Part shown: positions 1 through 64,000 of the stretch, in pieces
How positions within the stretch are numbered: position 1 is the first letter of the stretch
Layout: every line of letters starts with the position of its first letter
NCBI GenBank assembly: GCA_029953615.1
Contig: CP124529.1
Location: 2,322,998 to 2,386,997 of the forward strand
Direction: 5' to 3'
Source: Pseudomonas putida
Lineage (GTDB): Bacteria > Pseudomonadota > Gammaproteobacteria > Pseudomonadales > Pseudomonadaceae
DNA: 64,000 nucleotides
Translations under genes and position numbers: made by a program
The notes under the pieces: generated by a model
Database searches by the model: none
The model's input: only the letters and a program-made list of their open reading frames with translations
What the model was told of the DNA's origin: nothing

Positions 1-204
1 CCCTGTGGCTGGAGTGCCATGAGGGCTATGGATAACGTGATTTAGCCTGTGGATTAAATAGCAGTTTACCCACAGGCGGTTTTTTCCTCAGAAAAAGAGC
101 CTGCTTATCAACGGAGCTGAAGGCGGGTTTTCCACAGGGCTCCCGAGCACGGATTCGAGCCTGTGAATGGAAAGAACATGGAGGTAGGCCTGGATGCGGA
201 CAAG

Positions 205-296
205 GTGGGAGCGGGCCAAGCCCGCGAAAGCGTCGTTACAGCCACAGCGATTCAGGGCTTGTAAGGGCCTCTTCGCGGGCACGCCCGCTCCCACAG
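205..296. repeat. REP pair (inverted), GCGGG/CCCGC type
   Basis: Two inverted copies of the P. putida-type REP palindrome face each other: GTGGGAGCGGG...CCCGCG at 205-226 and CTTCGCGGG...CCCGCTCCCACAG at 271-296. This is the classic BIME arrangement. It lies between genes. Confidence 0.85.
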
Positions 297-330
297 GTAC
301 CCGGTTATCTCCTGTAACGAATTACAGGCA

Positions 331-359
331 AAAAAAAGCCGCTCCCGAAGGAGCGGCTC
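331..359 (-). terminator. Intrinsic terminator after mnmE
   Basis: Read on the minus strand, GAGCCGCTCC-TTCG-GGAGCGGCT is followed by a run of eight T. It begins about 20 bases past the mnmE stop, so it should end the leftward yidC-mnmE transcription. Confidence 0.85.
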
Positions 360-380
360 TTGGCCTTGCCTGGCTGTGGA

Positions 381-1751
381 TTACTTGCCGATGCAGAAGC
401 TGGAGAAGATCCTGCCCAACAGGTCGTCCGAGCTGAATGCCCCGGTAATCTCCCCCAAGGCCTGCTGCGCTTGGCGCAGGTCTTCCGCCAACAGCTCACC
501 TGCGCCAGCCTGGGTCAGTTGTGCACGGCCGTGTTCCAGGTGCTCGCTGGCTTGGCGCAGGGCCTCCAGGTGGCGCCGGCGGGCGCTGAAACCACTCTCG
601 GCAGTCTGTTCATAACCCATGCAGGCCTTCAGGTGGTCGCGCAGCAACTGCAGCCCTGCGTCATCCCCTTTGGCGCTGAGGGTGATCGTTACATGGCCGT
701 CATCGCACTGTTCGAGCGCGACCCGCTCACCACTCAGGTCGGCCTTGTTGCGAATCAGCGTGACCTTGGCCGGATCAGGCCGCTGGTAGAGAAACTCTGG
801 CCACAGGGCGAACGGGTCGCTGGCCTCGGGCGCGGTGGAGTCCACCACCAGCAACACCCGGTCAGCCTCGCCAATGGCCTTCAGTGCGCGTTCCACGCCG
901 ATCTTTTCCACGTGGTCATCGGTGTCGCGCAAACCGGCGGTATCGACCACATGCAGCGGCATGCCGTCGATGTGGATATGTTCGCGCAGGATGTCCCGCG
1001 TGGTGCCGGCGATATCGGTGACGATCGCCGCTTCACGCCCGGCCAGCTGGTTCAACAGGCTCGACTTGCCGGCATTCGGCCGACCGGCGATGACCACGGT
1101 CATGCCGTCACGCAGCAAGGCGCCCTGCCCGGCTTCACGCTGAACGGTGGATAACTCGCCGCGCACCGCATCGAGCATTGCCAGCACGTGGCCATCGGCG
1201 AGGAAGTCGATCTCTTCCTCGGGGAAGTCGATCGCCGCCTCGACGTAGATACGCAGGGCGATCAACGCCTCGGTCAGGCTGTGTACACGCTTGGAGAACT
1301 CCCCCTGCAGCGAGCGCAGGGCATTGCGCGCGGCCTGGCTGGAACTGGCCTCGATCAGGTCGGCAATGGCTTCGGCCTGGGCCAGGTCGAGCTTGTCATT
1401 GAGGAACGCGCGCTCGCTGAACTCGCCCGGGCGAGCCAGCCTGCAACCCACTTGTACACAACGCTGCAGCAGCATATCCAGCACCACCGGGCCACCGTGG
1501 CCTTGCAGCTCGAGCACATCCTCGCCAGTGAACGAATTCGGGCCGGGGAAGAACAGCGCGATCCCTTCGTCCAGCACCAGCCCTTCCTCGTCGCGGAACG
1601 GGCCGTAATGGGCATGGCGCGGGGTAAGCGTACGGCCGGTGATCAGCTGGCCGGCCTTGGCAGCCAGAGGGCCGGACAACCTGACAATCCCCACACCGCC
1701 ACGGCCTTGGGCGGTGGCGATGGCGGCGATGGTTTCACGCACAGTGTTCAT
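381..1751 (-). CDS. mnmE: tRNA modification GTPase MnmE
   Basis: MnmE (456 aa) works with MnmG to add the carboxymethylaminomethyl group to the wobble uridine (position 34) of certain tRNAs. The N-terminal folate-binding domain covers about residues 1-120. A G domain is inserted in the helical domain: P-loop GRPNAGKS at 223-230, then DTAGLRDT, and NKAD near 336. The protein ends in FCIGK, which holds the conserved C-terminal catalytic cysteine. Length is normal for the family. It lies downstream of yidC on the same strand with a terminator between them. The ATG start gives the expected [13 protein letters not shown] opening. Confidence 0.98.
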
Positions 1752-1786
1752 GCTCGAAAGCCTCTACGACAAAAACGACAGATAGC

Positions 1787-1813
1787 AAAAACGCCCCACT
1801 AGGGGGCGTTTTT
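1787..1813 (-). terminator. Terminator after yidC
   Basis: The sequence AAAAACGCCCC-ACT-AGGGGGCGTTTTT is a perfect symmetrical hairpin with A and T tails, so it can act on either strand. It sits between the yidC stop and the mnmE start, which implies that mnmE has its own promoter or depends on read-through. Confidence 0.85.
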
Positions 1814-1838
1814 ATTCACAGGCTAGCGCAGTAGCCTG

Positions 1839-3521
1839 TCAAGCAGCAGCTTTTTTGCTGGCTGCTTCGATGCTACGGGTGATGTACCACTGCTGTGCGA
1901 TCGACAGGCAGTTGTTCACAACCCAGTACAGCACCAGACCCGCCGGGAACCACAGGAAGAAGAAGGTGAAGATGATCGGCATCATTTTCATCACCTTGGC
2001 CTGCATCGGATCCGGCGGCGTAGGGTTCAGGCGCTGCTGGATGAACATGGTGGCGCCCATGATGATCGGCAGGATGAAGAACGGATCCTTGATCGACAGG
2101 TCGGTAATCCACAGCATCCATGGGGCCTGGCGCATTTCCACGCTTTCCAGCAGTACCCAGTACAGGGCCAGGAACACCGGCATCTGCACCAGGATCGGCA
2201 GGCAGCCGCCCAGCGGGTTGATCTTCTCTTTCTTGTACAGCTCCATCATCGCCTGGGACATCTTCTGGCGATCGTCACCGAAGCGTTCCTTCAGTGCAGC
2301 GAGCTTCGGCGCAACGGCACGCATACGCGCCATCGAACGGTAGCTGGCAGCCGACAGAGGGAAGAACAGGCCTTTGATCAGCATGGTCAGCACGATGATC
2401 GACCAGCCCCAGTTACCCAGCAGGCTGTGGATATGTTGCAGCAGCCAGAAGATCGGTTGCGCGATGAACCACAGGAAGCCGTAGTCGACGGTCAGTTCCA
2501 GGCCTGGGGACAACTCTTTCAGCTTGGACTGGATTTTCGGGCCGGCGTACAGCATGGCACTGGTTTCGACTTTGCCGCCAGCAGGCACGCTGATGGCCGG
2601 GCCGGTGTAGCCGATGATGTAGTTGCCCTGGCTGTCCTTGCGGGTCTGAACAACGTTGTTGTCCGACTTGGCCGGAATCCAGGCGGTCACGAAGTAGTGT
2701 TGCAGCCAGGCAACCCAGCCGCCGGACACATTTTCTTTCAAACTACCTTTGTCGATGTCCTTCATCGAGACCTTTTTGTAAGGCTCGGAAGCTGTCCACA
2801 GGGCGGCGCCCAGGTAGGTAGCGGTGCCGGTGGCGGTGCTCGACGACGGATCGGAGCTGGCGTCACGCTTGAGCTGGGCAAACATGTTGCCGCTCCAGGC
2901 CTGGCCGCTCTGGTTGTCGATCAGGTAGCTAACGGTCAGGTCGTACTCACCGCGCTTGAAGCTGAAGCGCTTGATGTAGTTGACGCCGTTGTCGCTGAAC
3001 TTCAGGTCGACTACCAGTTGCTGCTGGCCATCGGCCAACTGGTAACCCTTCTTGTCGGCAGCGTACAGCGGGCGACCGGCAGGTCGGGCATCCGGACCGT
3101 TGGTGCCGGTCAGGCCGCTTTGCGCCAGGTAGACACGCTCGCCACCGTTGTCGAACAGCTGGAACGGAATGTCCGGGTGATCCTGGCGACGCGGATACTG
3201 CGGCAGGTTCAGCTGGACGATGTCACCACCGACCGGATCGATAGCCAGCTCCAGGACATCGGTCTTGACCCGGATCAGGTCCTTGCTGACCGCGACCGGC
3301 GCCAGTTCGGCTGCGCTGGTTTCGGCGTTGGCGCTTGGTACATCGGCGCTGGCGCCGGCATTACCGGCCGGTACGCCATCCGGCAAGCCCGGGGCAACAG
3401 TGCTGGAAGCAGTATTCTGAGTCGGCAGGGCAGCCTGGCCGTAGTCCTGGTTCCACTTGAGGACCATGACGTAGGACACGATTGCCAGGGCGACGATCAG
3501 GATCGTGCGTTTAATATCCAT
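1839..3521 (-). CDS. yidC: Membrane protein insertase YidC
   Basis: YidC (560 aa) inserts and folds inner-membrane proteins, alone or with SecYEG. It shows the Gram-negative layout: an N-terminal membrane anchor (about residues 5-20, TILIVALAIVSYVMV), a large periplasmic beta-sandwich domain (about 60-340) preceded by an Ala/Pro/Ser-rich linker, then the conserved five-helix core. The core includes the cytoplasmic hairpin with ALKERFGDDRQKMSQAMMEL and the segment GGCLPILVQMPVFLALYWVL. The C-terminus is short and basic. It follows yidD with 2 bases between them. Confidence 0.98.
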   Translation of the reverse strand: MDIKRTILIVALAIVSYVMVLKWNQDYGQAALPTQNTASSTVAPGLPDGVPAGNAGASADVPSANAETSAAELAPVAVSKDLIRVKTDVLELAIDPVGGDIVQLNLPQYPRRQDHPDIPFQLFDNGGERVYLAQSGLTGTNGPDARPAGRPLYAADKKGYQLADGQQQLVVDLKFSDNGVNYIKRFSFKRGEYDLTVSYLIDNQSGQAWSGNMFAQLKRDASSDPSSSTATGTATYLGAALWTASEPYKKVSMKDIDKGSLKENVSGGWVAWLQHYFVTAWIPAKSDNNVVQTRKDSQGNYIIGYTGPAISVPAGGKVETSAMLYAGPKIQSKLKELSPGLELTVDYGFLWFIAQPIFWLLQHIHSLLGNWGWSIIVLTMLIKGLFFPLSAASYRSMARMRAVAPKLAALKERFGDDRQKMSQAMMELYKKEKINPLGGCLPILVQMPVFLALYWVLLESVEMRQAPWMLWITDLSIKDPFFILPIIMGATMFIQQRLNPTPPDPMQAKVMKMMPIIFTFFFLWFPAGLVLYWVVNNCLSIAQQWYITRSIEAASKKAAA

Positions 3522-3523
3522 GA

Positions 3524-3769
3524 TTACTCGGCTATCGAAGAAGTTCGGGAGGAAGGAGCGGGAGGAACGGGATCGAAACCGCCGTCATTCCACGGATGAC
3601 AACGCCCCAGGCGACGAACGGCTAGCCACCCACCACGCCAGAGGCCGTGGTTTTCAATGGCTTCATAAGCGTAACAGGAGCAACTGGGGAAGAAACGACA
3701 GTGGTTGGCCATCAGAGGACTAATGGCATAACGGTAAAACTGGATCGGAACGAGCGCCAGTTTACGCAT
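3524..3769 (-). CDS. yidD: Membrane protein insertion efficiency factor YidD
   Basis: A short basic protein of 81 aa with the YidD signature: [20 protein letters not shown], then [10 protein letters not shown], then [18 protein letters not shown]. The family is thought to assist YidC-dependent insertion at the membrane. It overlaps the 3' end of rnpA by 8 bases and precedes yidC, the universal order in gammaproteobacteria. Confidence 0.95.
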
Positions 3770-4166
3770 CTTGGCTGTCTACCCCTGCGGAATTGGCGGT
3801 CACTGCTGGAGTTGGCCGGCTGCGCGCCAGGCGTTTCCAGAGTTTGCCAAAGTGTTGGTGCAATTCCGGGTTTTCTATCTCACCCAATCCCTTGCGCGCG
3901 ACGATCACAATGTCCAACCCGGCAAGCAACTGCTGGTTCAGACGGAAGGAATCGCGCATCAAGCGCTTGAGGCGGTTGCGTTGAACGGCGAGCTTGACGC
4001 TCTTCTTGCCGATCACCAGGCCAAGGCGTGGGTGATCGAGGCCGTTCTCGCGAGCAAGGATCAGCAGGTTTTTCCCTGGAACCTTGCCGGTTGGGGAGTC
4101 GAAGACCGCTTTGAAATGCCGGGGTGTAAGCAGTCGCTTTTCCCGACTGAAGTCCTGACTCACCAC
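3762..4166 (-). CDS. rnpA: Ribonuclease P protein component
   Basis: RnpA (134 aa from this start) is the protein subunit that helps RNase P RNA remove 5' leaders of precursor tRNAs. The family RNR motif is visible as [18 protein letters not shown]. The open frame extends to 4259 but would run through the rpmH gene. I chose the GTG at 4166, which opens [14 protein letters not shown], the form I know from other pseudomonads, and lies 13 bases after the rpmH stop. A GTG one codon further in (4163) is the alternative. The C-terminal tail after about residue 115 is poorly conserved. Confidence 0.93.
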
Positions 4167-4179
4167 CTGTGCCGAAAAA

Positions 4180-4314
4180 TCAAATGGCCAGACGCTTACG
4201 GCCTTTGGCACGACGACGCGACAGAACAGCGCGGCCGTTCTTGGTAGCCATACGGGCACGGAAGCCGTGGGTGCGCGCGCGCTTGATGGTGCTTGGTTGG
4301 AAAGTACGTTTCAT
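4180..4314 (-). CDS. rpmH: Ribosomal protein L34 (bL34)
   Basis: This 44-residue basic protein begins [18 protein letters not shown] and ends GRKRLAI, the near-invariant L34 pattern. It is part of the large ribosomal subunit. It is the first gene of the leftward rpmH-rnpA-yidD-yidC cluster and borders oriC. Confidence 0.98.
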
Positions 4315-4908
4315 GGCGTATTACCTGGTTTGTCGACGACGGGCCGGGATGGCCCCCTTTTTAAGAGACCGGCGATTCTAGAGAAAGCAAGCCCGTAGGT
4401 CAATTTCCAACCAGTCTTTCCATATAGAGCACGTGATGGACGGTGCGTGCTTGTCCTTTACCGAGGGGTGCTTGATCGGACACACGAATCGGGGACAACA
4501 TGAAAAAAAGAAGAGACATATAAAAAGCTTTTCTGAAGAATCTATAACTCTTAGGTGGATAACCGTCTGTGGATAACCTACCAAAGGCCAGAAAACACGC
4601 GCTGTACAGAGTTTCATAACTGTGTTCCAAACCGGTGCTGCGCTTGTTTTCTTCGTGGTCAAAAGCTGTGGATTAAATTGGCCCTTATCCACATCCGAGT
4701 TATCAACAGGCTTGACCTCAGGGTTGTGCATAGCGCTTATGGTAGCTTATCCACAGGGCTTATTCACAGCGCCACGAAGCTGTTTCGGTCGATAAATGGC
4801 TGTTTTGTCATGGTTCCTGGTGTGTCCACATGTGGATAACTGAACGCTCGACCGGTACAATGGCGGTTTGTTTTTGCCTCATCCGGCTTTCAAACTCAGG
4901 GGATATCC
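4315..4908. other. oriC: Chromosomal replication origin region oriC
   Basis: This is the gap between rpmH and dnaA. It has perfect DnaA boxes at 4568-4576, 4685-4693, 4747-4755 and 4831-4839. One-mismatch boxes lie at 4554-4562, 4667-4675 (TGTGGATTA), 4700-4708 (TTATCAACA) and 4760-4768 (TTATTCACA). An A/T-rich tract at about 4498-4552, just left of the box cluster, is the natural candidate for the unwinding element. Promoters for rpmH and dnaA must also be here. Placement of oriC between rpmH and dnaA is the known arrangement in Pseudomonas. No protein gene is supported in this stretch. Confidence 0.93.
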
Positions 4909-6447
4909 GTGTCAGTGGAACTTTGGCAGCAGTGCGTGGAGCTTCTGCGCGATGAACTGCCTGCCCAGCAATTCAACACCTGGATCCGTCCGCTACAGGT
5001 CGAAGCCGAAGGCGACGAGTTGCGCGTCTATGCGCCTAACCGTTTCGTTCTCGATTGGGTCAATGAAAAGTACCTGGGTCGTTTGCTCGAACTGTTGGGC
5101 GAAAACGGCAGCGGCATTGCGCCTGCCCTTTCCTTGTTGATCGGCAGCCGTCGCAGCTCGGCTCCACGTGCTGCGCCTAACGCGCCAGTGAGTGCCGCCG
5201 TGGCCGCTTCGCTGGCGCATACCCAGGCGCAGAGCCAGACATTGAAGGCAGTGCCGGCAGCTGTCGAACCGGTCGCCGTGGCCGCCGCCGAGCCTGTGCT
5301 TGTCGATGAACTGGCCGAGCCATCCTCGCGTGACAGCTTCGATGCCATGGCCGAGCCGGCTTCGGCGCCGGCGGGCGGTGCCCGGACAGAACAGCGCACC
5401 GTACAGGTTGAAGGTGCGCTCAAGCACACCAGCTACCTGAACCGTACTTTTACCTTTGACACCTTCGTCGAAGGTAAGTCGAACCAGCTGGCACGTGCGG
5501 CTGCGTGGCAGGTGGCCGACAACCCCAAGCATGGCTACAACCCGCTCTTCCTTTATGGTGGTGTGGGCCTGGGTAAAACCCACCTTATGCATGCTGTGGG
5601 TAACCATTTGCTGAAGAAGAACCCGAACGCCAAGGTCGTGTACCTACACTCGGAACGCTTCGTCGCGGACATGGTCAAGGCGCTGCAGCTCAACGCCATC
5701 AACGAATTCAAGCGCTTCTACCGCTCGGTGGATGCGTTGCTGATCGACGATATCCAGTTCTTCGCCCGTAAAGAGCGCTCTCAGGAAGAGTTTTTCCACA
5801 CCTTCAACGCCTTGCTCGAGGGCGGCCAGCAGGTAATCCTTACCTCTGACCGCTACCCCAAGGAGATCGAAGGGCTGGAAGAGCGCCTGAAGTCACGCTT
5901 TGGTTGGGGTCTGACAGTGGCCGTCGAGCCACCGGAGCTTGAAACGCGGGTGGCTATCCTGATGAAGAAAGCCGACCAGGCCAAGGTCGAGCTGCCGCAT
6001 GATGCAGCCTTCTTCATTGCCCAGCGTATCCGTTCCAACGTCCGCGAACTGGAAGGCGCATTGAAGCGGGTGATTGCTCACTCGCACTTCATGGGCCGCG
6101 ACATCACCATCGAGCTGATCCGTGAGTCGCTCAAGGACCTGCTGGCGCTGCAGGACAAGCTGGTCAGTGTGGATAACATTCAACGCACTGTCGCCGAGTA
6201 CTACAAGATCAAGATCTCTGATCTGTTGTCCAAGCGTCGTTCACGTTCTGTGGCGCGTCCACGTCAGGTGGCCATGGCCCTGTCCAAGGAGCTGACCAAC
6301 CACAGTCTGCCGGAAATCGGCGACATGTTCGGTGGTCGCGACCATACGACCGTGCTGCACGCCTGCCGCAAGATCAACGAATTGAAGGAATCCGACGCGG
6401 ACATCCGCGAGGACTACAAGAACCTGCTGCGGACGCTGACGACCTGA
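4909..6447 (+). CDS. dnaA: Chromosomal replication initiator DnaA
   Basis: DnaA (512 aa) binds DnaA boxes at oriC and opens the duplex. Domain I is at about 1-80 ([21 protein letters not shown]). The Ala/Pro/Val-rich linker, domain II, covers about 85-170. The AAA+ domain has Walker [10 protein letters not shown] and Walker [10 protein letters not shown]. The domain IV helix-turn-helix has the signature [15 protein letters not shown]. The start is GTG with a good upstream AGGGGATATCC. A perfect DnaA box also lies inside the gene at 6168-6176. Confidence 0.99.
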
Positions 6448-6487
6448 TGGCCGTCTGCGCAGCTAATTGAAGGCAAGGGACTAGACC

Positions 6488-7591
6488 ATGCATTTCACCA
6501 TTCAACGCGAAGCCCTGTTGAAACCCCTGCAACTGGTCGCCGGTGTCGTCGAGCGCCGTCAGACCTTGCCGGTCCTGTCCAACGTATTGCTGGTGGTGCA
6601 AGGCCAGCAACTGTCGTTGACTGGTACCGACCTGGAAGTCGAACTGGTAGGCCGCGTGCAACTGGAAGAGCCGGCCGAGCCTGGCGAAATCACCGTCCCG
6701 GCGCGCAAGCTGATGGACATTTGCAAGAGCCTGCCGAACGATGCCCTGATCGATATCAAGGTCGACGAGCAGAAACTGTTGGTCAAGGCCGGCCGTAGCC
6801 GTTTCACCCTGTCGACCCTGCCGGCCAATGACTTCCCGACCGTGGAAGAAGGCCCGGGCTCGCTGACCTGCAACCTGGAACAGAGCAAGCTGCGTCGCTT
6901 GATCGAGCGCACCGGTTTCGCCATGGCCCAGCAGGATGTGCGCTACTACCTCAACGGTATGCTGCTGGAGGTTTCCCGCAACACGCTGCGTGCGGTGTCC
7001 ACTGACGGCCACCGCTTGGCGCTGTGCTCCATGAGCGCGCCGATCGAGCAGGATGATCGCCATCAGGTCATCGTGCCACGCAAAGGTATCCTTGAACTGG
7101 CGCGCCTGCTTACTGACCCGGAAGGCATGGTGAGCATCGTTTTGGGCCAGCATCACATCCGCGCCACCACGGGTGAATTCACCTTCACCTCCAAACTGGT
7201 GGACGGCAAGTTCCCGGACTACGAGCGCGTACTGCCCAAGGGCGGTGACAAGCTGGTGGTCGGCGACCGCCAGGCGCTGCGTGAAGCCTTTAGCCGTACT
7301 GCGATTCTTTCCAACGAAAAGTACCGTGGTATCCGCCTGCAGCTGGCTGCTGGCCAACTGAAGATTCAGGCCAACAACCCCGAGCAGGAAGAAGCTGAAG
7401 AAGAAATCAGCGTAGACTACGATGGTAGCTCGCTGGAGATCGGCTTCAACGTCAGTTACCTGCTGGACGTGCTGGGCGTGATGACTACCGAGCAAGTTCG
7501 TCTGATCCTGTCGGATTCCAACAGCAGTGCCCTGCTGCAGGAAGCAGGTAACGACGATTCTTCCTACGTTGTCATGCCGATGCGTCTGTAA
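6488..7591 (+). CDS. dnaN: DNA polymerase III beta subunit (sliding clamp)
   Basis: DnaN (367 aa) forms the ring-shaped processivity clamp of the replicative polymerase. The opening MHFTIQREALLKPLQLVAGV and the C-terminal YVVMPMRL are clamp hallmarks, and the length is standard. It lies 40 bases after dnaA and 15 before recF, so dnaA-dnaN-recF-gyrB reads as one cluster. Confidence 0.99.
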   Translation: MHFTIQREALLKPLQLVAGVVERRQTLPVLSNVLLVVQGQQLSLTGTDLEVELVGRVQLEEPAEPGEITVPARKLMDICKSLPNDALIDIKVDEQKLLVKAGRSRFTLSTLPANDFPTVEEGPGSLTCNLEQSKLRRLIERTGFAMAQQDVRYYLNGMLLEVSRNTLRAVSTDGHRLALCSMSAPIEQDDRHQVIVPRKGILELARLLTDPEGMVSIVLGQHHIRATTGEFTFTSKLVDGKFPDYERVLPKGGDKLVVGDRQALREAFSRTAILSNEKYRGIRLQLAAGQLKIQANNPEQEEAEEEISVDYDGSSLEIGFNVSYLLDVLGVMTTEQVRLILSDSNSSALLQEAGNDDSSYVVMPMRL

Positions 7592-7606
7592 CCCGTAGCA
7601 GGCGAA

Positions 7607-11135
<3,529 letters not shown>

Positions 11136-11223
11136 TCCGGGGTAGGTTCACAGAATAGAGCTGCACGTTCCAAAAATAGATGACCGGCCGGGCCCAGATT
11201 CTGGTCCCCGCCGGTCAACATCA

Positions 11224-11248
11224 AGCTCGCACGCGCGGGCTTTTTTTT
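11224..11248 (+). terminator. Intrinsic terminator after gyrB
   Basis: AGCTCGC-ACGC-GCGGGCT (one wobble pair) is followed by eight T, about 90 bases beyond the gyrB stop. It would end the dnaA-gyrB cluster. Confidence 0.75.
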
Positions 11249-11319
11249 GTCTCAGTTTTCTTGCAGCCCCACCTGAAGCCCGGGAAGGAGATTGGATGGC
11301 CATCGTCGTAGGCTGACAA

Positions 11320-11335
11320 TGTTCCACGTGGAACA
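11320..11335. promoter_or_regulatory. parS: parS ParB site (perfect), intergenic
   Basis: TGTTCCACGTGGAACA is a second perfect parS palindrome, in the gap between gyrB and the RcnB-like gene. With the two in recF it makes a group of three sites within 3.3 kb. Confidence 0.95.
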
Positions 11336-11340
11336 GGTAT

Positions 11341-11748
11341 TTAGTAACCGTTGAGGACGTTGACGATCACACCACTGGCAATAGCCACCAGCACATAGTC
11401 CCCGTTCACATAGAACCACCGGTGATCACGCGGTGGCGCATACAGGTGGCGTGCTTTCCAGTCGGTCACCCAGTAACGGTCGCCACGGTAATGCGGGTCA
11501 ACCACATGGCCACGCTGCCACTGTTGATGAGGTACCGGCATCCCCTGTTGTGAGCGGAAGTTCGGGTCTCGGTAAGCGGGACCGCGGCCATTATCATGTC
11601 GGCCTTGAGTCTTTGGCTGACCATGCGGTGGGTTGCCCTGGTGTGATGGGCCGCCATCATGCCGGTCAGGGGGGCCTGGCTGCGCGAAACTGGCCAAGGG
11701 GGCGCTGAGCATGAGCGCGGCGCAGATCACGGTCAGGGTTTTCTACAT
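11341..11748 (-). pseudogene. RcnB-like periplasmic protein with a stop at codon 2
   Basis: The downstream frame reads as a small secreted protein: a hydrophobic signal segment (VICAALMLSAPLASFAQ), a long Pro/His/Gly/Arg-rich linker, then the RcnB-family module YWVTDWKARHLYAPPRDHRW plus YVLVAIASG. RcnB proteins are periplasmic and in some bacteria tune nickel/cobalt efflux. A well-placed ribosome site (GAGGACC) precedes an ATG at 11748, but the next codon is TAG (11745-11743), followed by AAA ACC CTG ACC. One base change (TAG from CAG, for example) would restore a normal signal peptide with a lysine. The GTG at 11730 could serve as a start but would leave an uncharged n-region. It may be a real nonsense mutation, a base-call error, or weak expression from the GTG. 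Confidence 0.65.
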
Positions 11749-11986
11749 TTTGCGGTCCTCTGCATGTTGACGCCTGGCGGGAGCTGACTGGCTGCCAGGT
11801 TCGGTTAACTGATCAGACCACAATCATTCCCGCTTAATGTCAGGACAGAGGTAAAGGTCCGGTAAAGGTCTGAGAGGCGCGCTGGATGGCCCCGGCTTCG
11901 CCGGTGTTCGCGGGTGAACCCGCTCCCACAGGATGTGTGTTGCCCTCGGCGATACGCGGACCTTGTAGACCGCGTTCAGCGAACGA
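11749..11986. other. Intergenic stretch with single REP
   Basis: No gene is seen. It should contain the promoter of the RcnB-like gene (left side) and holds one REP unit at 11892-11932 downstream of fisR. Confidence 0.6.
11892..11932. repeat. REP element, GCGGG/CCCGC type
   Basis: A single unit, GGTGTTCGCGGG...CCCGCTCCCACAGG, preceded by a short CCGGCTTCGCCGG hairpin. It lies just past the 3' end of the FisR-like gene. Confidence 0.8.
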
Positions 11987-13279
11987 TTAATTCAGGCCAA
12001 GCTCTTTCAACCGGCGATATAGCGTGCGCTCACTCAGACCAAGGTGACGGGCCAGTTCGCTGCGCGAGCCCTTGAATTGTTCCAGTGCCTGCGCCAGCTC
12101 ACCCAGGTGATTGCGCCTGCCACCTGCCGTGATCGCCCCCGCCGGCCCGATATCCTCCGGCAAATGCTCCGGCCGGATCAGCCCGTCATCGGCAAACAGT
12201 CGCGCCCTTTCCAGCATGTTGCGCAGCTCGCGAATGTTGCCTGGGAACGGATGCAGCCCAAGCTGCTGCAGAGCTTCGTCGCTCAGCCTGGGCGTTGGCT
12301 TGCCTGCCATGCGCTGCAACAGGCTCTGTGCCAGCAGGGGTAAATCCTCGACCCGTTCGCGCAATGCGGGCAGGCGGATCGGGAAGCCGCTGATGCGGTA
12401 ATACAGGTCTTCGCGGAAGGTCCCATCCGCCACCATCTGCCGGAGGGGTTTGTGCGTAGCCGAAACCAGGCGAAAATCCGAATGCACCGTGCGCAGGCTA
12501 CCCACCGGGCGGAAGCTGCCGGACTCAATCAGGCGCAGCAGCTTCACCTGCATCGCCAGCGGTACTTCACCAATTTCATCGAGGAACAGGGTGCCGCCAT
12601 GCGCTGCTTCGGCGAGGCCGATCTTGCGCTGGTTGGCACCGGTGAACGCGCCCTTCTCGTAGCCGAACAACTCGCTCTCGAACAACGACTCGGTCAGGCC
12701 GGTACAGTCGACTACCACCAATGGGCCGTTGGCCCTGGGGCTGCCCATGTGCACCGCGCGAGCGAACAGTTCCTTGCCGGTACCCGACTCACCCTGCAGC
12801 AGCACCGGGATCTGCGCCGGCGCGGCACGCTGCAGGCTGGCCAGAGCCGCTTTAAACGCTGGCGCTCGCCCGACCAGCCCGTGTTCCTGGGGCTGCGCCG
12901 ACGCCAGGGTGATGCTGGTCAGGCGTTCGACAAAGGCCACCACCCTGCCCTGTTCATCCAGGATCGGCCGCAACTCGACATCCACATGCTCGGGGCCGCG
13001 TGGCGTGTGATGAATGTGCAACACCCGCTCTGGCACCTTGCTGTGCCACGCCTTGCGCATCGGGCAATGCTCGCCGGCCTGGTCGCAAGGCACGGCATAG
13101 TGGTGCGAGACCTTGTGGCATTTTTCGCCCAGCGGCGCCTGCTCATGCCGGCCGAACTGGCGGCGATAGGCAGCATTGGCGGCCAGGATGTTGTACTCGG
13201 TATCCAGCACGATGGTTGGCAGGGCATCGTGCTCAAGATAGGAAACCAGGGCTAGGATGAGGGGATGGGCTTCAGGCAT
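11987..13279 (-). CDS. fisR: FisR-like sigma-54-dependent regulator of sulfide/persulfide oxidation
   Basis: This 430-aa protein has an N-terminal PAS-like sensory region (about 10-120), a sigma-54-interacting AAA+ domain (Walker A GESGTGKE at 163-170, sigma-54 contact loop GAFTGA at 210-215, Walker B LFLDEIGE at 231-238), and a C-terminal Fis-type helix-turn-helix ([20 protein letters not shown]). The sensory domain carries three cysteines, C54, C65 and C72. Their positions match those reported for FisR of Cupriavidus, which senses persulfides and activates pdo-sqr. The open frame extends to 13525 but would cross the pdo promoter; ATG at 13279 gives [15 protein letters not shown]. It is divergent from pdo, exactly the known FisR arrangement. 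I infer the ligand from context and cysteines. Confidence 0.9.
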
Positions 13280-13317
13280 GACGGCACCGACTGGATGAGC
13301 GACGGAGAGTAGCAAGG

Positions 13318-13355
13318 ACTGCCAAACACTGCCATTGGCTGACAGTCGACTGCCA
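13318..13355. promoter_or_regulatory. Candidate activator-binding site for FisR
   Basis: ACTGCCA occurs at 13318-13324, 13328-13334 and 13349-13355. The middle copy forms an imperfect palindrome with TGACAGT (13328-13346; ACTGCCA, 5 bases, TGACAGT). The cluster lies about 100-135 bases upstream of the -24 element, a typical distance for a sigma-54 enhancer site. Assignment to FisR is inference. Confidence 0.5.
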
Positions 13356-13451
13356 TCTGCGCTGCCACGGTCATCGGCAGTTGCCAGCAAAGGACCGGTT
13401 TCATTGGCCCAAGCGCAGGAAAATGCCTGGCATGCATCTTGATAAACCTCC

Positions 13452-13466
13452 TGGCACTGCCTTCGC
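13452..13466 (+). promoter_or_regulatory. Sigma-54 (RpoN) -24/-12 promoter of pdo
   Basis: TGGCACTGCCTTCGC matches the -24/-12 consensus (GG and GC separated by exactly 10 bases). Transcription should start near 13478, about 24 bases before the pdo ATG. Confidence 0.8.
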
Positions 13467-13501
13467 CTGTACAAGGCTGGGCGGATAAATTGGAGAACGC
13501 G

Positions 13502-14386
13502 ATGATCATCGGCAACAACCTGCACGTGGACGCTTTTTACGACAAGGCGACCTCGACCATCAGCTACCTAGTCATGGACGGCGTAACGCGCAAGTGTGCG
13601 TTGATTGACAGTGTCCTCGACTATGACCCCAAGTCGGGGCGCACCTGCACTGCTTCTGCGGACCAGTTGATTGCCCGGGTGAAGGAGCTGCGAGCTGAGG
13701 TGCAGTGGGTGCTGGAAACCCATGTGCATGCCGACCACCTTTCGGCGGCGGCCTATTTGAAGGAAAAGCTCGGCGGCCACACCGCCATCGGCGCGCACAT
13801 CACCCAGGTACAGAAAGTATTCGGTGCCTTGTTCAATGCCGAGCCTGGCTTCGCCCGCGATGGCAGCCAGTTCGATGTGCTGTTCGAAGATGAGGAAGGT
13901 TTCCGCATCGGCAACCTGCATGCCCGCGCGCTGCATACCCCGGGGCACACACCTGCGTGCATGAGCTTCATGATCGAGGACGCAGGCGAGACCGCGGTGT
14001 TCGTCGGTGACACCTTGTTCATGCCCGACTATGGTACCGCCCGCTGCGATTTCCCGGGGGCCGATGCCCGCACCCTGTACCGCTCGATCCGTCGCCTGCT
14101 GGCCTTTCCCGACCAGACCCGGCTGTTCATGTGCCATGACTACCTTCCAGGTGGCCGCGACATGCAGTACGTCACCACCGTGGCCGAGCAGCGCGCCAGC
14201 AATATTCATATCCACCAGGGCATCGACGAGGACAGCTTCGTCGCCATGCGTGAAGCCCGCGACAAGACGCTCGACATGCCCGTGCTGATCCTGCCATCGG
14301 TGCAGGTGAACATGCGCAGCGGCCAGTTCCCCGCGCCGGAAGAAAACGGTGTGAGCTACCTGAAGATCCCGCTGAACAAGCTGTAA
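13502..14386 (+). CDS. pdo: Persulfide dioxygenase (ETHE1-like metallo-beta-lactamase fold)
   Basis: This 294-aa protein is expected to oxidise glutathione persulfide to sulfite and glutathione with an iron centre. Metal-ligand motifs of the fold are present: HVHADH (about residues 77-82), HTPGHTPACMSF, VGDTLFMPDYG and the later MCHDY. The length resembles the bacterial PDO type that lacks a fused rhodanese domain. The ATG at 13502 follows GGAGAACGCG. It is the first gene of the pdo-sqr-tauE run and has its own sigma-54 promoter. Another metallo-hydrolase function is possible but unlikely given the neighbours. Confidence 0.92.
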   Translation: MIIGNNLHVDAFYDKATSTISYLVMDGVTRKCALIDSVLDYDPKSGRTCTASADQLIARVKELRAEVQWVLETHVHADHLSAAAYLKEKLGGHTAIGAHITQVQKVFGALFNAEPGFARDGSQFDVLFEDEEGFRIGNLHARALHTPGHTPACMSFMIEDAGETAVFVGDTLFMPDYGTARCDFPGADARTLYRSIRRLLAFPDQTRLFMCHDYLPGGRDMQYVTTVAEQRASNIHIHQGIDEDSFVAMREARDKTLDMPVLILPSVQVNMRSGQFPAPEENGVSYLKIPLNKL

Positions 14387-14425
14387 CCGCCCTGCTCCAT
14401 AACCAGATTTCCAGGATTTACCGCC

Positions 14426-15694
14426 ATGCCTGCCTTGTTGTCCCCTACCAATAACGATCACCACAAAGTGGTCATCGTCGGTGCCGGTGCCGCCGGTATC
14501 GCCACTGCTTCCAGCCTGATCAGCCGTGACCCGTCGCTGGACGTGACCCTGATCGACCCCGCCGAGGTGCATTACTACCAGCCCGGCTGGACCATGGTCG
14601 GTGCCGGTGTGTTCAAGGCGCAGAGCACTGCCCGCACCATGGCCTCGACCATCCCGCGCGGTGTGCGCTGGATCAAGGCACGTGTGCAGGGGTTCGACCC
14701 GCTGGGCCAGCTGGTCCTCCTCGAAGGCGGCCACGCCATCAGTTATGAACAGTTGGTGGTGTGCCCCGGCCTCAAGCTGGATTGGGCGGCCATCGATGGG
14801 CTCAGCGAGACCCTGGGCCACAACGGCGTCACCTCCAATTACCGCTACGATCTGGCGCCCTACACCTGGGAGCTGGTGCAGAAGCTCAGGCAAGGCCGCG
14901 CCCTGTTCTGCCAGCCGCCGATGCCGATCAAGTGCGCGGGCGCGCCGCAAAAGGCGCTTTACCTGTCATGTGACCACTGGCTGCGCAATGGTCATCTGGG
15001 GGCGGTGAAGGCCAGCTTCTTCAACGCCGGTGCGGTATTGTTCGGGGTGGCGGATTACGTGCCCGCGCTGATGAAGTACATCGACAAGTACGGCGTGGAC
15101 CTGAATTTTTCCCACCGCCTGGTCGCCGTGGACGGCCCGAACAAGCGCGCCACCTTCCTGCGCACCTTGGCCGATGGCAGCAGCGAAACCCTTATCGAGG
15201 CCTTCGACATGCTGCACGTGGTACCGCCGCAGGTGGCACCGGACTTCATTCGTGAAAGCCCGTTGGCCGACAACGCCGGCTGGGTCGATGTTGACCCGCA
15301 CACCCTGCGTCATCGCCACTTCACCAATGTGCATGCCCTGGGGGACGTGGCCAATACCAGCAATGCCAAGACTGCCGCGGCTGCCCGCAAGCAGGCTCCG
15401 GTCGTGGCCAACAATGTGCTGGTGGCCCTTGGCAGGCTACCTGCCTTGGCCCGGTACGATGGTTATGGCTCGTGCCCGCTCACCGTCGAGCGCGGCAAGA
15501 TCGTGCTGGCTGAGTTCACTTATGGCGGCAAGCTGGCACCGAGTTTCCCAAACTGGTTACTGGATGGCCGCCGACCTACACGCCTGGCGTGGTTGCTCAA
15601 GGCACGGGTGCTGCCGCCCTTGTACTGGAAAGGCATGCTCAAGGGCCGGGAGTGGCTGGCACGCCCGCAGTTGGTAGCCGAGGGTGGGCAGTGA
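14426..15694 (+). CDS. sqr: Sulfide:quinone oxidoreductase
   Basis: SQR (422 aa) is a membrane-associated FAD enzyme that oxidises sulfide and passes electrons to quinone, forming persulfide for PDO. The N-terminal dinucleotide-binding motif is VVIVGAGAAGIATASSLI (about residues 14-31), followed by YYQPGWTMVGAG. Candidate redox cysteines occur in VVCPGLKLDW and in PMPIKCAGAPQKALYLSC. A second FAD contact is HALGDVANTSNAKTAAAARKQ. It lies 40 bases after pdo. The C-terminus looks amphipathic, as expected for membrane association. Confidence 0.94.
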   Translation: MPALLSPTNNDHHKVVIVGAGAAGIATASSLISRDPSLDVTLIDPAEVHYYQPGWTMVGAGVFKAQSTARTMASTIPRGVRWIKARVQGFDPLGQLVLLEGGHAISYEQLVVCPGLKLDWAAIDGLSETLGHNGVTSNYRYDLAPYTWELVQKLRQGRALFCQPPMPIKCAGAPQKALYLSCDHWLRNGHLGAVKASFFNAGAVLFGVADYVPALMKYIDKYGVDLNFSHRLVAVDGPNKRATFLRTLADGSSETLIEAFDMLHVVPPQVAPDFIRESPLADNAGWVDVDPHTLRHRHFTNVHALGDVANTSNAKTAAAARKQAPVVANNVLVALGRLPALARYDGYGSCPLTVERGKIVLAEFTYGGKLAPSFPNWLLDGRRPTRLAWLLKARVLPPLYWKGMLKGREWLARPQLVAEGGQ

Positions 15695-16509
15695 TCGAAC
15701 ATCAACTACTGGGAGCGGGCCTGGGCGCGATCATCGGTGCCGTGCTGGCCTTGACCGGTGCCGGCGGTGGCATTCTCGCAGTGCCTTTACTGGTGTTCGG
15801 CCTGGGTTTGTCGATGGTCGAGGCTGCACCGGTCGGCCTGCTGGCCGTAGGCATGGCGGCGGCAGTGGGTGCTGTGCTGGGGTTGCGTCAGGGCCTGGTG
15901 CGCTACCGGGCGGCGTTGTTCATCGCGGTGATCGGTGTGGTAGCGGCCCCGTTCGGGCTGATGCTGGCCCACCGCTTGCCTGACACGCCACTGCAGTTGG
16001 TGTTCGCCGGCGTGTTGGTGTACGCCTGCCTGCGCATCTGGTGCAAGGCGGCCAAGGAACTGCGCGGCGAAGCCAATGACGCCCACCGCTATATCGAACC
16101 CTGCGTGCTGAACCCGTTGCAGGGCCGTTTGCGCTGGACCCTGCCCTGCGCCCGCGCCCTGGCGTTTACCGGCGCACTGTCCGGGCTGCTGTCCGGCCTG
16201 CTCGGCGTAGGCGGTGGCTTTGTCATCATCCCGGCCCTTAACCGCTATACCAACTTGCGCATGGCCAGCATCGTCTCCACCTCGCTGGCGGTGATTGCAT
16301 TGGTGTCTACCGGCAGTGTGGTCAGCGCCAGCCTGGCAGGGGTGATGCACTGGCAGGTTGGCGCCCCGTTCGCTGGCGGCGCGGTGCTCGGCCTGCTGCT
16401 GGCGCGGCCCTTGGCCGCCAGGCTGGCCGGGCCGCGCTTGCAGCAGATGTTTGCGGTGGCCGGTTGGGCTGCGGCCCTGTTGCTGGCCGGCAAGGCGTTA
16501 CTCGGCTAG
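15691..16509 (+). CDS. TauE/SafE family sulfite (anion) exporter
   Basis: This 272-aa multi-helix membrane protein has two repeats beginning with the glycine-rich TGAGGGILAVPLL and GVGGGFVIIPAL, the internal duplication typical of TauE/SafE. The start is a GTG that overlaps the sqr stop (GTGA), so the two are translationally coupled; the longer open frame upstream lies inside sqr. In this operon the likely substrate is sulfite or another sulfur oxyanion formed by PDO. Its last 12 bases overlap the 3' end of the convergent LysR gene. Confidence 0.9.
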   Translation: MIEHQLLGAGLGAIIGAVLALTGAGGGILAVPLLVFGLGLSMVEAAPVGLLAVGMAAAVGAVLGLRQGLVRYRAALFIAVIGVVAAPFGLMLAHRLPDTPLQLVFAGVLVYACLRIWCKAAKELRGEANDAHRYIEPCVLNPLQGRLRWTLPCARALAFTGALSGLLSGLLGVGGGFVIIPALNRYTNLRMASIVSTSLAVIALVSTGSVVSASLAGVMHWQVGAPFAGGAVLGLLLARPLAARLAGPRLQQMFAVAGWAAALLLAGKALLG

Positions 16510-17385
16510 CAACTCGCTTTGTTCTGCAGCGCACAGCGCCAGCAGGTAGTCCCACACTACTCGCAGGCGCACTGACTTGTGCAGTTCGCGGCGGGTGCAG
16601 ATCCAGTAGCTGCGCTGGATGGTTTCACCAGGCAGTACACGCACCAGTGTCGGGTCGTGGCGGGCCATGTAATTGGGCAGCACGGCGATGCCCAGCCCGG
16701 CACGAGCGGCGGTTTGTTGGGCGATTACGCTGGTGCTGCGAAACACTACGTTAGGTGCCCGGCAGAAGCTGTTGAGAAACAGCAGTTCCTGGCTGAACAG
16801 CAAATCGTCCACGTAGCCGATCCAGTTATGCCGGGCCAGGTCCTCGCGGTTTCGTAGCGGGGGCGCGCGATCCAGGTAGGCCTGGCTGGCATACAAGGCC
16901 AGGCGATAGTCGGTGAGCTTGCGGGTGATCAGCAGGTCTGCGTTGGGCCGTTCCAGGTGGATGCTGATCTCCGCCTCGCGGTTGAGGATGCTGACGAAGC
17001 GCGGCACCGCCACCAGCTCCACCTCCAGGCCGGGGTAGCGGTCGAACAGCGCATTCATGCGCGGGGTGAAGAACATGATGCCGATGCCTTCGGTCACCCC
17101 CAGGCGAATCTTGCCCAGTGGCGTGATGGCCTGGGTGATTTCTTCCTGTGCCAGCAGGGCAACGTTTTCCATGGCTTCGGCGTGCTTGAGCAGAGCTTGG
17201 CCCGAGGGGGTCAGTTCATAGCCCTGGGCATGCTGCACGAACAGCGCGGTACCCAGGCTTTGTTCGATGCTCTCGATGTGCCGGGCCACGGTGCTGTGGG
17301 TGGTGTTGAGGCGCTTGGCGGCGGTAAGCAAACGGCCGCTGCGCTGCAACTCGAGGAAAAACCGCAGATCGTTCCAGTCGAACAT
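16498..17385 (-). CDS. LysR-type transcriptional regulator
   Basis: A 295-aa LysR regulator with an N-terminal winged helix (LRFFLELQRSGRLLTAAKRLNTTHSTVARHI, about residues 7-37) and a C-terminal effector domain. The start ATG has AAGGATC upstream. It is divergent from the GMC oxidoreductase gene at 17608, with a REP pair between them. It may control that gene and the following transporter, since LysR genes often regulate the divergent neighbour. The effector is unknown. Confidence 0.92.
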   Translation of the reverse strand: MFDWNDLRFFLELQRSGRLLTAAKRLNTTHSTVARHIESIEQSLGTALFVQHAQGYELTPSGQALLKHAEAMENVALLAQEEITQAITPLGKIRLGVTEGIGIMFFTPRMNALFDRYPGLEVELVAVPRFVSILNREAEISIHLERPNADLLITRKLTDYRLALYASQAYLDRAPPLRNREDLARHNWIGYVDDLLFSQELLFLNSFCRAPNVVFRSTSVIAQQTAARAGLGIAVLPNYMARHDPTLVRVLPGETIQRSYWICTRRELHKSVRLRVVWDYLLALCAAEQSELLAE

Positions 17386-17410
17386 GCTGATCCTTTTTGG
17401 CAGTTCGTTC

Positions 17411-17487
17411 CGGCCTCTTCGCGGGCACGCCCGCTCCCACAGGGATCGCGTTACCTTGTGGGAGCGGGGCGTGCCCGCGAAGAGGCC
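17411..17487. repeat. REP pair (inverted), GCGGG/CCCGC type
   Basis: A near-perfect inverted pair: CGGCCTCTTCGCGGG...CCCGCTCCCACAGG and CTTGTGGGAGCGGG...CCCGCGAAGAGGCC. It sits between the LysR start and the GMC oxidoreductase start, so it lies within a divergent promoter gap, an uncommon place for a REP pair. Confidence 0.85.
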
Positions 17488-17607
17488 AGTACAGACTTAC
17501 CACTGTGCTAAAACGCACAGCGGCTGCGCGAAATCTCGTGTTTCCTCCACGAAATTACTCACTAAGATGGATCGGGACAAGAATAATAATCAGGCCCGAG
17601 GTTGCAC

Positions 17608-19254
17608 ATGCCATCAGCCGATTCTGTCTTCGACTACGTGGTCGTAGGGGCCGGTCCCGCCGGTTGCCTGCTGGCCAATCGTTTGTCCGCCGACCCCTCC
17701 TGCCGCGTGCTGCTGCTGGAAGCGGGTGGCCGTGACAACTATCCCTGGATCCATATCCCCGTCGGTTACCTCTATTGCATCGGCAACCCGCGCACCGACT
17801 GGTGCTTCAAGACCGAGGCGCAGCCTGGTCTGGGCGGTCGTGCGCTGGGCTATCCACGCGGCAAGGTGCTGGGTGGCTGCTCTTCGATCAACGGCATGAT
17901 CTACATGCGCGGCCAGGCCGCCGACTATGACCGTTGGGCCGAGCAAGGCAACGACGGCTGGGCCTGGAAGGACGTACTGCCGCTGTTCAAGGCCAGCGAA
18001 AGCCACTTTGCCGGCGCCAGCGAACACCACGGTGGTGACGGCGAATGGCGGGTCGAGCGCCAGCGCTACAGCTGGCCGATCCTCGACGCCTTCCGCGACG
18101 CCGCCGAGCAGAGCGGCATCGGCAAGGTCGACGACTTCAACACTGGCGACAACCAGGGCTGTGGATACTTCCAGGTCAACCAGCGCAGCGGTGTGCGCTG
18201 GAACGCTTCCAAGGCTTTCTTGCGGCCGATCAAGGACCGCCCCAATCTCACCGTGCTGACCGGCGTTCAGGTTGACCAGGTGCTGCTCAACAACACCCGC
18301 GCACGGGCGGTGAAGGCGTTTTGGCAAGGGGCCTGGCACGAGTTCGCGGCCCGTCGCGAGATCATTCTCTGTGCGGGCGCGGTGGGCTCACCCGGCATTC
18401 TGCAGCGCTCCGGCATTGGCCCGCGGCAGCTACTGGAACGCCTGGGCATTGGCGTGCGTCACGACATGCCAGGCGTTGGCGGCAACCTGCAGGATCATCT
18501 GCAACTGCGCCTGATCTACCAGATCCGCAATACCCGCACCTTGAACCAGATGGCCAACAGCTTGTGGGGCAAGATGGGCATGGGCCTGCGCTACCTCTAT
18601 GACCGCAGCGGCCCACTGGCCATGGCGCCGAGCCAGCTGGGCGCGTTCGTGCGTTCGAGCCCGGAGCAGGCCACCGCCAACCTGCAGTACCATGTGCAGC
18701 CGCTGTCACTCGAACGCTTCGGTGAGCCACTGCACAGGTTCCCGGCCTTTACCGCTTCGGTGTGCAACCTGCGCCCGGCCAGCCGCGGGCGGATCGATAT
18801 CCGCAGCAGCGACATGAACAGCACGCCGCTGATCGACCCCAACTATCTCAGTGATCCCCAGGACCTGCGGGTCGCCGCCGATTCCATTCGCCTCACCCGG
18901 CGTATCGTCCAGGCCCCTGCTCTCGCCGCGTTCGACCCAAAGGAATACCTGCCGGGCCCAACGCTGCAAACCGAAGAAGAGCTGTTCGAAGCCGCAGGCA
19001 AAATTGGCACCACCATCTTTCACCCGGTCGGCACTTGCCGCATGGGTAATGGCGAACTGGACGTTGTGGATAACCAGTTGCGCGTGCACGGCATCCCCGG
19101 CCTGCGTGTGGCGGACGCCTCGATCATGCCGCAGATTACCTCCGGCAATACCTGTTCACCCACCCTGATGATCGCCGAAAAGGCGGCGCAACTGATCCTC
19201 AAAGGAGCTGCCACCCAGACCTATCTGAACGAAGACGCGATACCGACGCCCTGA
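17608..19254 (+). CDS. GMC-family FAD oxidoreductase (choline/alcohol dehydrogenase-like)
   Basis: This 548-aa flavoprotein has the GMC dinucleotide fold FDYVVVGAGPAGCLLANRLS near the start, the GMC signature PRGKVLGGCSSINGMIYMRG (about residues 86-105), the second signature GAVGSPGILQRSGIGP, and a C-terminal region FHPVGTCRMG with catalytic His followed by PQITSGNTCSPTLMIAEKAA. Members oxidise alcohols such as choline or medium-chain alcohols, passing electrons to the respiratory chain. The substrate cannot be read from the sequence. ATG 17608 is preferred over the TTG two codons upstream. The transporter behind it may import its substrate. Confidence 0.93.
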   Translation: MPSADSVFDYVVVGAGPAGCLLANRLSADPSCRVLLLEAGGRDNYPWIHIPVGYLYCIGNPRTDWCFKTEAQPGLGGRALGYPRGKVLGGCSSINGMIYMRGQAADYDRWAEQGNDGWAWKDVLPLFKASESHFAGASEHHGGDGEWRVERQRYSWPILDAFRDAAEQSGIGKVDDFNTGDNQGCGYFQVNQRSGVRWNASKAFLRPIKDRPNLTVLTGVQVDQVLLNNTRARAVKAFWQGAWHEFAARREIILCAGAVGSPGILQRSGIGPRQLLERLGIGVRHDMPGVGGNLQDHLQLRLIYQIRNTRTLNQMANSLWGKMGMGLRYLYDRSGPLAMAPSQLGAFVRSSPEQATANLQYHVQPLSLERFGEPLHRFPAFTASVCNLRPASRGRIDIRSSDMNSTPLIDPNYLSDPQDLRVAADSIRLTRRIVQAPALAAFDPKEYLPGPTLQTEEELFEAAGKIGTTIFHPVGTCRMGNGELDVVDNQLRVHGIPGLRVADASIMPQITSGNTCSPTLMIAEKAAQLILKGAATQTYLNEDAIPTP

Positions 19255-19352
19255 CCACGGGTGCGTGCAGTACCGGCAGCTGGCGGTCAGAAGCTGCCGA
19301 CAGTGGAACAACAAGAATAATCACTGTGGCCTGCGGGCCGAGGACAGCAACG

Positions 19353-20973
19353 ATGTCGGATTACCTCCAGGAGCAGGGCGCGGCGGCCAGCAGCGCGAGC
19401 GGCCGTGAAGAACGCAAGATCATTTTCGCGTCATCCCTCGGGACCGTTTTCGAGTGGTATGACTTTATTTCTCTATGGTGCGTTGGCAGCGGTCATCAGC
19501 AAGCAGTTCTTCGCGGGTGTGAATGACACCACCGCCTTCATCTTCGCCCTCATGGCCTTTGCCGCCGGCTTCCTGGTGCGGCCGTTCGGCGCGCTGGTGT
19601 TCGGCCGGCTGGGCGACATGATCGGGCGCAAGTACACCTTCCTCGTCACCATCGTGCTGATGGGCCTGTCGACCTTTGCCGTCGGCTTGTTGCCCACCTA
19701 TGCCAGCATCGGCATTGCAGCACCGATCATCCTGGTAGTCCTGCGCATGCTGCAGGGGCTGGCGCTGGGCGGTGAGTACGGCGGTGCGGCTACCTATGTG
19801 GCGGAGCATGCACCGCCTGGCAAACGCGGCTTCCACACCGGCTTCATCCAGTCCACCGCCACTCTCGGCCTACTGCTGTCGCTGGTCGTGGTGCTGGGCA
19901 GCCGTTATATCAGTGGCGACCAGTTCGAAACCTGGGGCTGGCGCCTGCCGTTCTTGCTGTCGATCGTGCTGTTGGCGATTTCCACCTGGATCCGCATGAG
20001 CATGCATGAGTCGCCGGCCTTCGTGAAAATGAAGGCCCAGGGCAAGGTCAGCAAGTCGCCTATTCGTGAGTCGTTCACTTCCTGGCCGAACCTGAAAGTG
20101 GTGCTCACTGCCTTGTTCAGTATCAACGCAGGGCAGGCCGTGACCTTCTACACGGCGCAGTTCTACGTGCTGTTCTTCATGACCCAGATGCTGAAAATGG
20201 ACCCGGCCCAAGCCAACACCCTGCTGATCATCAGCGTGGTCATTGGGGCGCCGTTCTTCGTGTTCTTCGGCTGGTTGTCCGACCGGATTGGCCGCAAGCC
20301 GATCCTGATGCTCGGCCTGCTGCTGGCCACGGTACTTTACTTCCCGCTGTTCAAGGCGCTGAGCCACTACGCCAACCCACAGATCGACGCGGCCAGCCGC
20401 CAGGCGCCGATCGTGGTCACTGCCGACCCGCAAGGCTGCACCTTCCAGTTCGACCCGGTGGGCAAGGCGCGTTTCGACAGCCCGTGCGACAAGGTTAAGA
20501 CCTTCCTGGTCAAGCAGGGCCTGCCCTATAGCTCGGTGGATGTGGCCGGCAGCGATGTAGTGGTCAACATCGGTGACAAAACCATCAACGGCTTCGACGA
20601 AGCAGCCATGCGTGCTGCGGTGGAACAGGCCGGCTACCCGGCCAAGGCCGACCCAGCGCAGGTCAACCAGGTGATGGTGGTGGTGCTGATCGTGGCGATG
20701 ATCCTGATCGCGACCATGACCTATGGCCCGCTGGCGGCTGTGATGGTCGAGCTGTTCCCGACTCGCATCCGCTACACCTCGATGTCGCTGCCCTACCACA
20801 TCGGCAACGGCTGGTTCGGTGGCTTCCTGCCAACGGTGTCGTTCGCGCTGGTGGTGTACACCGGGGATATCTTCTATGGGCTGTGGTACCCGGTGCTGGT
20901 GACCGGGGTCAGCCTGTTGGTGGGTATCTTCTGCCTGAAAGAAACCAAGGATGTGGATATCGACAAGATCTAA
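19353..20973 (+). pseudogene. MFS metabolite:H+ symporter (MHS family), one-base frameshift
   Basis: This would be a 539-aa inner-membrane transporter of the MHS group (proline/betaine/dicarboxylate-type symporters). The N-terminal part reads MSDYLQEQGAAAS... IIFASSLGTVFEWYDF, then the frame breaks. The rest continues in another frame as FLYGALAAVISKQFF. The family motif EWYDFFLYG is restored by removing one A at 19467 (GACTTTATTTCTC). The signature GRLGDMIGRKYTF and the second-half copy GWLSDRIGRKP are intact. An extra soluble insertion of about 90 residues (QGCTFQFDPVGKARFD...) sits between helices in the second half. It follows the GMC enzyme by 98 bases. It could be a true mutation or a sequencing error. 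Confidence 0.85.
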
Positions 20974-20990
20974 GGGCTGGCGCGGACCTT

Positions 20991-21107
20991 TGTAGGAGCG
21001 GCCTTGTGTCGCGAAAGGGCCGCAAAGCGGCCCCGGGGTTCAGCAGCGATGCACAAATTGCCGGGGCTGCTTCGCAGCCTATCGCGACACAAGGCCGCTC
21101 CTACACA
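20991..21107. repeat. REP pair (inverted), GGCCGC type
   Basis: TGTAGGAGCGGCCTTGTGTCGCG... is mirrored by CGCGACACAAGGCCGCTCCTACACA, with internal GGGCCGCAAAGCGGCCC hairpins. This is a different REP family from the GCGGG/CCCGC one. Confidence 0.85.
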
Positions 21108-21136
21108 GATCAGCCACACCTGCATGAACCCATAAA

Positions 21137-21161
21137 AAAACCGGCTGTAAAAGCCGGTTTT
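21137..21161. terminator. Bidirectional terminator
   Basis: AAAACCGGCT-GTAA-AAGCCGGTTTT with flanking A and T runs. It lies between the convergent transporter and PlsC-family genes and can serve both. Confidence 0.85.
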
Positions 21162-21293
21162 CTTATGCCCCAAAAAAACTTATGCACGATTTTCAGAAAA
21201 ATGTCATACAAAGAAATAAATAGCTAATTCAACGACTTAGCGTAGATTCAAAGCATTTCATCCAGAAATTGCACACAAGTTATCCACAGATGG

Positions 21294-22064
21294 TCAGGCC
21301 ATCTGCTCCTGGGGTTTTTCCTCTGCTGGTGGCAGCGAACCCATGGCCCGCTGAGTGGCTTCGTTCCACGCCGCGGCACGGTCGTTGAGCTCGGCAATGG
21401 CCCGTGGTCCGGTGCCGTTGGCGTACATCGGCGCGCCAATCACCACCTCGATGGTGCCAGCGCGCTTGCCCCAACCGGTCTTCGGCCAGAACTTGCCAGC
21501 ATTGTGGGCAACTGGCAGCACCGGTAGCCCGGCATTCACTGCCAGCGCGGTACCGCCACGGGAGAACTTGCCCATTGTGCCGAATGGCACGCGGGTGCCT
21601 TCCGGGAAGATCAGCACCCAGGTCTTCTGCTTGAGTAGCTCGTCACCCTTGCTGGCTACCTGGCGCAGGGCTTCCTTGGGGTTGTCGCGGTTGATCGCGA
21701 TCGGCCGCAGCATGGCCATGGCCCAACCAAAGAACGGCACGTACAGCAACTCGCGCTTGAGCACCTGGCTCAGCGGCGAGAAGTACTGGGAAAGGAAGAA
21801 GGTTTCCCAGGTGCTCTGGTGGTTGGACAGGATGACGCAAGGCTCATCAGGCACGTTCTCGGCGCCAGTGACCTTGTAGTCGATACCCAGGATGGTGCGC
21901 ACCAGGAACAACGCGCAACGGCACCAGTACACGTTGATGAACTTGTAGCGCTTGGGGAATGACAGGAACGGCGCGACGAAGAAGCTCAGCGAGCACCACA
22001 GCAGCGAACTGGTGCCCAGCAGCAGGTAAAAAAGAAAGATTCTGATCGCCTGCAGGATCGACAT
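21294..22064 (-). CDS. plsC: 1-acyl-glycerol-3-phosphate acyltransferase, PlsC/HdtS family
   Basis: This 256-aa membrane acyltransferase transfers an acyl chain to lysophosphatidate in phospholipid synthesis. Motif I is NHQSTWE (an HX4E form of the usual HX4D), motif III is FPEGTRVPFG, and LPVLPVAHNAG follows. The N-terminus is strongly hydrophobic (ILQAIRIFLFYLLLGTSSLLW). The opening closely resembles P. fluorescens HdtS, which was linked to acyl-homoserine-lactone production, so hdtS is an alternative name. I chose ATG at 22064; an ATG five codons upstream (22079) is possible. It is the last gene of the leftward glyQ-glyS-gmhB run. Confidence 0.9.
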   Translation of the reverse strand: MSILQAIRIFLFYLLLGTSSLLWCSLSFFVAPFLSFPKRYKFINVYWCRCALFLVRTILGIDYKVTGAENVPDEPCVILSNHQSTWETFFLSQYFSPLSQVLKRELLYVPFFGWAMAMLRPIAINRDNPKEALRQVASKGDELLKQKTWVLIFPEGTRVPFGTMGKFSRGGTALAVNAGLPVLPVAHNAGKFWPKTGWGKRAGTIEVVIGAPMYANGTGPRAIAELNDRAAAWNEATQRAMGSLPPAEEKPQEQMA

Positions 22065-22125
22065 AGTGGCTTGTACCATTGCGGGGCATGCCCGCCTGAG
22101 AAAAATGCGCCCGAAGGCGCACTGT

Positions 22126-22653
22126 TTAAATTAGTTCTCTGGCGATAGCTGCCAGATCGTCGAAAATCAGTGTAGTTTCCGGAACACCTTTTTCCAGGGT
22201 CCGCTCGCCCTTGCCGGTTTTCACCAACACGGGTTGTGCACCGACGGCCAGGGCGGCCTCCAGGTCACCTTTGCTGTCGCCAACGAACCAGACGCCTCCA
22301 AGGCCAACCTGGTAATGCTCGGCAATCGCCCGTAGCATTCCAGGCTTGGGCTTGCGGCAGTCGCAGCCTTCGTCCGGCCCGTGCGGGCAATACACGATGT
22401 GGCCCACTTCGCCACCCTGCTCGGCCACCAGCGCGCGCAGGCGCGCGTGCATGGCCTCGAGGGTTGCCAGCGCATAGTAGCCACGGGCAATGCCGGACTG
22501 GTTGGTGGCCACGGCCACCGTCCAGCCCGCTTTGCTCAACTGCGCGATCGCTTCGACCGAGCCAGGGATCGGAATCCACTCGTCCAGCGTCTTGATGTAG
22601 GCGTCGGAGTCATGGTTGATGACTCCGTCACGGTCGAGAATCAGCAGTTTCAA
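22126..22653 (-). CDS. gmhB: D-glycero-beta-D-manno-heptose 1,7-bisphosphate 7-phosphatase
   Basis: GmhB (175 aa) removes the 7-phosphate in ADP-heptose synthesis for the lipopolysaccharide inner core. HAD motif I is LILDRDGVIN (residues 4-13). The zinc-binding CPHGPDEGCDC (Cys-His-Cys-Cys) is present, followed by RKPKPGM and GDSKGDLEAA. The start is TTG (22653), three bases after the glyS stop, so translation is probably coupled to glyS. Confidence 0.94.
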   Translation of the reverse strand: MKLLILDRDGVINHDSDAYIKTLDEWIPIPGSVEAIAQLSKAGWTVAVATNQSGIARGYYALATLEAMHARLRALVAEQGGEVGHIVYCPHGPDEGCDCRKPKPGMLRAIAEHYQVGLGGVWFVGDSKGDLEAALAVGAQPVLVKTGKGERTLEKGVPETTLIFDDLAAIARELI

Positions 22654-22656
22654 GGC

Positions 22657-24708
22657 TTACCCCAGCAGCGAAATATCGGCCACGCCCAGGAACAGGCCGC
22701 GCAGGCGGCTGAGCAGGGCATAACGGTTGGCGCGTACCTTGGCATCCTCGGCGTTGACCATCACTGCCTCGAAGAAGGCGTCGACCGGATCACGCAGGGC
22801 CGCCAGGCGGGCCAGCGATTCGCTGTACTGGCGTGCAGCAGCCATCGGTTGCACGGCCTGGTCGGCCTGCTGAATGGCCGAGTACAGGGAGAACTCGTTG
22901 GCGTTGTCGAAGTACTTCGGTTCGACGTGATCGGCGATGGCGCCTTCGGCCTTGCTCAGCAGGTTCGATACACGCTTGTTCACCGCGGCCAGGGCCTCGG
23001 CTTCCGGCAGCTTGCGGAAGGCTTGTACAGCCTGCACGCGCTGATCGAAGTCCAGGGCAGAACCTGGTTGCAGGGCACGAACCGACAAGTAGGTGGCCAC
23101 GTCGATGCCTTCGTCTTCGTAACGCGCACGCAGGCGGTCGAAGATGAACTCCAGTACCTGTTCGGCCAGGCCGGCGGCCTTGACCTTGGCGCCGAACTGC
23201 TTGACCGCGAACTCGACCGCGCCGGTCAGGTCCAGGTCCAGCTGCTTCTCGATCAGGATACGCAGCACGCCCAGGGCGGCACGGCGCAGGGCGTACGGGT
23301 CCTTGCTGCCGGTAGGCAGCATGCCGATGCCGAAGATGCCGACCAGAGTGTCGAGCTTGTCGGCGATGGCCACGGCAGCACCGGTGAGGGTCTGTGGCAG
23401 TTCGGCGCCAGCACCACGCGGCATGTACTGCTCATTCAGGGCCAGGGCGACGTCTTCCGGCTCACCGTCGTTGAGCGCGTAGTAGTAACCGGCAACACCC
23501 TGCATTTCAGGGAATTCGCCGACCATCTCGGTGGCCAGGTCGCACTTCGACAGCAGGCCGGCACGGCCGGCGCGCTGGGCGTCGCCGCCGATCAGCGGGG
23601 CGATGAAGGCGGCCAGCCGGGAAACGCGCTCGGCCTTGTCGTACACGGTGCCCAGCTGAGCCTGGAACACCACGTTCTTCAGGCGCTCGTTGAAGGTTTC
23701 CAGCGGCTGCTTCTTGTCCTGCTTGAAGAAGAACTCGGCGTCTGTCAGGCGTGGGCGCACGACCTTCTCGTTGCCTTGCACGATCTGCTTCGGGTCGCGG
23801 CTCTCGACGTTGGCCACGGTGATGAAGCGCGGCAGCAGCTTGCCTTCGCTGTCCAGCAGGCAGAAGTACTTCTGGTTGTCCTGCATGGTGGTGATCAGGG
23901 CTTCCTGTGGCACTTCGAGGAAACGCTCCTCGAACGAGCACACCAGCGGCACCGGCCACTCGACCAGGGCAGTCACTTCGTCCAGCAGCGCCGGTGGCAC
24001 GATGGCGCTGCCTTCCTGCTGCATGGCCAGCTCGGCGGTACGCTTGCTGATCAGCTCGCGGCGCTCGGCGAAGTCGGCCAGCACGTAGGCTTTGCGCAGG
24101 TCTTCGACGTAGTTGGCCGGGGTGGTGATGACCACGTTTTCCGGGTGGTGGAAGCGGTGGCCGCGGGATTCACGGCCGGCCTTCTGCGACAGGATGGTGC
24201 AGTCGACCACCTGGTCGCCCAGCAGCATCACCAGCCATTGGGTCGGGCGCACGAACTCTTCACGGCTGGCCGCCCAGCGCATGCGCTTGGGGATCGGCAG
24301 GTCGTTGAGCGAATCTTCGACGATGGTCGGCAGCAGGCCAGCGGTGGCCTTGCCCGGGATGTGCTGGGAGAAGCGCAGCTTGGGGCCGCTCTGGTCGATT
24401 TCCGACAGCTCCACACCGCACTTCTTCGCAAAGCCCAAGGCAGCCTGGGTAGGCTCGCCGTCTTTGAAAGCAGCCTGCAGGGGCGGACCGTCGATATTGA
24501 TGCTGCGGTCAGGCTGCTGCACGTCCAGCTGGCGGATCAGCACGGCCAGGCGACGCGGCGCGGCGTATACCTGCTTGCCGGTGTAGTTCAGGCCAGCGGC
24601 CTGCAGGCCTTTCTCGATACCGGCCAGGAAAGCTTCGCCGAGGCTGGCGAGGGCCTTCGGCGGCAGCTCTTCGGTGCCCAGTTCTACCAGGAAATCTTGA
24701 GCACTCAT
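22657..24708 (-). CDS. glyS: Glycyl-tRNA synthetase beta subunit
   Basis: GlyS (683 aa) is the large subunit of the alpha2-beta2 glycyl-tRNA synthetase. It opens [20 protein letters not shown] and contains [18 protein letters not shown] near the end, both standard. It shares ATGA with the glyQ stop. A long antisense frame on the other strand is a shadow of its GC-rich codons. Confidence 0.97.
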
Positions 24709-25652
24709 TGTGCAGCCTCCAGCTTAGCCAACACTTCGTCACGCAGTTCGGGGGTAGCCATCGGGAAGCCCAGGCGTGCGCGGGCTTGCAGGTAGCTTTG
24801 CGCCACGTCCCGGGCCAGGGTACGTACACGCAGGATGTAGCGCTGGCGCTCGGTTACCGAGATGGCGCGGCGGGCGTCCAGCAGGTTGAAGGTGTGCGAG
24901 GCCTTCAGGACCATTTCATAGGTCGGCAGCGGCAGCTCAAGCTTGATCAGGCGGTTGGCTTCGCTTTCGTAGAAGTCGAACAGTTCGAACAGCTTCTCGA
25001 CGTTGGCGTGCTCGAAGTTGTAGGTCGACTGCTCCACCTCGTTCTGGTGGAACACGTCACCGTATGTGACTTTGCCGAACGGGCCGTCGGCCCACACCAG
25101 GTCGTACACCGAGTCGACGCCCTGGATGTACATGGCCAGGCGCTCCAGGCCGTAGGTGATTTCACCGGTGACCGGGTAGCACTCGATGCCGCCAACCTGC
25201 TGGAAGTAGGTGAACTGGGTGACTTCCATGCCGTTGAGCCAGATTTCCCAGCCCAGGCCCCAGGCGCCGAGGGTCGGCGATTCCCAGTTGTCTTCGACGA
25301 AGCGAATGTCGTGGACCAGCGGGTCCAGGCCGATGGCTTTCAGCGAGCCGAGGTAGAGCTCCTGGAAGTTGGCCGGGTTGGGCTTCAGTACCACCTGGAA
25401 CTGGTAGTAGTGCTGCAGGCGGTTGGGGTTTTCGCCATACCGCCCGTCGGCAGGGCGACGGCTAGGCTGCACATAGGCGGCGTTCCAGGTTTCTGGACCC
25501 ACGGCGCGCAGGAATGTAGCGGTGTGGAAAGTGCCGGCGCCTACTTCCATATCGTAGGGCTGAAGCACCACACAACCTTGCTCGGCCCAGTAGTTCTGCA
25601 GGGCGAGGATCAGGTCTTGGAAGGTACGCACGGCTGGCGTAGGCTGGCTCAC
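24705..25652 (-). CDS. glyQ: Glycyl-tRNA synthetase alpha subunit
   Basis: GlyQ (315 aa from this start) carries the catalytic core that activates glycine. The class II-type sequence [31 protein letters not shown] and the region [27 protein letters not shown] are diagnostic. I chose the GTG at 25652 ([15 protein letters not shown]), which has AGGTGAATTTC upstream; a GTG three codons earlier (25661) is an alternative. It is divergent from tag. Confidence 0.96.
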
Positions 25653-25735
25653 GAAATTCACCTGTATCTGGGGATGCGGATGTAAAGAGCGGGAGTATAA
25701 CCTGATTCGCCTCGCCCTCTACTCATTGGAGCCTT

Positions 25736-26287
25736 ATGCCACGCTGCTTTTGGTGTACCGACGATCCGTTGTACCAGGCCTACCATGACCAGGAATGGGG
25801 AACGCCACAGCGTGACCCGGCGTTGCTGTTCGAGATGCTTTTGCTCGAAGGGTTCCAGGCGGGGCTGTCATGGATCACCGTATTGCGCAAGCGCGAGCGT
25901 TACCGTGAGGTGATGCACGGCTTCGATCCGGTGCAGCTCGCCGTCATGAGCGACGAACGTATCGAAGAGCTGATGCAGGATGCCGGCATCATCCGCAACC
26001 GCCTCAAGCTCAAGGCTGCCAGGCGTAACGCGCAGGCCTGGCTGGCTGTGGATAACCCCGCCGAATGGCTGTGGTCGTTCGTCGGTGGTGTGCCGAAGAT
26101 CAACCACTTCACAAGCCGCAGCGAAGTGCCAGCGGTTACCGATGAAGCCAAGGCCATGAGCAAGGCCCTGCAGAAAGCCGGCTTCACGTTCGTTGGCCCG
26201 ACCATCTGCTATGCCTTCATGCAGGCCACCGGCATGGTCATGGACCACACCACCGATTGCGATCGCTACGCCGCCTTGTTGCGCTGA
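25736..26287 (+). CDS. tag: DNA-3-methyladenine glycosylase I
   Basis: Tag (183 aa) excises 3-methyladenine from alkylated DNA. The N-terminal MPRCFWCTDDPLYQAYHDQEWG and the C-terminal CYAFMQATGMVMDHTTDC are family signatures, with the zinc ligands (N-terminal Cys, C-terminal His/Cys). Length is typical. A GTG-started acyltransferase gene follows 41 bases later. Confidence 0.97.
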   Translation: MPRCFWCTDDPLYQAYHDQEWGTPQRDPALLFEMLLLEGFQAGLSWITVLRKRERYREVMHGFDPVQLAVMSDERIEELMQDAGIIRNRLKLKAARRNAQAWLAVDNPAEWLWSFVGGVPKINHFTSRSEVPAVTDEAKAMSKALQKAGFTFVGPTICYAFMQATGMVMDHTTDCDRYAALLR

Positions 26288-26328
26288 GGGGTTACAATGC
26301 GCGCCTTGCTGAAATAAGGAATTCGCCT

Positions 26329-27216
26329 GTGGAAAAGTTCAAGGGCGCCCTGATGGTTGGGGTGCTGCGTCTGTTTGCCAAGCTGCCCTGGGGCGCCGTG
26401 CAGCGCGTCGGCGCCGGTATCGGCTGGCTGATGTGGAAGATCCCCAACGGCTCGCGCAATGTCGTGCGCATCAACCTGGCCAAGTGCTTCCCGGAGATGA
26501 ACCCGGCCGAGCGCGAACAGCTGGTGGGCCGCGCGTTGAAGGATATCGGTAAATCGTTTGTCGAAAGTGCCTGTGCCTGGATCTGGCCACCGCAGCGCTC
26601 GCTGGAGCTGGTCAAGGAAGTGCATGGCCTGGAAGTGCTGGAGCAGGCCTTGGCCTCGGGCAAGGGCGTGGTCGGCATCACCAGCCACCTGGGCAACTGG
26701 GAAGTGCTGAACCACTTTTACTGCAACCAGTGCAAACCGATCATCTTCTATCGCCCGCCGAAGCTGAAGGCGGTGGATGACCTGCTGCGTGAGCAGCGTG
26801 TGCAGATGGGCAACCGCGTGGCACCTTCGACCAAGGAAGGCATCCTCAGCGTGATCAAGGAAGTGCGCCGTGGTGGCCAGGTAGGTATTCCTGCCGACCC
26901 GGAGCCAGCGGAGTCGGCGGGAGTGTTCGTACCGTTCCTCGGCACCCAGGCGCTGACCAGCAAGTTCGTGCCGAACATGCTGGCCGGGGGCAAGGCAGTG
27001 GGGGTGTTCCTGCATGCCCTGCGGTTGCCGGATGGCTCGGGCTTCAAGGTGTTTCTGGAGGCGGCGCCGGAAGAGATGTACAGCACTGACGTAACGGTGT
27101 CCGCGGCGGCGATGAGCAAGGTGGTCGAGCGCTACGTGCGCGAGTACCCGAGCCAGTACATGTGGAGCATGAAGCGCTTCAAGAAACGTCCGGCTGGCGA
27201 GCCGCGCTGGTATTGA
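26329..27216 (+). CDS. lpxL: Lipid A biosynthesis acyltransferase (LpxL/HtrB family)
   Basis: This 295-aa inner-membrane protein adds a secondary acyl chain to lipid A. The catalytic motif is SHLGNWE (HX4E). IFYRPPKLKAVDDLL and GQVGIPADPEPAESAGVFVPFLG (a variant of the usual P-D-Q-P segment) follow. The start is GTG 26329 with AAGGA 8 bases upstream; the longer open frame lies inside tag. Whether it is the laurate, hydroxylaurate or another chain transferase cannot be decided from sequence alone. Confidence 0.9.
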   Translation: MEKFKGALMVGVLRLFAKLPWGAVQRVGAGIGWLMWKIPNGSRNVVRINLAKCFPEMNPAEREQLVGRALKDIGKSFVESACAWIWPPQRSLELVKEVHGLEVLEQALASGKGVVGITSHLGNWEVLNHFYCNQCKPIIFYRPPKLKAVDDLLREQRVQMGNRVAPSTKEGILSVIKEVRRGGQVGIPADPEPAESAGVFVPFLGTQALTSKFVPNMLAGGKAVGVFLHALRLPDGSGFKVFLEAAPEEMYSTDVTVSAAAMSKVVERYVREYPSQYMWSMKRFKKRPAGEPRWY

Positions 27217-27223
27217 GATCGTT

Positions 27224-27392
27224 GGGGGCGCTCTGCGCCCCATTCGCCGGCAAGCCAGCTCCCACATTGACCGCGCTGGCCTGAGGTTATCCTTCAACCT
27301 GGGGGCGTCAGGGGTTATGCACAGAGCCTAAGGGCCTGCTCGGTCCTTGTGGGAGCTGGCTTGCCTGCGATGGGCTGCAAAGCAGCCCCGGC
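27224..27392. repeat. REP units, GCCGGCAAGCC type
   Basis: Two diverged units in opposite orientation: TTCGCCGGCAAGCCAGCTCCCACA near 27243 and TGTGGGAGCTGGCTTGCCTGCGA near 27348, flanked by GGGGCGC...GCGCCCC and GGGCTGCAAAGCAGCCC hairpins. Located between convergent genes. Confidence 0.75.
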
Positions 27393-27396
27393 GATT

Positions 27397-27705
27397 TCAG
27401 ACTTTGTTGAGCTTTTTCAGGAACACGGTCATCTCTTTCTCGGCCTGCTTGTCCCCATGGGCCTGCGCCGCCATGATCCCCTCCTCCCAGGCCTTGCGCG
27501 CCGCCGCCAGGTCACCCTGCAGCTGATGCGCCTTGCCCAGCAGCTTCCACGCCGCCGAATACTTCGGATCCTGCTCCACACAGCGCGCCAGGTGCACCGC
27601 CGCTTCAGCGCCATTGCCTTCGTCCAGCCAGGCCTTGCCCAGCCCAAACCTCAACAACGGGTTATCCACACCCTTGGCCAGCATCTTCTCCAGCGATTCG
27701 CGCAT
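27397..27705 (-). CDS. Small TPR-repeat protein
   Basis: This 102-aa, soluble, helix-rich protein has two or three tetratricopeptide-like repeats: FGLGKAWLDEGNGAEAAVHLARCVEQDP and AWKLLGKAHQLQGDLAAARKAWEEG. TPR domains mediate protein contacts. Its role is unknown. It lies 11 bases after trkA on the same strand. Perfect DnaA 9-mers occur inside it (27662) and at 27772 in trkA. Confidence 0.88.
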   Translation of the reverse strand: MRESLEKMLAKGVDNPLLRFGLGKAWLDEGNGAEAAVHLARCVEQDPKYSAAWKLLGKAHQLQGDLAAARKAWEEGIMAAQAHGDKQAEKEMTVFLKKLNKV

Positions 27706-27716
27706 ACCCTGTTCTC

Positions 27717-29090
27717 CTAGAAGAAACTCAAACCGACGTGGAACAGCTTCTCCACATCGCGAATATGCTTTTTATCCACAACGAACAGGATCACATGGTC
27801 GCCCGATGCGATCATGGTGTCGTCGTGGGCAATCATCACCTCTTCGTCACGAATGATCGCGCCGATGGTAGTGCCCGGCGGCAGGGCGATATCTTCGATC
27901 GCTTTGCCGACTACCTTGCTCGATTTCGAATCGCCGTGCGCCACCGCTTCGATAGCTTCGGCCGCGCCGCGGCGCAGCGAGTGCACGCTGACGATGTCGC
28001 CCCGGCGCACGTGCGCCAGCAAGGTGCCGATAGTGGCCAGCTGCGGGCTGATGGCGATGTCGATGTCGCCACCCTGCACCAGGTCGACATAGGCCGGGTT
28101 GTTGATGATGGTCATCACCTTGCGCGCACCCAGGCGCTTGGCCAGCAGCGACGACATGATGTTGGCTTCGTCGTCGTTGGTCAGGGCCAGGAAGATGTCG
28201 GCGTCGGCGATGTTCTCTTCGAGCATCAGGTCCTTGTCCGAGGCGCTGCCCTGCAGCACCACGGTGCTTTCCAGGGTGTCAGAGAGGTAGCGGCAGCGCG
28301 CCGGGCTCATCTCGATGATCTTGACCTGGTAGCGGCTTTCGATGGCCTCGGCCAGGCGCTCGCCGATCTGCCCGCCACCGGCGATGACCACGCGCTTGTT
28401 GGTCTCGTCGATACGGCGCAGCTCGCCCATCACCGCGCGAATGTCCTTCTTCGCGGCGATGAAGAACACTTCGTCGTCGGCTTCGATGACCGTGTCGCCG
28501 CGGGGGGTAATCGGCCGGTCGCGGCGGAAGATGGCTGCCACGCGGGTGTCTACGTTGGGCATGTGCGCACGGATCTGGCGCAGTTGCTGGCCGACCAGCG
28601 GGCCGCCATAGTAGGCCTTCACCGCCACCAACTGGGCCTTGCCTTCGGCGAAGTCGATCACCTGCAGCGAGCCCGGGTGTTCGATCAGGCGCTTGATGTA
28701 GTTGGTTACCACCTGCTCGGGGCTGATCAGCACGTCGACCGGGATATGGTCGTTGTCGAACAGCTCTTCGCGTGTCAGGTAGGCCGACTCGCGCACCCGG
28801 GCGATCTTGGTCGGGGTGTGGAACAGCGAATAGGCCACCTGACAGGCGACCATGTTGGTCTCGTCGCTGTTGGTAACCGCCACCAGCATGTCGGCGTCAT
28901 CGGCACCGGCCTGGCGCAGCACCGTGGGCAGCGAGCCGCGGCCCTGCACGGTGCGGATGTCCAGGCGGTCACCGAGGTCGCGCAGGCGGTCGCCATCAGT
29001 GTCGACCACGGTGATGTCATTCGCTTCGCTGGCCAGGTGCTCCGCCAGCGTACCGCCTACCTGCCCTGCACCGAGGATGATGATCTTCAT
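27717..29090 (-). CDS. trkA: Trk potassium uptake regulatory subunit TrkA
   Basis: TrkA (457 aa) is the cytoplasmic NAD-binding regulator of Trk-type potassium uptake. It has two RCK units: [20 protein letters not shown] at the start and [18 protein letters not shown] near residue 235, each a Rossmann fold followed by a C-terminal RCK subdomain (for example [20 protein letters not shown]). The membrane subunit TrkH or TrkG is not in the window. Confidence 0.97.
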
Positions 29091-29114
29091 CCGCTACTCC
29101 CTACCTTTTTGTGC

Positions 29115-30425
29115 TTATCCGCGTGATGCGGCGATCTTGATCAGCTTGGCATAGTAGAAACCGTCGTGGCCGCCCTCCTGGGCCAGCAACTGGCGGCCGT
29201 GGGGCTGGCGCAGACCGGCTTCGGTGGCCAGGTCCAGCTCACGGGCGCCCGGGGTGCGGGCGAGGAAGGCATCGATCACTTCGGTGTTTTCGGTCGGCAG
29301 GCTGGAGCAGGTGGCGTACAGCAGCATGCCGCCGACTTCCAGGGTCGGCCACAGGGCATCGAGCAGCTCACCTTGCAGCGTGGCCAGGGCAGGGATGTCG
29401 TCGGCCTGACGGGTCAGCTTGATGTCCGGGTGGCGGCGGATCACGCCGGTGGCCGAGCACGGTGCGTCGAGCAGGATGCGCTGGAACGGCTTGCCGTCCC
29501 ACCAGCTGGCGGTGTCGCGGGCATCGCAGGCGATCAGCTCGGCCTCCAGTTGCAGGCGGTCGAGGTTTTCGCGCACCCGGGTCAGACGCTTGGCTTCGAG
29601 GTCGATGGCCGTCATGTGGGCCAAGCCCGGTTCGGCTTCAAGCAGGTGGCAGGTCTTGCCGCCCGGGGCACAGCAGGCATCGAGCACGCGTTGACCGGGG
29701 GCCAGCTCCAGCAGGTCGGCGGACAGTTGCGCGGCTTCGTCCTGCACGCTCACCCAGCCTTCGGCGAAGCCCGGCAGGCCGCGCACGTCGCAGGCTTCTG
29801 CCAGCACGATGCCGTCACGGCTGTACTGGCAGGCGCTGGCGCCGACGCCTGCTTCGGCCAGCAGCGCCAAGTAGGCATCGCGGCTGTGGTGGCGGCGGTT
29901 GACCCGCAGAATCATCGGCGGGTGGGCGTTGTTGGCGGCGCAGATGGCCTCCCACTGCTCGGGCCAGAAGGCCTTCAGTGACTTCTGCAGCCAGCGCGGG
30001 TGGGCAGTGCGTACCACCGGGTCGCGCTCCATGCCGGCCAGCAGTTCCTCGCCTTCGCGTTGGGCGCGGCGCAGTACGGCATTGAGCAGGCCCTTGGCCC
30101 ATGGCTTCTTCAGCTTGTCAGCACAGCCGACGGTCTCGCCGATGGCCGCATGGGCCGGGATACGGCTGTAGAACAGCTGGTACAGGCCGACCAGCAGCAG
30201 CGCCTGCACATCGGCATCGGCGGCCTTGAACGGCTTCTGCAGCAGCTGCGCGGCCAGCAGGTCGAGGCGTGGCTGCCAGCGCGCGGTGCCGAACGCCAGG
30301 TCCTGGGTCAGGCCACGGTCGCGTTCATCGACCTTGTCCAGTTGCGTCGGCAGCGAGCTGTTCAGCGAGGCCTTGCCACTGAGCACAGCGGCAAGGGCAC
30401 GGGCAGCGGCGAGGCGTGGGTTCAT
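29115..30425 (-). CDS. rsmB: 16S rRNA (cytosine-967-C5)-methyltransferase
   Basis: RsmB (436 aa) methylates C967 of 16S rRNA. It has an N-terminal NusB-like helical domain (about 1-140) and a SAM domain with [17 protein letters not shown], then [18 protein letters not shown] and [16 protein letters not shown], the last two carrying the catalytic cysteine pair of this class. It overlaps the fmt stop by 4 bases. Confidence 0.97.
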
Positions 30426-31354
30426 TGGCCCAGCACCTTGCCGCTGGCGAACTTCTCGCGACGGCTGTTGAACAGGTCGCTGAAGTTCAGCGCCTTGCCG
30501 CCGGGCAGTTGCAGGCGGGTCAGGCTCAGCGCCTGGTCACCGCAGGCGACCACCAGGCCGTCTTTGCTGGCGGAGAGGATCTCGCCGGGGGTGCCTTTCG
30601 CTGTGGACACGTTGGCGGCCAGTACTTTCACGCTTTCGCCATCGAGGGTGCTGTGGCACACCGGCCACGGGTTGAAGGCCCGGATCAGGCGCTCCAGCTC
30701 GACGGCCGGGCGGCTCCAGTCGATACGCGCTTCGTCCTTGTTCAGCTTGTGCGCGTAGGTGGCCAGGGCATCGTCCTGTACTTCACCGTGCAGCGAACCA
30801 TCGGCCAGGCCGGCGATGGCCTGGACGACAGCCGGCGGGCCCATTTGTGCGAGGCGGTCGTGCAGGCTGCCGCCGGTATCTTCGGCGCTGATCGGGGTGG
30901 CTACCTTGAGCAGCATCGGGCCGGTGTCCAGGCCTGCTTCCATGCGCATCACGGTCACACCGCTCTCGGCGTCGCCGGCTTCCACGGCACGCTGGATCGG
31001 TGCGGCACCGCGCCAGCGTGGCAGCAGGGAGGCGTGGCTGTTGATACAGCCCAGGCGCGGGATATCCAGCACAACCTGCGGCAGGATCAGGCCATAGGCG
31101 ACCACCACCATCAGGTCCGGCTGCAGCGCGGCCAGTTCGGCCTGGGCTTCGGCGTTGCGCAGGGTCGGCGGCTGGAATACCGGGATGTCACGGGCCACAG
31201 CCAGTTGCTTGACCGGGCTCGGCATCAGCTTCTGGCCACGGCCGGCGGGGCGGTCGGGCTGGGTGTAGACGGCCACGATCTCGTACGGGCTGTCGAGCAG
31301 GGCCTTGAGGTGTTCGGCGGCAAACTCTGGAGTGCCTGCAAAGACGATGCGCAT
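30422..31354 (-). CDS. fmt: Methionyl-tRNA formyltransferase
   Basis: Fmt (310 aa) formylates initiator Met-tRNA. Signature elements are [16 protein letters not shown], the formyl-donor site [20 protein letters not shown] (Asn, His) and the downstream Asp in [12 protein letters not shown]. It lies downstream of def, but a terminator separates the two, so it probably has some expression of its own. Confidence 0.98.
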
Positions 31355-31369
31355 GGAGTTCTCGCTTCA

Positions 31370-31400
31370 AAAAAGAAAAAGGCTTGCCGGAGCAAGCCTT
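31370..31400 (-). terminator. Terminator between def and fmt
   Basis: On the minus strand, AAGGCTTGC-TCCG-GCAAGCCTT is followed by TTTCTTTTTT. It sits 15 bases after the def stop and just before fmt, an unusual position inside what is normally treated as one def-fmt operon. Confidence 0.8.
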
Positions 31401-31414
31401 CTGGAAGGTAGGGA

Positions 31415-31921
31415 TCAGGCTTGCTGGCGGTGCTGCTTTTCCAGCTTCTTCTTGATCCGGTCGCGCTTTAGCTGCGACAGGTAGTCGACGAACAGCTTGC
31501 CGTTGAGGTGATCGAATTCGTGCTGCACACACACCGCCAGCAGGCCTTCGCATTCCAGCTCGTAGGGCTTGCCGTCGCGGTCCTGGGCCTTGACCCGCAC
31601 ACGCAGCGGGCGGTCGACGTTCTCGTAGAAGCCCGGTACCGACAGGCAGCCTTCCTGGTACTGACCCATGTCGTGGGTCAGCTCTTCGACCGTGGGGTTG
31701 ATGAAGACGCGTGGCTCGCTGCGGTCTTCACTGAGGTCCATGACCACGACCTGCTTGTGCACGTTGACCTGGGTGGCCGCCAGGCCGATGCCAGGGGCTT
31801 CGTACATGGTTTCAAACATGTCGTCGATCAGCTGACGCAGGGCGTCGTCGAACTCCGTCACCGGTTTGGCGATGGTGCGCAGGCGCGGGTCCGGGAATTC
31901 GAGAATGTTCAAGATGGCCAT
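31415..31921 (-). CDS. def: Peptide deformylase
   Basis: Def (168 aa) removes the N-formyl group from nascent proteins. The three motifs are complete: [15 protein letters not shown] and QHEFDHLNG, giving the Cys-His-His metal site. Length and position next to fmt are standard. Confidence 0.98.
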
Positions 31922-32128
31922 AAGGTCAGGCAGTCACTGTGCGTTCGGTTGAAAACTGAGCACACATAATAAAGGGAAACGGGGAATTCAGCACCTGCGA
32001 AAGCTCGTCTAGGGTTTTCAGGGCCAGCTTATAGCCCATTCGATGGACAGGTTGTCAAAGCGTTATCAACAAAGTTATCCACAGTTTGTGCCACGTCGCT
32101 GGCCCCGTTTTGATCAAGGATGATCCTC
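31922..32128. other. Short gap between def and dprA holding paired DnaA boxes
   Basis: In the pseudomonads I know, a LysM-domain protein gene (TsaP-like) lies between def and dprA. Here only about 200 bases remain and no such gene is visible. TTATCAACA (32063-32071) and TTATCCACA (32075-32083) form a spaced DnaA-box pair upstream of dprA. Confidence 0.6.
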
Positions 32129-33226
32129 ATGCAAACCTACCATTCGTCGCCTCTTGCGCCTGCCGAACTGGAGGCAAGATTACGCCTGCACCGGCTGCCG
32201 GAAACAGGATTGCGTCGCTTCAACACCTTGCTGGAGGCCTTTGGCAGTGCGTCTTCGGCATTGTGTGCACCGGCCGGCGCATGGCGCGCATTGGGCATAC
32301 CACAGGCCACCATTGATGCCCGGCGCAGTGCCGAAGTGCGTGAAGGTGCACTGGCTGCAATGGCCTGGCTAGAGCGCCCGGGCCAGCATTTACTGATGTG
32401 GGATGGCCCTGGCTACCCGCCACTGTTGGCGGAGACCGATGATGCCCCACCGCTGCTGTTCGTCGCTGGCGACCCTGCTTTGCTCGAGCGTCCACAGTTG
32501 GCAATTGTGGGCAGCAGGCGTGCTTCACCCCCGGCGCTGGATACGGCTGCGGCGTTTTCCCGCTACCTGGCGCAGGCCGGTTTCACCATTACCAGTGGCT
32601 TGGCAGTGGGCATCGACGGTGCCGCTCATCGGGCGGCATTGCAGGCTGGTGGGGGCACGATTGGCGTGCTCGGCACGGGGTTGCAAAAACTTTATCCACA
32701 GCGCCACCAGTCGCTTGCGCAAGCGATGATCGACAATGGCGGCGCGCTGGTTTCCGAGTACCCGCTGGATGCCGGGCCGTTGCCCGGCAACTTCCCGCGG
32801 CGCAATCGCATCATCAGCGGCTTGTCGCTGGGCGTGCTGGTGGTTGAAGCCAGCCTGGCCAGTGGTTCGCTGATCACCGCACGCCTGGCCGCCGAGCAAG
32901 GCCGCGAGGTGTATGCCATTCCGGGCTCCATTCACCACCCCGGGAGCAAAGGCTGCCATCAATTGATCCGTGACGGCGCGCTGCTGGTGGAAAGCGTGGA
33001 GCAGATCCTGGAGAGCCTGCAAGGCTGGCAGAACCTGCCGCCTGCGGTTGTGGATAAATTCGACCATCCGCTGCTCGCCCTGCTGCATGCCGCGCCGCAA
33101 ACCAGTGAAAGCCTGGCCCATTGCAGCGAGCAGCCCTTGGCCGAGGTGCTGGCGCAACTGACCGAACTGGAGTTGCAGGGCCGGGTCAGCAATGAAGCCG
33201 GGCGTTGGTTTGCCCGCGCGGGCTAA
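32129..33226 (+). CDS. dprA: DNA processing protein DprA
   Basis: DprA (365 aa) binds incoming single-stranded DNA and loads RecA during transformation. The Rossmann-like core shows LAIVGSRRASPPALDTAAAF, TSGLAVGIDGAAHRAAL, GTIGVLGTGL and FPRRNRIISGLSLGVLVVEA. A C-terminal winged-helix-like tail (ALLHAAPQTSESLAHC...) is present. ATG at 32129 has AAGGA 8 bases upstream; an ATG three codons before lacks one. Confidence 0.95.
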   Translation: MQTYHSSPLAPAELEARLRLHRLPETGLRRFNTLLEAFGSASSALCAPAGAWRALGIPQATIDARRSAEVREGALAAMAWLERPGQHLLMWDGPGYPPLLAETDDAPPLLFVAGDPALLERPQLAIVGSRRASPPALDTAAAFSRYLAQAGFTITSGLAVGIDGAAHRAALQAGGGTIGVLGTGLQKLYPQRHQSLAQAMIDNGGALVSEYPLDAGPLPGNFPRRNRIISGLSLGVLVVEASLASGSLITARLAAEQGREVYAIPGSIHHPGSKGCHQLIRDGALLVESVEQILESLQGWQNLPPAVVDKFDHPLLALLHAAPQTSESLAHCSEQPLAEVLAQLTELELQGRVSNEAGRWFARAG

Positions 33227-33268
33227 GTACACTGCTCACAAGCAAGGTTTATAGGCGGAGTGACAGAA

Positions 33269-33827
33269 ATGGTGAGCAGTTTTCGTGTGCAACAAGCCGC
33301 ACGTGAGATCCGGGCGGGCGCGGTGATCGCCTACCCGACGGAAGCGGTCTGGGGCCTGGGCTGTGACCCGTGGAACGAGGACGCGGTGTATCGCCTGCTG
33401 GCGCTGAAGTCGCGGCCTGTGGATAAAGGGCTGATTCTGGTCGCCGACAACATCCGCCAGTTCGACTTTTTTGTTCGAGGATTTTCCCGAAGACTGGATC
33501 GACCGCATGGGCAGCACCTGGCCGGGGCCGAACACCTGGCTGGTGCCGCACCAGGACCTGTTGCCCGAGTGGGTGACCGGGGAGCATGACACCGTGGCGC
33601 TGCGGGTCAGCGATCACCCGGTGGTACGCGAGCTGTGTGCGTTGGTGGGGCCGTTGATTTCCACTTCGTGCAACCCGGGCGGGCGCCCGGCGGCGAAGAC
33701 CCGGTTGCGGGTGGAGCAGTACTTCCATGGCCAGCTGGACCTGGTGCTCGGTGGGGCGCTGGGGGGGCGGAAGAATCCGAGTGTGATTCGGAACCTGGCT
33801 ACTGGCGAAGTCGTTCGTCCAGGCTGA
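33269..33827 (+). pseudogene. tsaC: Threonylcarbamoyl-AMP synthase TsaC (YrdC/Sua5), one-base frameshift
   Basis: TsaC makes threonylcarbamoyl-AMP for the t6A37 modification of ANN-reading tRNAs. The first part reads [20 protein letters not shown]... [13 protein letters not shown]... [15 protein letters not shown], then breaks at a run of six T (33469-33474, GACTTTTTTGTTCG). The remainder continues in another frame as [20 protein letters not shown]... [12 protein letters not shown]. With five T the full protein of about 185 aa is restored. TsaC is essential in most bacteria, so an error in the homopolymer, or a second copy elsewhere, is more likely than true loss. Confidence 0.9.
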
Positions 33828-33834
33828 TACCGCT

Positions 33835-33955
33835 GGCGAGGGCTTCGCCCTCGATCGCCGGCAAGCCAGCTCCCACAGGTACTGCACATGACTTGAAATC
33901 GGCGCGGTCGGTGTGGGAGCTGGCTTGCCGGCGATTGGGCCGCAAAGCGGCCCGA
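33835..33955. repeat. REP pair (inverted), GCCGGCAAGCC type
   Basis: ATCGCCGGCAAGCCAGCTCCCACAGG and TGTGGGAGCTGGCTTGCCGGCGAT face each other, with GAGGGCTTCGCCCTC and GGGCCGCAAAGCGGCCC hairpins outside. It lies 8 bases past the tsaC stop. Confidence 0.85.
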
Positions 33956-34182
33956 GAATCTACATTTCCGCCGAGGACGCCTTGGTCCATGTAGGCCTGT
34001 ACCTGCGCGGTGCATATGAAACGGGCTCCAAAGCCCTCGAATACCTGCGCGAAGAGGGCCGTGGCATGTACTGGTCGAGCCTGCATTCCATAGAACCGGC
34101 GGAGGGGTTGGTGGAGGCGATTCTCGATGGCATCGAGTCGTCACCGACCCCCCGTCCCCCACAGGGATGGCACAGCACTTAA
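33956..34182 (+). pseudogene. Possible gene remnant truncated at a REP element
   Basis: After the REP pair an open frame reads IYISAEDALVHVGLYLRGAY... EYLREEGRGMYWSSLH... GLVEAILDGIESS. Codon choice (G or C in third positions) looks like real Pseudomonas coding sequence. The only upstream start lies inside the REP sequence (33913). I do not recognise the family. It may be the 3' part of a small gene whose 5' part was replaced by the REP, or an ordinary chance frame. Nothing else is seen up to qorA at 34211. Confidence 0.35.
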
Positions 34183-34210
34183 GATCGGTGCAGTACCTGT
34201 ATGAGTGAAC

Positions 34211-35188
34211 TCAAGGAAGCAGAATTGTAGAACCCACAGTCCGCCGCGCCGACAGCTCCGCCTGCGCCTTGGCCGCCTCATTCAGCGGATACCGCTGCTG
34301 AATATCTACAACCAGCTTCCCACTGCCAATCATCGCAAACAGGTCATCAGCCATGGCCTGCGTGTTCTCGGCATTATTCGCATAGGTCGCCAACGTCGGC
34401 CGGGTCACATACAGCGAACCCTTCTGCGCCAGAATCCCCAGGTTTACCCCGCTCACCGCACCGGAAGCATTACCAAAGCTCACCATCAACCCACGCGGCT
34501 GCAGGCAGTCCAGCGAAGTCAGCCAAGTGTCGGCACCCACGCCGTCATACACCACCGGGCATTTCTTGCCATCGGTCAGCTCCAGCACCCGCTGGGCCAC
34601 GTCCTCACGGCTGTAGTCGATAGTCGCCCACGCCCCCAGCGCCTTGGCCCGCTCGGCCTTTTCGGCAGAACTCACGGTCCCGATCAGCTTGGCGCCCAAG
34701 GCCTTGGCCCATTGGCAGGCAAGCGAGCCCACACCACCGGCTGCGGCGTGGAACAGGATCACGTCACCTGGCTTGACCTCGTAGGTCTGCTTCAGCAGGT
34801 ACTGCACGGTCAAACCCTTGAGCATCACCGCCGCCGCCTGTTCGAAGCTGATGTTGTCGGGCAGCTTCACCAGGTTGGCTTCCGGCAGCGTATGCACCTC
34901 GCTATACGCGCCTAACGGGCCGCCGGCATGGGCCACGCGGTCACCCATTTTCAGCCGGGTCACACCCTCGCCCACGGCCTCGACCACGCCAGCCGCTTCT
35001 GTACCCAGCCCCGAAGGCAAGGATGGCGGTGCATACAGCCCGCTGCGGAAGTAGGTATCGATGAAGTTCAGGCCGATCGCATGGTTACGCACACGCACCT
35101 GCTGTGGCCCTGGCGGGGCTGGTTCGAACTCCACAAACTGCAGCACTTCCGGGCCGCCATGCTGGCTGAACTGGATACGCTTGGCCAT
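34211..35188 (-). CDS. qorA: NADPH:quinone oxidoreductase (zeta-crystallin type)
   Basis: This 325-aa member of the MDR superfamily lacks the zinc-binding cysteines of alcohol dehydrogenases. It contains PSLPSGLGTEAAGVVEAVGEGV, GDVILFHAAAGGVGSLACQWAK (the NADPH site) and YDGVGADTWLTSLDCL. It probably reduces quinones with NADPH. ATG at 35188 has CAGGAG upstream; the longer frame is not needed. It is divergent from hemF. Confidence 0.94.
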   Translation of the reverse strand: MAKRIQFSQHGGPEVLQFVEFEPAPPGPQQVRVRNHAIGLNFIDTYFRSGLYAPPSLPSGLGTEAAGVVEAVGEGVTRLKMGDRVAHAGGPLGAYSEVHTLPEANLVKLPDNISFEQAAAVMLKGLTVQYLLKQTYEVKPGDVILFHAAAGGVGSLACQWAKALGAKLIGTVSSAEKAERAKALGAWATIDYSREDVAQRVLELTDGKKCPVVYDGVGADTWLTSLDCLQPRGLMVSFGNASGAVSGVNLGILAQKGSLYVTRPTLATYANNAENTQAMADDLFAMIGSGKLVVDIQQRYPLNEAAKAQAELSARRTVGSTILLP

Positions 35189-35244
35189 CTCGCACTCCTG
35201 TCGTCGGGATCGGGAAAGGCCTTCTATCGGACGCCTTTGCTTGA

Positions 35245-36234
<990 letters not shown>

Positions 36235-36259
36235 TTCTGTGGATAACCAAGGAGCCGTC

Positions 36260-37084
36260 ATGGACCAGTACGTCGTTTTCGGTAACCCCATCGGCCACAG
36301 CAAGTCGCCGCTGATCCACCGCCTGTTCGCCGAGCAGACCGGCCAGGACCTGGAATACGCCACCCTGCTGGCGCCGCTGGACGAGTTCAGCGACTGCGCG
36401 CGCGGTTTCTTCAAGCAAGGCAGCGGTGGCAACGTAACCGTGCCGTTCAAGGAAGAGGCCTACCGCCTGTGCGACAGCCTGACCCCGCGTGCACAACGCG
36501 CTGGCGCAGTGAATACGCTGAGCAAGCTGGCCGATGGCAGCCTGCAGGGCGACAACACCGATGGCGCTGGCCTGGTGCGCGACCTGACGGTGAATGCCGG
36601 GGTCGAGCTTGCGGGCAAGCGCATTCTGATCCTGGGTGCTGGTGGTGCGGTGCGTGGTGTGCTGGAGCCGATCCTGGCGCACAAGCCGCAGTCGCTGGTG
36701 ATTGCCAACCGTACTGTGGAAAAGGCCGAGCAGCTGGCGCGTGAGTTCGATGAACTGGGACCGGTGGTGGCCAGCGGGTTTGCCTGGTTGCAGGAGCCGG
36801 TGGATGTGATCATCAATGCCACCTCGGCGAGCCTGGCCGGCGAATTGCCGCCGATTGCCGACAGCCTGGTCGAGGCGGGGCGCACGGTTTGTTACGACAT
36901 GATGTATGGCAAGGAGCCGACGCCGTTTTGCCAGTGGGCTGAGAAGCTGGGCGCGGCCAAGGTACTGGATGGGTTGGGGATGCTGGCTGAGCAGGCGGCA
37001 GAGGCGTTCTTTATATGGCGTGGGGTGCGGCCGGATACGGCGCCGGTGTTGGCTGAGTTGCGCCGGCAGCTGGCTCGCGGCTGA
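36260..37084 (+). CDS. aroE: Shikimate dehydrogenase
   Basis: AroE (274 aa) reduces 3-dehydroshikimate with NADPH. The N-terminal [15 protein letters not shown], the catalytic Lys in [13 protein letters not shown], the Asp-containing [13 protein letters not shown] and the NADP loop [13 protein letters not shown] are visible. ATG at 36260 follows AAGGAGCCGTC. A perfect DnaA 9-mer (36238) overlaps the hemF stop and the short gap. Confidence 0.97.
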
Positions 37085-37087
37085 GAT

Positions 37088-37206
37088 TGCCGGGGCCGCT
37101 TTGCGGCCCATCGCGACACAAGGCCGCTCCTACAGGGGACCGCGTCAGCAGGCATTGCTCGGTCGGTTTAGCGGCCTTGCGTCGCGATGGGCTGCGCAGC
37201 AGCCCC
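37088..37206. repeat. REP pair, GGCCGC type
   Basis: GGGGCCGCTTTGCGGCCCATCGCGAC...AAGGCCGCTCCTACAGG is followed by an inverted diverged copy ...GCGGCCTTGCGTCGCGATGGGCTGCGCAGCAGCCCC. It lies between convergent aroE and the SulP gene. Confidence 0.8.
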
Positions 37207-37224
37207 AAAAATCTCAACCCAACA

Positions 37225-38790
37225 TCACTCTTCAAACCGGATCGGACAAAGCTCCACCCCTTCCAGCTTCTGCAACTCCTCGATCACCTGCGGCCTGGCC
37301 CGGTGCAAGGTCAGACTCCCGCCCGCCCGCCGCAACCGCCGCGCCTCGCGGTGCAACATATCCACACCCGAGTAATCGATGAAATTCACCTGCCGGGCAT
37401 CGATCACCACATGCGGCCCCTGGCAGCGCTGCAAGCGCACTTGCAGATAATGCGCAGCACCAAAGAAGATCGACCCGCCCACCCGCAGCACATCCGCCTC
37501 CCCTTCACGGCTTTGTTGCACCCGTGGTCGCGAGGTGCGCTTCAGGTAGAAGAACAGCGACGCCAGCACCCCGGCATAGATCGCCGTCTGCAGCTCCAGC
37601 AACAAGGTCGCTGCCGCCGTCAGCGCCATTACCAAAAACTCGGAGCGGCTGACCCGGAACAGCGCTCGAATCCCCCGGTGGTCCACCAGACCCCAGCAAA
37701 TCAGCAGAATACTGCCGGCCATGGCCGGGATCGGCAGGTGCGCGATCAGCCCGGCCCCGGCAACGGCGAACACCGCCACCCATAACGCTGAGAAAACCCC
37801 GGCCATGGGCGAGCGGGCGCCGGCGTCGTAGCTCAGCCCGGAACGGGTGAAGGAGCCAGAAGACAGGTAACCGGAGAACAACGCACCGACTATGTTCGAC
37901 AGACCTTGTGCGCGTATTTCCTGGTCTGCGTCGATCAACTGCTCCGAACGTGCCGACAACGAGCGGGCGATCGACAGGCTGGTGACCAGCCCGAGCATGC
38001 CCACCGCCACGGCGCTGGGCAGCAGGCGCAGGATCAGTTCCACATCCAGCAGGGGCAGCGGGCTGAAGGGCGGTAGTTGGCCGGTGAACGCAGGCACCCG
38101 TGGCACATGGCCAAAAAAGCCGGGCAGCAGCCAGGCCAGCAGGCTGACCAGGATCAGGCTTATCAACAGGCTCGGCCAGCGTGGGCGCCAGAGTTTGAAG
38201 GCCACGCCGATCACCACCGTGGCCAGGCCAAGAAACAAGGACGGCAGGTCGACCTCGCCGGCATGGCTGGCCAGGTCTTGCACGGTCTTCAGCGCCGTGG
38301 CCTGGCTTGGCAGGTCCATGCCCAACAAGTTGGGCAACTGGCCCAGGGCAATGACGACAGCGGCGCCCAAGGTGAAGCCGAGCACCACGGAATGGGAGAC
38401 AAAATTCACCAGAGCGCCGAAGCGCAAAAGCCCCAGTAGCAGCTGGAAGATGCCGCCGAGGAAGGTCAGCAGCAGCACCAGGGTGACGTAGTCGGCGCTG
38501 CCGGCCACGGCCAGCGGGCTGATGCTGGCGTAGAGGACGATGGAGATGGCGGCGGTCGGGCCGCAGATCAGGTGCCAGGACGAGCCCCACAGGCAGGCGA
38601 TCAGCACTGGCACGATGGCGGCGTACAGGCCGTATTCGGCGGGCAGGCCGGCGATCAGGGCATAGGCGATGGATTGCGGCAGGGCGAGGATGGCACCGCT
38701 TAGGCCCACCAGCAGGTCCTGGCGCAGGCTGCGGCCCGATTGGCGGGGGAGCCAGGAGAGGAAGGGCAGCAGGTGAGCGAGGCGATGCAT
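37225..38790 (-). CDS. SulP-family anion permease with STAS domain
   Basis: This 521-aa inner-membrane transporter has 10-14 predicted helices, the SulP signature LPQSIAYALIAGLPAEYGLYAAIVP near residue 40, and a cytoplasmic C-terminal STAS domain (about 425-515, with VVIDARQVNFIDYSGVDML). SulP proteins carry sulfate or other anions. Its place downstream of choline sulfatase suggests import of choline-O-sulfate or re-uptake of sulfate; this is inference from context. A REP pair separates it from the binding-protein gene. Confidence 0.93.
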   Translation of the reverse strand: MHRLAHLLPFLSWLPRQSGRSLRQDLLVGLSGAILALPQSIAYALIAGLPAEYGLYAAIVPVLIACLWGSSWHLICGPTAAISIVLYASISPLAVAGSADYVTLVLLLTFLGGIFQLLLGLLRFGALVNFVSHSVVLGFTLGAAVVIALGQLPNLLGMDLPSQATALKTVQDLASHAGEVDLPSLFLGLATVVIGVAFKLWRPRWPSLLISLILVSLLAWLLPGFFGHVPRVPAFTGQLPPFSPLPLLDVELILRLLPSAVAVGMLGLVTSLSIARSLSARSEQLIDADQEIRAQGLSNIVGALFSGYLSSGSFTRSGLSYDAGARSPMAGVFSALWVAVFAVAGAGLIAHLPIPAMAGSILLICWGLVDHRGIRALFRVSRSEFLVMALTAAATLLLELQTAIYAGVLASLFFYLKRTSRPRVQQSREGEADVLRVGGSIFFGAAHYLQVRLQRCQGPHVVIDARQVNFIDYSGVDMLHREARRLRRAGGSLTLHRARPQVIEELQKLEGVELCPIRFEE

Positions 38791-38814
38791 GGGTTATCCA
38801 CATTCCTTACTGTT

Positions 38815-39864
38815 TCACCAATCCCTGTGGGAGCGGGCGCGCCCGCGAAGAAGCCGCCGCGGTGGATGGCACCGGCTTCGCCGGTGTTCGCGGGCATGCC
38901 CGCTCCCACAGGGATAGAGGTTTGCTTGTGAGGTTACAGTTTGGCTTTGACGGCCTCCAGCGCAATTGCCATCGGCCTTGGTCGTCACCCCGGCCAACCA
39001 CCCTTCCAGCAACTCGGGGTGCGCCTTCACCCAAGCCTTGGCCGCTTCATCGAAGCTGATCTTCTTGTCCACAACCTCGGCCATGATGGTGTTTTCCATG
39101 TCCAATGTGAACTTCAGGTTACCCAGCAGCTTCGCCGCATTCGGGCAGGCTTGTGGATAACCCTTGCGGGTCAGGGTGTACACCTCGCCCTTGCTGCCGA
39201 ACCACTTCTCCCCACCCGTCAGGTAATGCATTTTCAACTTCACGTTCATCGGGTGAGGGGTCCAGCCGAGAAAGGTGATGAACTGCTGCTTCTTCACCGC
39301 CCGGTCGACCTGGGCCAGCATCGCCTGCTCGCTGGACTCCACCAGCTTCCACTGGCCGAGGTTGAATTCGTTGTTGTCGATGATTTGCTTCAGCGACAGG
39401 TTGGCCGGTGCGCCCGAGCCAATCCCGTACAGCTTGTTGTCGAACTGGTCGGCGTGCTTCTGCAAGTCGGCGAAATCTTTCACCCCGGCATTCCACACAT
39501 AGTCGGGCACTGCCAGGGTGAACTCGGTTCCTTCCAGGTTGCGTGAAAGTTGCTGCACATCGCCGTTGGCGATGAACTTGTCATGAAAGCCCTGCTGTGC
39601 CGGCATCCAGTTGCCGAGGAAGGCATCGACGCGGCCATCCTTGAGGCCGCCGTAGATGATCGGCACGGCCAGGCTGTCGATCTTCACCTGGTAACCCAGG
39701 CTTTCCAGCAGCAGGCGGGCCACGGCGTTGGTCGTGGCGATATCGCTCCAGCCGGGGTCTGCCATCTTCACGGTGGTGCATTGCGCGTCGCTGTCGGCGG
39801 CGTAGGCTGCGGCGGTACTCAGGCTCAGGGCCAGGGCGAATACGGTGGCGGAGAACTTGTGCAT
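38815..39864 (-). CDS. choX: Choline/betaine-type ABC substrate-binding protein, 3' end altered by one extra base
   Basis: A periplasmic binding protein of the OpuAC/ChoX type: signal peptide MHKFSATVFALALSLSTAAAYA, then KMADPGWSDIATTNAVARLLLE, YGGLKDGRVDAFLGNWMPAQ and VKKQQFITFLGWTPHPMNV. It should bind choline, betaine or choline-O-sulfate. Near the end the frame has one extra base (AA at 38964-38965). Without it the protein would end KADGNALEAVKAKL at a TAA at 38936-38934 (about 309 aa). As written it runs on into the REP pair and gains about 40 unrelated residues. ATG 39864 with GAGAGG upstream follows betC by 14 bases. No ABC permease or ATPase gene is next to it. Confidence 0.9.
   Translation of the reverse strand: MHKFSATVFALALSLSTAAAYAADSDAQCTTVKMADPGWSDIATTNAVARLLLESLGYQVKIDSLAVPIIYGGLKDGRVDAFLGNWMPAQQGFHDKFIANGDVQQLSRNLEGTEFTLAVPDYVWNAGVKDFADLQKHADQFDNKLYGIGSGAPANLSLKQIIDNNEFNLGQWKLVESSEQAMLAQVDRAVKKQQFITFLGWTPHPMNVKLKMHYLTGGEKWFGSKGEVYTLTRKGYPQACPNAAKLLGNLKFTLDMENTIMAEVVDKKISFDEAAKAWVKAHPELLEGWLAGVTTKADGNCAGGRQSQTVTSQANLYPCGSGHAREHRRSRCHPPRRLLRGRARSHRDW
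38825..38913. repeat. REP pair (inverted), GCGGG/CCCGC type
   Basis: CCCTGTGGGAGCGGGCGC...CCCGCG and TTCGCGGGCATGCCCGCTCCCACAGGG face each other between the binding-protein gene and sulP. As sequenced, the shifted choX frame translates into this REP. Confidence 0.85.
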
Positions 39865-39878
39865 GGCGGCCTCTCTTC

Positions 39879-41396
39879 TCAATCCAAGGGGGCGGGCTGT
39901 GGATAACGTGCCTTGCGCTCGAGGTCGTCGAGATCGATGTGGTTGCGCATGTACTGTTGGCTGGCATCCACCAGCGGTTGGTGGTCCCAGCTTTTCAGCT
40001 TGCCGATGGCCAGCGCCTCGGCTACCAGGCGGCGGCGCCGCTGGCTGACCAGAACCTGCTGGCGCAGGCTGGGGATATCCCAGCGCTGCTGTGCTTCAGC
40101 GACAAATGCCTGCAGCAGCGCCTGGTGTTCCGGGCTGCCGGTGAGGTTCTCCCGCTCGTGCGGGTCGCGGCTCAGGTCGTAGAGTAGGCATGGGTCGTCT
40201 TCGCTGTACACGAACTTGTACGGCCCGCGGCGAATCATCATCAGCGGGCCGACGGTGCCTTCGGCCATGTACTCGCCGATCACTTCGTCATGGCCGCCCT
40301 GCCCTTGCAGGTGGCCGACCAACGAGCGGCCGTCCAGGTGCAGGTGGTTATCCACAGCGCCGCCAGCCAGCTCGACCAGGGTCGGCAGCAGGTCGCAGGT
40401 CGATACCGAGGCGCTCACCCGGGCTGGCGCGTAGCGCTTGGGCGCGTGCACCAGCAGCGGCACGCGCGCCGACATCTCGAACCAGTGCATCTTGTACCAG
40501 AGGCCACGCTCACCCAGCATGTCGCCGTGGTCGCCGGAGAACACGATCAGGGTGTCATCGGCCAGGTTGCATTCCTCCAGGGTCTGCAGCAGCAGGCCGA
40601 TGTTGTCGTCGATGTAGCTGCAGGCGCCGAAGTAGGCACGGCGGGCATCGCGAATCTTGTCCACAGGCAGCGGCTTGTTCCACAGGTCATAGACCTTCAG
40701 CAGGCGCTGCGAGTGCGGGTCGAGTTCTGCCTGGTTGAATTCGGCACGGGGCATGGGGATATCCACACCCTCGTAGCGATCCCAGTAGCGTTTGGGGATG
40801 GTGTACGGGTCGTGCGGGTGGGTCATCGACACGGTGAGGCAGAACGGCCGACCATCGTTTTCGCGCACATGGTCGTACAGGTACTGGCGCGCCTTGAAGA
40901 CCACTTCCTCGTCGAAATCCAGCTGGTTGGTACGCACGCACGGGCCGGCCTGCAGCACCGAGGACATGTTGTGGTACCAACTCGGGCGCACGTCTGGTTC
41001 ATCCCAGTTCACCGCCCAGCCGTAGTCGGCCGGGTAGATATCGCTGGTAAGGCGTTCCTCGTAGCCATGCAGCTGGTCCGGGCCGCAGAAGTGCATCTTG
41101 CCAGAGAGCGCGGTGCGGTAGCCCAGGCGGCGCAGGTAGTGAGCGTAGGTTGGCACGTCGGCAGGGAAGTCGGCGGCGTTGTCGTAGGCGCCGATGCGAC
41201 TGGGCAATTGCCCGCTGACCAGGGTGAAGCGCGATGGTGCGCACAACGGGCTGTTGCAGTAGGCCGAGTCGAACACCACCGCTTGTTCGGCAAGGCGGCT
41301 CAGGTGCGGCATCTGGATTGGCGAAGAGGCGTAGATCGGCAGCAAGGGCGCGGCCATCTGGTCGGCCATGATGAACAGGATATTTGGGCGCGTCAT
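39879..41396 (-). CDS. betC: Choline sulfatase
   Basis: BetC (505 aa from this start) hydrolyses choline-O-sulfate to choline and sulfate in the cytoplasm. It is a type I sulfatase: NILFIMADQM with the first metal Asp near the start, and CNSPLCAPSRFTLVSG with the C-x-P-S-R motif whose Cys becomes formylglycine. SGKMHFCGPDQLHGYE, SMTHPHDPYTIP and FSGDHGDMLGERG with metal ligands follow. The C-terminal tail is of the BetC type. ATG 41396 is chosen; an ATG four codons upstream (41408) has no better ribosome site. It heads the leftward betC-choX-sulP run and is divergent from a LysR gene. Confidence 0.96.
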   Translation of the reverse strand: MTRPNILFIMADQMAAPLLPIYASSPIQMPHLSRLAEQAVVFDSAYCNSPLCAPSRFTLVSGQLPSRIGAYDNAADFPADVPTYAHYLRRLGYRTALSGKMHFCGPDQLHGYEERLTSDIYPADYGWAVNWDEPDVRPSWYHNMSSVLQAGPCVRTNQLDFDEEVVFKARQYLYDHVRENDGRPFCLTVSMTHPHDPYTIPKRYWDRYEGVDIPMPRAEFNQAELDPHSQRLLKVYDLWNKPLPVDKIRDARRAYFGACSYIDDNIGLLLQTLEECNLADDTLIVFSGDHGDMLGERGLWYKMHWFEMSARVPLLVHAPKRYAPARVSASVSTCDLLPTLVELAGGAVDNHLHLDGRSLVGHLQGQGGHDEVIGEYMAEGTVGPLMMIRRGPYKFVYSEDDPCLLYDLSRDPHERENLTGSPEHQALLQAFVAEAQQRWDIPSLRQQVLVSQRRRRLVAEALAIGKLKSWDHQPLVDASQQYMRNHIDLDDLERKARYPQPAPLD

Positions 41397-41504
41397 GGTG
41401 GCTTCCATCGTTGAGGGTTATGCGAACCGCTTGCCTACCAAGATGCGACTGTGGATAACATGGGTAAAGCCCATGGCGGGCAATGACTGGGATTAGCCCT
41501 GCTT

Positions 41505-42404
41505 ATGTTTGAACACCTTGCCAAATTGTCGCTGGATACACTGCGCGTGTTCGAGGCTGCCGCACGGTTGCGTGGCTTTACCGCTGCGGCACTGGAGCTG
41601 GGCACCACGCAGCCGGCGGTGAGCCAGCAAGTCAAACGGCTGGAGGCACAGCTGGGCACGCGGTTGTTCGACCGCATTTACCGGGGTATCGAGCTGACCG
41701 AGGCTGGCCAGGTGCTGTTCGAACAGGTGCATCAGGGCCTGCAGGCCATGGAGGACGGCATTGCCCAGGCCAGTGGGCGCGGCCAGCGCGAAGTGCTGCA
41801 GGTGGCTACCGACTTCGCCTTTGCGGCGTTCTGGCTGATGCCACGGCTGCAGCGTTTTCACGAGGCTTATCCACAGGTGGATGTGAGCCTGGTGACCGGT
41901 GAGCGCAGCCAGGGCATGTTGCGCCCGGACATCGATGTGGCGGTGCTGTTTGGCGACGGGCGCTTTCACCAGGGCGAGAGCCGCTGGCTGTTCGATGAGG
42001 AGGTTTTTCCGGTGTGCAGCCCGCGGCTGATTCATGGCAAAACCTTGTCAGCCGCGGCTTTGCAACGATTGCCCTTGCTGCATTTGAAGGGCGAGCAGGC
42101 TAGCCGCTGGTTTGATTGGGCGGGGGTGTTTCGCGGGTTTGGCGTGGCCAGCCCGCCGCCGGCCGGGCAGTTGCGGTTTGATAACTATACGTTGCTGATC
42201 CAGGCCGCGATTGCCGGGCAAGGGGTGGCGATTGGCTGGGGGCACCTGGTGGATGGGCTGGTGGAGCAAGGGTTGCTATGCCGGCCGTTGGAGGGGAGTT
42301 TGCGCTCGGCGCGCGGGTATTACGCGGTGCTGCCACCACGCAAGCGGCGTGGGGCGTTGATCGAGCGGTTCGTGGATTGGTTGGAGCAGGAACGTAGCCT
42401 TTGA
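41505..42404 (+). CDS. LysR-type regulator, probably of choline sulfate use
   Basis: A 299-aa LysR protein with helix-turn-helix VFEAAARLRGFTAAALELGTTQPAVSQQVKRLEAQLG (about residues 15-50) and a GcvA-like effector domain (DVAVLFGDGRF, AAIAGQGVAIGWGHLV). It is divergent from betC with a 108-base gap that contains a perfect DnaA 9-mer at 41450. Position suggests it activates betC-choX-sulP in response to choline sulfate or choline. Confidence 0.92.
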   Translation: MFEHLAKLSLDTLRVFEAAARLRGFTAAALELGTTQPAVSQQVKRLEAQLGTRLFDRIYRGIELTEAGQVLFEQVHQGLQAMEDGIAQASGRGQREVLQVATDFAFAAFWLMPRLQRFHEAYPQVDVSLVTGERSQGMLRPDIDVAVLFGDGRFHQGESRWLFDEEVFPVCSPRLIHGKTLSAAALQRLPLLHLKGEQASRWFDWAGVFRGFGVASPPPAGQLRFDNYTLLIQAAIAGQGVAIGWGHLVDGLVEQGLLCRPLEGSLRSARGYYAVLPPRKRRGALIERFVDWLEQERSL

Positions 42405-42410
42405 GATTTT

Positions 42411-42509
42411 GGGGCCGCTTTGCGGCCCATCGCGACACAAGGCCGCTCCTACAAAGGCCGGCCCGTGTAGGAGCGGCCTTGTGTCGCGATGGGCTGCGCA
42501 GCAGCCCCG
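42411..42509. repeat. REP pair (inverted), GGCCGC type
   Basis: GGGGCCGCTTTGCGGCCCATCGCGACACAAGGCCGCTCCTACA and its inverted counterpart ending GATGGGCTGCGCAGCAGCCCC, with a short central loop. It sits between convergent genes. Confidence 0.85.
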
Positions 42510-42514
42510 GCAAT

Positions 42515-43132
42515 CTAGACCACGAAGTTCAGGTGCTCGCCTCGGTGCAAGTCCAGCTCCAGCATGTCCACCACCCCCGCCGCGACCCTGGCCAGGTGCC
42601 GCAACGGCTCAGCCAACCCCGGCTCCAGCGTCCCTTCGGTGCTGCGAAAATGCTCCATCCCCAACCCAGCCAGTTCCTGCGGGGCATTGATCAGCGTCCA
42701 GTGCAACGCACTGCGCTGTAACCCGTCCACTACCTGGTCCACACATTCCCGCTCTGCCTCGCTGTACTTGCCCGGCTCATCCAGCACATCGAAATCGCCC
42801 ACCAGCAACAGCCGGCGTATAGTCGTACGCTTAAGCCCCGCCACCAGCGCCTCGCTCATGCGGGCTTGCCTGGGCAGATCGCCCGGCGCCAGCGTCGACA
42901 ACAGGGCAATGACCGCCGAGCCGCCTGCCGCGCCCTGCTCCGCCTGGTCGGCATCGCTCAGCCCGCCTATCTTGAAATGCAGGCCAGGACGCGGCGCATA
43001 GCGGTTGAGGTCGTCGACCACGGCGGTGACTTCGTGCTGGCGCGACAACAGCTCTACCATCAGGGCATTGCCCAGGCTGCTGTCAGGCCCGAACAGGACC
43101 AGTTTGAACACTGGGGTTTCGGCGTTTTTCAC
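42515..43132 (-). CDS. NAD(P)-binding Rossmann-fold (NmrA/SDR-like) protein
   Basis: This 205-aa protein starts with a Rossmann segment KLVLFGPDSSLGNALMVELLSRQHEVTAVV and has RRLLLVGDFDVLDEPGKY, as in atypical short-chain dehydrogenases or NmrA-like redox sensors. No catalytic Tyr-x3-Lys is evident. The GTG at 43132 with GGGAG upstream is chosen; the longer frame to 43198 lacks support. It is divergent from the small dioxygenase-like gene with a 52-base gap. The function is unknown. Confidence 0.82.
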   Translation of the reverse strand: MKNAETPVFKLVLFGPDSSLGNALMVELLSRQHEVTAVVDDLNRYAPRPGLHFKIGGLSDADQAEQGAAGGSAVIALLSTLAPGDLPRQARMSEALVAGLKRTTIRRLLLVGDFDVLDEPGKYSEAERECVDQVVDGLQRSALHWTLINAPQELAGLGMEHFRSTEGTLEPGLAEPLRHLARVAAGVVDMLELDLHRGEHLNFVV

Positions 43133-43184
43133 TGCATCACTCCCTTTGCAGGTGGTGATGGTTGGACCGCAATCAGGAGTTATC

Positions 43185-43517
43185 GTGCAGAGGATCAAGG
43201 GTTACCACGCCCATGTTTACTACAACGCAGCGACCATGGACCAGGCCCGTGAACTGTGTGAAGAGGCGGCGCGTCTGTTTCCCGTGAGCATGGGGCGCAT
43301 GCACCAGAAACCCGTGGGGCCGCACCCGGACTGGAGCTGCCAGCTGGCCTTCGAGCCAGAGTTTGTGGGGGTGGTGCTGCCGTGGTTGGCGCTGTATCGG
43401 AAGGGGTTGGTGGTGTTCATGCACCCGTTAACCGGGGATGAACTGGCGGACCACCGGGACCATGCGATCTGGATGGGGGCGGTGCGGCCGCTGGATCTGT
43501 CGATGTTTGGGGGTTAG
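43185..43517 (+). CDS. DOPA 4,5-dioxygenase-family protein
   Basis: This 110-aa protein has IKGYHAHVYYNAATMDQARELCEEA at the start and RMHQKPVGPHPDWSCQLAF, the His motifs of the small DOPA-dioxygenase-like family (vicinal-oxygen-chelate type). In fungi and plants relatives cleave DOPA extradiol; the bacterial substrate is unknown. GTG at 43185 has CAGGAG 5 bases upstream. The longer frame to 43005 overlaps the divergent gene and is rejected. Confidence 0.88.
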   Translation: MQRIKGYHAHVYYNAATMDQARELCEEAARLFPVSMGRMHQKPVGPHPDWSCQLAFEPEFVGVVLPWLALYRKGLVVFMHPLTGDELADHRDHAIWMGAVRPLDLSMFGG

Positions 43518-43537
43518 ATCTTCATAGTCTGTACTGG

Positions 43538-43627
43538 CCTCATCGCCGGCAAGCCAGCTCCCACAGGGATATCACAGGGCCTGAGGGCGGCGCTGTACCT
43601 GTGGGAGCCGGCTTGCCGGCGATGAAG
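43538..43627. repeat. REP pair (inverted), GCCGGCAAGCC type
   Basis: CATCGCCGGCAAGCCAGCTCCCACAGGG and CTGTGGGAGCCGGCTTGCCGGCGATG flank a 35-base centre, between the convergent dioxygenase-like gene and trpA. Confidence 0.85.
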
Positions 43628-43637
43628 GCGACGCGGT

Positions 43638-44447
43638 TTAACGACGGGCGCCGCGCACCCCTTCAGCCAGTGCCGAGCACAGGCTCAATACATCACTCAC
43701 CGCCTGCTCGGCACTCTTGGCCTGGGCAATCTTGTCGACCAGCGCCGAGCCCACCACCACGCCGTCAGACAGGCGGGCAATGGCCGCAGCCTGCTCCGGC
43801 GTACGAATGCCGAAACCAACGCTGATCGGCAGATCGGTATGCCGACGCAGGCGGGCAATGGCTTCGGTCACGTGCTCGGTGGTCGCCGAGCCAGCGCCGG
43901 TCACACCGGCTACCGACACGTAGTAGACAAATCCGGAGCTGCGCTCCAGCACGCGCGGCAGGCGCGCGTCGTCGGTGGTCGGAGTGGTCAGGCGGATGAA
44001 GTCGATGCCTGCGGCCTGGGCCGGGGTCGCCAGCTCGGCGTCGTGCTCTGGCGGCAGGTCGACGATGATCAGGCCATCGACGCCGGCTTGCTTGGCTTCG
44101 GCGACGAACTTTTCCACGCCAAAGCGGTGGATCGGGTTGTAGTAGCCCATCAGTACGATCGGTGTGGTCTGGTTATCCACACGGAATTCGCGAACCATCT
44201 GCAAGGTCTTGGCCAGGGTCTGGCCGGCTTCCAGGGCACGCAGGGTGGCCAGCTGGATGGCCACGCCGTCGGCCATCGGGTCGGTGAAAGGCATGCCCAG
44301 CTCGATCACGTCGGCACCGGCAGCCGGCAGGCCCTTGAGGATCTGCAGCGAGGCGTCATAGCCCGGATCGCCCGCGGTGACGAAGGTGACCAGTGCCGAG
44401 CGGCCTTCGGCCTTCAGCTCGGCGAAGCGTTGTTCAAGACGGCTCAT
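43638..44447 (-). CDS. trpA: Tryptophan synthase alpha subunit
   Basis: TrpA (269 aa) cleaves indole-3-glycerol phosphate to indole. The catalytic Glu is in [16 protein letters not shown], the catalytic Asp in [14 protein letters not shown], and the phosphate loop includes [10 protein letters not shown] and [16 protein letters not shown] 44447 shares ATGA with the trpB stop, as usual. The longer frame is read inside trpB. Confidence 0.97.
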
Positions 44448-45662
44448 GCCTGTTTCTCCTGGGCGGCCATGTGGTTCATGACGGTTTGCATGTCTTTGTC
44501 GCCGCGGCCCGACAGGCACACGACCATCAGGTGGTCCTTGGGCAGCTTCGGTGCGCGCTTGATCGCCTCGGCCAGGGCGTGGGAGCTTTCCAGGGCCGGG
44601 ATGATGCCTTCCAGGCGGCAGGTGGCGTGGAACGCATCCAGCGCTTCGTCGTCGGTGATGCTGACGTACTCGACACGCTTCACTTCGTGCAGGTAGGCGT
44701 GCTCCGGGCCGATGCCCGGGTAGTCCAGGCCAGCGGAAATCGAGTGGGCGTCGGTGATCTGACCGTCTTCGTCCTGCAGCAGGTAGGTGCGGTTACCGTG
44801 CAGCACGCCCGGTACGCCACCGTTCAGGCTGGCCGCGTGCTTGTCGGTGTGCACGCCGTGGCCACCGGCTTCGACACCGATGATCTGCACGCTGGGTTCT
44901 TCGAGGAATTCATGGAACAGGCCCATGGCGTTGGAACCACCGCCGACGCAGGCGACCAGGCTGTCCTGGCAGGCGGCCTTCCTTCTCTTGCAACTGGGCG
45001 CGGGTCTCCTTGCCGATGATCGACTGGAAGTCGCGGACCATGGCCGGGTACGGGTGCGGGCCGGCGACGGTGCCGATCAGGTAGAAGGTGTCTTCTACGT
45101 TGGTGACCCAGTCGCGCAGTGCCTCGTTCATGGCGTCTTTCAGGGTGCCGGTGCCGGCGGTGACCGGGACGATTTCGGCGCCCAGCAGTTTCATGCGGAA
45201 CACGTTGGCCTGCTGGCGCTCGATGTCGGTGGCGCCCATGTAGATCACGCAAGGCAGGCCGAAGCGGGCCGCGACGGTAGCGGTGGCCACGCCGTGCATG
45301 CCGGCGCCGGTTTCGGCGATCAGGCGCTTCTTGCCCATGCGCTTGGCCAGCAACACCTGGCCGATGCAGTTGTTCACCTTGTGCGCGCCGGTGTGGTTGA
45401 GCTCTTCACGCTTGAAGAAGATCTTCGCGCCGCCGCAATGCTCGGTCAGGCGCTCGGCGAAGTACAGCGGGTTGGGGCGGCCGATGTAGTCGCGCTGGAA
45501 GTAGGCCAGCTCTTCGAGGAACTTGGGGTCTGCCTTTGCCGCTTCGTATTCGCGAGCCAGGTCCAGCACCAGTGGCATCAGGGTTTCGGCCACGTAGCGG
45601 CCGCCGAACGAGCCGAACAGGCCGTTGGCGTCGGGGCCGGGGCGGTATTGGGACTGGGTCAT
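44444..45662 (-). pseudogene. trpB: Tryptophan synthase beta subunit, one-base frameshift
   Basis: TrpB joins indole and serine using pyridoxal phosphate. The first part has the PLP lysine region [19 protein letters not shown] and [17 protein letters not shown], then loses frame after [10 protein letters not shown]. The rest resumes in another frame as [22 protein letters not shown] with [13 protein letters not shown] near the end. Removing one C at 44965-44966 restores [19 protein letters not shown] and a 405-aa protein, the normal size. If real, the strain would need tryptophan. The usual alternative is a read error. Confidence 0.92.
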
Positions 45663-45772
45663 GGGGCGCTCCAGGGCGTAATGAATGAGTGATGGGCTTT
45701 ACTCTAACCACGGCACGCCCGGCTGAAAACCGATAAGATTGCGCAAACTTGTCAGAAAAACTCACAGGTACC
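45663..45772. promoter_or_regulatory. Divergent trpBA / trpI promoter gap
   Basis: A 110-base gap between the divergent trpB and trpI starts. By precedent in Pseudomonas, TrpI binds here and activates trpBA with indole-3-glycerol phosphate. I can see A/T-rich segments (for example around 45748-45765) but no site I can assign confidently. Confidence 0.45.
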
Positions 45773-46669
45773 ATGGCCCACGACCTCCCTCCCCTCAACG
45801 CCCTGCGGGCCTTCGAGGCCACCGCCAGGCTTAACAGCGTCAGCCAGGCGGCGGAAGCGCTGCATGTCACCCATGGCGCCGTCAGTCGGCAGATCAAGGT
45901 GCTTGAAGAGCACCTGGGCGTAGCGCTCTTCGTTAAGGACGGGCGTGGCATCAAACTCACAGATGCCGGCATACGCCTGCGCGATGCCAGTGGCGAAGCC
46001 TTCGACCGCTTGCGCAGCGTGTGCGCCGAGCTCAGCCGCGACGTCAGCGAGGCGCCATTCGTGCTGGGCTGCTCGGGCAGCCTGCTGGCGCGCTGGTTCA
46101 TCCCGCGATTGGGGCGGCTGCAGGCGGACTTGCCTGAACTGCGCCTGCACCTGTCGGCCGGTGAAGGGGACCTGGACCCGCGACGGCCAGGGCTGGATGC
46201 GCTGCTGGTATATGCCGAGCCGCCATGGCCGATGGACATGCAGGTGCATGTACTGGCCGAGGAACGCATCGGGCCGGTGCTCAGCCCGCATTTCGCCGGT
46301 TTCGAGCGCTTGCAGGCTGCGCCGGCCAAGGCCTTGCTGGGCGAAGCCTTGCTGCACACCACCTCCCGCCCGCAGGCTTGGCCCACCTGGGCGCTGGAAC
46401 AGGGGCTGGAGCCGGCGGCCCTTCACTATGGCCAGGCTTTCGAGCACCTGTATTACCTGCTGGAAGCTGCCGTGGCCGGGTTGGGTGTGGCGATTGCGCC
46501 GCAGCCTCTGGTCGCCGATGACCTGCGGGCGGGCCGTTTGAGTGCCCCATGGGGTTTTTCACCTACCCCTGCGGCGCTGGCCCTATGGGTGCCCAGGCGC
46601 GCCGCGGACGGGCGCGCCGAGCAGTTGGCGCAGTGGTTAAGGGCGGAACTGGCGCGCCAGGGCGCTTAG
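45773..46669 (+). CDS. trpI: LysR-type activator of trpBA (TrpI)
   Basis: This 298-aa LysR protein has helix-turn-helix [41 protein letters not shown] (about residues 9-49). Its place divergent from trpBA is the classic TrpI location in pseudomonads. ATG at 45773 (MAHDLPPL) is chosen; an in-frame start eight codons upstream (45749) is possible. The ribosome site is weak. Confidence 0.93.
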
Positions 46670-46989
46670 TTACGTTTACACATCAGGTACGCCGCCAGCA
46701 GGCCCAGTGCGCCGATGGCAACACCCGCAGTGGTGTACGGGTGTTCCTGGGCGTAATCACGGGTGGCGATGCCGGTCTGGCGGGTCCGCTGCTTCACTTC
46801 CTCGTAGGCATCGCTCAGCAGGCTACGGGAATGCCGAAGGGCGTTTTCGGCGTTGCTGCGGATGGCCTTCACCGACTTCTGGGATTCTTCCGACGCGTCA
46901 TGCTTGAGGTTCTCCAGACTTTTCAGAAGGCTCTCGATTTCGGCTTCCATGCTTTCCAGGGACGTTTTACGCAGCGAATTGCGGTGCAT
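46666..46989 (-). CDS. YqjD/ElaB-like (DUF883) membrane-anchored protein
   Basis: This 107-aa protein has a long coiled-coil-like helix (about 10-75, [22 protein letters not shown]...), then [25 protein letters not shown], a C-terminal membrane anchor with a basic end. In E. coli the family anchors ribosomes at the membrane in stationary phase. AAGGAG precedes the start. Its stop overlaps the end of trpI by 4 bases. Confidence 0.9.
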
Positions 46990-47139
46990 ATTGACTCTCC
47001 TTCGCGTTGTGGGCTGTAGAGGTTGCGACTGCCAAGCGAAGCGAAAGTGCGATCGAACTTTCGCCTAGGGTGACCGCTCGCAGGTAAACCCGGCCTGCGC
47101 TGCTAGGCTCAATTTCACCATCATCCAAGGAGAGCGCTC

Positions 47140-47355
47140 ATGACCGATCATCACACCTACAAGAAGATCGAACTGGTGGGGTCTTCGACCACCAGCATCG
47201 AAGAGGCGATCAACAATGCCCTGGCCGAAGCCGGCAAGAGCATCAAGCATCTGGAGTGGTTCGAAGTGATAGATACCCGTGGCCATATCCGCGACAACAA
47301 GGCGGCGCACTTCCAGGTCACGCTGAAGGTCGGCTTCCGTATCGCCAATAGCTGA
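47140..47355 (+). CDS. Dodecin flavin-binding protein
   Basis: A 71-aa protein with the dodecin pattern YKKIELVGSSTTSIEEAINNAL, the flavin-stacking Trp in HLEWFEVIDTRGH and FQVTLKVGFRI. Dodecins form hollow dodecamers that store or buffer flavins. It is preceded by AAGGAGAGCGCTC. Confidence 0.95.
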   Translation: MTDHHTYKKIELVGSSTTSIEEAINNALAEAGKSIKHLEWFEVIDTRGHIRDNKAAHFQVTLKVGFRIANS

Positions 47356-47360
47356 AACAC

Positions 47361-47383
47361 TGCCGGGCTGGATGAGCCCGGCA
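47361..47383 (+). terminator. Hairpin after the dodecin gene
   Basis: TGCCGGGCT-GGATG-AGCCCGGCA is a strong hairpin 5 bases past the stop, but there is no T run, so it may act as an mRNA stabiliser rather than a terminator. Confidence 0.5.
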
Positions 47384-47456
47384 TGATGGGGTATTCAGGA
47401 AAGGGGCGCCTTGGCGGGTGCCCTTTCTGATTTCATCTGCACAAGGAAAGCGAGTG

Positions 47457-47678
47457 ATGAACAAACTGATTCTGGCGCTGGGCCTGATGACCCTGGCCGG
47501 TGGTGCGCTGGCAGCAGGCAAGCCGTGTGAGGAGCTCAAGGCAGAAATTGCGGCCAAGCTGGATGCCAAGGGGGTCACCGGCTACAAGCTGGAGATCGTC
47601 GACAAGGGGGACCCGGCCGGCAAGGTGATCGGAACCTGCGAGGCGGGTACCAAGGAGATTGTGTACCGCCGCGGTTAA
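47457..47678 (+). CDS. DUF1161 periplasmic protein (copy 1)
   Basis: A 73-aa secreted protein with signal MNKLILALGLMTLAGGALA and a mature part KPCEELKAEIAAKLDAKGVTGY..., two cysteines (Cys in KPCEE and in GTCEAG) and a C-terminal KEIVYRRG. The family is uncharacterised. It is paralogous to the gene at 49434 (same KPCEELKAEI and GTC patterns). Confidence 0.88.
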   Translation: MNKLILALGLMTLAGGALAAGKPCEELKAEIAAKLDAKGVTGYKLEIVDKGDPAGKVIGTCEAGTKEIVYRRG

Positions 47679-47687
47679 CGCGTTGGC

Positions 47688-47777
47688 TTCTTCGCGGGCT
47701 CGCCCGCTCCCACAGGGGCTGCACAGGTTTCAGCATCTGTGCAGTCCCTGTGGGAGCGGGCAAGCCCGCGAAGAAGG
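47688..47777. repeat. REP pair (inverted), GCGGG/CCCGC type
   Basis: TTCTTCGCGGGCTCGCCCGCTCCCACAGG and CCTGTGGGAGCGGGCAAGCCCGCGAAGAA face each other. It sits between convergent genes and touches the stop of the luciferase-like monooxygenase gene. Confidence 0.85.
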
Positions 47778-48782
47778 TCACGCGGTCTTGAGCGCCTGCG
47801 CCATCAGTTCATAGGACCGGATCCGGTCCGCATGCTCATACAAATCACAGGTAAAGATCAGCTCATCCGCGCCGGTCTGCTCTAGCAGCACTTCCACCTT
47901 GGCCCGCACTTTCTGCGGGCTGCCGATCATCGCCAGGCCGAGGAAGCTGCCCACCGCGTCCCGTTCATGGGGTAGCCACAGCCCATCCATGCTTTCCACT
48001 GGCGGCTTCTGCATCAGGCTCTGCCCGCGAATCAGCGCGAGGATGCGCTGGTACACGGAGGTGGCCAGGTACTCGGCCTTTTCGTCAGTTTCTGCCACTA
48101 CCATGGGAATGCCCAGCATCACATACGGCTTGTCCAATGTGGTCGACGGCTTGAAGTGGTTGCGGTACACGCGGATCGCCTCATGCATCAGGCGTGGTGC
48201 GAAGTGCGAGGCGAAGGCGTAGGGCATGCCGCGCATACCCGCCAACTGGGCGCTGAACAGGCTGGAACCCAGCAGCCACATGGGCACATCGGTGTCGTGC
48301 CCAGGCACAGCGATCACTTTTTGATCATCGGTACGCGGGCCAAGATAGCGTGACAGTTCCTCGACATCATCCGGGAAGTCATCCGGGCCGCCAGCGCGGT
48401 CGCGACGCAGGGCGTAGGCAGTCATCTGGTCGGAGCCCGGCGCGCGGCCCAGCCCCAGGTCGATACGCCCCGGATACAGGCTGGCCAGGGTGCCGAATTG
48501 TTCGGCGATCACCAGCGGCGCATGGTTGGGCAGCATGACCCCGCCAGAGCCCACGCGAATGCTCGAGGTGCCCCCGGCCAGGTAGCCGATCAGCACCGAA
48601 GTCGCCGAACTGGCGATGCCGTCCATGTTGTGGTGCTCGGCTACCCAGAAGCGGTTGTAGCCAAAGCGCTCGACGTGCTGCGCCAGGTCCAGCGAGTTGC
48701 GCAGCGACTGCGCCGGGCCGGCATCGGCGCGTACCGGCACCAGGTCGAGGGTGGAAATCTTCAGGTCACGCAACTGCGTCAT
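47778..48782 (-). CDS. LLM-class flavin-dependent (luciferase-like) oxidoreductase
   Basis: A 334-aa TIM-barrel protein of the luciferase-like monooxygenase family. Diagnostic parts are [69 protein letters not shown] and [21 protein letters not shown]. It resembles the E. coli YhbW type, whose substrate is unknown. ATG 48782 has GGAGG upstream; the longer frame is rejected. Confidence 0.92.
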
Positions 48783-48934
48783 GGAGCCTCCGCAAAGGTG
48801 TTTGGCCACAGGCCTTTTCAACTCTGTATGGGCACATTCGCCGGATTCAATGCTTGCCGTGCGATTGCTCTGAACTTGCTGTAGGCGGCTGGCCTCTGAA
48901 GCCTTAAGTATGTAACCCGAGACCAGGAGGCATC

Positions 48935-49360
48935 ATGAAAAAGACAGCATCGGCGATCTGGCAAGGTGGCCTGAAGGACGGCAAAGGCCTGCTTTCTACC
49001 GAAAGTGGCGCGCTCAAGCAGAACCCCTACGGCTTCAACACCCGTTTCGAGGGCTCGCCCGGGACCAACCCGGAGGAGCTGATCGGCGCGGCGCACGCTG
49101 GCTGCTTCTCGATGGCACTGTCGATGATGCTGGGCGAAGCGGGGTTCACCCCGGACAGGATTGACACCGCTGCCGAAGTGACGCTCGACAAGCAGGCTGA
49201 CGGCTTTGCCATTACCGCAGTGCACCTGGTACTCAGGGCCAAGGTGCCCGGGGCGAGTGAAGCGCAGTTCTTGCAGATTGCCGAGAAGGCCAAGGCCGGG
49301 TGCCCGGTGTCCAAGGTGCTGAACGCGAAGATCAGCCTGGATGCGGCGTTGGTGGGTTGA
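48935..49360 (+). CDS. osmC: OsmC/Ohr-family peroxiredoxin
   Basis: A 141-aa thiol peroxidase of the OsmC type with the two conserved cysteines, C57 (GAAHAGCFSMALS) and C123 (AKAGCPVSK). These enzymes reduce organic hydroperoxides. AGGAGG precedes the ATG. It is divergent from the luciferase-like gene. Confidence 0.94.
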   Translation: MKKTASAIWQGGLKDGKGLLSTESGALKQNPYGFNTRFEGSPGTNPEELIGAAHAGCFSMALSMMLGEAGFTPDRIDTAAEVTLDKQADGFAITAVHLVLRAKVPGASEAQFLQIAEKAKAGCPVSKVLNAKISLDAALVG

Positions 49361-49433
49361 AGCAGTGCAATGAGGGCGGTTTGTTGTAGTCTAGACAGCG
49401 TCGGCAGCACGCTGCCCTTTCAGGAGCCGTTTC

Positions 49434-49667
49434 ATGATTCGCGTCGCAATCGCCGTGTTGGCTTCCCTGGTCGCCACGTCTACGCTGGCGGCGGTCAAGC
49501 CGTGCGAAGAGCTCAAAGCCGAGATCGAGGCCAAGATCCAGGCCCAGGGGGTTTCGTCCTATACCCTGGAAATCGTGCCCAACAGTGAGGTCAAGGACCC
49601 GAACATGGTCGTCGGGACCTGTGATGGTGGGACCAAAAAAATCATTTATCAGAAGAATGATCGGTGA
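49434..49667 (+). CDS. DUF1161 periplasmic protein (copy 2)
   Basis: A 77-aa secreted protein with signal MIRVAIAVLASLVATSTLA and mature VKPCEELKAEIEAKIQAQGVSSY... with KKIIYQKNDR at the end. It is closely related to the gene at 47457, 1.8 kb away. The function is unknown. It starts 73 bases after osmC. Confidence 0.88.
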   Translation: MIRVAIAVLASLVATSTLAAVKPCEELKAEIEAKIQAQGVSSYTLEIVPNSEVKDPNMVVGTCDGGTKKIIYQKNDR

Positions 49668-49679
49668 GTCCTGGAGCCT

Positions 49680-49781
49680 GGGGCCGCTTTGCGGCCCATT
49701 CGCAGCGCAAGGCTGCTCCTACAGGAAATACGCGATCTTTGTAGCAGCCCTATGCTGCGAATGGGCTGCGAAGCGGCCCCT
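49680..49781. repeat. REP pair (inverted), GGCCGC type (diverged)
   Basis: GGGGCCGCTTTGCGGCCCATTCGCAGCGCAAGGCTGCTCCTACAGG and an inverted diverged copy ending CGAATGGGCTGCGAAGCGGCCCC. Confidence 0.8.
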
Positions 49782-49783
49782 GA

Positions 49784-50197
49784 TCAAGGAATGCAGAACA
49801 CCTCGCTAGGTTCGTTCACCACCACCTTGCGGCTGCCGTCATACAGCAGCACCTGCGGCTCCATCACCGGCGCCCGTGCCTCCAGGCGATAGCGCTCACC
49901 GGCCTTGAAGTTGTCAAAACGCACGGTCAGGTAGCACGTACGGTCCCTGGGCTGGGTCGTGAGGCCACCCCCCTTGATCTCATAATCGAAGCGCACTACC
50001 AGTTCGTGCTTGCCCGGCGTCACCTGGAAGTAACGGCCATCCTCCAGTCGTTTGCCATCAAGGCGGTCGGCCATGATCACCCTGCCGGGGGTTATGGTGT
50101 ACAGGTCGACCCAGGCCTGCTTGGGGTCGACGGGCGGCAAGGGGCTGGCGCAAGCCCCCAGTGCACTGAGGGCCATCAGCATCATGGGCTGGCGCAT
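49784..50197 (-). CDS. Putative lipoprotein (copy A of a tandem pair)
   Basis: A 137-aa protein with a lipoprotein-type signal LMALSALGACASP (lipobox Cys near residue 16), then DPKQAWVDLYTITPGRVIMADRLDGKRLEDGRYFQVTPGKHELVVRFDYEI and a conserved Cys in RTCYLTVRFDNFKAGERY. It is homologous to the next gene at 50253 (DPNQAWIDL..., YFEVPPGSHELTVRY). The function is unknown. Confidence 0.88.
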   Translation of the reverse strand: MRQPMMLMALSALGACASPLPPVDPKQAWVDLYTITPGRVIMADRLDGKRLEDGRYFQVTPGKHELVVRFDYEIKGGGLTTQPRDRTCYLTVRFDNFKAGERYRLEARAPVMEPQVLLYDGSRKVVVNEPSEVFCIP

Positions 50198-50252
50198 GGC
50201 AAGACTCCCGCTTGCGATTTACACGCTACAAGCATAGCGCCGTTTGTGCGAT

Positions 50253-50666
50253 TCAGGTGCGTTGGCAGCCTGCAGGCAAACCTTGGCCAACCAGTTTTTG
50301 CTGATGGTCGTAGAGTTTGATCCAGGGGCGGAAGCCGATGCTGCCAGCCTGCAGCTGGTAGCGCTGGCCGGCACTGAAATCCTTGAAGGTCAGCTTGACC
50401 TGGCAATCCCGCCACAAAGGCTCTTCGACCGGGCCGATATTGCTTGGAGTAACCGGGAACTGGTAGCGCACGGTCAGCTCGTGGCTGCCGGGCGGTACTT
50501 CGAAGTAACGGTTGTCGGCCCAGTCGCGTTCATCTACCTGCACGGCGTGCAGCGAGGTGTTGTCGTAGGGCGTGAGGTCGATCCAGGCCTGGTTCGGGTC
50601 CGGGTCTGGCAGGGTCGAACAGGCGGATATCAGCAACAGTGAGCTGGTGACCAACAGTGCACGCAT
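50253..50666 (-). CDS. Putative lipoprotein (copy B of a tandem pair)
   Basis: A 137-aa protein with signal LLVTSSLLLISACSTL (lipobox Cys near residue 16) and the shared core DPNQAWIDLTPYDNTSLHAVQVDERDW... YFEVPPGSHELTVRYQFPV, with RDCQVKLTFKDFSAGQRYQL. It is a paralog of the downstream gene at 49784; the two probably arose by tandem duplication. No function is assigned. Confidence 0.88.
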   Translation of the reverse strand: MRALLVTSSLLLISACSTLPDPDPNQAWIDLTPYDNTSLHAVQVDERDWADNRYFEVPPGSHELTVRYQFPVTPSNIGPVEEPLWRDCQVKLTFKDFSAGQRYQLQAGSIGFRPWIKLYDHQQKLVGQGLPAGCQRT

Positions 50667-50733
50667 GGCGAAACGCCCCCTTGGCGAGATAGTCTTGGCG
50701 TGAATCGGCCATGAGCGAGTCAGACAGTTGCGG

Positions 50734-51825
50734 ATGCTTCGACTTATTCTTGTGCAGCGCTCAGGCCCTGGGCCACTCGACCTCGTTTTTAGCCGTTTGG
50801 TTCCCCTGCTGGCGGTGCTCCTGCTGAACGGTTGTAGCAGCGTGGCCTACTATGGGCAGCTGGCCGAGGGCCAGTGGCAGCTGCTACGCGCACGGCAGCC
50901 GGTGGAGCAGGTAGTGGCCAACCCGGCCACTTCAACGCAATTGCGCGCACGACTGGAGCACGCCAGGCAGGCGCGGTTATTTGCCAGCCAGCAGCTGAAG
51001 CTGCCGGATAACCGCAGCTACCGGGTGTATGCCGACATTGGCCGGCCCTATGTGGTGTGGAACGTGTTCGCCACCCCCGAGCTGTCGTTGCAGCCAGTGA
51101 CGCACTGCTTCCCGATCGCGGGGTGTGTGGCCTACCGCGGCTATTACCAACAAGGCGCGGCGCGTGGGGCGGCAGCGCTGATGCGCCAGGACGGCATGGA
51201 TGTGTACGTGGGCGGCGTGGAGGCTTATTCGACGCTGGGCTGGTTCGACGACCCGATTCTGTCATCGATGGTGGGCTGGAGCGACGAGCGCCTGGCCACA
51301 CTGATCTTCCATGAGCTGGCCCACCAGCGCTTCTATGTGCAGGACGATACCGAGTTCAACGAGTCGTTTGCCTCCTTCGTCGAACAGGAAGGCACGCGGC
51401 AATGGCGCGTGGCGCGAGGCCTGGCTGCCTCTGACGGGGAGCGGGGGAAGCAGCGTGAGCAGTTCATTCGGCTGGTGCTGGCCAGCCGCGAGCGGCTGCA
51501 GGCGATTTATGCAGGGCCTCTGGGTGATGTGCAGAAGCGGGCTGCCAAGCAGGCGGAGTTCGAACGTCTAAGGCGGGAATACCGGCAGGTGCGTGATGCC
51601 CAGTGGGGTGGTGACAAGCGCTATGACGCCTGGATGTATGGGCCGATGAGCAATGCCAAGTTGTTGCCGTTCGGGCTGTATGACCAGTGGGTGCCGGCGT
51701 TTGCGGTGGTGTTCCGCGAGGTTGGCGGGGACTGGCGGCGGTTTTACGAGCGGGTTGAGCAACTGGGAAGGTTGCCGATCGCTGAAAGGAAGGCTGTGTT
51801 GCAGAGGTTGATGGCTAACCTGTGA
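50734..51825 (+). CDS. Putative membrane-anchored aminopeptidase
   Basis: A 363-aa protein with a lipoprotein-like leader (LLAVLLLNGCSSVAYY). The zinc-peptidase site HELAHQRFYVQDDTEFNESFASFVEQEG has HExxH at about residues 193-197 and a downstream Glu in NESFA. This is the COG4324-type predicted aminopeptidase. The substrate is unknown. The ATG at 50734 is preferred to a TTG two codons upstream. It is divergent from the tandem lipoprotein genes. Confidence 0.88.
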   Translation: MLRLILVQRSGPGPLDLVFSRLVPLLAVLLLNGCSSVAYYGQLAEGQWQLLRARQPVEQVVANPATSTQLRARLEHARQARLFASQQLKLPDNRSYRVYADIGRPYVVWNVFATPELSLQPVTHCFPIAGCVAYRGYYQQGAARGAAALMRQDGMDVYVGGVEAYSTLGWFDDPILSSMVGWSDERLATLIFHELAHQRFYVQDDTEFNESFASFVEQEGTRQWRVARGLAASDGERGKQREQFIRLVLASRERLQAIYAGPLGDVQKRAAKQAEFERLRREYRQVRDAQWGGDKRYDAWMYGPMSNAKLLPFGLYDQWVPAFAVVFREVGGDWRRFYERVEQLGRLPIAERKAVLQRLMANL

Positions 51826-51831
51826 GTTTTT

Positions 51832-51949
51832 GGGGCCGCTTTGCGGCCCATCGTCGGCAAGCCAACTCCCACCCCGACCGCACCGATTTCAAGTCATGCG
51901 CAGTACCTGTGGGAGCTGGCTTGCCGGCGATGGGCTGCAAAGCAGCCCC
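51832..51949. repeat. REP pair, GCCGGCAAGCC type
   Basis: CATCGTCGGCAAGCCAACTCCCACC (diverged) and CCTGTGGGAGCTGGCTTGCCGGCGATG face each other, with GGGGCCGC...GCGGCCC and GGGCTGCAAAGCAGCCC hairpins outside. Located between convergent genes. Confidence 0.8.
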
Positions 51950-51957
51950 CATGGCCA

Positions 51958-52608
51958 TCAAGCCTTGAGAAATGCCTGATGCATCTCGGCCAAGGTAGCA
52001 AAGTGGAATGCCGGTTCTTCCGCCATCAGCTCTTCCTGGCTACCAAACCCGTACCCCACCGCCACTGCCTGCAAACCATTGCTGCGTGCACCGATCAGGT
52101 CATGCTTGCGATCGCCGATCATCAGCGTCTGCGCCGGGTCCAGGCGCTCCTCATCCAGCAGGTGGCGAATCAGCTCGACCTTGTTGGTGCGCGTGCCGTC
52201 CAGTTCACTGCCATAGATCACCTTGAAGTGGTGGTCGAAGGCAAAGTGACGGGCGATTTCGCGAGCGAATTTCCAAGGTTTGGAGGTGGCAATATACAGC
52301 GTGCGGCCTTGGCCGCTCAGCGCATCGAGCAGCTCCGGCACACCGTCGAACACCAGGTTTTCGTACAGTCCGGTGACGCTGAAGCGTTCACGATAGAAGT
52401 TCACCGCATCCCAGGCCTTGGCTTCGTCGAAGTTGTAAAACTGCATGAAAGCCTGCAGCAGGGGTGGGCCGATGAAGTGTTCGAGGCGGGTCAGGTCCGG
52501 CTCGTCGATGCCTAGCTTGGCCAAGGCGTACTGGATCGAGCGGGTGATGCCCTGGCGCGGGTCGGTCAGGGTGCCGTCGAGGTCGAACAGGATGTTCTGC
52601 TGGTGCAT
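51958..52608 (-). CDS. HAD-superfamily phosphatase (phosphoglycolate-phosphatase-like)
   Basis: A 216-aa HAD hydrolase, subfamily IA. Motif I is ILFDLDGTLTDPRQG (residues 6-20), motif II the Thr/Ser in LYIATSKPWKFA, and motif III GDRKHDLIGARSNG. It resembles Gph/YqaB-type phosphatases. The physiological substrate cannot be fixed by sequence; phosphoglycolate is one option. Confidence 0.92.
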   Translation of the reverse strand: MHQQNILFDLDGTLTDPRQGITRSIQYALAKLGIDEPDLTRLEHFIGPPLLQAFMQFYNFDEAKAWDAVNFYRERFSVTGLYENLVFDGVPELLDALSGQGRTLYIATSKPWKFAREIARHFAFDHHFKVIYGSELDGTRTNKVELIRHLLDEERLDPAQTLMIGDRKHDLIGARSNGLQAVAVGYGFGSQEELMAEEPAFHFATLAEMHQAFLKA

Positions 52609-52638
52609 TTACTGGGTTCCACTTGAGTGCTGCGTGGC

Positions 52639-52728
52639 CTGCTTCGCGGGCTCGCCCGCTCCCACAGGTACAGCGCTGGCCTGGAAGGCTCCACTAGACC
52701 TGTGGGAGCGGGCAAGCCCGCGAATGCG
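52639..52728. repeat. REP pair (inverted), GCGGG/CCCGC type
   Basis: GCTTCGCGGGCTCGCCCGCTCCCACAGG and CCTGTGGGAGCGGGCAAGCCCGCGAA lie in the gap between the two leftward genes, ending two bases before the stop of the next. Confidence 0.85.
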
Positions 52729-52729
52729 G

Positions 52730-53278
52730 TCATTCAGGTTGATCGTAGCCCTCGGCCAAATGCTGGTCCTTGAGCTTCACGTAATTGCTGGCGCTGTAGG
52801 AAAAGAACGCGCGCTCCTGGTCGTTCAGCAGCCGGGCCTGTTTCACCGGGCTGCCCATGTACAGGTAGCCACTGACCAGGCGCTTGCCTGGGGGCACCAG
52901 GCTGCCGGCGCCGATGATCACCTCATCCTCGACGATGGCGCCGTCCATGACGGTGCTGCCCATGCCGACCAGGATGCGATTGCCCAGGGTACAGCCATGC
53001 AGCATGACCTTGTGGCCGATGGTCACTTCGTCGCCAATGATCAGCGGGAAGCCGTCCGGGTTGAATGGGCCGGCATGGGTGATGTGCAGCACGCTGCCGT
53101 CCTGCACGCTGGTGCGCGCGCCGATACGGATGCGGTGCATGTCGCCGCGTACCACGGTCAACGGCCAGACCGAGCTGTCTTCACCGATTTCCACATCGCC
53201 CAGCACCACCGCCGACCGGTCGACGAAGGCCCTGGGCCCAACTTTCGGAGTGTGTTGCTGGAAGCTTCGGATGGCCAT
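52730..53278 (-). CDS. Gamma-carbonic-anhydrase-like hexapeptide protein
   Basis: A 182-aa left-handed beta-helix protein of the gamma-carbonic anhydrase family. Hexapeptide repeats run from about 25 to 145. Likely metal ligands are the His residues in VLHITHAG (H65, H68) and TIGHKVMLHGC (H89, H94). It is similar to YrdA/PaaY-type proteins. The open frame extends far upstream antisense to prlC, but ATG 53278 (MAIRSFQQHTPKVG) is the sensible start. It is divergent from prlC. Confidence 0.93.
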   Translation of the reverse strand: MAIRSFQQHTPKVGPRAFVDRSAVVLGDVEIGEDSSVWPLTVVRGDMHRIRIGARTSVQDGSVLHITHAGPFNPDGFPLIIGDEVTIGHKVMLHGCTLGNRILVGMGSTVMDGAIVEDEVIIGAGSLVPPGKRLVSGYLYMGSPVKQARLLNDQERAFFSYSASNYVKLKDQHLAEGYDQPE

Positions 53279-53380
53279 GATAGCGTCTCTCATCTGTGCC
53301 GATAGGCAGGCTGCCTGCTGCGGTCGGCGTCGATTGTAATTAAGATGGGGCAGTGTTTCTTCTGCCAAGGTATCCAAACC

Positions 53381-55432
53381 GTGAGTGCGAACAACCCGCT
53401 TCTGCAGTCCTACGATCTGCCGCCCTTCTCGCAAATCCGTGCCGAACACGTGTTGCCGGCGATCGAAGCGATCCTGGCCGACAACCGTAAAGCCATTGCC
53501 GAGATCCTCGAAAAGCAGGGCAAGAACCCTACCTGGGCCGGCCTGGTGCTGGCCATGGACGAACTGAACGACCGCCTGGGCGCCGCCTGGAGCCCGGTCA
53601 GCCACCTCAATGCGGTGTGCAACAGCGCACAACTGCGCGAAGCCTACGAGTCGTGCCTGCCGGCGCTGAGCGCCTACTCTACCGAACTGGGCCAGAACCG
53701 TGCGCTGTTCGAAGCCTACCAGGCACTGATCGCCAGCCCCGAAGCCGCCGGCTTCGACGTGGCGCAAAAGACTATCCTCGAGCACGCCCTGCGTGACTTC
53801 CGCCTGTCGGGTATCGACCTGCCGGCGGACAAACAGCAGCGCTATGCCGAAGTGCAGAGCAAGCTCAGCGAGCTGGGTAGCCGGTTCTCCAACCAGTTGC
53901 TCGACGCCACCCAGGCCTGGACCAAGCACGTTACCGACGAAGCCGCGCTGGCCGGCCTGACCGATTCGGCCAAGGCGCAGATGGCCGCCGCTGCCCAGGC
54001 CAAGGGCCTCGACGGCTGGCTGATCACCCTGGAGTTTCCCAGCTACTACGCGGTGATGACCTACGCCAGCGACCGTGCACTGCGCGAAGAGCTGTACGCC
54101 GCCTACTGTACCCGTGCCTCGGACCAGGGCCCGAATGCCGGCCAGTTCGACAACGGCCCGGTGATGCAGGAAATCCTCGGCCTGCGCCAGGAGCTGGCCG
54201 AACTGCTGGGCTACAAGAACTACGCCGAGCTGAGCCTGGCCACCAAGATGGCCGAGTCCAGCGACCAGGTGCTGAGCTTCCTGCGTGACCTGGCCAAGCG
54301 TTCCAAGCCGTTCGCCGCCCAGGACCTGGAGCAGCTCAAGGCCTTTGCCGCCGAGCAGGGCTGCCCTGAGTTGGCCAGCTGGGACGCCGGCTACTTCGGC
54401 GAGAAGCTGCGTGAGCAGCGCTACAGCGTGTCGCAGGAAGCCCTGCGCGCCTACTTCCCGATCGACAAGGTGCTGGGCGGCTTGTTCAGCATCGTGCAGC
54501 GCCTGTACGGCATCGAGATCACCGAGCTCAAGGGCTTCGACAGCTGGCACCCGGATGTGCGCCTGTTCGAGATCAAGGAAAACGGCCAGCAAATCGGCCG
54601 CTTCTTCTTCGACCTCTACGCCCGCGCCAACAAGCGTGGCGGCGCCTGGATGGATGGCGCGCGTGACCGTCGCCGCACCGCCGCTGGCCAGTTGCAGAGC
54701 CCGGTGGCCAACCTGGTGTGCAACTTCACCCCGGCCGCGCCCGGCAAGCCGGCGCTGTTGACCCACGATGAAGTCACCACCTTGTTCCACGAGTTCGGCC
54801 ACGGCCTGCACCACATGCTGACCCGCATCGAGCATGCCGGCGTATCCGGCATCAACGGCGTGGCCTGGGACGCGGTCGAGCTGCCCAGCCAGTTCATGGA
54901 AAACTGGTGCTGGGAGCCGGAAGGCCTGGCACTGATCTCCGCCCATTACGAAACCGGTGCCCCCCTGCCCCAGGACCTGCTGGACAAGATGCTGGCGGCG
55001 AAGAACTTCCAGTCGGGCATGATGATGGTGCGACAGCTGGAGTTCTCGCTGTTCGACTTCGAGCTGCATGCCACCCATGGTGACGGCCGCAGCGTGCTGC
55101 AGGTGCTCGAAGGCGTACGCGACGAGGTGTCGGTCATGCGCCCACCGGCGTACAACCGCTTCCCCAACAGCTTTGCGCACATCTTCGCGGGTGGTTACGC
55201 GGCGGGCTACTACAGCTACAAGTGGGCCGAAGTACTTTCGGCTGACGCCTTCTCGCGCTTCGAGGAAGAAGGTGTGCTGAACGCCGAGACTGGTCGCGCC
55301 TTCCGCGAGGCGATCCTGGCACGCGGTGGTTCGCGCGAGCCGATGGAGCTGTTCGTCGATTTCCGTGGCCGTGAGCCTTCCATCGATGCCTTGCTGCGCC
55401 ATAGTGGCCTGAGCGAGGACGCTGCAGCATGA
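53381..55432 (+). CDS. prlC: Oligopeptidase A (M3 family)
   Basis: PrlC (683 aa) is a cytoplasmic zinc oligopeptidase that degrades signal peptides and short peptides. The zinc motif is HEFGHGLHH (about residues 469-477), with the downstream Glu in VELPSQFMENW. The GTG at 53381 gives SANNPLLQSYDLPPFSQI; the frame is open upstream but that part is not conserved. It is followed by a small zinc-ribbon gene in ATGA overlap and, later, by a divergent paralog. Confidence 0.97.
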   Translation: MSANNPLLQSYDLPPFSQIRAEHVLPAIEAILADNRKAIAEILEKQGKNPTWAGLVLAMDELNDRLGAAWSPVSHLNAVCNSAQLREAYESCLPALSAYSTELGQNRALFEAYQALIASPEAAGFDVAQKTILEHALRDFRLSGIDLPADKQQRYAEVQSKLSELGSRFSNQLLDATQAWTKHVTDEAALAGLTDSAKAQMAAAAQAKGLDGWLITLEFPSYYAVMTYASDRALREELYAAYCTRASDQGPNAGQFDNGPVMQEILGLRQELAELLGYKNYAELSLATKMAESSDQVLSFLRDLAKRSKPFAAQDLEQLKAFAAEQGCPELASWDAGYFGEKLREQRYSVSQEALRAYFPIDKVLGGLFSIVQRLYGIEITELKGFDSWHPDVRLFEIKENGQQIGRFFFDLYARANKRGGAWMDGARDRRRTAAGQLQSPVANLVCNFTPAAPGKPALLTHDEVTTLFHEFGHGLHHMLTRIEHAGVSGINGVAWDAVELPSQFMENWCWEPEGLALISAHYETGAPLPQDLLDKMLAAKNFQSGMMMVRQLEFSLFDFELHATHGDGRSVLQVLEGVRDEVSVMRPPAYNRFPNSFAHIFAGGYAAGYYSYKWAEVLSADAFSRFEEEGVLNAETGRAFREAILARGGSREPMELFVDFRGREPSIDALLRHSGLSEDAAA

Positions 55433-55710
55433 GCGAGGTAGCCGTGAACAAGACCAAGAAACGCTTCATTGCCGGGGCGGTATGCCCGGCGTGCAGCGAA
55501 CCCGACAAGTTGATGATGTGGAACGAAGACGGCGTACCGCACCGCGAATGCGTGGCCTGCGGCTTTACCGACACCCTCAACGAGCAGGGCTTGTCGGTGC
55601 CGAAGGAACTCGGCACCCGGGTCAACCATCTGGAACCGAAAGCCGCGCCGGCCAAAGTACAGACGGTGCAGTTCTTCCCCAACCCGAAGCTGAAGAAGCC
55701 GGCTGAATAA
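55429..55710 (+). CDS. YheV-like zinc-ribbon protein
   Basis: A 93-aa protein with a four-cysteine zinc ribbon: AVCPACSEPDKLMMW and HRECVACGFTDTL. It is found behind prlC in gammaproteobacteria, and the ATGA overlap with prlC indicates co-expression. The function is unknown. Confidence 0.92.
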   Translation: MSEVAVNKTKKRFIAGAVCPACSEPDKLMMWNEDGVPHRECVACGFTDTLNEQGLSVPKELGTRVNHLEPKAAPAKVQTVQFFPNPKLKKPAE

Positions 55711-55821
55711 TGCTGTCATGCCACCCGGGCTTGCATGCCCGGGTGGTAGATATTCAGGGCGCCCGCTGCACGCTTGCCATGCAAGCTCGCCTGCTCTTTT
55801 CTACGAGCAAGGTGTTGCACC

Positions 55822-57816
55822 ATGGACAATCCCCTTCTGCAAAACAGCCACACCCCCGTCGATTATCCGTCGATCACGCTTCAAAACATGCAAGCTGCCT
55901 TCGACTACGTGCTGTTGGCACACGAGCAAGGTATCGAACGCATCATCCGCGACCAGCAGGCATTGCCAACCTGGGATGACATGGTGCTGGCGGTGGACGG
56001 GCTGGATAGCCAGCTGCTGGCGGTGTTGTATGCCGCCTCGCCATTGATTGGTCGGGATGAAACCTGGGCTGGGGCCATCTTCGACTTCTTCGCCAAGGCC
56101 ACAGAGCGGTTTGAACGAAAGTTCACCAACTCCGCACTGCAAACCCTGTACGAGCGCTTGGCCAACAGCGACATCGGCAAGCAGCTGGATGCACAGAAAC
56201 GCGCCACGTTGCGCTGGCATTTGCACAAGTTCGCCTCCAGTGGTGCATTGCTCGACCCTGCAGGCAAGGTGCGTCTGGCCGAACTGCAGAAACAGATTGG
56301 CGCCGGGCGCGAGGCGTTTCGCAGCAACATAAACCGGCCAGGGTTGAGCATCTCGGATGAATCCGAACTGAGCGGTGTTCCTCGACGCATCCGTGAAGAG
56401 CTGGCTGCAAGGGCACAGGAGGCGGGTGAGCCGGGTTGGTTGATTGCCTGTGAAAGCGTGGCCACCGATGCCGTGCTCAAACATGCCGACAATCGGCAAC
56501 TGCGTGAGCGCGTGTACCGGGCTTACAACACCCGAGGCGTTGGCCTTGGCCTGCAGCAGGACAATCGCTCGCACCTGGAGCAACTGGCGAGGCTGCGGGA
56601 AGAAAAGGCCCACCTGCTCGGCTTTGCCAGCCATCTGGAGCAGAGCCTGCATGTAAAGAGCGCGGGTTCGGTTGCCCAGGTGCGCGGCTTTCTTCATGAC
56701 CTGGCCGACCATGTGCTGCCGGCCATGCTGCAGTGGCGCGCAGACATGCAGCGCCAGGCCGCAGCCAAGGGGTTGGAGAATATTCAACCCTGGGACATTG
56801 CCTATCTGCAGGCCTCGTCGCGCACGGAGCTTTCCACCGAAGCCTTGCGCGAATACTTCCCGCTGAATGCCGTGGTCAGCGCGTTGCAACAGTTGGCGGA
56901 GAAGCTGTTTGGCGTGACGCTGCAGCCCAGGCCGCTGGCAACCTGGGATGACAGTGTGCAACCGTTCGAGGTGTGGCAGGACAACGCCTTGATCGGTTTC
57001 CTCTACCTGGACGCGGTACAGCATGCCAGCAAGGAGCCTGACTCGGTGTTCACCACCTATATTCGCAACCGCCGGGTCGATGCCGAGGGGATCTACCAGG
57101 CGGCCTCGGTGGTGGTCTACAGCGACGTGCCAGCAGCGCTGCCGGGTACCCAGCCGTTGCTGGACCATCTGTCACTGCGCAAGCTGTTCCATGAGCTTGG
57201 CCATGCCTTGCACCACTTGCTGGTGCGCACGACCAACCACGTGATGTCCAACGTCACCGAACTCGGGACCGATGGCGTGGAGCTGTTCGGCAAGCTGTTC
57301 GAGCGCTGGGTCTGGGACGCGGATTACCTGGTGGCGATCTCGTCGCACCAGCGTGATGGCAGCCAGCTTACCCGGGCGCGGGTCGATGAGTGCCTGCGTC
57401 GCTTGCGGCAGCAAGGCGTGGAGGAAACCGCGCGTGATCTGAGCCTGGCGTTGTTCGACCTGGACCTGCATGGCACGCCGAACGATGGCCGGTCCCTCGA
57501 ACAGCGCCTGAGCGATGCCCGTGAGCGCTGTGGCTACTGGCCACTGGCTGATTTCGAACACCCGGCGCACGCTTTCGACCATCTGGTGAATGGCTACGAT
57601 GCCGGCTATTACGCCTATCTGTGGTCGGATGTGCACGCCCTGGACCTGTTCACCCGCTTCGAGGCACAAGGCCTGCTGGATCGGGCCACAGGCCGGGCGC
57701 TGCAGGAGACATTGCTTGCCCCGGGGGCATCGCGCCCGTTGCGTGAAAGTATCGAGGTGTTCCTTGGTCGACAGGCGAGCCAGGAGCCTTACCTGCGTTG
57801 GCATGGCCTGAAGTGA
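55822..57816 (+). CDS. Second M3-family metallopeptidase, PrlC-like
   Basis: A 664-aa protein related to oligopeptidase A with zinc motif HELGHALHH (about residues 457-465) and a downstream Glu in DGVELFGKLFERW. It opens MDNPLLQNSHTPVDYPSITLQNMQ, mirroring the PrlC opening (NPLLQSYDLPPFS), but the bodies are strongly diverged. It lies 111 bases beyond the zinc-ribbon gene. It is a paralog of prlC rather than a broken copy, because the zinc ligands and the C-terminal GYDAGYYAYLWSDV motif are kept. Confidence 0.92.
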   Translation: MDNPLLQNSHTPVDYPSITLQNMQAAFDYVLLAHEQGIERIIRDQQALPTWDDMVLAVDGLDSQLLAVLYAASPLIGRDETWAGAIFDFFAKATERFERKFTNSALQTLYERLANSDIGKQLDAQKRATLRWHLHKFASSGALLDPAGKVRLAELQKQIGAGREAFRSNINRPGLSISDESELSGVPRRIREELAARAQEAGEPGWLIACESVATDAVLKHADNRQLRERVYRAYNTRGVGLGLQQDNRSHLEQLARLREEKAHLLGFASHLEQSLHVKSAGSVAQVRGFLHDLADHVLPAMLQWRADMQRQAAAKGLENIQPWDIAYLQASSRTELSTEALREYFPLNAVVSALQQLAEKLFGVTLQPRPLATWDDSVQPFEVWQDNALIGFLYLDAVQHASKEPDSVFTTYIRNRRVDAEGIYQAASVVVYSDVPAALPGTQPLLDHLSLRKLFHELGHALHHLLVRTTNHVMSNVTELGTDGVELFGKLFERWVWDADYLVAISSHQRDGSQLTRARVDECLRRLRQQGVEETARDLSLALFDLDLHGTPNDGRSLEQRLSDARERCGYWPLADFEHPAHAFDHLVNGYDAGYYAYLWSDVHALDLFTRFEAQGLLDRATGRALQETLLAPGASRPLRESIEVFLGRQASQEPYLRWHGLK

Positions 57817-57862
57817 GGGCACGCTGACCGGAGGTGCTGGCAAGATTCAGACATGCACGATA

Positions 57863-57878
57863 CTGTATATGAATACAG
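57863..57878. promoter_or_regulatory. LexA (SOS) box
   Basis: CTGTATATGAATACAG matches the gammaproteobacterial LexA consensus CTGT-N8-ACAG with an A/T-rich centre. It ends 15 bases before the start codon of the radical SAM gene, so LexA bound here would block it until DNA damage. Confidence 0.88.
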
Positions 57879-57893
57879 TATCCGGGGTAAGCC

Positions 57894-58952
57894 ATGATTC
57901 CTCCAGCACCGCAAAAGGGCCGTGGCACGGCGCACAATCCGCACAACCGCTTTGCCCCCAGCCATTCGGTGGCTGAGGATGATGGCTGGTACCAGGAGGT
58001 GCCGCAAACCCAGGGCACCGAGGTGCGAGTCGAGACGGCCAAGTCGGTGATCAGCCGCAACACCTCGCCCGACCTGCCCTTCGACCGCTCCATCAACCCT
58101 TACCGTGGCTGCGAGCATGGTTGTATCTACTGCTATGCCCGCCCTTCCCACGCCTACTGGGACCTTTCCCCCGGTCTGGATTTCGAGACCAAGCTGATTG
58201 CCAAGACCAACGCCGCCGAAGTGCTCGCGCAACAATTGAGTAAACCGGGTTATGTGTGCGCACCGATCAACCTGGGTTCCAATACCGACCCGTACCAGCC
58301 AATCGAGCGGGAACAAATGCTGACCCGGCGCCTGCTTGAAGTGCTGCTGCGTTTTCGCCACCCGGTGACCATCGTCACCAAGGGTTCGCTGGTGTTACGC
58401 GACCTCGACCTGCTCGCCGAGATGGCCCGCCAGCGCCTGGCGCGGGTGATGATCAGCCTGACCACGCTGGACGATGACCTGAAACGGGTGCTGGAACCGC
58501 GTGCGGCGTCACCCAAGGCGCGCTTGCGAGCGATCCGCGTGTTGCGCGAGGCGGGGGTGCCCGTGGGCGTGTTGTGTTCGCCGATGATTCCAATGATCAA
58601 CGACAGTGAACTGGAACGGTTGCTGGAGGCCGCCAGGGAGGCAGGTGCCCAGAGCGCGGCCTACATGATGTTGCGCCTGCCGCTGGAGGTGGCGCCGTTA
58701 TTCGAGCAATGGCTTCAGGACCACTACCCGCAGCGGGCGGCGCATGTGTTGAGCCTGATTCGCCAGAGCCGGGGTGGCGAGCTGTATGACAGCCGATTTG
58801 GTGTGCGCATGCGCGGTGAAGGGGTATTTGCCGAATTGCTGGCTCAACGCTTCGCCAAGACCCTGCGCAAACTGGATTTCGAAGGGCGAGATTCCCAAGT
58901 ACTTGACTGTACGAAGTTCAGTCCTCCAGGTAGCCAGTTGCCATTACTCTGA
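57894..58952 (+). CDS. PA0069-type radical SAM protein, probably SOS-regulated
   Basis: A 352-aa radical SAM enzyme with the iron-sulfur motif INPYRGCEHGCIYCYARPSHAY (C-x3-C-x2-C, about residues 73-80), followed by ETKLIAKTNAAEVL and NLGSNTDPYQPIERE. It is related to the spore-photoproduct-lyase-like / PA0069 family. Its substrate is unknown. A LexA box directly before it suggests a role in the DNA-damage response. The last few residues (after about 335) are less conserved and lie next to the trb element. Confidence 0.92.
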   Translation: MIPPAPQKGRGTAHNPHNRFAPSHSVAEDDGWYQEVPQTQGTEVRVETAKSVISRNTSPDLPFDRSINPYRGCEHGCIYCYARPSHAYWDLSPGLDFETKLIAKTNAAEVLAQQLSKPGYVCAPINLGSNTDPYQPIEREQMLTRRLLEVLLRFRHPVTIVTKGSLVLRDLDLLAEMARQRLARVMISLTTLDDDLKRVLEPRAASPKARLRAIRVLREAGVPVGVLCSPMIPMINDSELERLLEAAREAGAQSAAYMMLRLPLEVAPLFEQWLQDHYPQRAAHVLSLIRQSRGGELYDSRFGVRMRGEGVFAELLAQRFAKTLRKLDFEGRDSQVLDCTKFSPPGSQLPLL

Positions 58953-59391
58953 TGGGTTGTTGGTCTTTGAATAGTTACGCGTGATCACAATAGGACCTTG
59001 ATTGGTGAACTGCTCGAGTTCATGCGCAAGTCAGGTAAGAATACGTCGCGGTTAAATGTGAACTGCGTCATGTTTTTCTAGCAAAACGTGAAGGCAATTC
59101 CATCACGAATTGATGCGACAGAGCGCTAGAGCCTTGATTTACGCCCATTCAGAGCGGTCTTGGTGGGGCAGCATGGTGGCATTTTGGTACTAATTGTGTA
59201 GGAAAATTCGCTCCGGTAATCTCCGCGCCTTTCTAAAAGGCCGCTCATTGATCAGCAGAGTTTTTGCTCGATCGCCAGTTCGATGGAGCCAAAAAGGCTT
59301 CGATTCAGCCAAAGTTCGATGAGCTGCAGCAGGAAGCTTAAATGCCCTTCCCAAGAACGGAGTCGGGCATCAATTTCATGGACGATTTAGT
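58953..59391. other. AT-richer junction between the chromosome backbone and trb genes
   Basis: This stretch is less GC-rich than both sides and has no convincing gene. A short frame at 59258-59341 reads LLDRQFDGAKKASIQPKFDELQQEA to a TAA and could be a remnant of the gene normally before trbB, but it is too short to assign. TTCGAT-N2-AGCCAAA occurs twice (59279-59293 and 59299-59313), followed by TTCGAT at 59315. No tRNA gene or integrase is visible. Confidence 0.55.
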
Positions 59392-60348
59392 GTGGAAACT
59401 GCAGAAACTGCCAGCTTGAAAGATCGCGCCAGGAAAAAGCTGGAGCGCGATGCCGGCCCGCTCATTATTGATGCGCTCAACGATCCTCAGACCGTCGAGC
59501 TGATGTGCAATGGTGACGGCAAACTCTGGCTCGAGCAGTTAGGCCAGCCAATGAAACACATTGGCGACCTGCGCCCGGCGCAGGCCGAGTCCATCATCAA
59601 GACGGTGGCCGGCTTCCATGGCAAGGAAGTGACCCGCAGCAAGCCGCTGCTCGAAGGCGAATGGCCGCTGGACGGCTCGCGCTTCGCCGGCCAGCTGCCT
59701 CCGGTCGTGCGCGCGGCCACGTTCGCCATCCGCAAGAAGGCAGTGGCCATCTACACCCTCGACCAGTACGTCGAATCGTCGATCATGACGCCTGCCCAGT
59801 GCGATGCAATCAAGCGCGCCATCCGCGAGCACCGCAACATCCTGGTGATTGGTGGTACCGGTACCGGCAAGACCACCTTGGTCAACGCGGTGATCAACGA
59901 AATGGTCGTCGAGTTCCCCAGCGAGCGCGTGTTCATCATCGAGGACACCGGCGAGATTCAATGCGCGGCGAAGAATTTCGTGCAGTACCACACCACCGTG
60001 GACGTGAGTATGACTCACCTGCTGAAAACCTCCCTGCGCATGCGCCCGGATCGCATCCTGGTCGGTGAAGTGCGTGGCGAAGAGGCGCTCGACCTGATCG
60101 ATGCCTGGAACACCGGCCACCCCGGTGGTGCGGCTACCTTGCACGCCAACAGCGCCAGCGAGGGGCTGACCCGCCTGAAATCCCTGGTTTCCCGCAACAA
60201 ATCGGCCCCAGCCGAGATCGAGCCGCTGATTGGCGAAGCGGTTCATGTCGTCATTTCCATCGCCAGAACCCCAGAAGGCCGTCGCGTCCAGGAAATCCTC
60301 GAAGTTTCCGGGTACGAAAACGGCCGTTACCTCATGCGCAACCTTTAA
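59392..60348 (+). CDS. trbB: TrbB conjugal transfer ATPase (VirB11 family)
   Basis: TrbB (318 aa) is the hexameric traffic ATPase of P-type conjugation systems, at the cytoplasmic face of the channel. Walker A is [10 protein letters not shown] (about residues 154-163), Asp box [10 protein letters not shown], Walker B-like [15 protein letters not shown] and His box [10 protein letters not shown]. The N-terminal [24 protein letters not shown] is family-like. The start is a GTG without a clear ribosome site. An out-of-frame ATG at 59378 opens only a 13-codon frame. So the true start is uncertain, though all motifs are present. Confidence 0.93.
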
Positions 60349-60362
60349 GGAAAATATCGCAC

Positions 60363-60758
60363 ATGCAAGCCAACACTTCGCTGTTCCGCTTTAACGCCCA
60401 GACCTTTGGCTACCTGGCCTTCAGCTTCCTGATGCTGGCTGTGATGGTAGCTCCGGAAAACGCCTTCGCCTCTTCCAGCACCGGCGGTTCGCTGCCCTAT
60501 GAGAGCTGGCTGACCTCGCTGCAAAAATCGGTTACCGGCCCTGTTGCTTTCGCTGTGTCGATCATCGGCATCGTGGTCGCGGGGGGCGTCCTGATCTTCG
60601 GCGGCGACCTCAATGGCTTCTTCCGTACGATGATCTTCCTCGTTCTGGTAATGGCACTGATCGTTGGCGCGAACAACATCATGACCACCTTCTTCGGCAC
60701 CAGCGCCGAGCTGGCACAGCTGCTGCCGCAGTATGGCCCGGCGCAAGGTCAGGTCTGA
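60363..60758 (+). CDS. trbC: TrbC pilin (VirB2 family)
   Basis: A 131-aa small hydrophobic protein with a long signal (cleavage probably after AENAFA, near residue 38) and two membrane segments in the mature part ([21 protein letters not shown] and [16 protein letters not shown]). This is the pilin subunit of the transfer apparatus. It follows trbB closely. Confidence 0.92.
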
Positions 60759-60761
60759 ACC

Positions 60762-61073
60762 ATGGCCCTGCGCACGATTCCCATCCGGCGGGCCGGAAAC
60801 CGGGACAACCTGTTCATGGGCGGGGATCGCGAGCTGGTGATGTTTTCCGGGTTGCTCGCCTTCGCGCTGATCTTCAGTGCACAGGAAGTGCGGGCAACCA
60901 TGGTCGGCCTGGTGCTGTGGTTCGGTGCCCTGTTCGTGCTCCGTGTCATGGCCAAGTCCGACCCGAAGATGCGCCACGTGTACCTGCGCCATCGCCGCTA
61001 CAAGTCCTATTACCCGGCGCGTAGCACGCCGTTCAGGGACAATCCTCCAAGTCAGGGAAGTCAATACAAATGA
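60762..61073 (+). CDS. trbD: TrbD (VirB3 family)
   Basis: A 103-aa protein with one or two membrane helices (VMFSGLLAFALIFSA and TMVGLVLWFGALFVLRVMA) and a basic C-terminus. It is the VirB3-like inner-membrane component that works with the VirB4-like TrbE. Its stop overlaps the trbE start (ATGA). Confidence 0.92.
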   Translation: MALRTIPIRRAGNRDNLFMGGDRELVMFSGLLAFALIFSAQEVRATMVGLVLWFGALFVLRVMAKSDPKMRHVYLRHRRYKSYYPARSTPFRDNPPSQGSQYK

Positions 61074-63628
61074 TCGAAGGTATTGCGTATGCCATCGCTG
61101 CCCTCGGTGTTTTGCTGGTACTGCTGCTGGTTCAACGCCTGCTGCAGGTGGATGCCGAACTCAAGCTGAAGAAGCATCGTTCGAAAGATGCCGGCCTTGC
61201 CGACCTGCTGAACCATGCGGCGATGGTCGACGATGGCGTTATCGTGGGCAAGAACGGCGCCTTCATGGCCGCTTGGCTGTACCGCGGAGATGACAACGCC
61301 AGCAGCACCGAAGCGCAGCGCGAACTGGTTTCGCTGCGCATCAACCAGGCCTTGGCCGGCCTGGGTAACGGCTGGATGATCCACGTCGATGCGGTGCGCC
61401 GTCCGGCGTCGAACTACTCTGCAAAAGGTGTCTCGCACTTCGCTGACAGCCTGACTGCAGCCATCGACGAAGAGCGCCGTGCGTACTTCGAATCGCTGGG
61501 GACCATGTACGAAGGTTATTTCGTGCTGACCCTCACCTATTTCCCACCGATGCTGGCGCAACAGAAATTCGTTGAACTGATGTTCGACGACGACACTGCG
61601 CCGCCAGACGCAAAGGCTCGTACACGTAACCTGATCGAGCAATTCAAGCGTGACTGTCTCGGCGTCGAAGGCAGCCTTTCCTCGGTGCTCAAGTTGACGC
61701 GCCTCAAAGGCAACCGCATGGTTACCGAGGAAGGTGCCGAGATCACCCATGACGACCTGCTCAGCTGGGTGCAGTTCTGTGTCACTGGTGTAAGCCAGCC
61801 GGTCCTGCTGCCAAGCAACCCGATGTACCTGGATGCTGTCATCGGCGGCAAGGAACTTTGGGGGGGCGTAGTACCCAAAATTGGTCGTAACTTCGTCCAG
61901 GTAGTGGCCATCGAAGGGTTCCCGCTGGAGTCAGCCCCCGGCATTCTCGCGGCACTGGCTGAACTGCCTTGCGAATACCGCTGGTCCAGCCGCTTCATTT
62001 TCATGGACACCCATGAGGCGGTCCAGCACCTGGAAAAGTACCGCAAGAAGTGGAAGCAGAAAGTTCGCGGTTTCTTCGACCAGGTATTCAATACCAACAA
62101 TGGCAACATCGACCAGGACGCCCTGGCCATGGTGCAGGACGCCGCCGACGCGATCGCCGAAGTCAATAGCGGCCTGGTTGCGCAGGGGTACTACACCAGT
62201 GTAGTGGTGCTCATGAATGAGGACCGTGCCCAGCTGGAAGAAGCTGCCCGCAAGGTCGAGAAAGCCATCGAGCGCATGGGCTTCGCCGCCCGCATCGAAT
62301 CGATCAACACGCTCGACGCCTACCTCGGCAGCCTGCCTGGGCACGGCGTGGAAAACGTGCGGCGGCCGCTGATCAACACCCTCAACCTGGCCGACCTGCT
62401 GCCTACCAGCAGCATCTGGACCGGCAGTGCCGATGCCCCCTGCCCGCTCTACCCGCCCCTGTCACCAGCGCTGATGCACTGCGTGACCAGCGGTGCCACA
62501 CCGTTCCGCCTGAACCTGCACGTGCGTGACCTGGGCCATACCTTCATGTTCGGCCCGACCGGCGCTGGCAAGTCGACACACCTGGCACTGATTGCAGCCC
62601 AGCTGCGTCGCTATCAGGGCATGTCGATTTTCGCCTTCGACAAGGGCATGTCCATGTACCCGCTGGCGGCCGGTATTCGTGCTGAAAGCGGAGGTCAGTC
62701 CGGTCGTCACTTTACCGTGGCGGCAGACGACGAGCGCCTGGCCTTCTGCCCGTTGCAATTCCTGGAAACCAAGGGCGACCGCGCCTGGGCGATGGAATGG
62801 CTGGACACCGTACTGGCGCTCAATGGCCTGGAAACCACCGCAGCGCAGCGCAACGAGATCGGCCATGCGGTGATGACCATGTACCGCGACGGCTCCCGCA
62901 CGCTGTCCGAATTCTGCATCATCGTGCAGGACGAGGCCGTGCGTGAAACCCTGCGCCAGTACACCGTCGACGGCACGATGGGCCACTTGCTCGATGCCGA
63001 GGAGGACGGCCTGGCGCTGTCCGACTTCACCGTGTTCGAGATCGAGGAGCTGATGAACCTGGGCGACAAGTACGCCTTGCCGGTGCTTCTGTACCTGTTC
63101 CGCCGCATTGAATGCGCACTCAAGGGGCAGCCCGCGGTGATCATTCTCGACGAAGCCTGGCTGATGCTCGGTCACCCTGCCTTCCGCGAGAAAATCCGCG
63201 AGTGGCTCAAGGTATTGCGTAAAGCCAACTGCCTGGTGCTGATGGCCACCCAGAGCCTGTCGGACGCGGCCAATTCGGGGATCCTCGATGTCATCGTCGA
63301 GTCCACTGCCACCAAGATCTTCCTGCCCAACGTCTATGCCCGCGACGAGGACACTGCTGCCCTCTACCGGCGCATGGGGCTGAACGCTCGGCAGATCGAA
63401 ATCCTCGCCACGGCTGTTCCCAAGCGCCAGTACTACTACGTATCGGAGAACGGCCGACGCCTCTACGACCTGGCTCTGGGCCCGTTGGCGCTGGCCTTCG
63501 TCGGCTCCTCCGACAAAGAGTCGGTGGCCGCCATCAAGCGCCTGGAAGCCAAGTACGGTGATGGCTGGGTGGCCGAATGGCTGGCGGCCAGGGGCCTCAG
63601 ATTGAACGACTATGGAGTGGCCGCATGA
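61070..63628 (+). CDS. trbE: TrbE ATPase (VirB4 family)
   Basis: TrbE (852 aa) is the large VirB4-type ATPase that powers pilus assembly and substrate transfer. Walker A is MFGPTGAGKSTHLAL (about residues 493-503) and Walker B is AVIILDEAWLML (about 690), followed by LMATQSLSDAANSG. An N-terminal hydrophobic segment (IAALGVLLVLLLVQRLL) anchors it. The length is full for the family with no break. Confidence 0.95.
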   Translation: MIEGIAYAIAALGVLLVLLLVQRLLQVDAELKLKKHRSKDAGLADLLNHAAMVDDGVIVGKNGAFMAAWLYRGDDNASSTEAQRELVSLRINQALAGLGNGWMIHVDAVRRPASNYSAKGVSHFADSLTAAIDEERRAYFESLGTMYEGYFVLTLTYFPPMLAQQKFVELMFDDDTAPPDAKARTRNLIEQFKRDCLGVEGSLSSVLKLTRLKGNRMVTEEGAEITHDDLLSWVQFCVTGVSQPVLLPSNPMYLDAVIGGKELWGGVVPKIGRNFVQVVAIEGFPLESAPGILAALAELPCEYRWSSRFIFMDTHEAVQHLEKYRKKWKQKVRGFFDQVFNTNNGNIDQDALAMVQDAADAIAEVNSGLVAQGYYTSVVVLMNEDRAQLEEAARKVEKAIERMGFAARIESINTLDAYLGSLPGHGVENVRRPLINTLNLADLLPTSSIWTGSADAPCPLYPPLSPALMHCVTSGATPFRLNLHVRDLGHTFMFGPTGAGKSTHLALIAAQLRRYQGMSIFAFDKGMSMYPLAAGIRAESGGQSGRHFTVAADDERLAFCPLQFLETKGDRAWAMEWLDTVLALNGLETTAAQRNEIGHAVMTMYRDGSRTLSEFCIIVQDEAVRETLRQYTVDGTMGHLLDAEEDGLALSDFTVFEIEELMNLGDKYALPVLLYLFRRIECALKGQPAVIILDEAWLMLGHPAFREKIREWLKVLRKANCLVLMATQSLSDAANSGILDVIVESTATKIFLPNVYARDEDTAALYRRMGLNARQIEILATAVPKRQYYYVSENGRRLYDLALGPLALAFVGSSDKESVAAIKRLEAKYGDGWVAEWLAARGLRLNDYGVAA

Positions 63629-64000
63629 GCCTCGCTGAAAGCATCAAGGGGATGGTCATGAAACGCCCCGCCAAAGCTTCCGCCATGAACGGTGAAAGCA
63701 ACACGGCCGGGCCCAAGGGCGCCGTCCTCGATAACCCGTACCTGACCGCCCGTCGTACGTGGAACGACCATGTTGGTAGCGTGGTGACTTCGCGGCAGTC
63801 CTGGCAGGTGGTAGGCATCCTTTCGATGATGGTCGCCCTCGCCGGTGTCGGCGGCATCATCCATATCGGTAGCCAGTCCAAGTTCGTGCCTTACGTCGTG
63901 GAAGTCGACAAGCTCGGCCAACCGATGGCGGTCGCGCCGGCGCAGGTGGCCCAGCCCGTCGACCTGCGGGTGGTGAAGTCACAAGTGGCCTTGTTTATCG
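63625..64000 (+). CDS. trbF: TrbF (VirB8 family), truncated by the window edge
   Basis: The frame starts at ATG 63625 in ATGA overlap with trbE and is still open at the last base. The visible 125 residues include a cytoplasmic N-terminus (DNPYLTARRTWNDHVGSVV), a membrane helix (VVGILSMMVALAGVGGIIHIG) and the start of the periplasmic domain (FVPYVVEVDKLGQPMAV), as in TrbF/VirB8. The order B-C-D-E-F matches plasmid RP4 rather than Tn4371-type elements, which place trbJ and trbL between E and F. Confidence 0.9.
   Translation, partial: MSLAESIKGMVMKRPAKASAMNGESNTAGPKGAVLDNPYLTARRTWNDHVGSVVTSRQSWQVVGILSMMVALAGVGGIIHIGSQSKFVPYVVEVDKLGQPMAVAPAQVAQPVDLRVVKSQVALFI

Follow-up and report, generated by a model that had tools for sequence, protein, structure and literature searches.

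How transcription of a sulfide oxidation operon in Pseudomonas putida is switched on, and from which operator and promoter, is the question raised by this locus, which lies in a 64-kb window (the whole stretch of DNA analyzed here, within which positions are given). Very probably, the locus represents the Pseudomonas version of a known sulfide oxidation operon under FisR control, with regulation running via a row of TGNCA boxes and a promoter at 13428-13443. The observed basis for this explanation is gene content, the conservation of boxes and promoter, and their co-distribution with FisR.

Gene content of the locus

The fisR gene (11987-13279, minus strand) encodes a sigma-54 activator with PAS, AAA+ and Fis-type HTH domains (PF08448, PF00158, PF02954). 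Its cysteines Cys54, Cys65 and Cys72 lie at positions conserved in 119 of 120 aligned loci, a set that includes the locus of the window. The protein has the traits of the FisR family, i.e., the three domains, the three N-terminal cysteines and divergence from sulfide oxidation genes.

On the plus strand, a likely ribosome-binding site GGAGA (13492-13496) precedes pdo (13502-14386), which encodes a persulfide dioxygenase (PF00753) that matches PDB 4ysk/4ysl over its full length (E 2.5e-188). Residues 1-294 are covered in the comparison with 4ysk, indicating full-length homology to a solved member. The sqr gene (14426-15694, plus strand) encodes a sulfide:quinone oxidoreductase whose best solved match is the mitochondrial sulfide:quinone oxidoreductase (6mp5, E 3e-89; residues 11-408 of 422 align). 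It is followed on the same strand by tauE (15691-16509), which encodes a TauE/SafE-family permease (PF01925, E 3.4e-40) and whose GTG start overlaps the sqr stop (GTGA, 15691-15694). An earlier sequence-only reading had described a FisR-like activator with cysteines 54, 65 and 72, divergent from a pdo-sqr-tauE operon with sqr and tauE coupled by GTGA. Coordinates, domains, alignment and overlap bear this out, and the FisR-PDO-SQR-TauE module with its general sigma-54/FisR logic holds.

A probable sigma-54 promoter with a GA element

The most likely promoter of the pdo operon is TGGCATGCATCTTGAT (13428-13443, plus strand), a predicted sigma-54 site of the form GG-N10-GA with its -24 GG at 13429-13430 and its -12 GA at 13441-13442. 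Transcription from it is predicted to start at about 13454. The -12 element departs from the canonical GC. The sequence-only reading had placed the promoter at a GG-N10-GC on the same strand (13452-13466). Those letters are present and their -12 is a proper GC, and by our own consensus score the two sites differ little (11 for TGGCATGCATCTTGAT vs 10). Conservation decides between them. Among the 16 nearest fisR-pdo gaps (nearest clade and distant Pseudomonas group are defined by FisR identity), the site at 13428-13443 is kept in all 16, whereas that at 13452-13466 is poorly conserved, being kept in four and deleted in L010. We decisively prefer TGGCATGCATCTTGAT because of this difference; the gap comparison led us to reject 13452-13466 as the promoter, and that placement was very probably wrong by 24 bp.

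Counterparts of TGGCATGCATCTTGAT with the pattern TGGC[ACT]-N6-TTG[AC] lie downstream of the boxes in all 52 Pseudomonas fisR-pdo gaps, against 0.8 of 52 expected by chance from shuffles. The -24 GG is found in 52/52 of these gaps; at -12, 36 of them have GA and 16 have GC. In Burkholderiaceae, the -12 element is GA, GT or GG in 22/22 gaps and never GC. By inference from these letters, 13428-13443 would work like a sigma-54 promoter with a non-canonical -12 element. We also looked by eye for an IHF site in the stretch that separates the boxes from the promoter, and do not claim one.

A row of TGNCA boxes as the proposed operator

Five TGNCA boxes within 13318-13367, starting at 13320, 13330, 13340, 13351 and 13363 (steps of 10, 10, 11 and 12 bp), form a proposed FisR operator. 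Boxes 1-4 are invariant or nearly so across the 16 nearest gaps. Each box is similar to TGGCA, the core of the sigma-54 -24 element.

Boxes 2 and 3 together make up a palindrome, ACTGCCA-N5-TGACAGT (13328-13346, no mismatches), that the sequence-only reading had taken for part of the regulatory unit. It is the sole exact copy in the window, where matches with at most three mismatches number eight vs 6.1 expected, and the 5.76-Mb genome contains a single match to the pattern ACTGNCA-N5-TGNCAGT. Among the matches listed for ACTGCCA together with sulfide in print, none was related by title. The alignment of fisR-pdo gaps from other pseudomonads, which that reading had proposed as a check, failed for the palindrome outside the nearest clade: exact copies occur in 15/52 gaps, all of them among the 16 of the nearest clade, and copies with at most one mismatch in 19/52. 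Applied to the underlying boxes, the same check succeeded. Chains of at least three TGNCA at 9-13 bp steps are found in 48/52 Pseudomonas gaps vs 0.1 expected from shuffles, with 7.3 TGNCA per gap vs 1.8 in shuffles; the remaining four gaps (L033, L045, L051, L053) contain no chain of three. The palindrome as a single regulatory unit is rejected on this difference. Control by a single FisR palindrome (13328-13346) together with a promoter at 13452-13466, although both are literally in the sequence, is therefore highly improbable. The conserved element is the TGNCA row around the palindrome, which we propose as the FisR operator.

Boxes accompany FisR beyond this locus

All 52 full-length FisR loci of Pseudomonas (149 genomes) are divergent from pdo. 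Full-length FisR is found in 17 of 120 Burkholderiaceae genomes, and pdo adjoins it in all 17. Together with five named loci, including that of Cupriavidus metallidurans CH34 from the genus in which FisR was reportedly defined, these sampled loci form a set of 22; a TGGC-N7-TTG site occurs in 22/22, and each gap holds 4-8 TGNCA.

TGNCA pairs 9 bp apart also occur in 29/46 FisR loci without an adjoining pdo, vs 0.3 expected. Pairs 9 or 10 bp apart are found in 79/119 FisR loci vs 1/89 loci of other sigma-54 activators, with the caveat that locus counts are not independent, many loci being related and a few records having been fetched twice. No such pair was found in 40/119 FisR loci within the crude interval searched, and locus L258 showed no box row on examination. 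Across Proteobacteria, FisR genes come with TGNCA rows or 9-10-bp pairs, including FisR genes that adjoin targets other than pdo.

These counts bear on a different reading of the boxes, as additional -24-like sites at which sigma-54 polymerase is held, or as the sites of another regulator. TGGCA is the sigma-54 -24 core as well as one strand of the TGNCA box, and TGGCAG is found inside some promoters. However, the spacing, mostly 9-12 bp, is too tight for each box to belong to a -24/-12 unit of its own, 88/89 other sigma-54 activator loci lack a 9- or 10-bp pair, and where FisR adjoins other target genes, the boxes are found there too. We consider this reading very unlikely and retain that of a FisR operator.

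Genome-wide, a three-box pattern has a single match in the genome of the window, at this locus, and its backward control also gives one match; this search found no further FisR targets there. The pattern is present in 47/50 other FisR-positive vs 18/50 FisR-negative Pseudomonas genomes. In other genomes, five box matches that do not lie at fisR (L225-L229) were dropped because the 300 bp downstream of each, read on its own strand, contain no TGGCA-N6-TTG[AC]. In a Moraxellaceae genus taken for Acinetobacter, loci found with a PDO query have a coding-like upstream 400 bp and no box row, and a FisR query of the same sample, run without a positive control, returned 0/149.

A possible second operator before cytochrome bd genes

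Beyond the 3' end of fisR, 10 of the 16 distant Pseudomonas loci examined carry a second box cluster and a sigma-54-like promoter ahead of cydP(-cydAB). This arrangement suggests that FisR may couple sulfide oxidation to sulfide-resistant respiration in those distant Pseudomonas. The window's genome encodes two cytochrome bd-type CydA relatives (34-39% match), and the 3.9 kb searched at each contains no TGNCA pair 9-12 bp apart. Induction of cydAB by sulfide is described for A. baumannii, E. coli and M. tuberculosis, and is not tied to FisR in the available part of that source (PMC7315123). The box cluster and promoter directly before cydPAB make a FisR-cydAB link testable in some proteobacteria.

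On balance, we favor a broader proposal: FisR proteins would be widespread sulfide-sensing activators with which an ancestral operator, TGNCA-N4-TGNCA, travels along, and, in addition to sulfide oxidation, they would activate molybdopterin sulfur reductases and a cytochrome bd that resists sulfide (cydP-cydAB). Within one lineage of Pseudomonas, pdo-sqr-tauE and cydPAB would be driven together by a single FisR with an operator on either side. A readable operator would make FisR targets predictable in unannotated genomes and allow direct mutational tests.

Proposed mechanism and inducer

At this locus, we infer FisR binding, cysteine chemistry, induction and TauE export. Persulfide would modify the PAS-domain cysteines, upon which FisR would assemble at the box row (13318-13367), along about one helix face and roughly 60-110 bp upstream of the promoter. 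The basic FisR-family site may be a pair of TGNCA boxes with a spacing of 9-10 bp, expanded to five boxes here. The AAA+ domain would then open sigma-54 polymerase at pdo-sqr-tauE. SQR is predicted to convert sulfide to persulfide and PDO persulfide to sulfite, and TauE is the probable exporter of sulfite or thiosulfate.

The natural inducer could instead be another chalcogen or an oxidant. In the available part of PMC10128140, PP_0052-PP_0054 transcripts of P. putida KT2440 rise with selenite, the last operon gene, PP_0054, being co-induced. Against this, the signal to which FisR responds in Acinetobacter and Cupriavidus is sulfide or sulfane sulfur, as far as the accessible parts of PMC7315123 and PMC8469610 describe it, and the substrates of the operon's enzymes are sulfide and persulfide. 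An inducer other than sulfide is unlikely, and we keep sulfide as the signal.

Comparison with known systems

Sigma-54 activators such as NorR and NtrC act from enhancers composed of multiple sites, which lie upstream of the -24/-12 promoter. The arrangement here differs in its five TGNCA boxes, an odd number in mixed orientation and about one helical turn apart. FisR of Cupriavidus pinatubonensis JMP134 (Li 2017, as described in citing papers) is a sigma-54 activator with three conserved cysteines that senses sulfane sulfur.

A close counterpart is P. putida KT2440 PP_0051-PP_0054 (sqrR-pdo2-sqr-PP_0054), which matches this locus in gene kinds and order and whose regulator is annotated as sigma-54 dependent (PMC10128140). 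Mutants of the regulator, pdo2 and sqr share a common phenotype, and no promoter or operator was found in the part of that paper available. Acinetobacter baumannii A1S_1707-1711 (FisR-PDO1-SQR-TauE) also has a divergent FisR and a predicted sigma-54 promoter but, unlike this locus, an extra homoserine dehydrogenase gene; the accessible part of the report contains no description of a FisR binding site (PMC7315123). Its TauE is proposed to be a sulfite/thiosulfate effluxer, and TauE as an export step is an idea already in print there. The module itself is not new, its gene order being identical in KT2440 and the system being known also from Acinetobacter.

The sulfide oxidation module and its relatives

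The host genome of the window is a single contig of 5.76 Mb and shares its genus with the named Pseudomonas relatives. fisR (11987-13279, minus strand) encodes PAS_4, sigma-54 activation and HTH_8 domains (Pfam) and is divergent from three plus-strand genes. The first, pdo (13502-14386), has a Pfam metallo-beta-lactamase domain and a PDB match (4ysk/4ysl) spanning its whole length. It is followed by sqr (14426-15694), a Pfam pyridine nucleotide-disulphide oxidoreductase whose best match is mitochondrial SQR, and by tauE (15691-16509; Pfam TauE), which overlaps the sqr stop in a GTGA. The gene set and arrangement described in the sequence-only reading are borne out, as are its cysteines 54, 65 and 72 of FisR. 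All three positions are Cys in 119/120 aligned FisR loci, a set that includes the locus of the window and a small number of duplicate records; the exception is L154 (L-numbers denote individual loci fetched from other genomes). A convergent LysR-type gene (16498-17385, minus strand) shares 12 bp with the end of tauE (16498-16509). Downstream of fisR, a short GC-rich stretch is visible by eye (11885-11935) that we take to resemble P. putida REP elements.

When 149 Pseudomonas genomes were searched with FisR, 51 of them gave a total of 52 full-length matches at 64-100% identity, and all 52 were used (L002-L053, window's own locus included). pdo is divergent from fisR in all 52. tauE occurs in 22/22 loci with long flanks and sqr in 20 of these, the remaining 30 loci being too short to show tauE. 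In the two exceptions, L034 and L037, tauE directly follows pdo and there is no sqr match within the fetched stretch. L038 encodes an SQR with an N-terminal BLH phosphatase-like domain (PF04273; 2833-4503), and related loci carry a similar additional stretch between pdo and sqr.

A row of TGNCA boxes as the proposed operator

The palindrome ACTGCCA-N5-TGACAGT, previously proposed as a regulatory site, is present at 13328-13346 but is not generally kept as a unit. Across the 52 fisR-pdo gaps, it is exact in 15, found with at most one mismatch in 19 and with at most two in 26. The feature that the gaps do share is a row of TGNCA boxes, often CTGCCA; in the window, the boxes start at 13320, 13330, 13340, 13351 and 13363. 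Chains of at least three boxes at 9-13 bp steps occur in 48/52 gaps, compared to 0.1 expected from dinucleotide shuffles; no such chain was found in L033, L045, L051 and L053. Since TGNCA differs between the two strands only in the middle base, there is little to separate "direct" from "inverted" copies, and box direction is strongly set only by the leading AC. Distances taken over all pairs of boxes peak sharply, at 10 bp (36), 11 bp (26) and 12 bp (23) in the Pseudomonas gaps (n = 52) and at 9 bp (20), 11 bp (17) and 12 bp (14) in the Burkholderiaceae loci (n = 22). FisR loci without pdo have a 9-bp distance in 29/46 cases (0.3 expected).

A 9- or 10-bp TGNCA pair lies near the gene start in 79 of 119 usable FisR loci (123 in total), versus one of 89 usable loci (95 in total) of other sigma-54 activators treated in the same way. 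Genome-wide, the three-box pattern was detected in 47/50 FisR-positive Pseudomonas genomes (every one except the window's own) versus 18/50 FisR-negative genomes taken from 98. The window's genome has a single match, at the fisR-pdo gap, and the backward control also gives one.

The proposed sigma-54 promoter

Each GG-led 16-mer within the gaps was scored. The top candidate in the window is TGGCATGCATCTTGAT (13428-13443), with 11 versus 10 for TGGCACTGCCTTCGCC, the GG-N10-GC (13452-13466) designated as promoter in the sequence-only reading. This margin is slight alone, and we prefer 13428-13443 because of conservation. In the alignment, TGGCA[TC]G-N-ATCTTGAT is conserved in 16/16 nearest gaps, whereas the GG-N10-GC is retained in four (L002, L003, L004, L007) and deleted in L010. 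Transcription of the pdo operon is predicted to start at ~13454. All 52 Pseudomonas gaps have TGGC[ACT]-N6-TTG[AC] at >60 bp downstream from the first box (36 TTGA, 16 TTGC; shuffle expectation 0.8/52), and 22/22 Burkholderiaceae gaps have TGGCA-N6-TTG, followed by A (16), T (5) or G (1). The textbook sigma-54 consensus has GC at -12. The proposed promoters mostly depart from it, with TTGA in 36/52 Pseudomonas gaps and no final C in the 22 Burkholderiaceae sites, and this is the chief weakness of the promoter call. In most gaps of L038-L049, visual inspection shows AT-rich sequence surrounding AATCAA between boxes and promoter, possibly a DNA-bending site.

FisR beyond Pseudomonas

Phylum-wide (398 genomes), full-length FisR relatives of about 40-65% identity occur in a minority of genomes. 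Only L054, among 29 fetched loci (L054-L082), has pdo adjacent within the fetched stretch. In the family of its genome, 17/120 genomes encode full-length FisR (61-66% identity), with pdo adjacent in all 17; named close relatives are Burkholderia latens, B. arboris and B. seminalis. In Cupriavidus metallidurans CH34, boxes and promoter are accompanied by pdo and sqr, and a tauE-like gene lies beyond fisR.

FisR-like genes in L058, L061-L064, L067-L070, L073, L075, L076 and L146 face molybdopterin oxidoreductase-like genes, an identity backed by Pfam in L061 only. An upstream 9-bp TGNCA pair is found in 12 of these 13 loci. The FisR relative of L080 faces a flavoprotein that could be an SQR.

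A possible link to cytochrome bd

The three-box genome scan revealed a second box row just beyond the 3' end of fisR in several FisR-positive genomes. Of the 17 most distant Pseudomonas loci (L037-L053), all except L053, which ends near a contig end, were inspected on this side (16 loci). Ten of the 16 have a box cluster, then TGGCATG-N4-GTGC, then cydP, encoding the small subunit CydP (L218, 600-3618; L219-L224, L232, L256, L257). In eight of these, the 5 kb fetched also include cydA and cydB after cydP, the exceptions being L220 and L257. NCBIfam/Pfam name CydP, CydA and CydB in L218; for L085 and L148 they name CydP and CydA. Only 3/10 cydP loci have a strict three-box chain, as one of the steps frequently measures 8 bp. 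Neither cydP nor a box row was found in the first 330-350 bp of L230, L231, L233, L234, L235 and L258; L231 retains two boxes on this side.

In further lineages, FisR relatives are divergent from cydA, with cydP detected or not, in L083-L086, L147-L149, L264 (Pseudoalteromonas xiamenensis, CydP annotated) and L265 (P. piscicida). In L079 and L081, cydA is one gene further on. The stretches examined at the two CydA-type loci of the window's genome contain no TGNCA pair 9-12 bp apart.

Proposed regulation and known systems

We propose that FisR would assemble on the TGNCA row and, with the DNA looped so as to reach the promoter (13428-13443), would activate pdo-sqr-tauE under persulfide stress. 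The row begins ~40 bp away from the start codon of fisR and may therefore also set fisR expression.

The FisR-PDO-SQR-TauE module itself is already known; the present analysis adds a revised promoter position, the grammar of the TGNCA boxes and a proposed connection to cyd. The titles and abstract openings returned by literature searches describe neither a FisR binding site, although the operator may already be reported, nor a link of FisR or sulfide regulation to cytochrome bd. According to an Acinetobacter baumannii study, the FisR operon and cydAB are sulfide-induced, and TauE is a putative effluxer (PMC7315123). A study of P. putida KT2440 reports that selenite raises pdo2, sqr and PP_0054 and that mutants in the regulator gene, pdo2 and sqr have a common phenotype (PMC10128140). 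As described there, PP_0051-PP_0054 has the same operon order as the window, with PP_0051 as the putative sigma-54 regulator.
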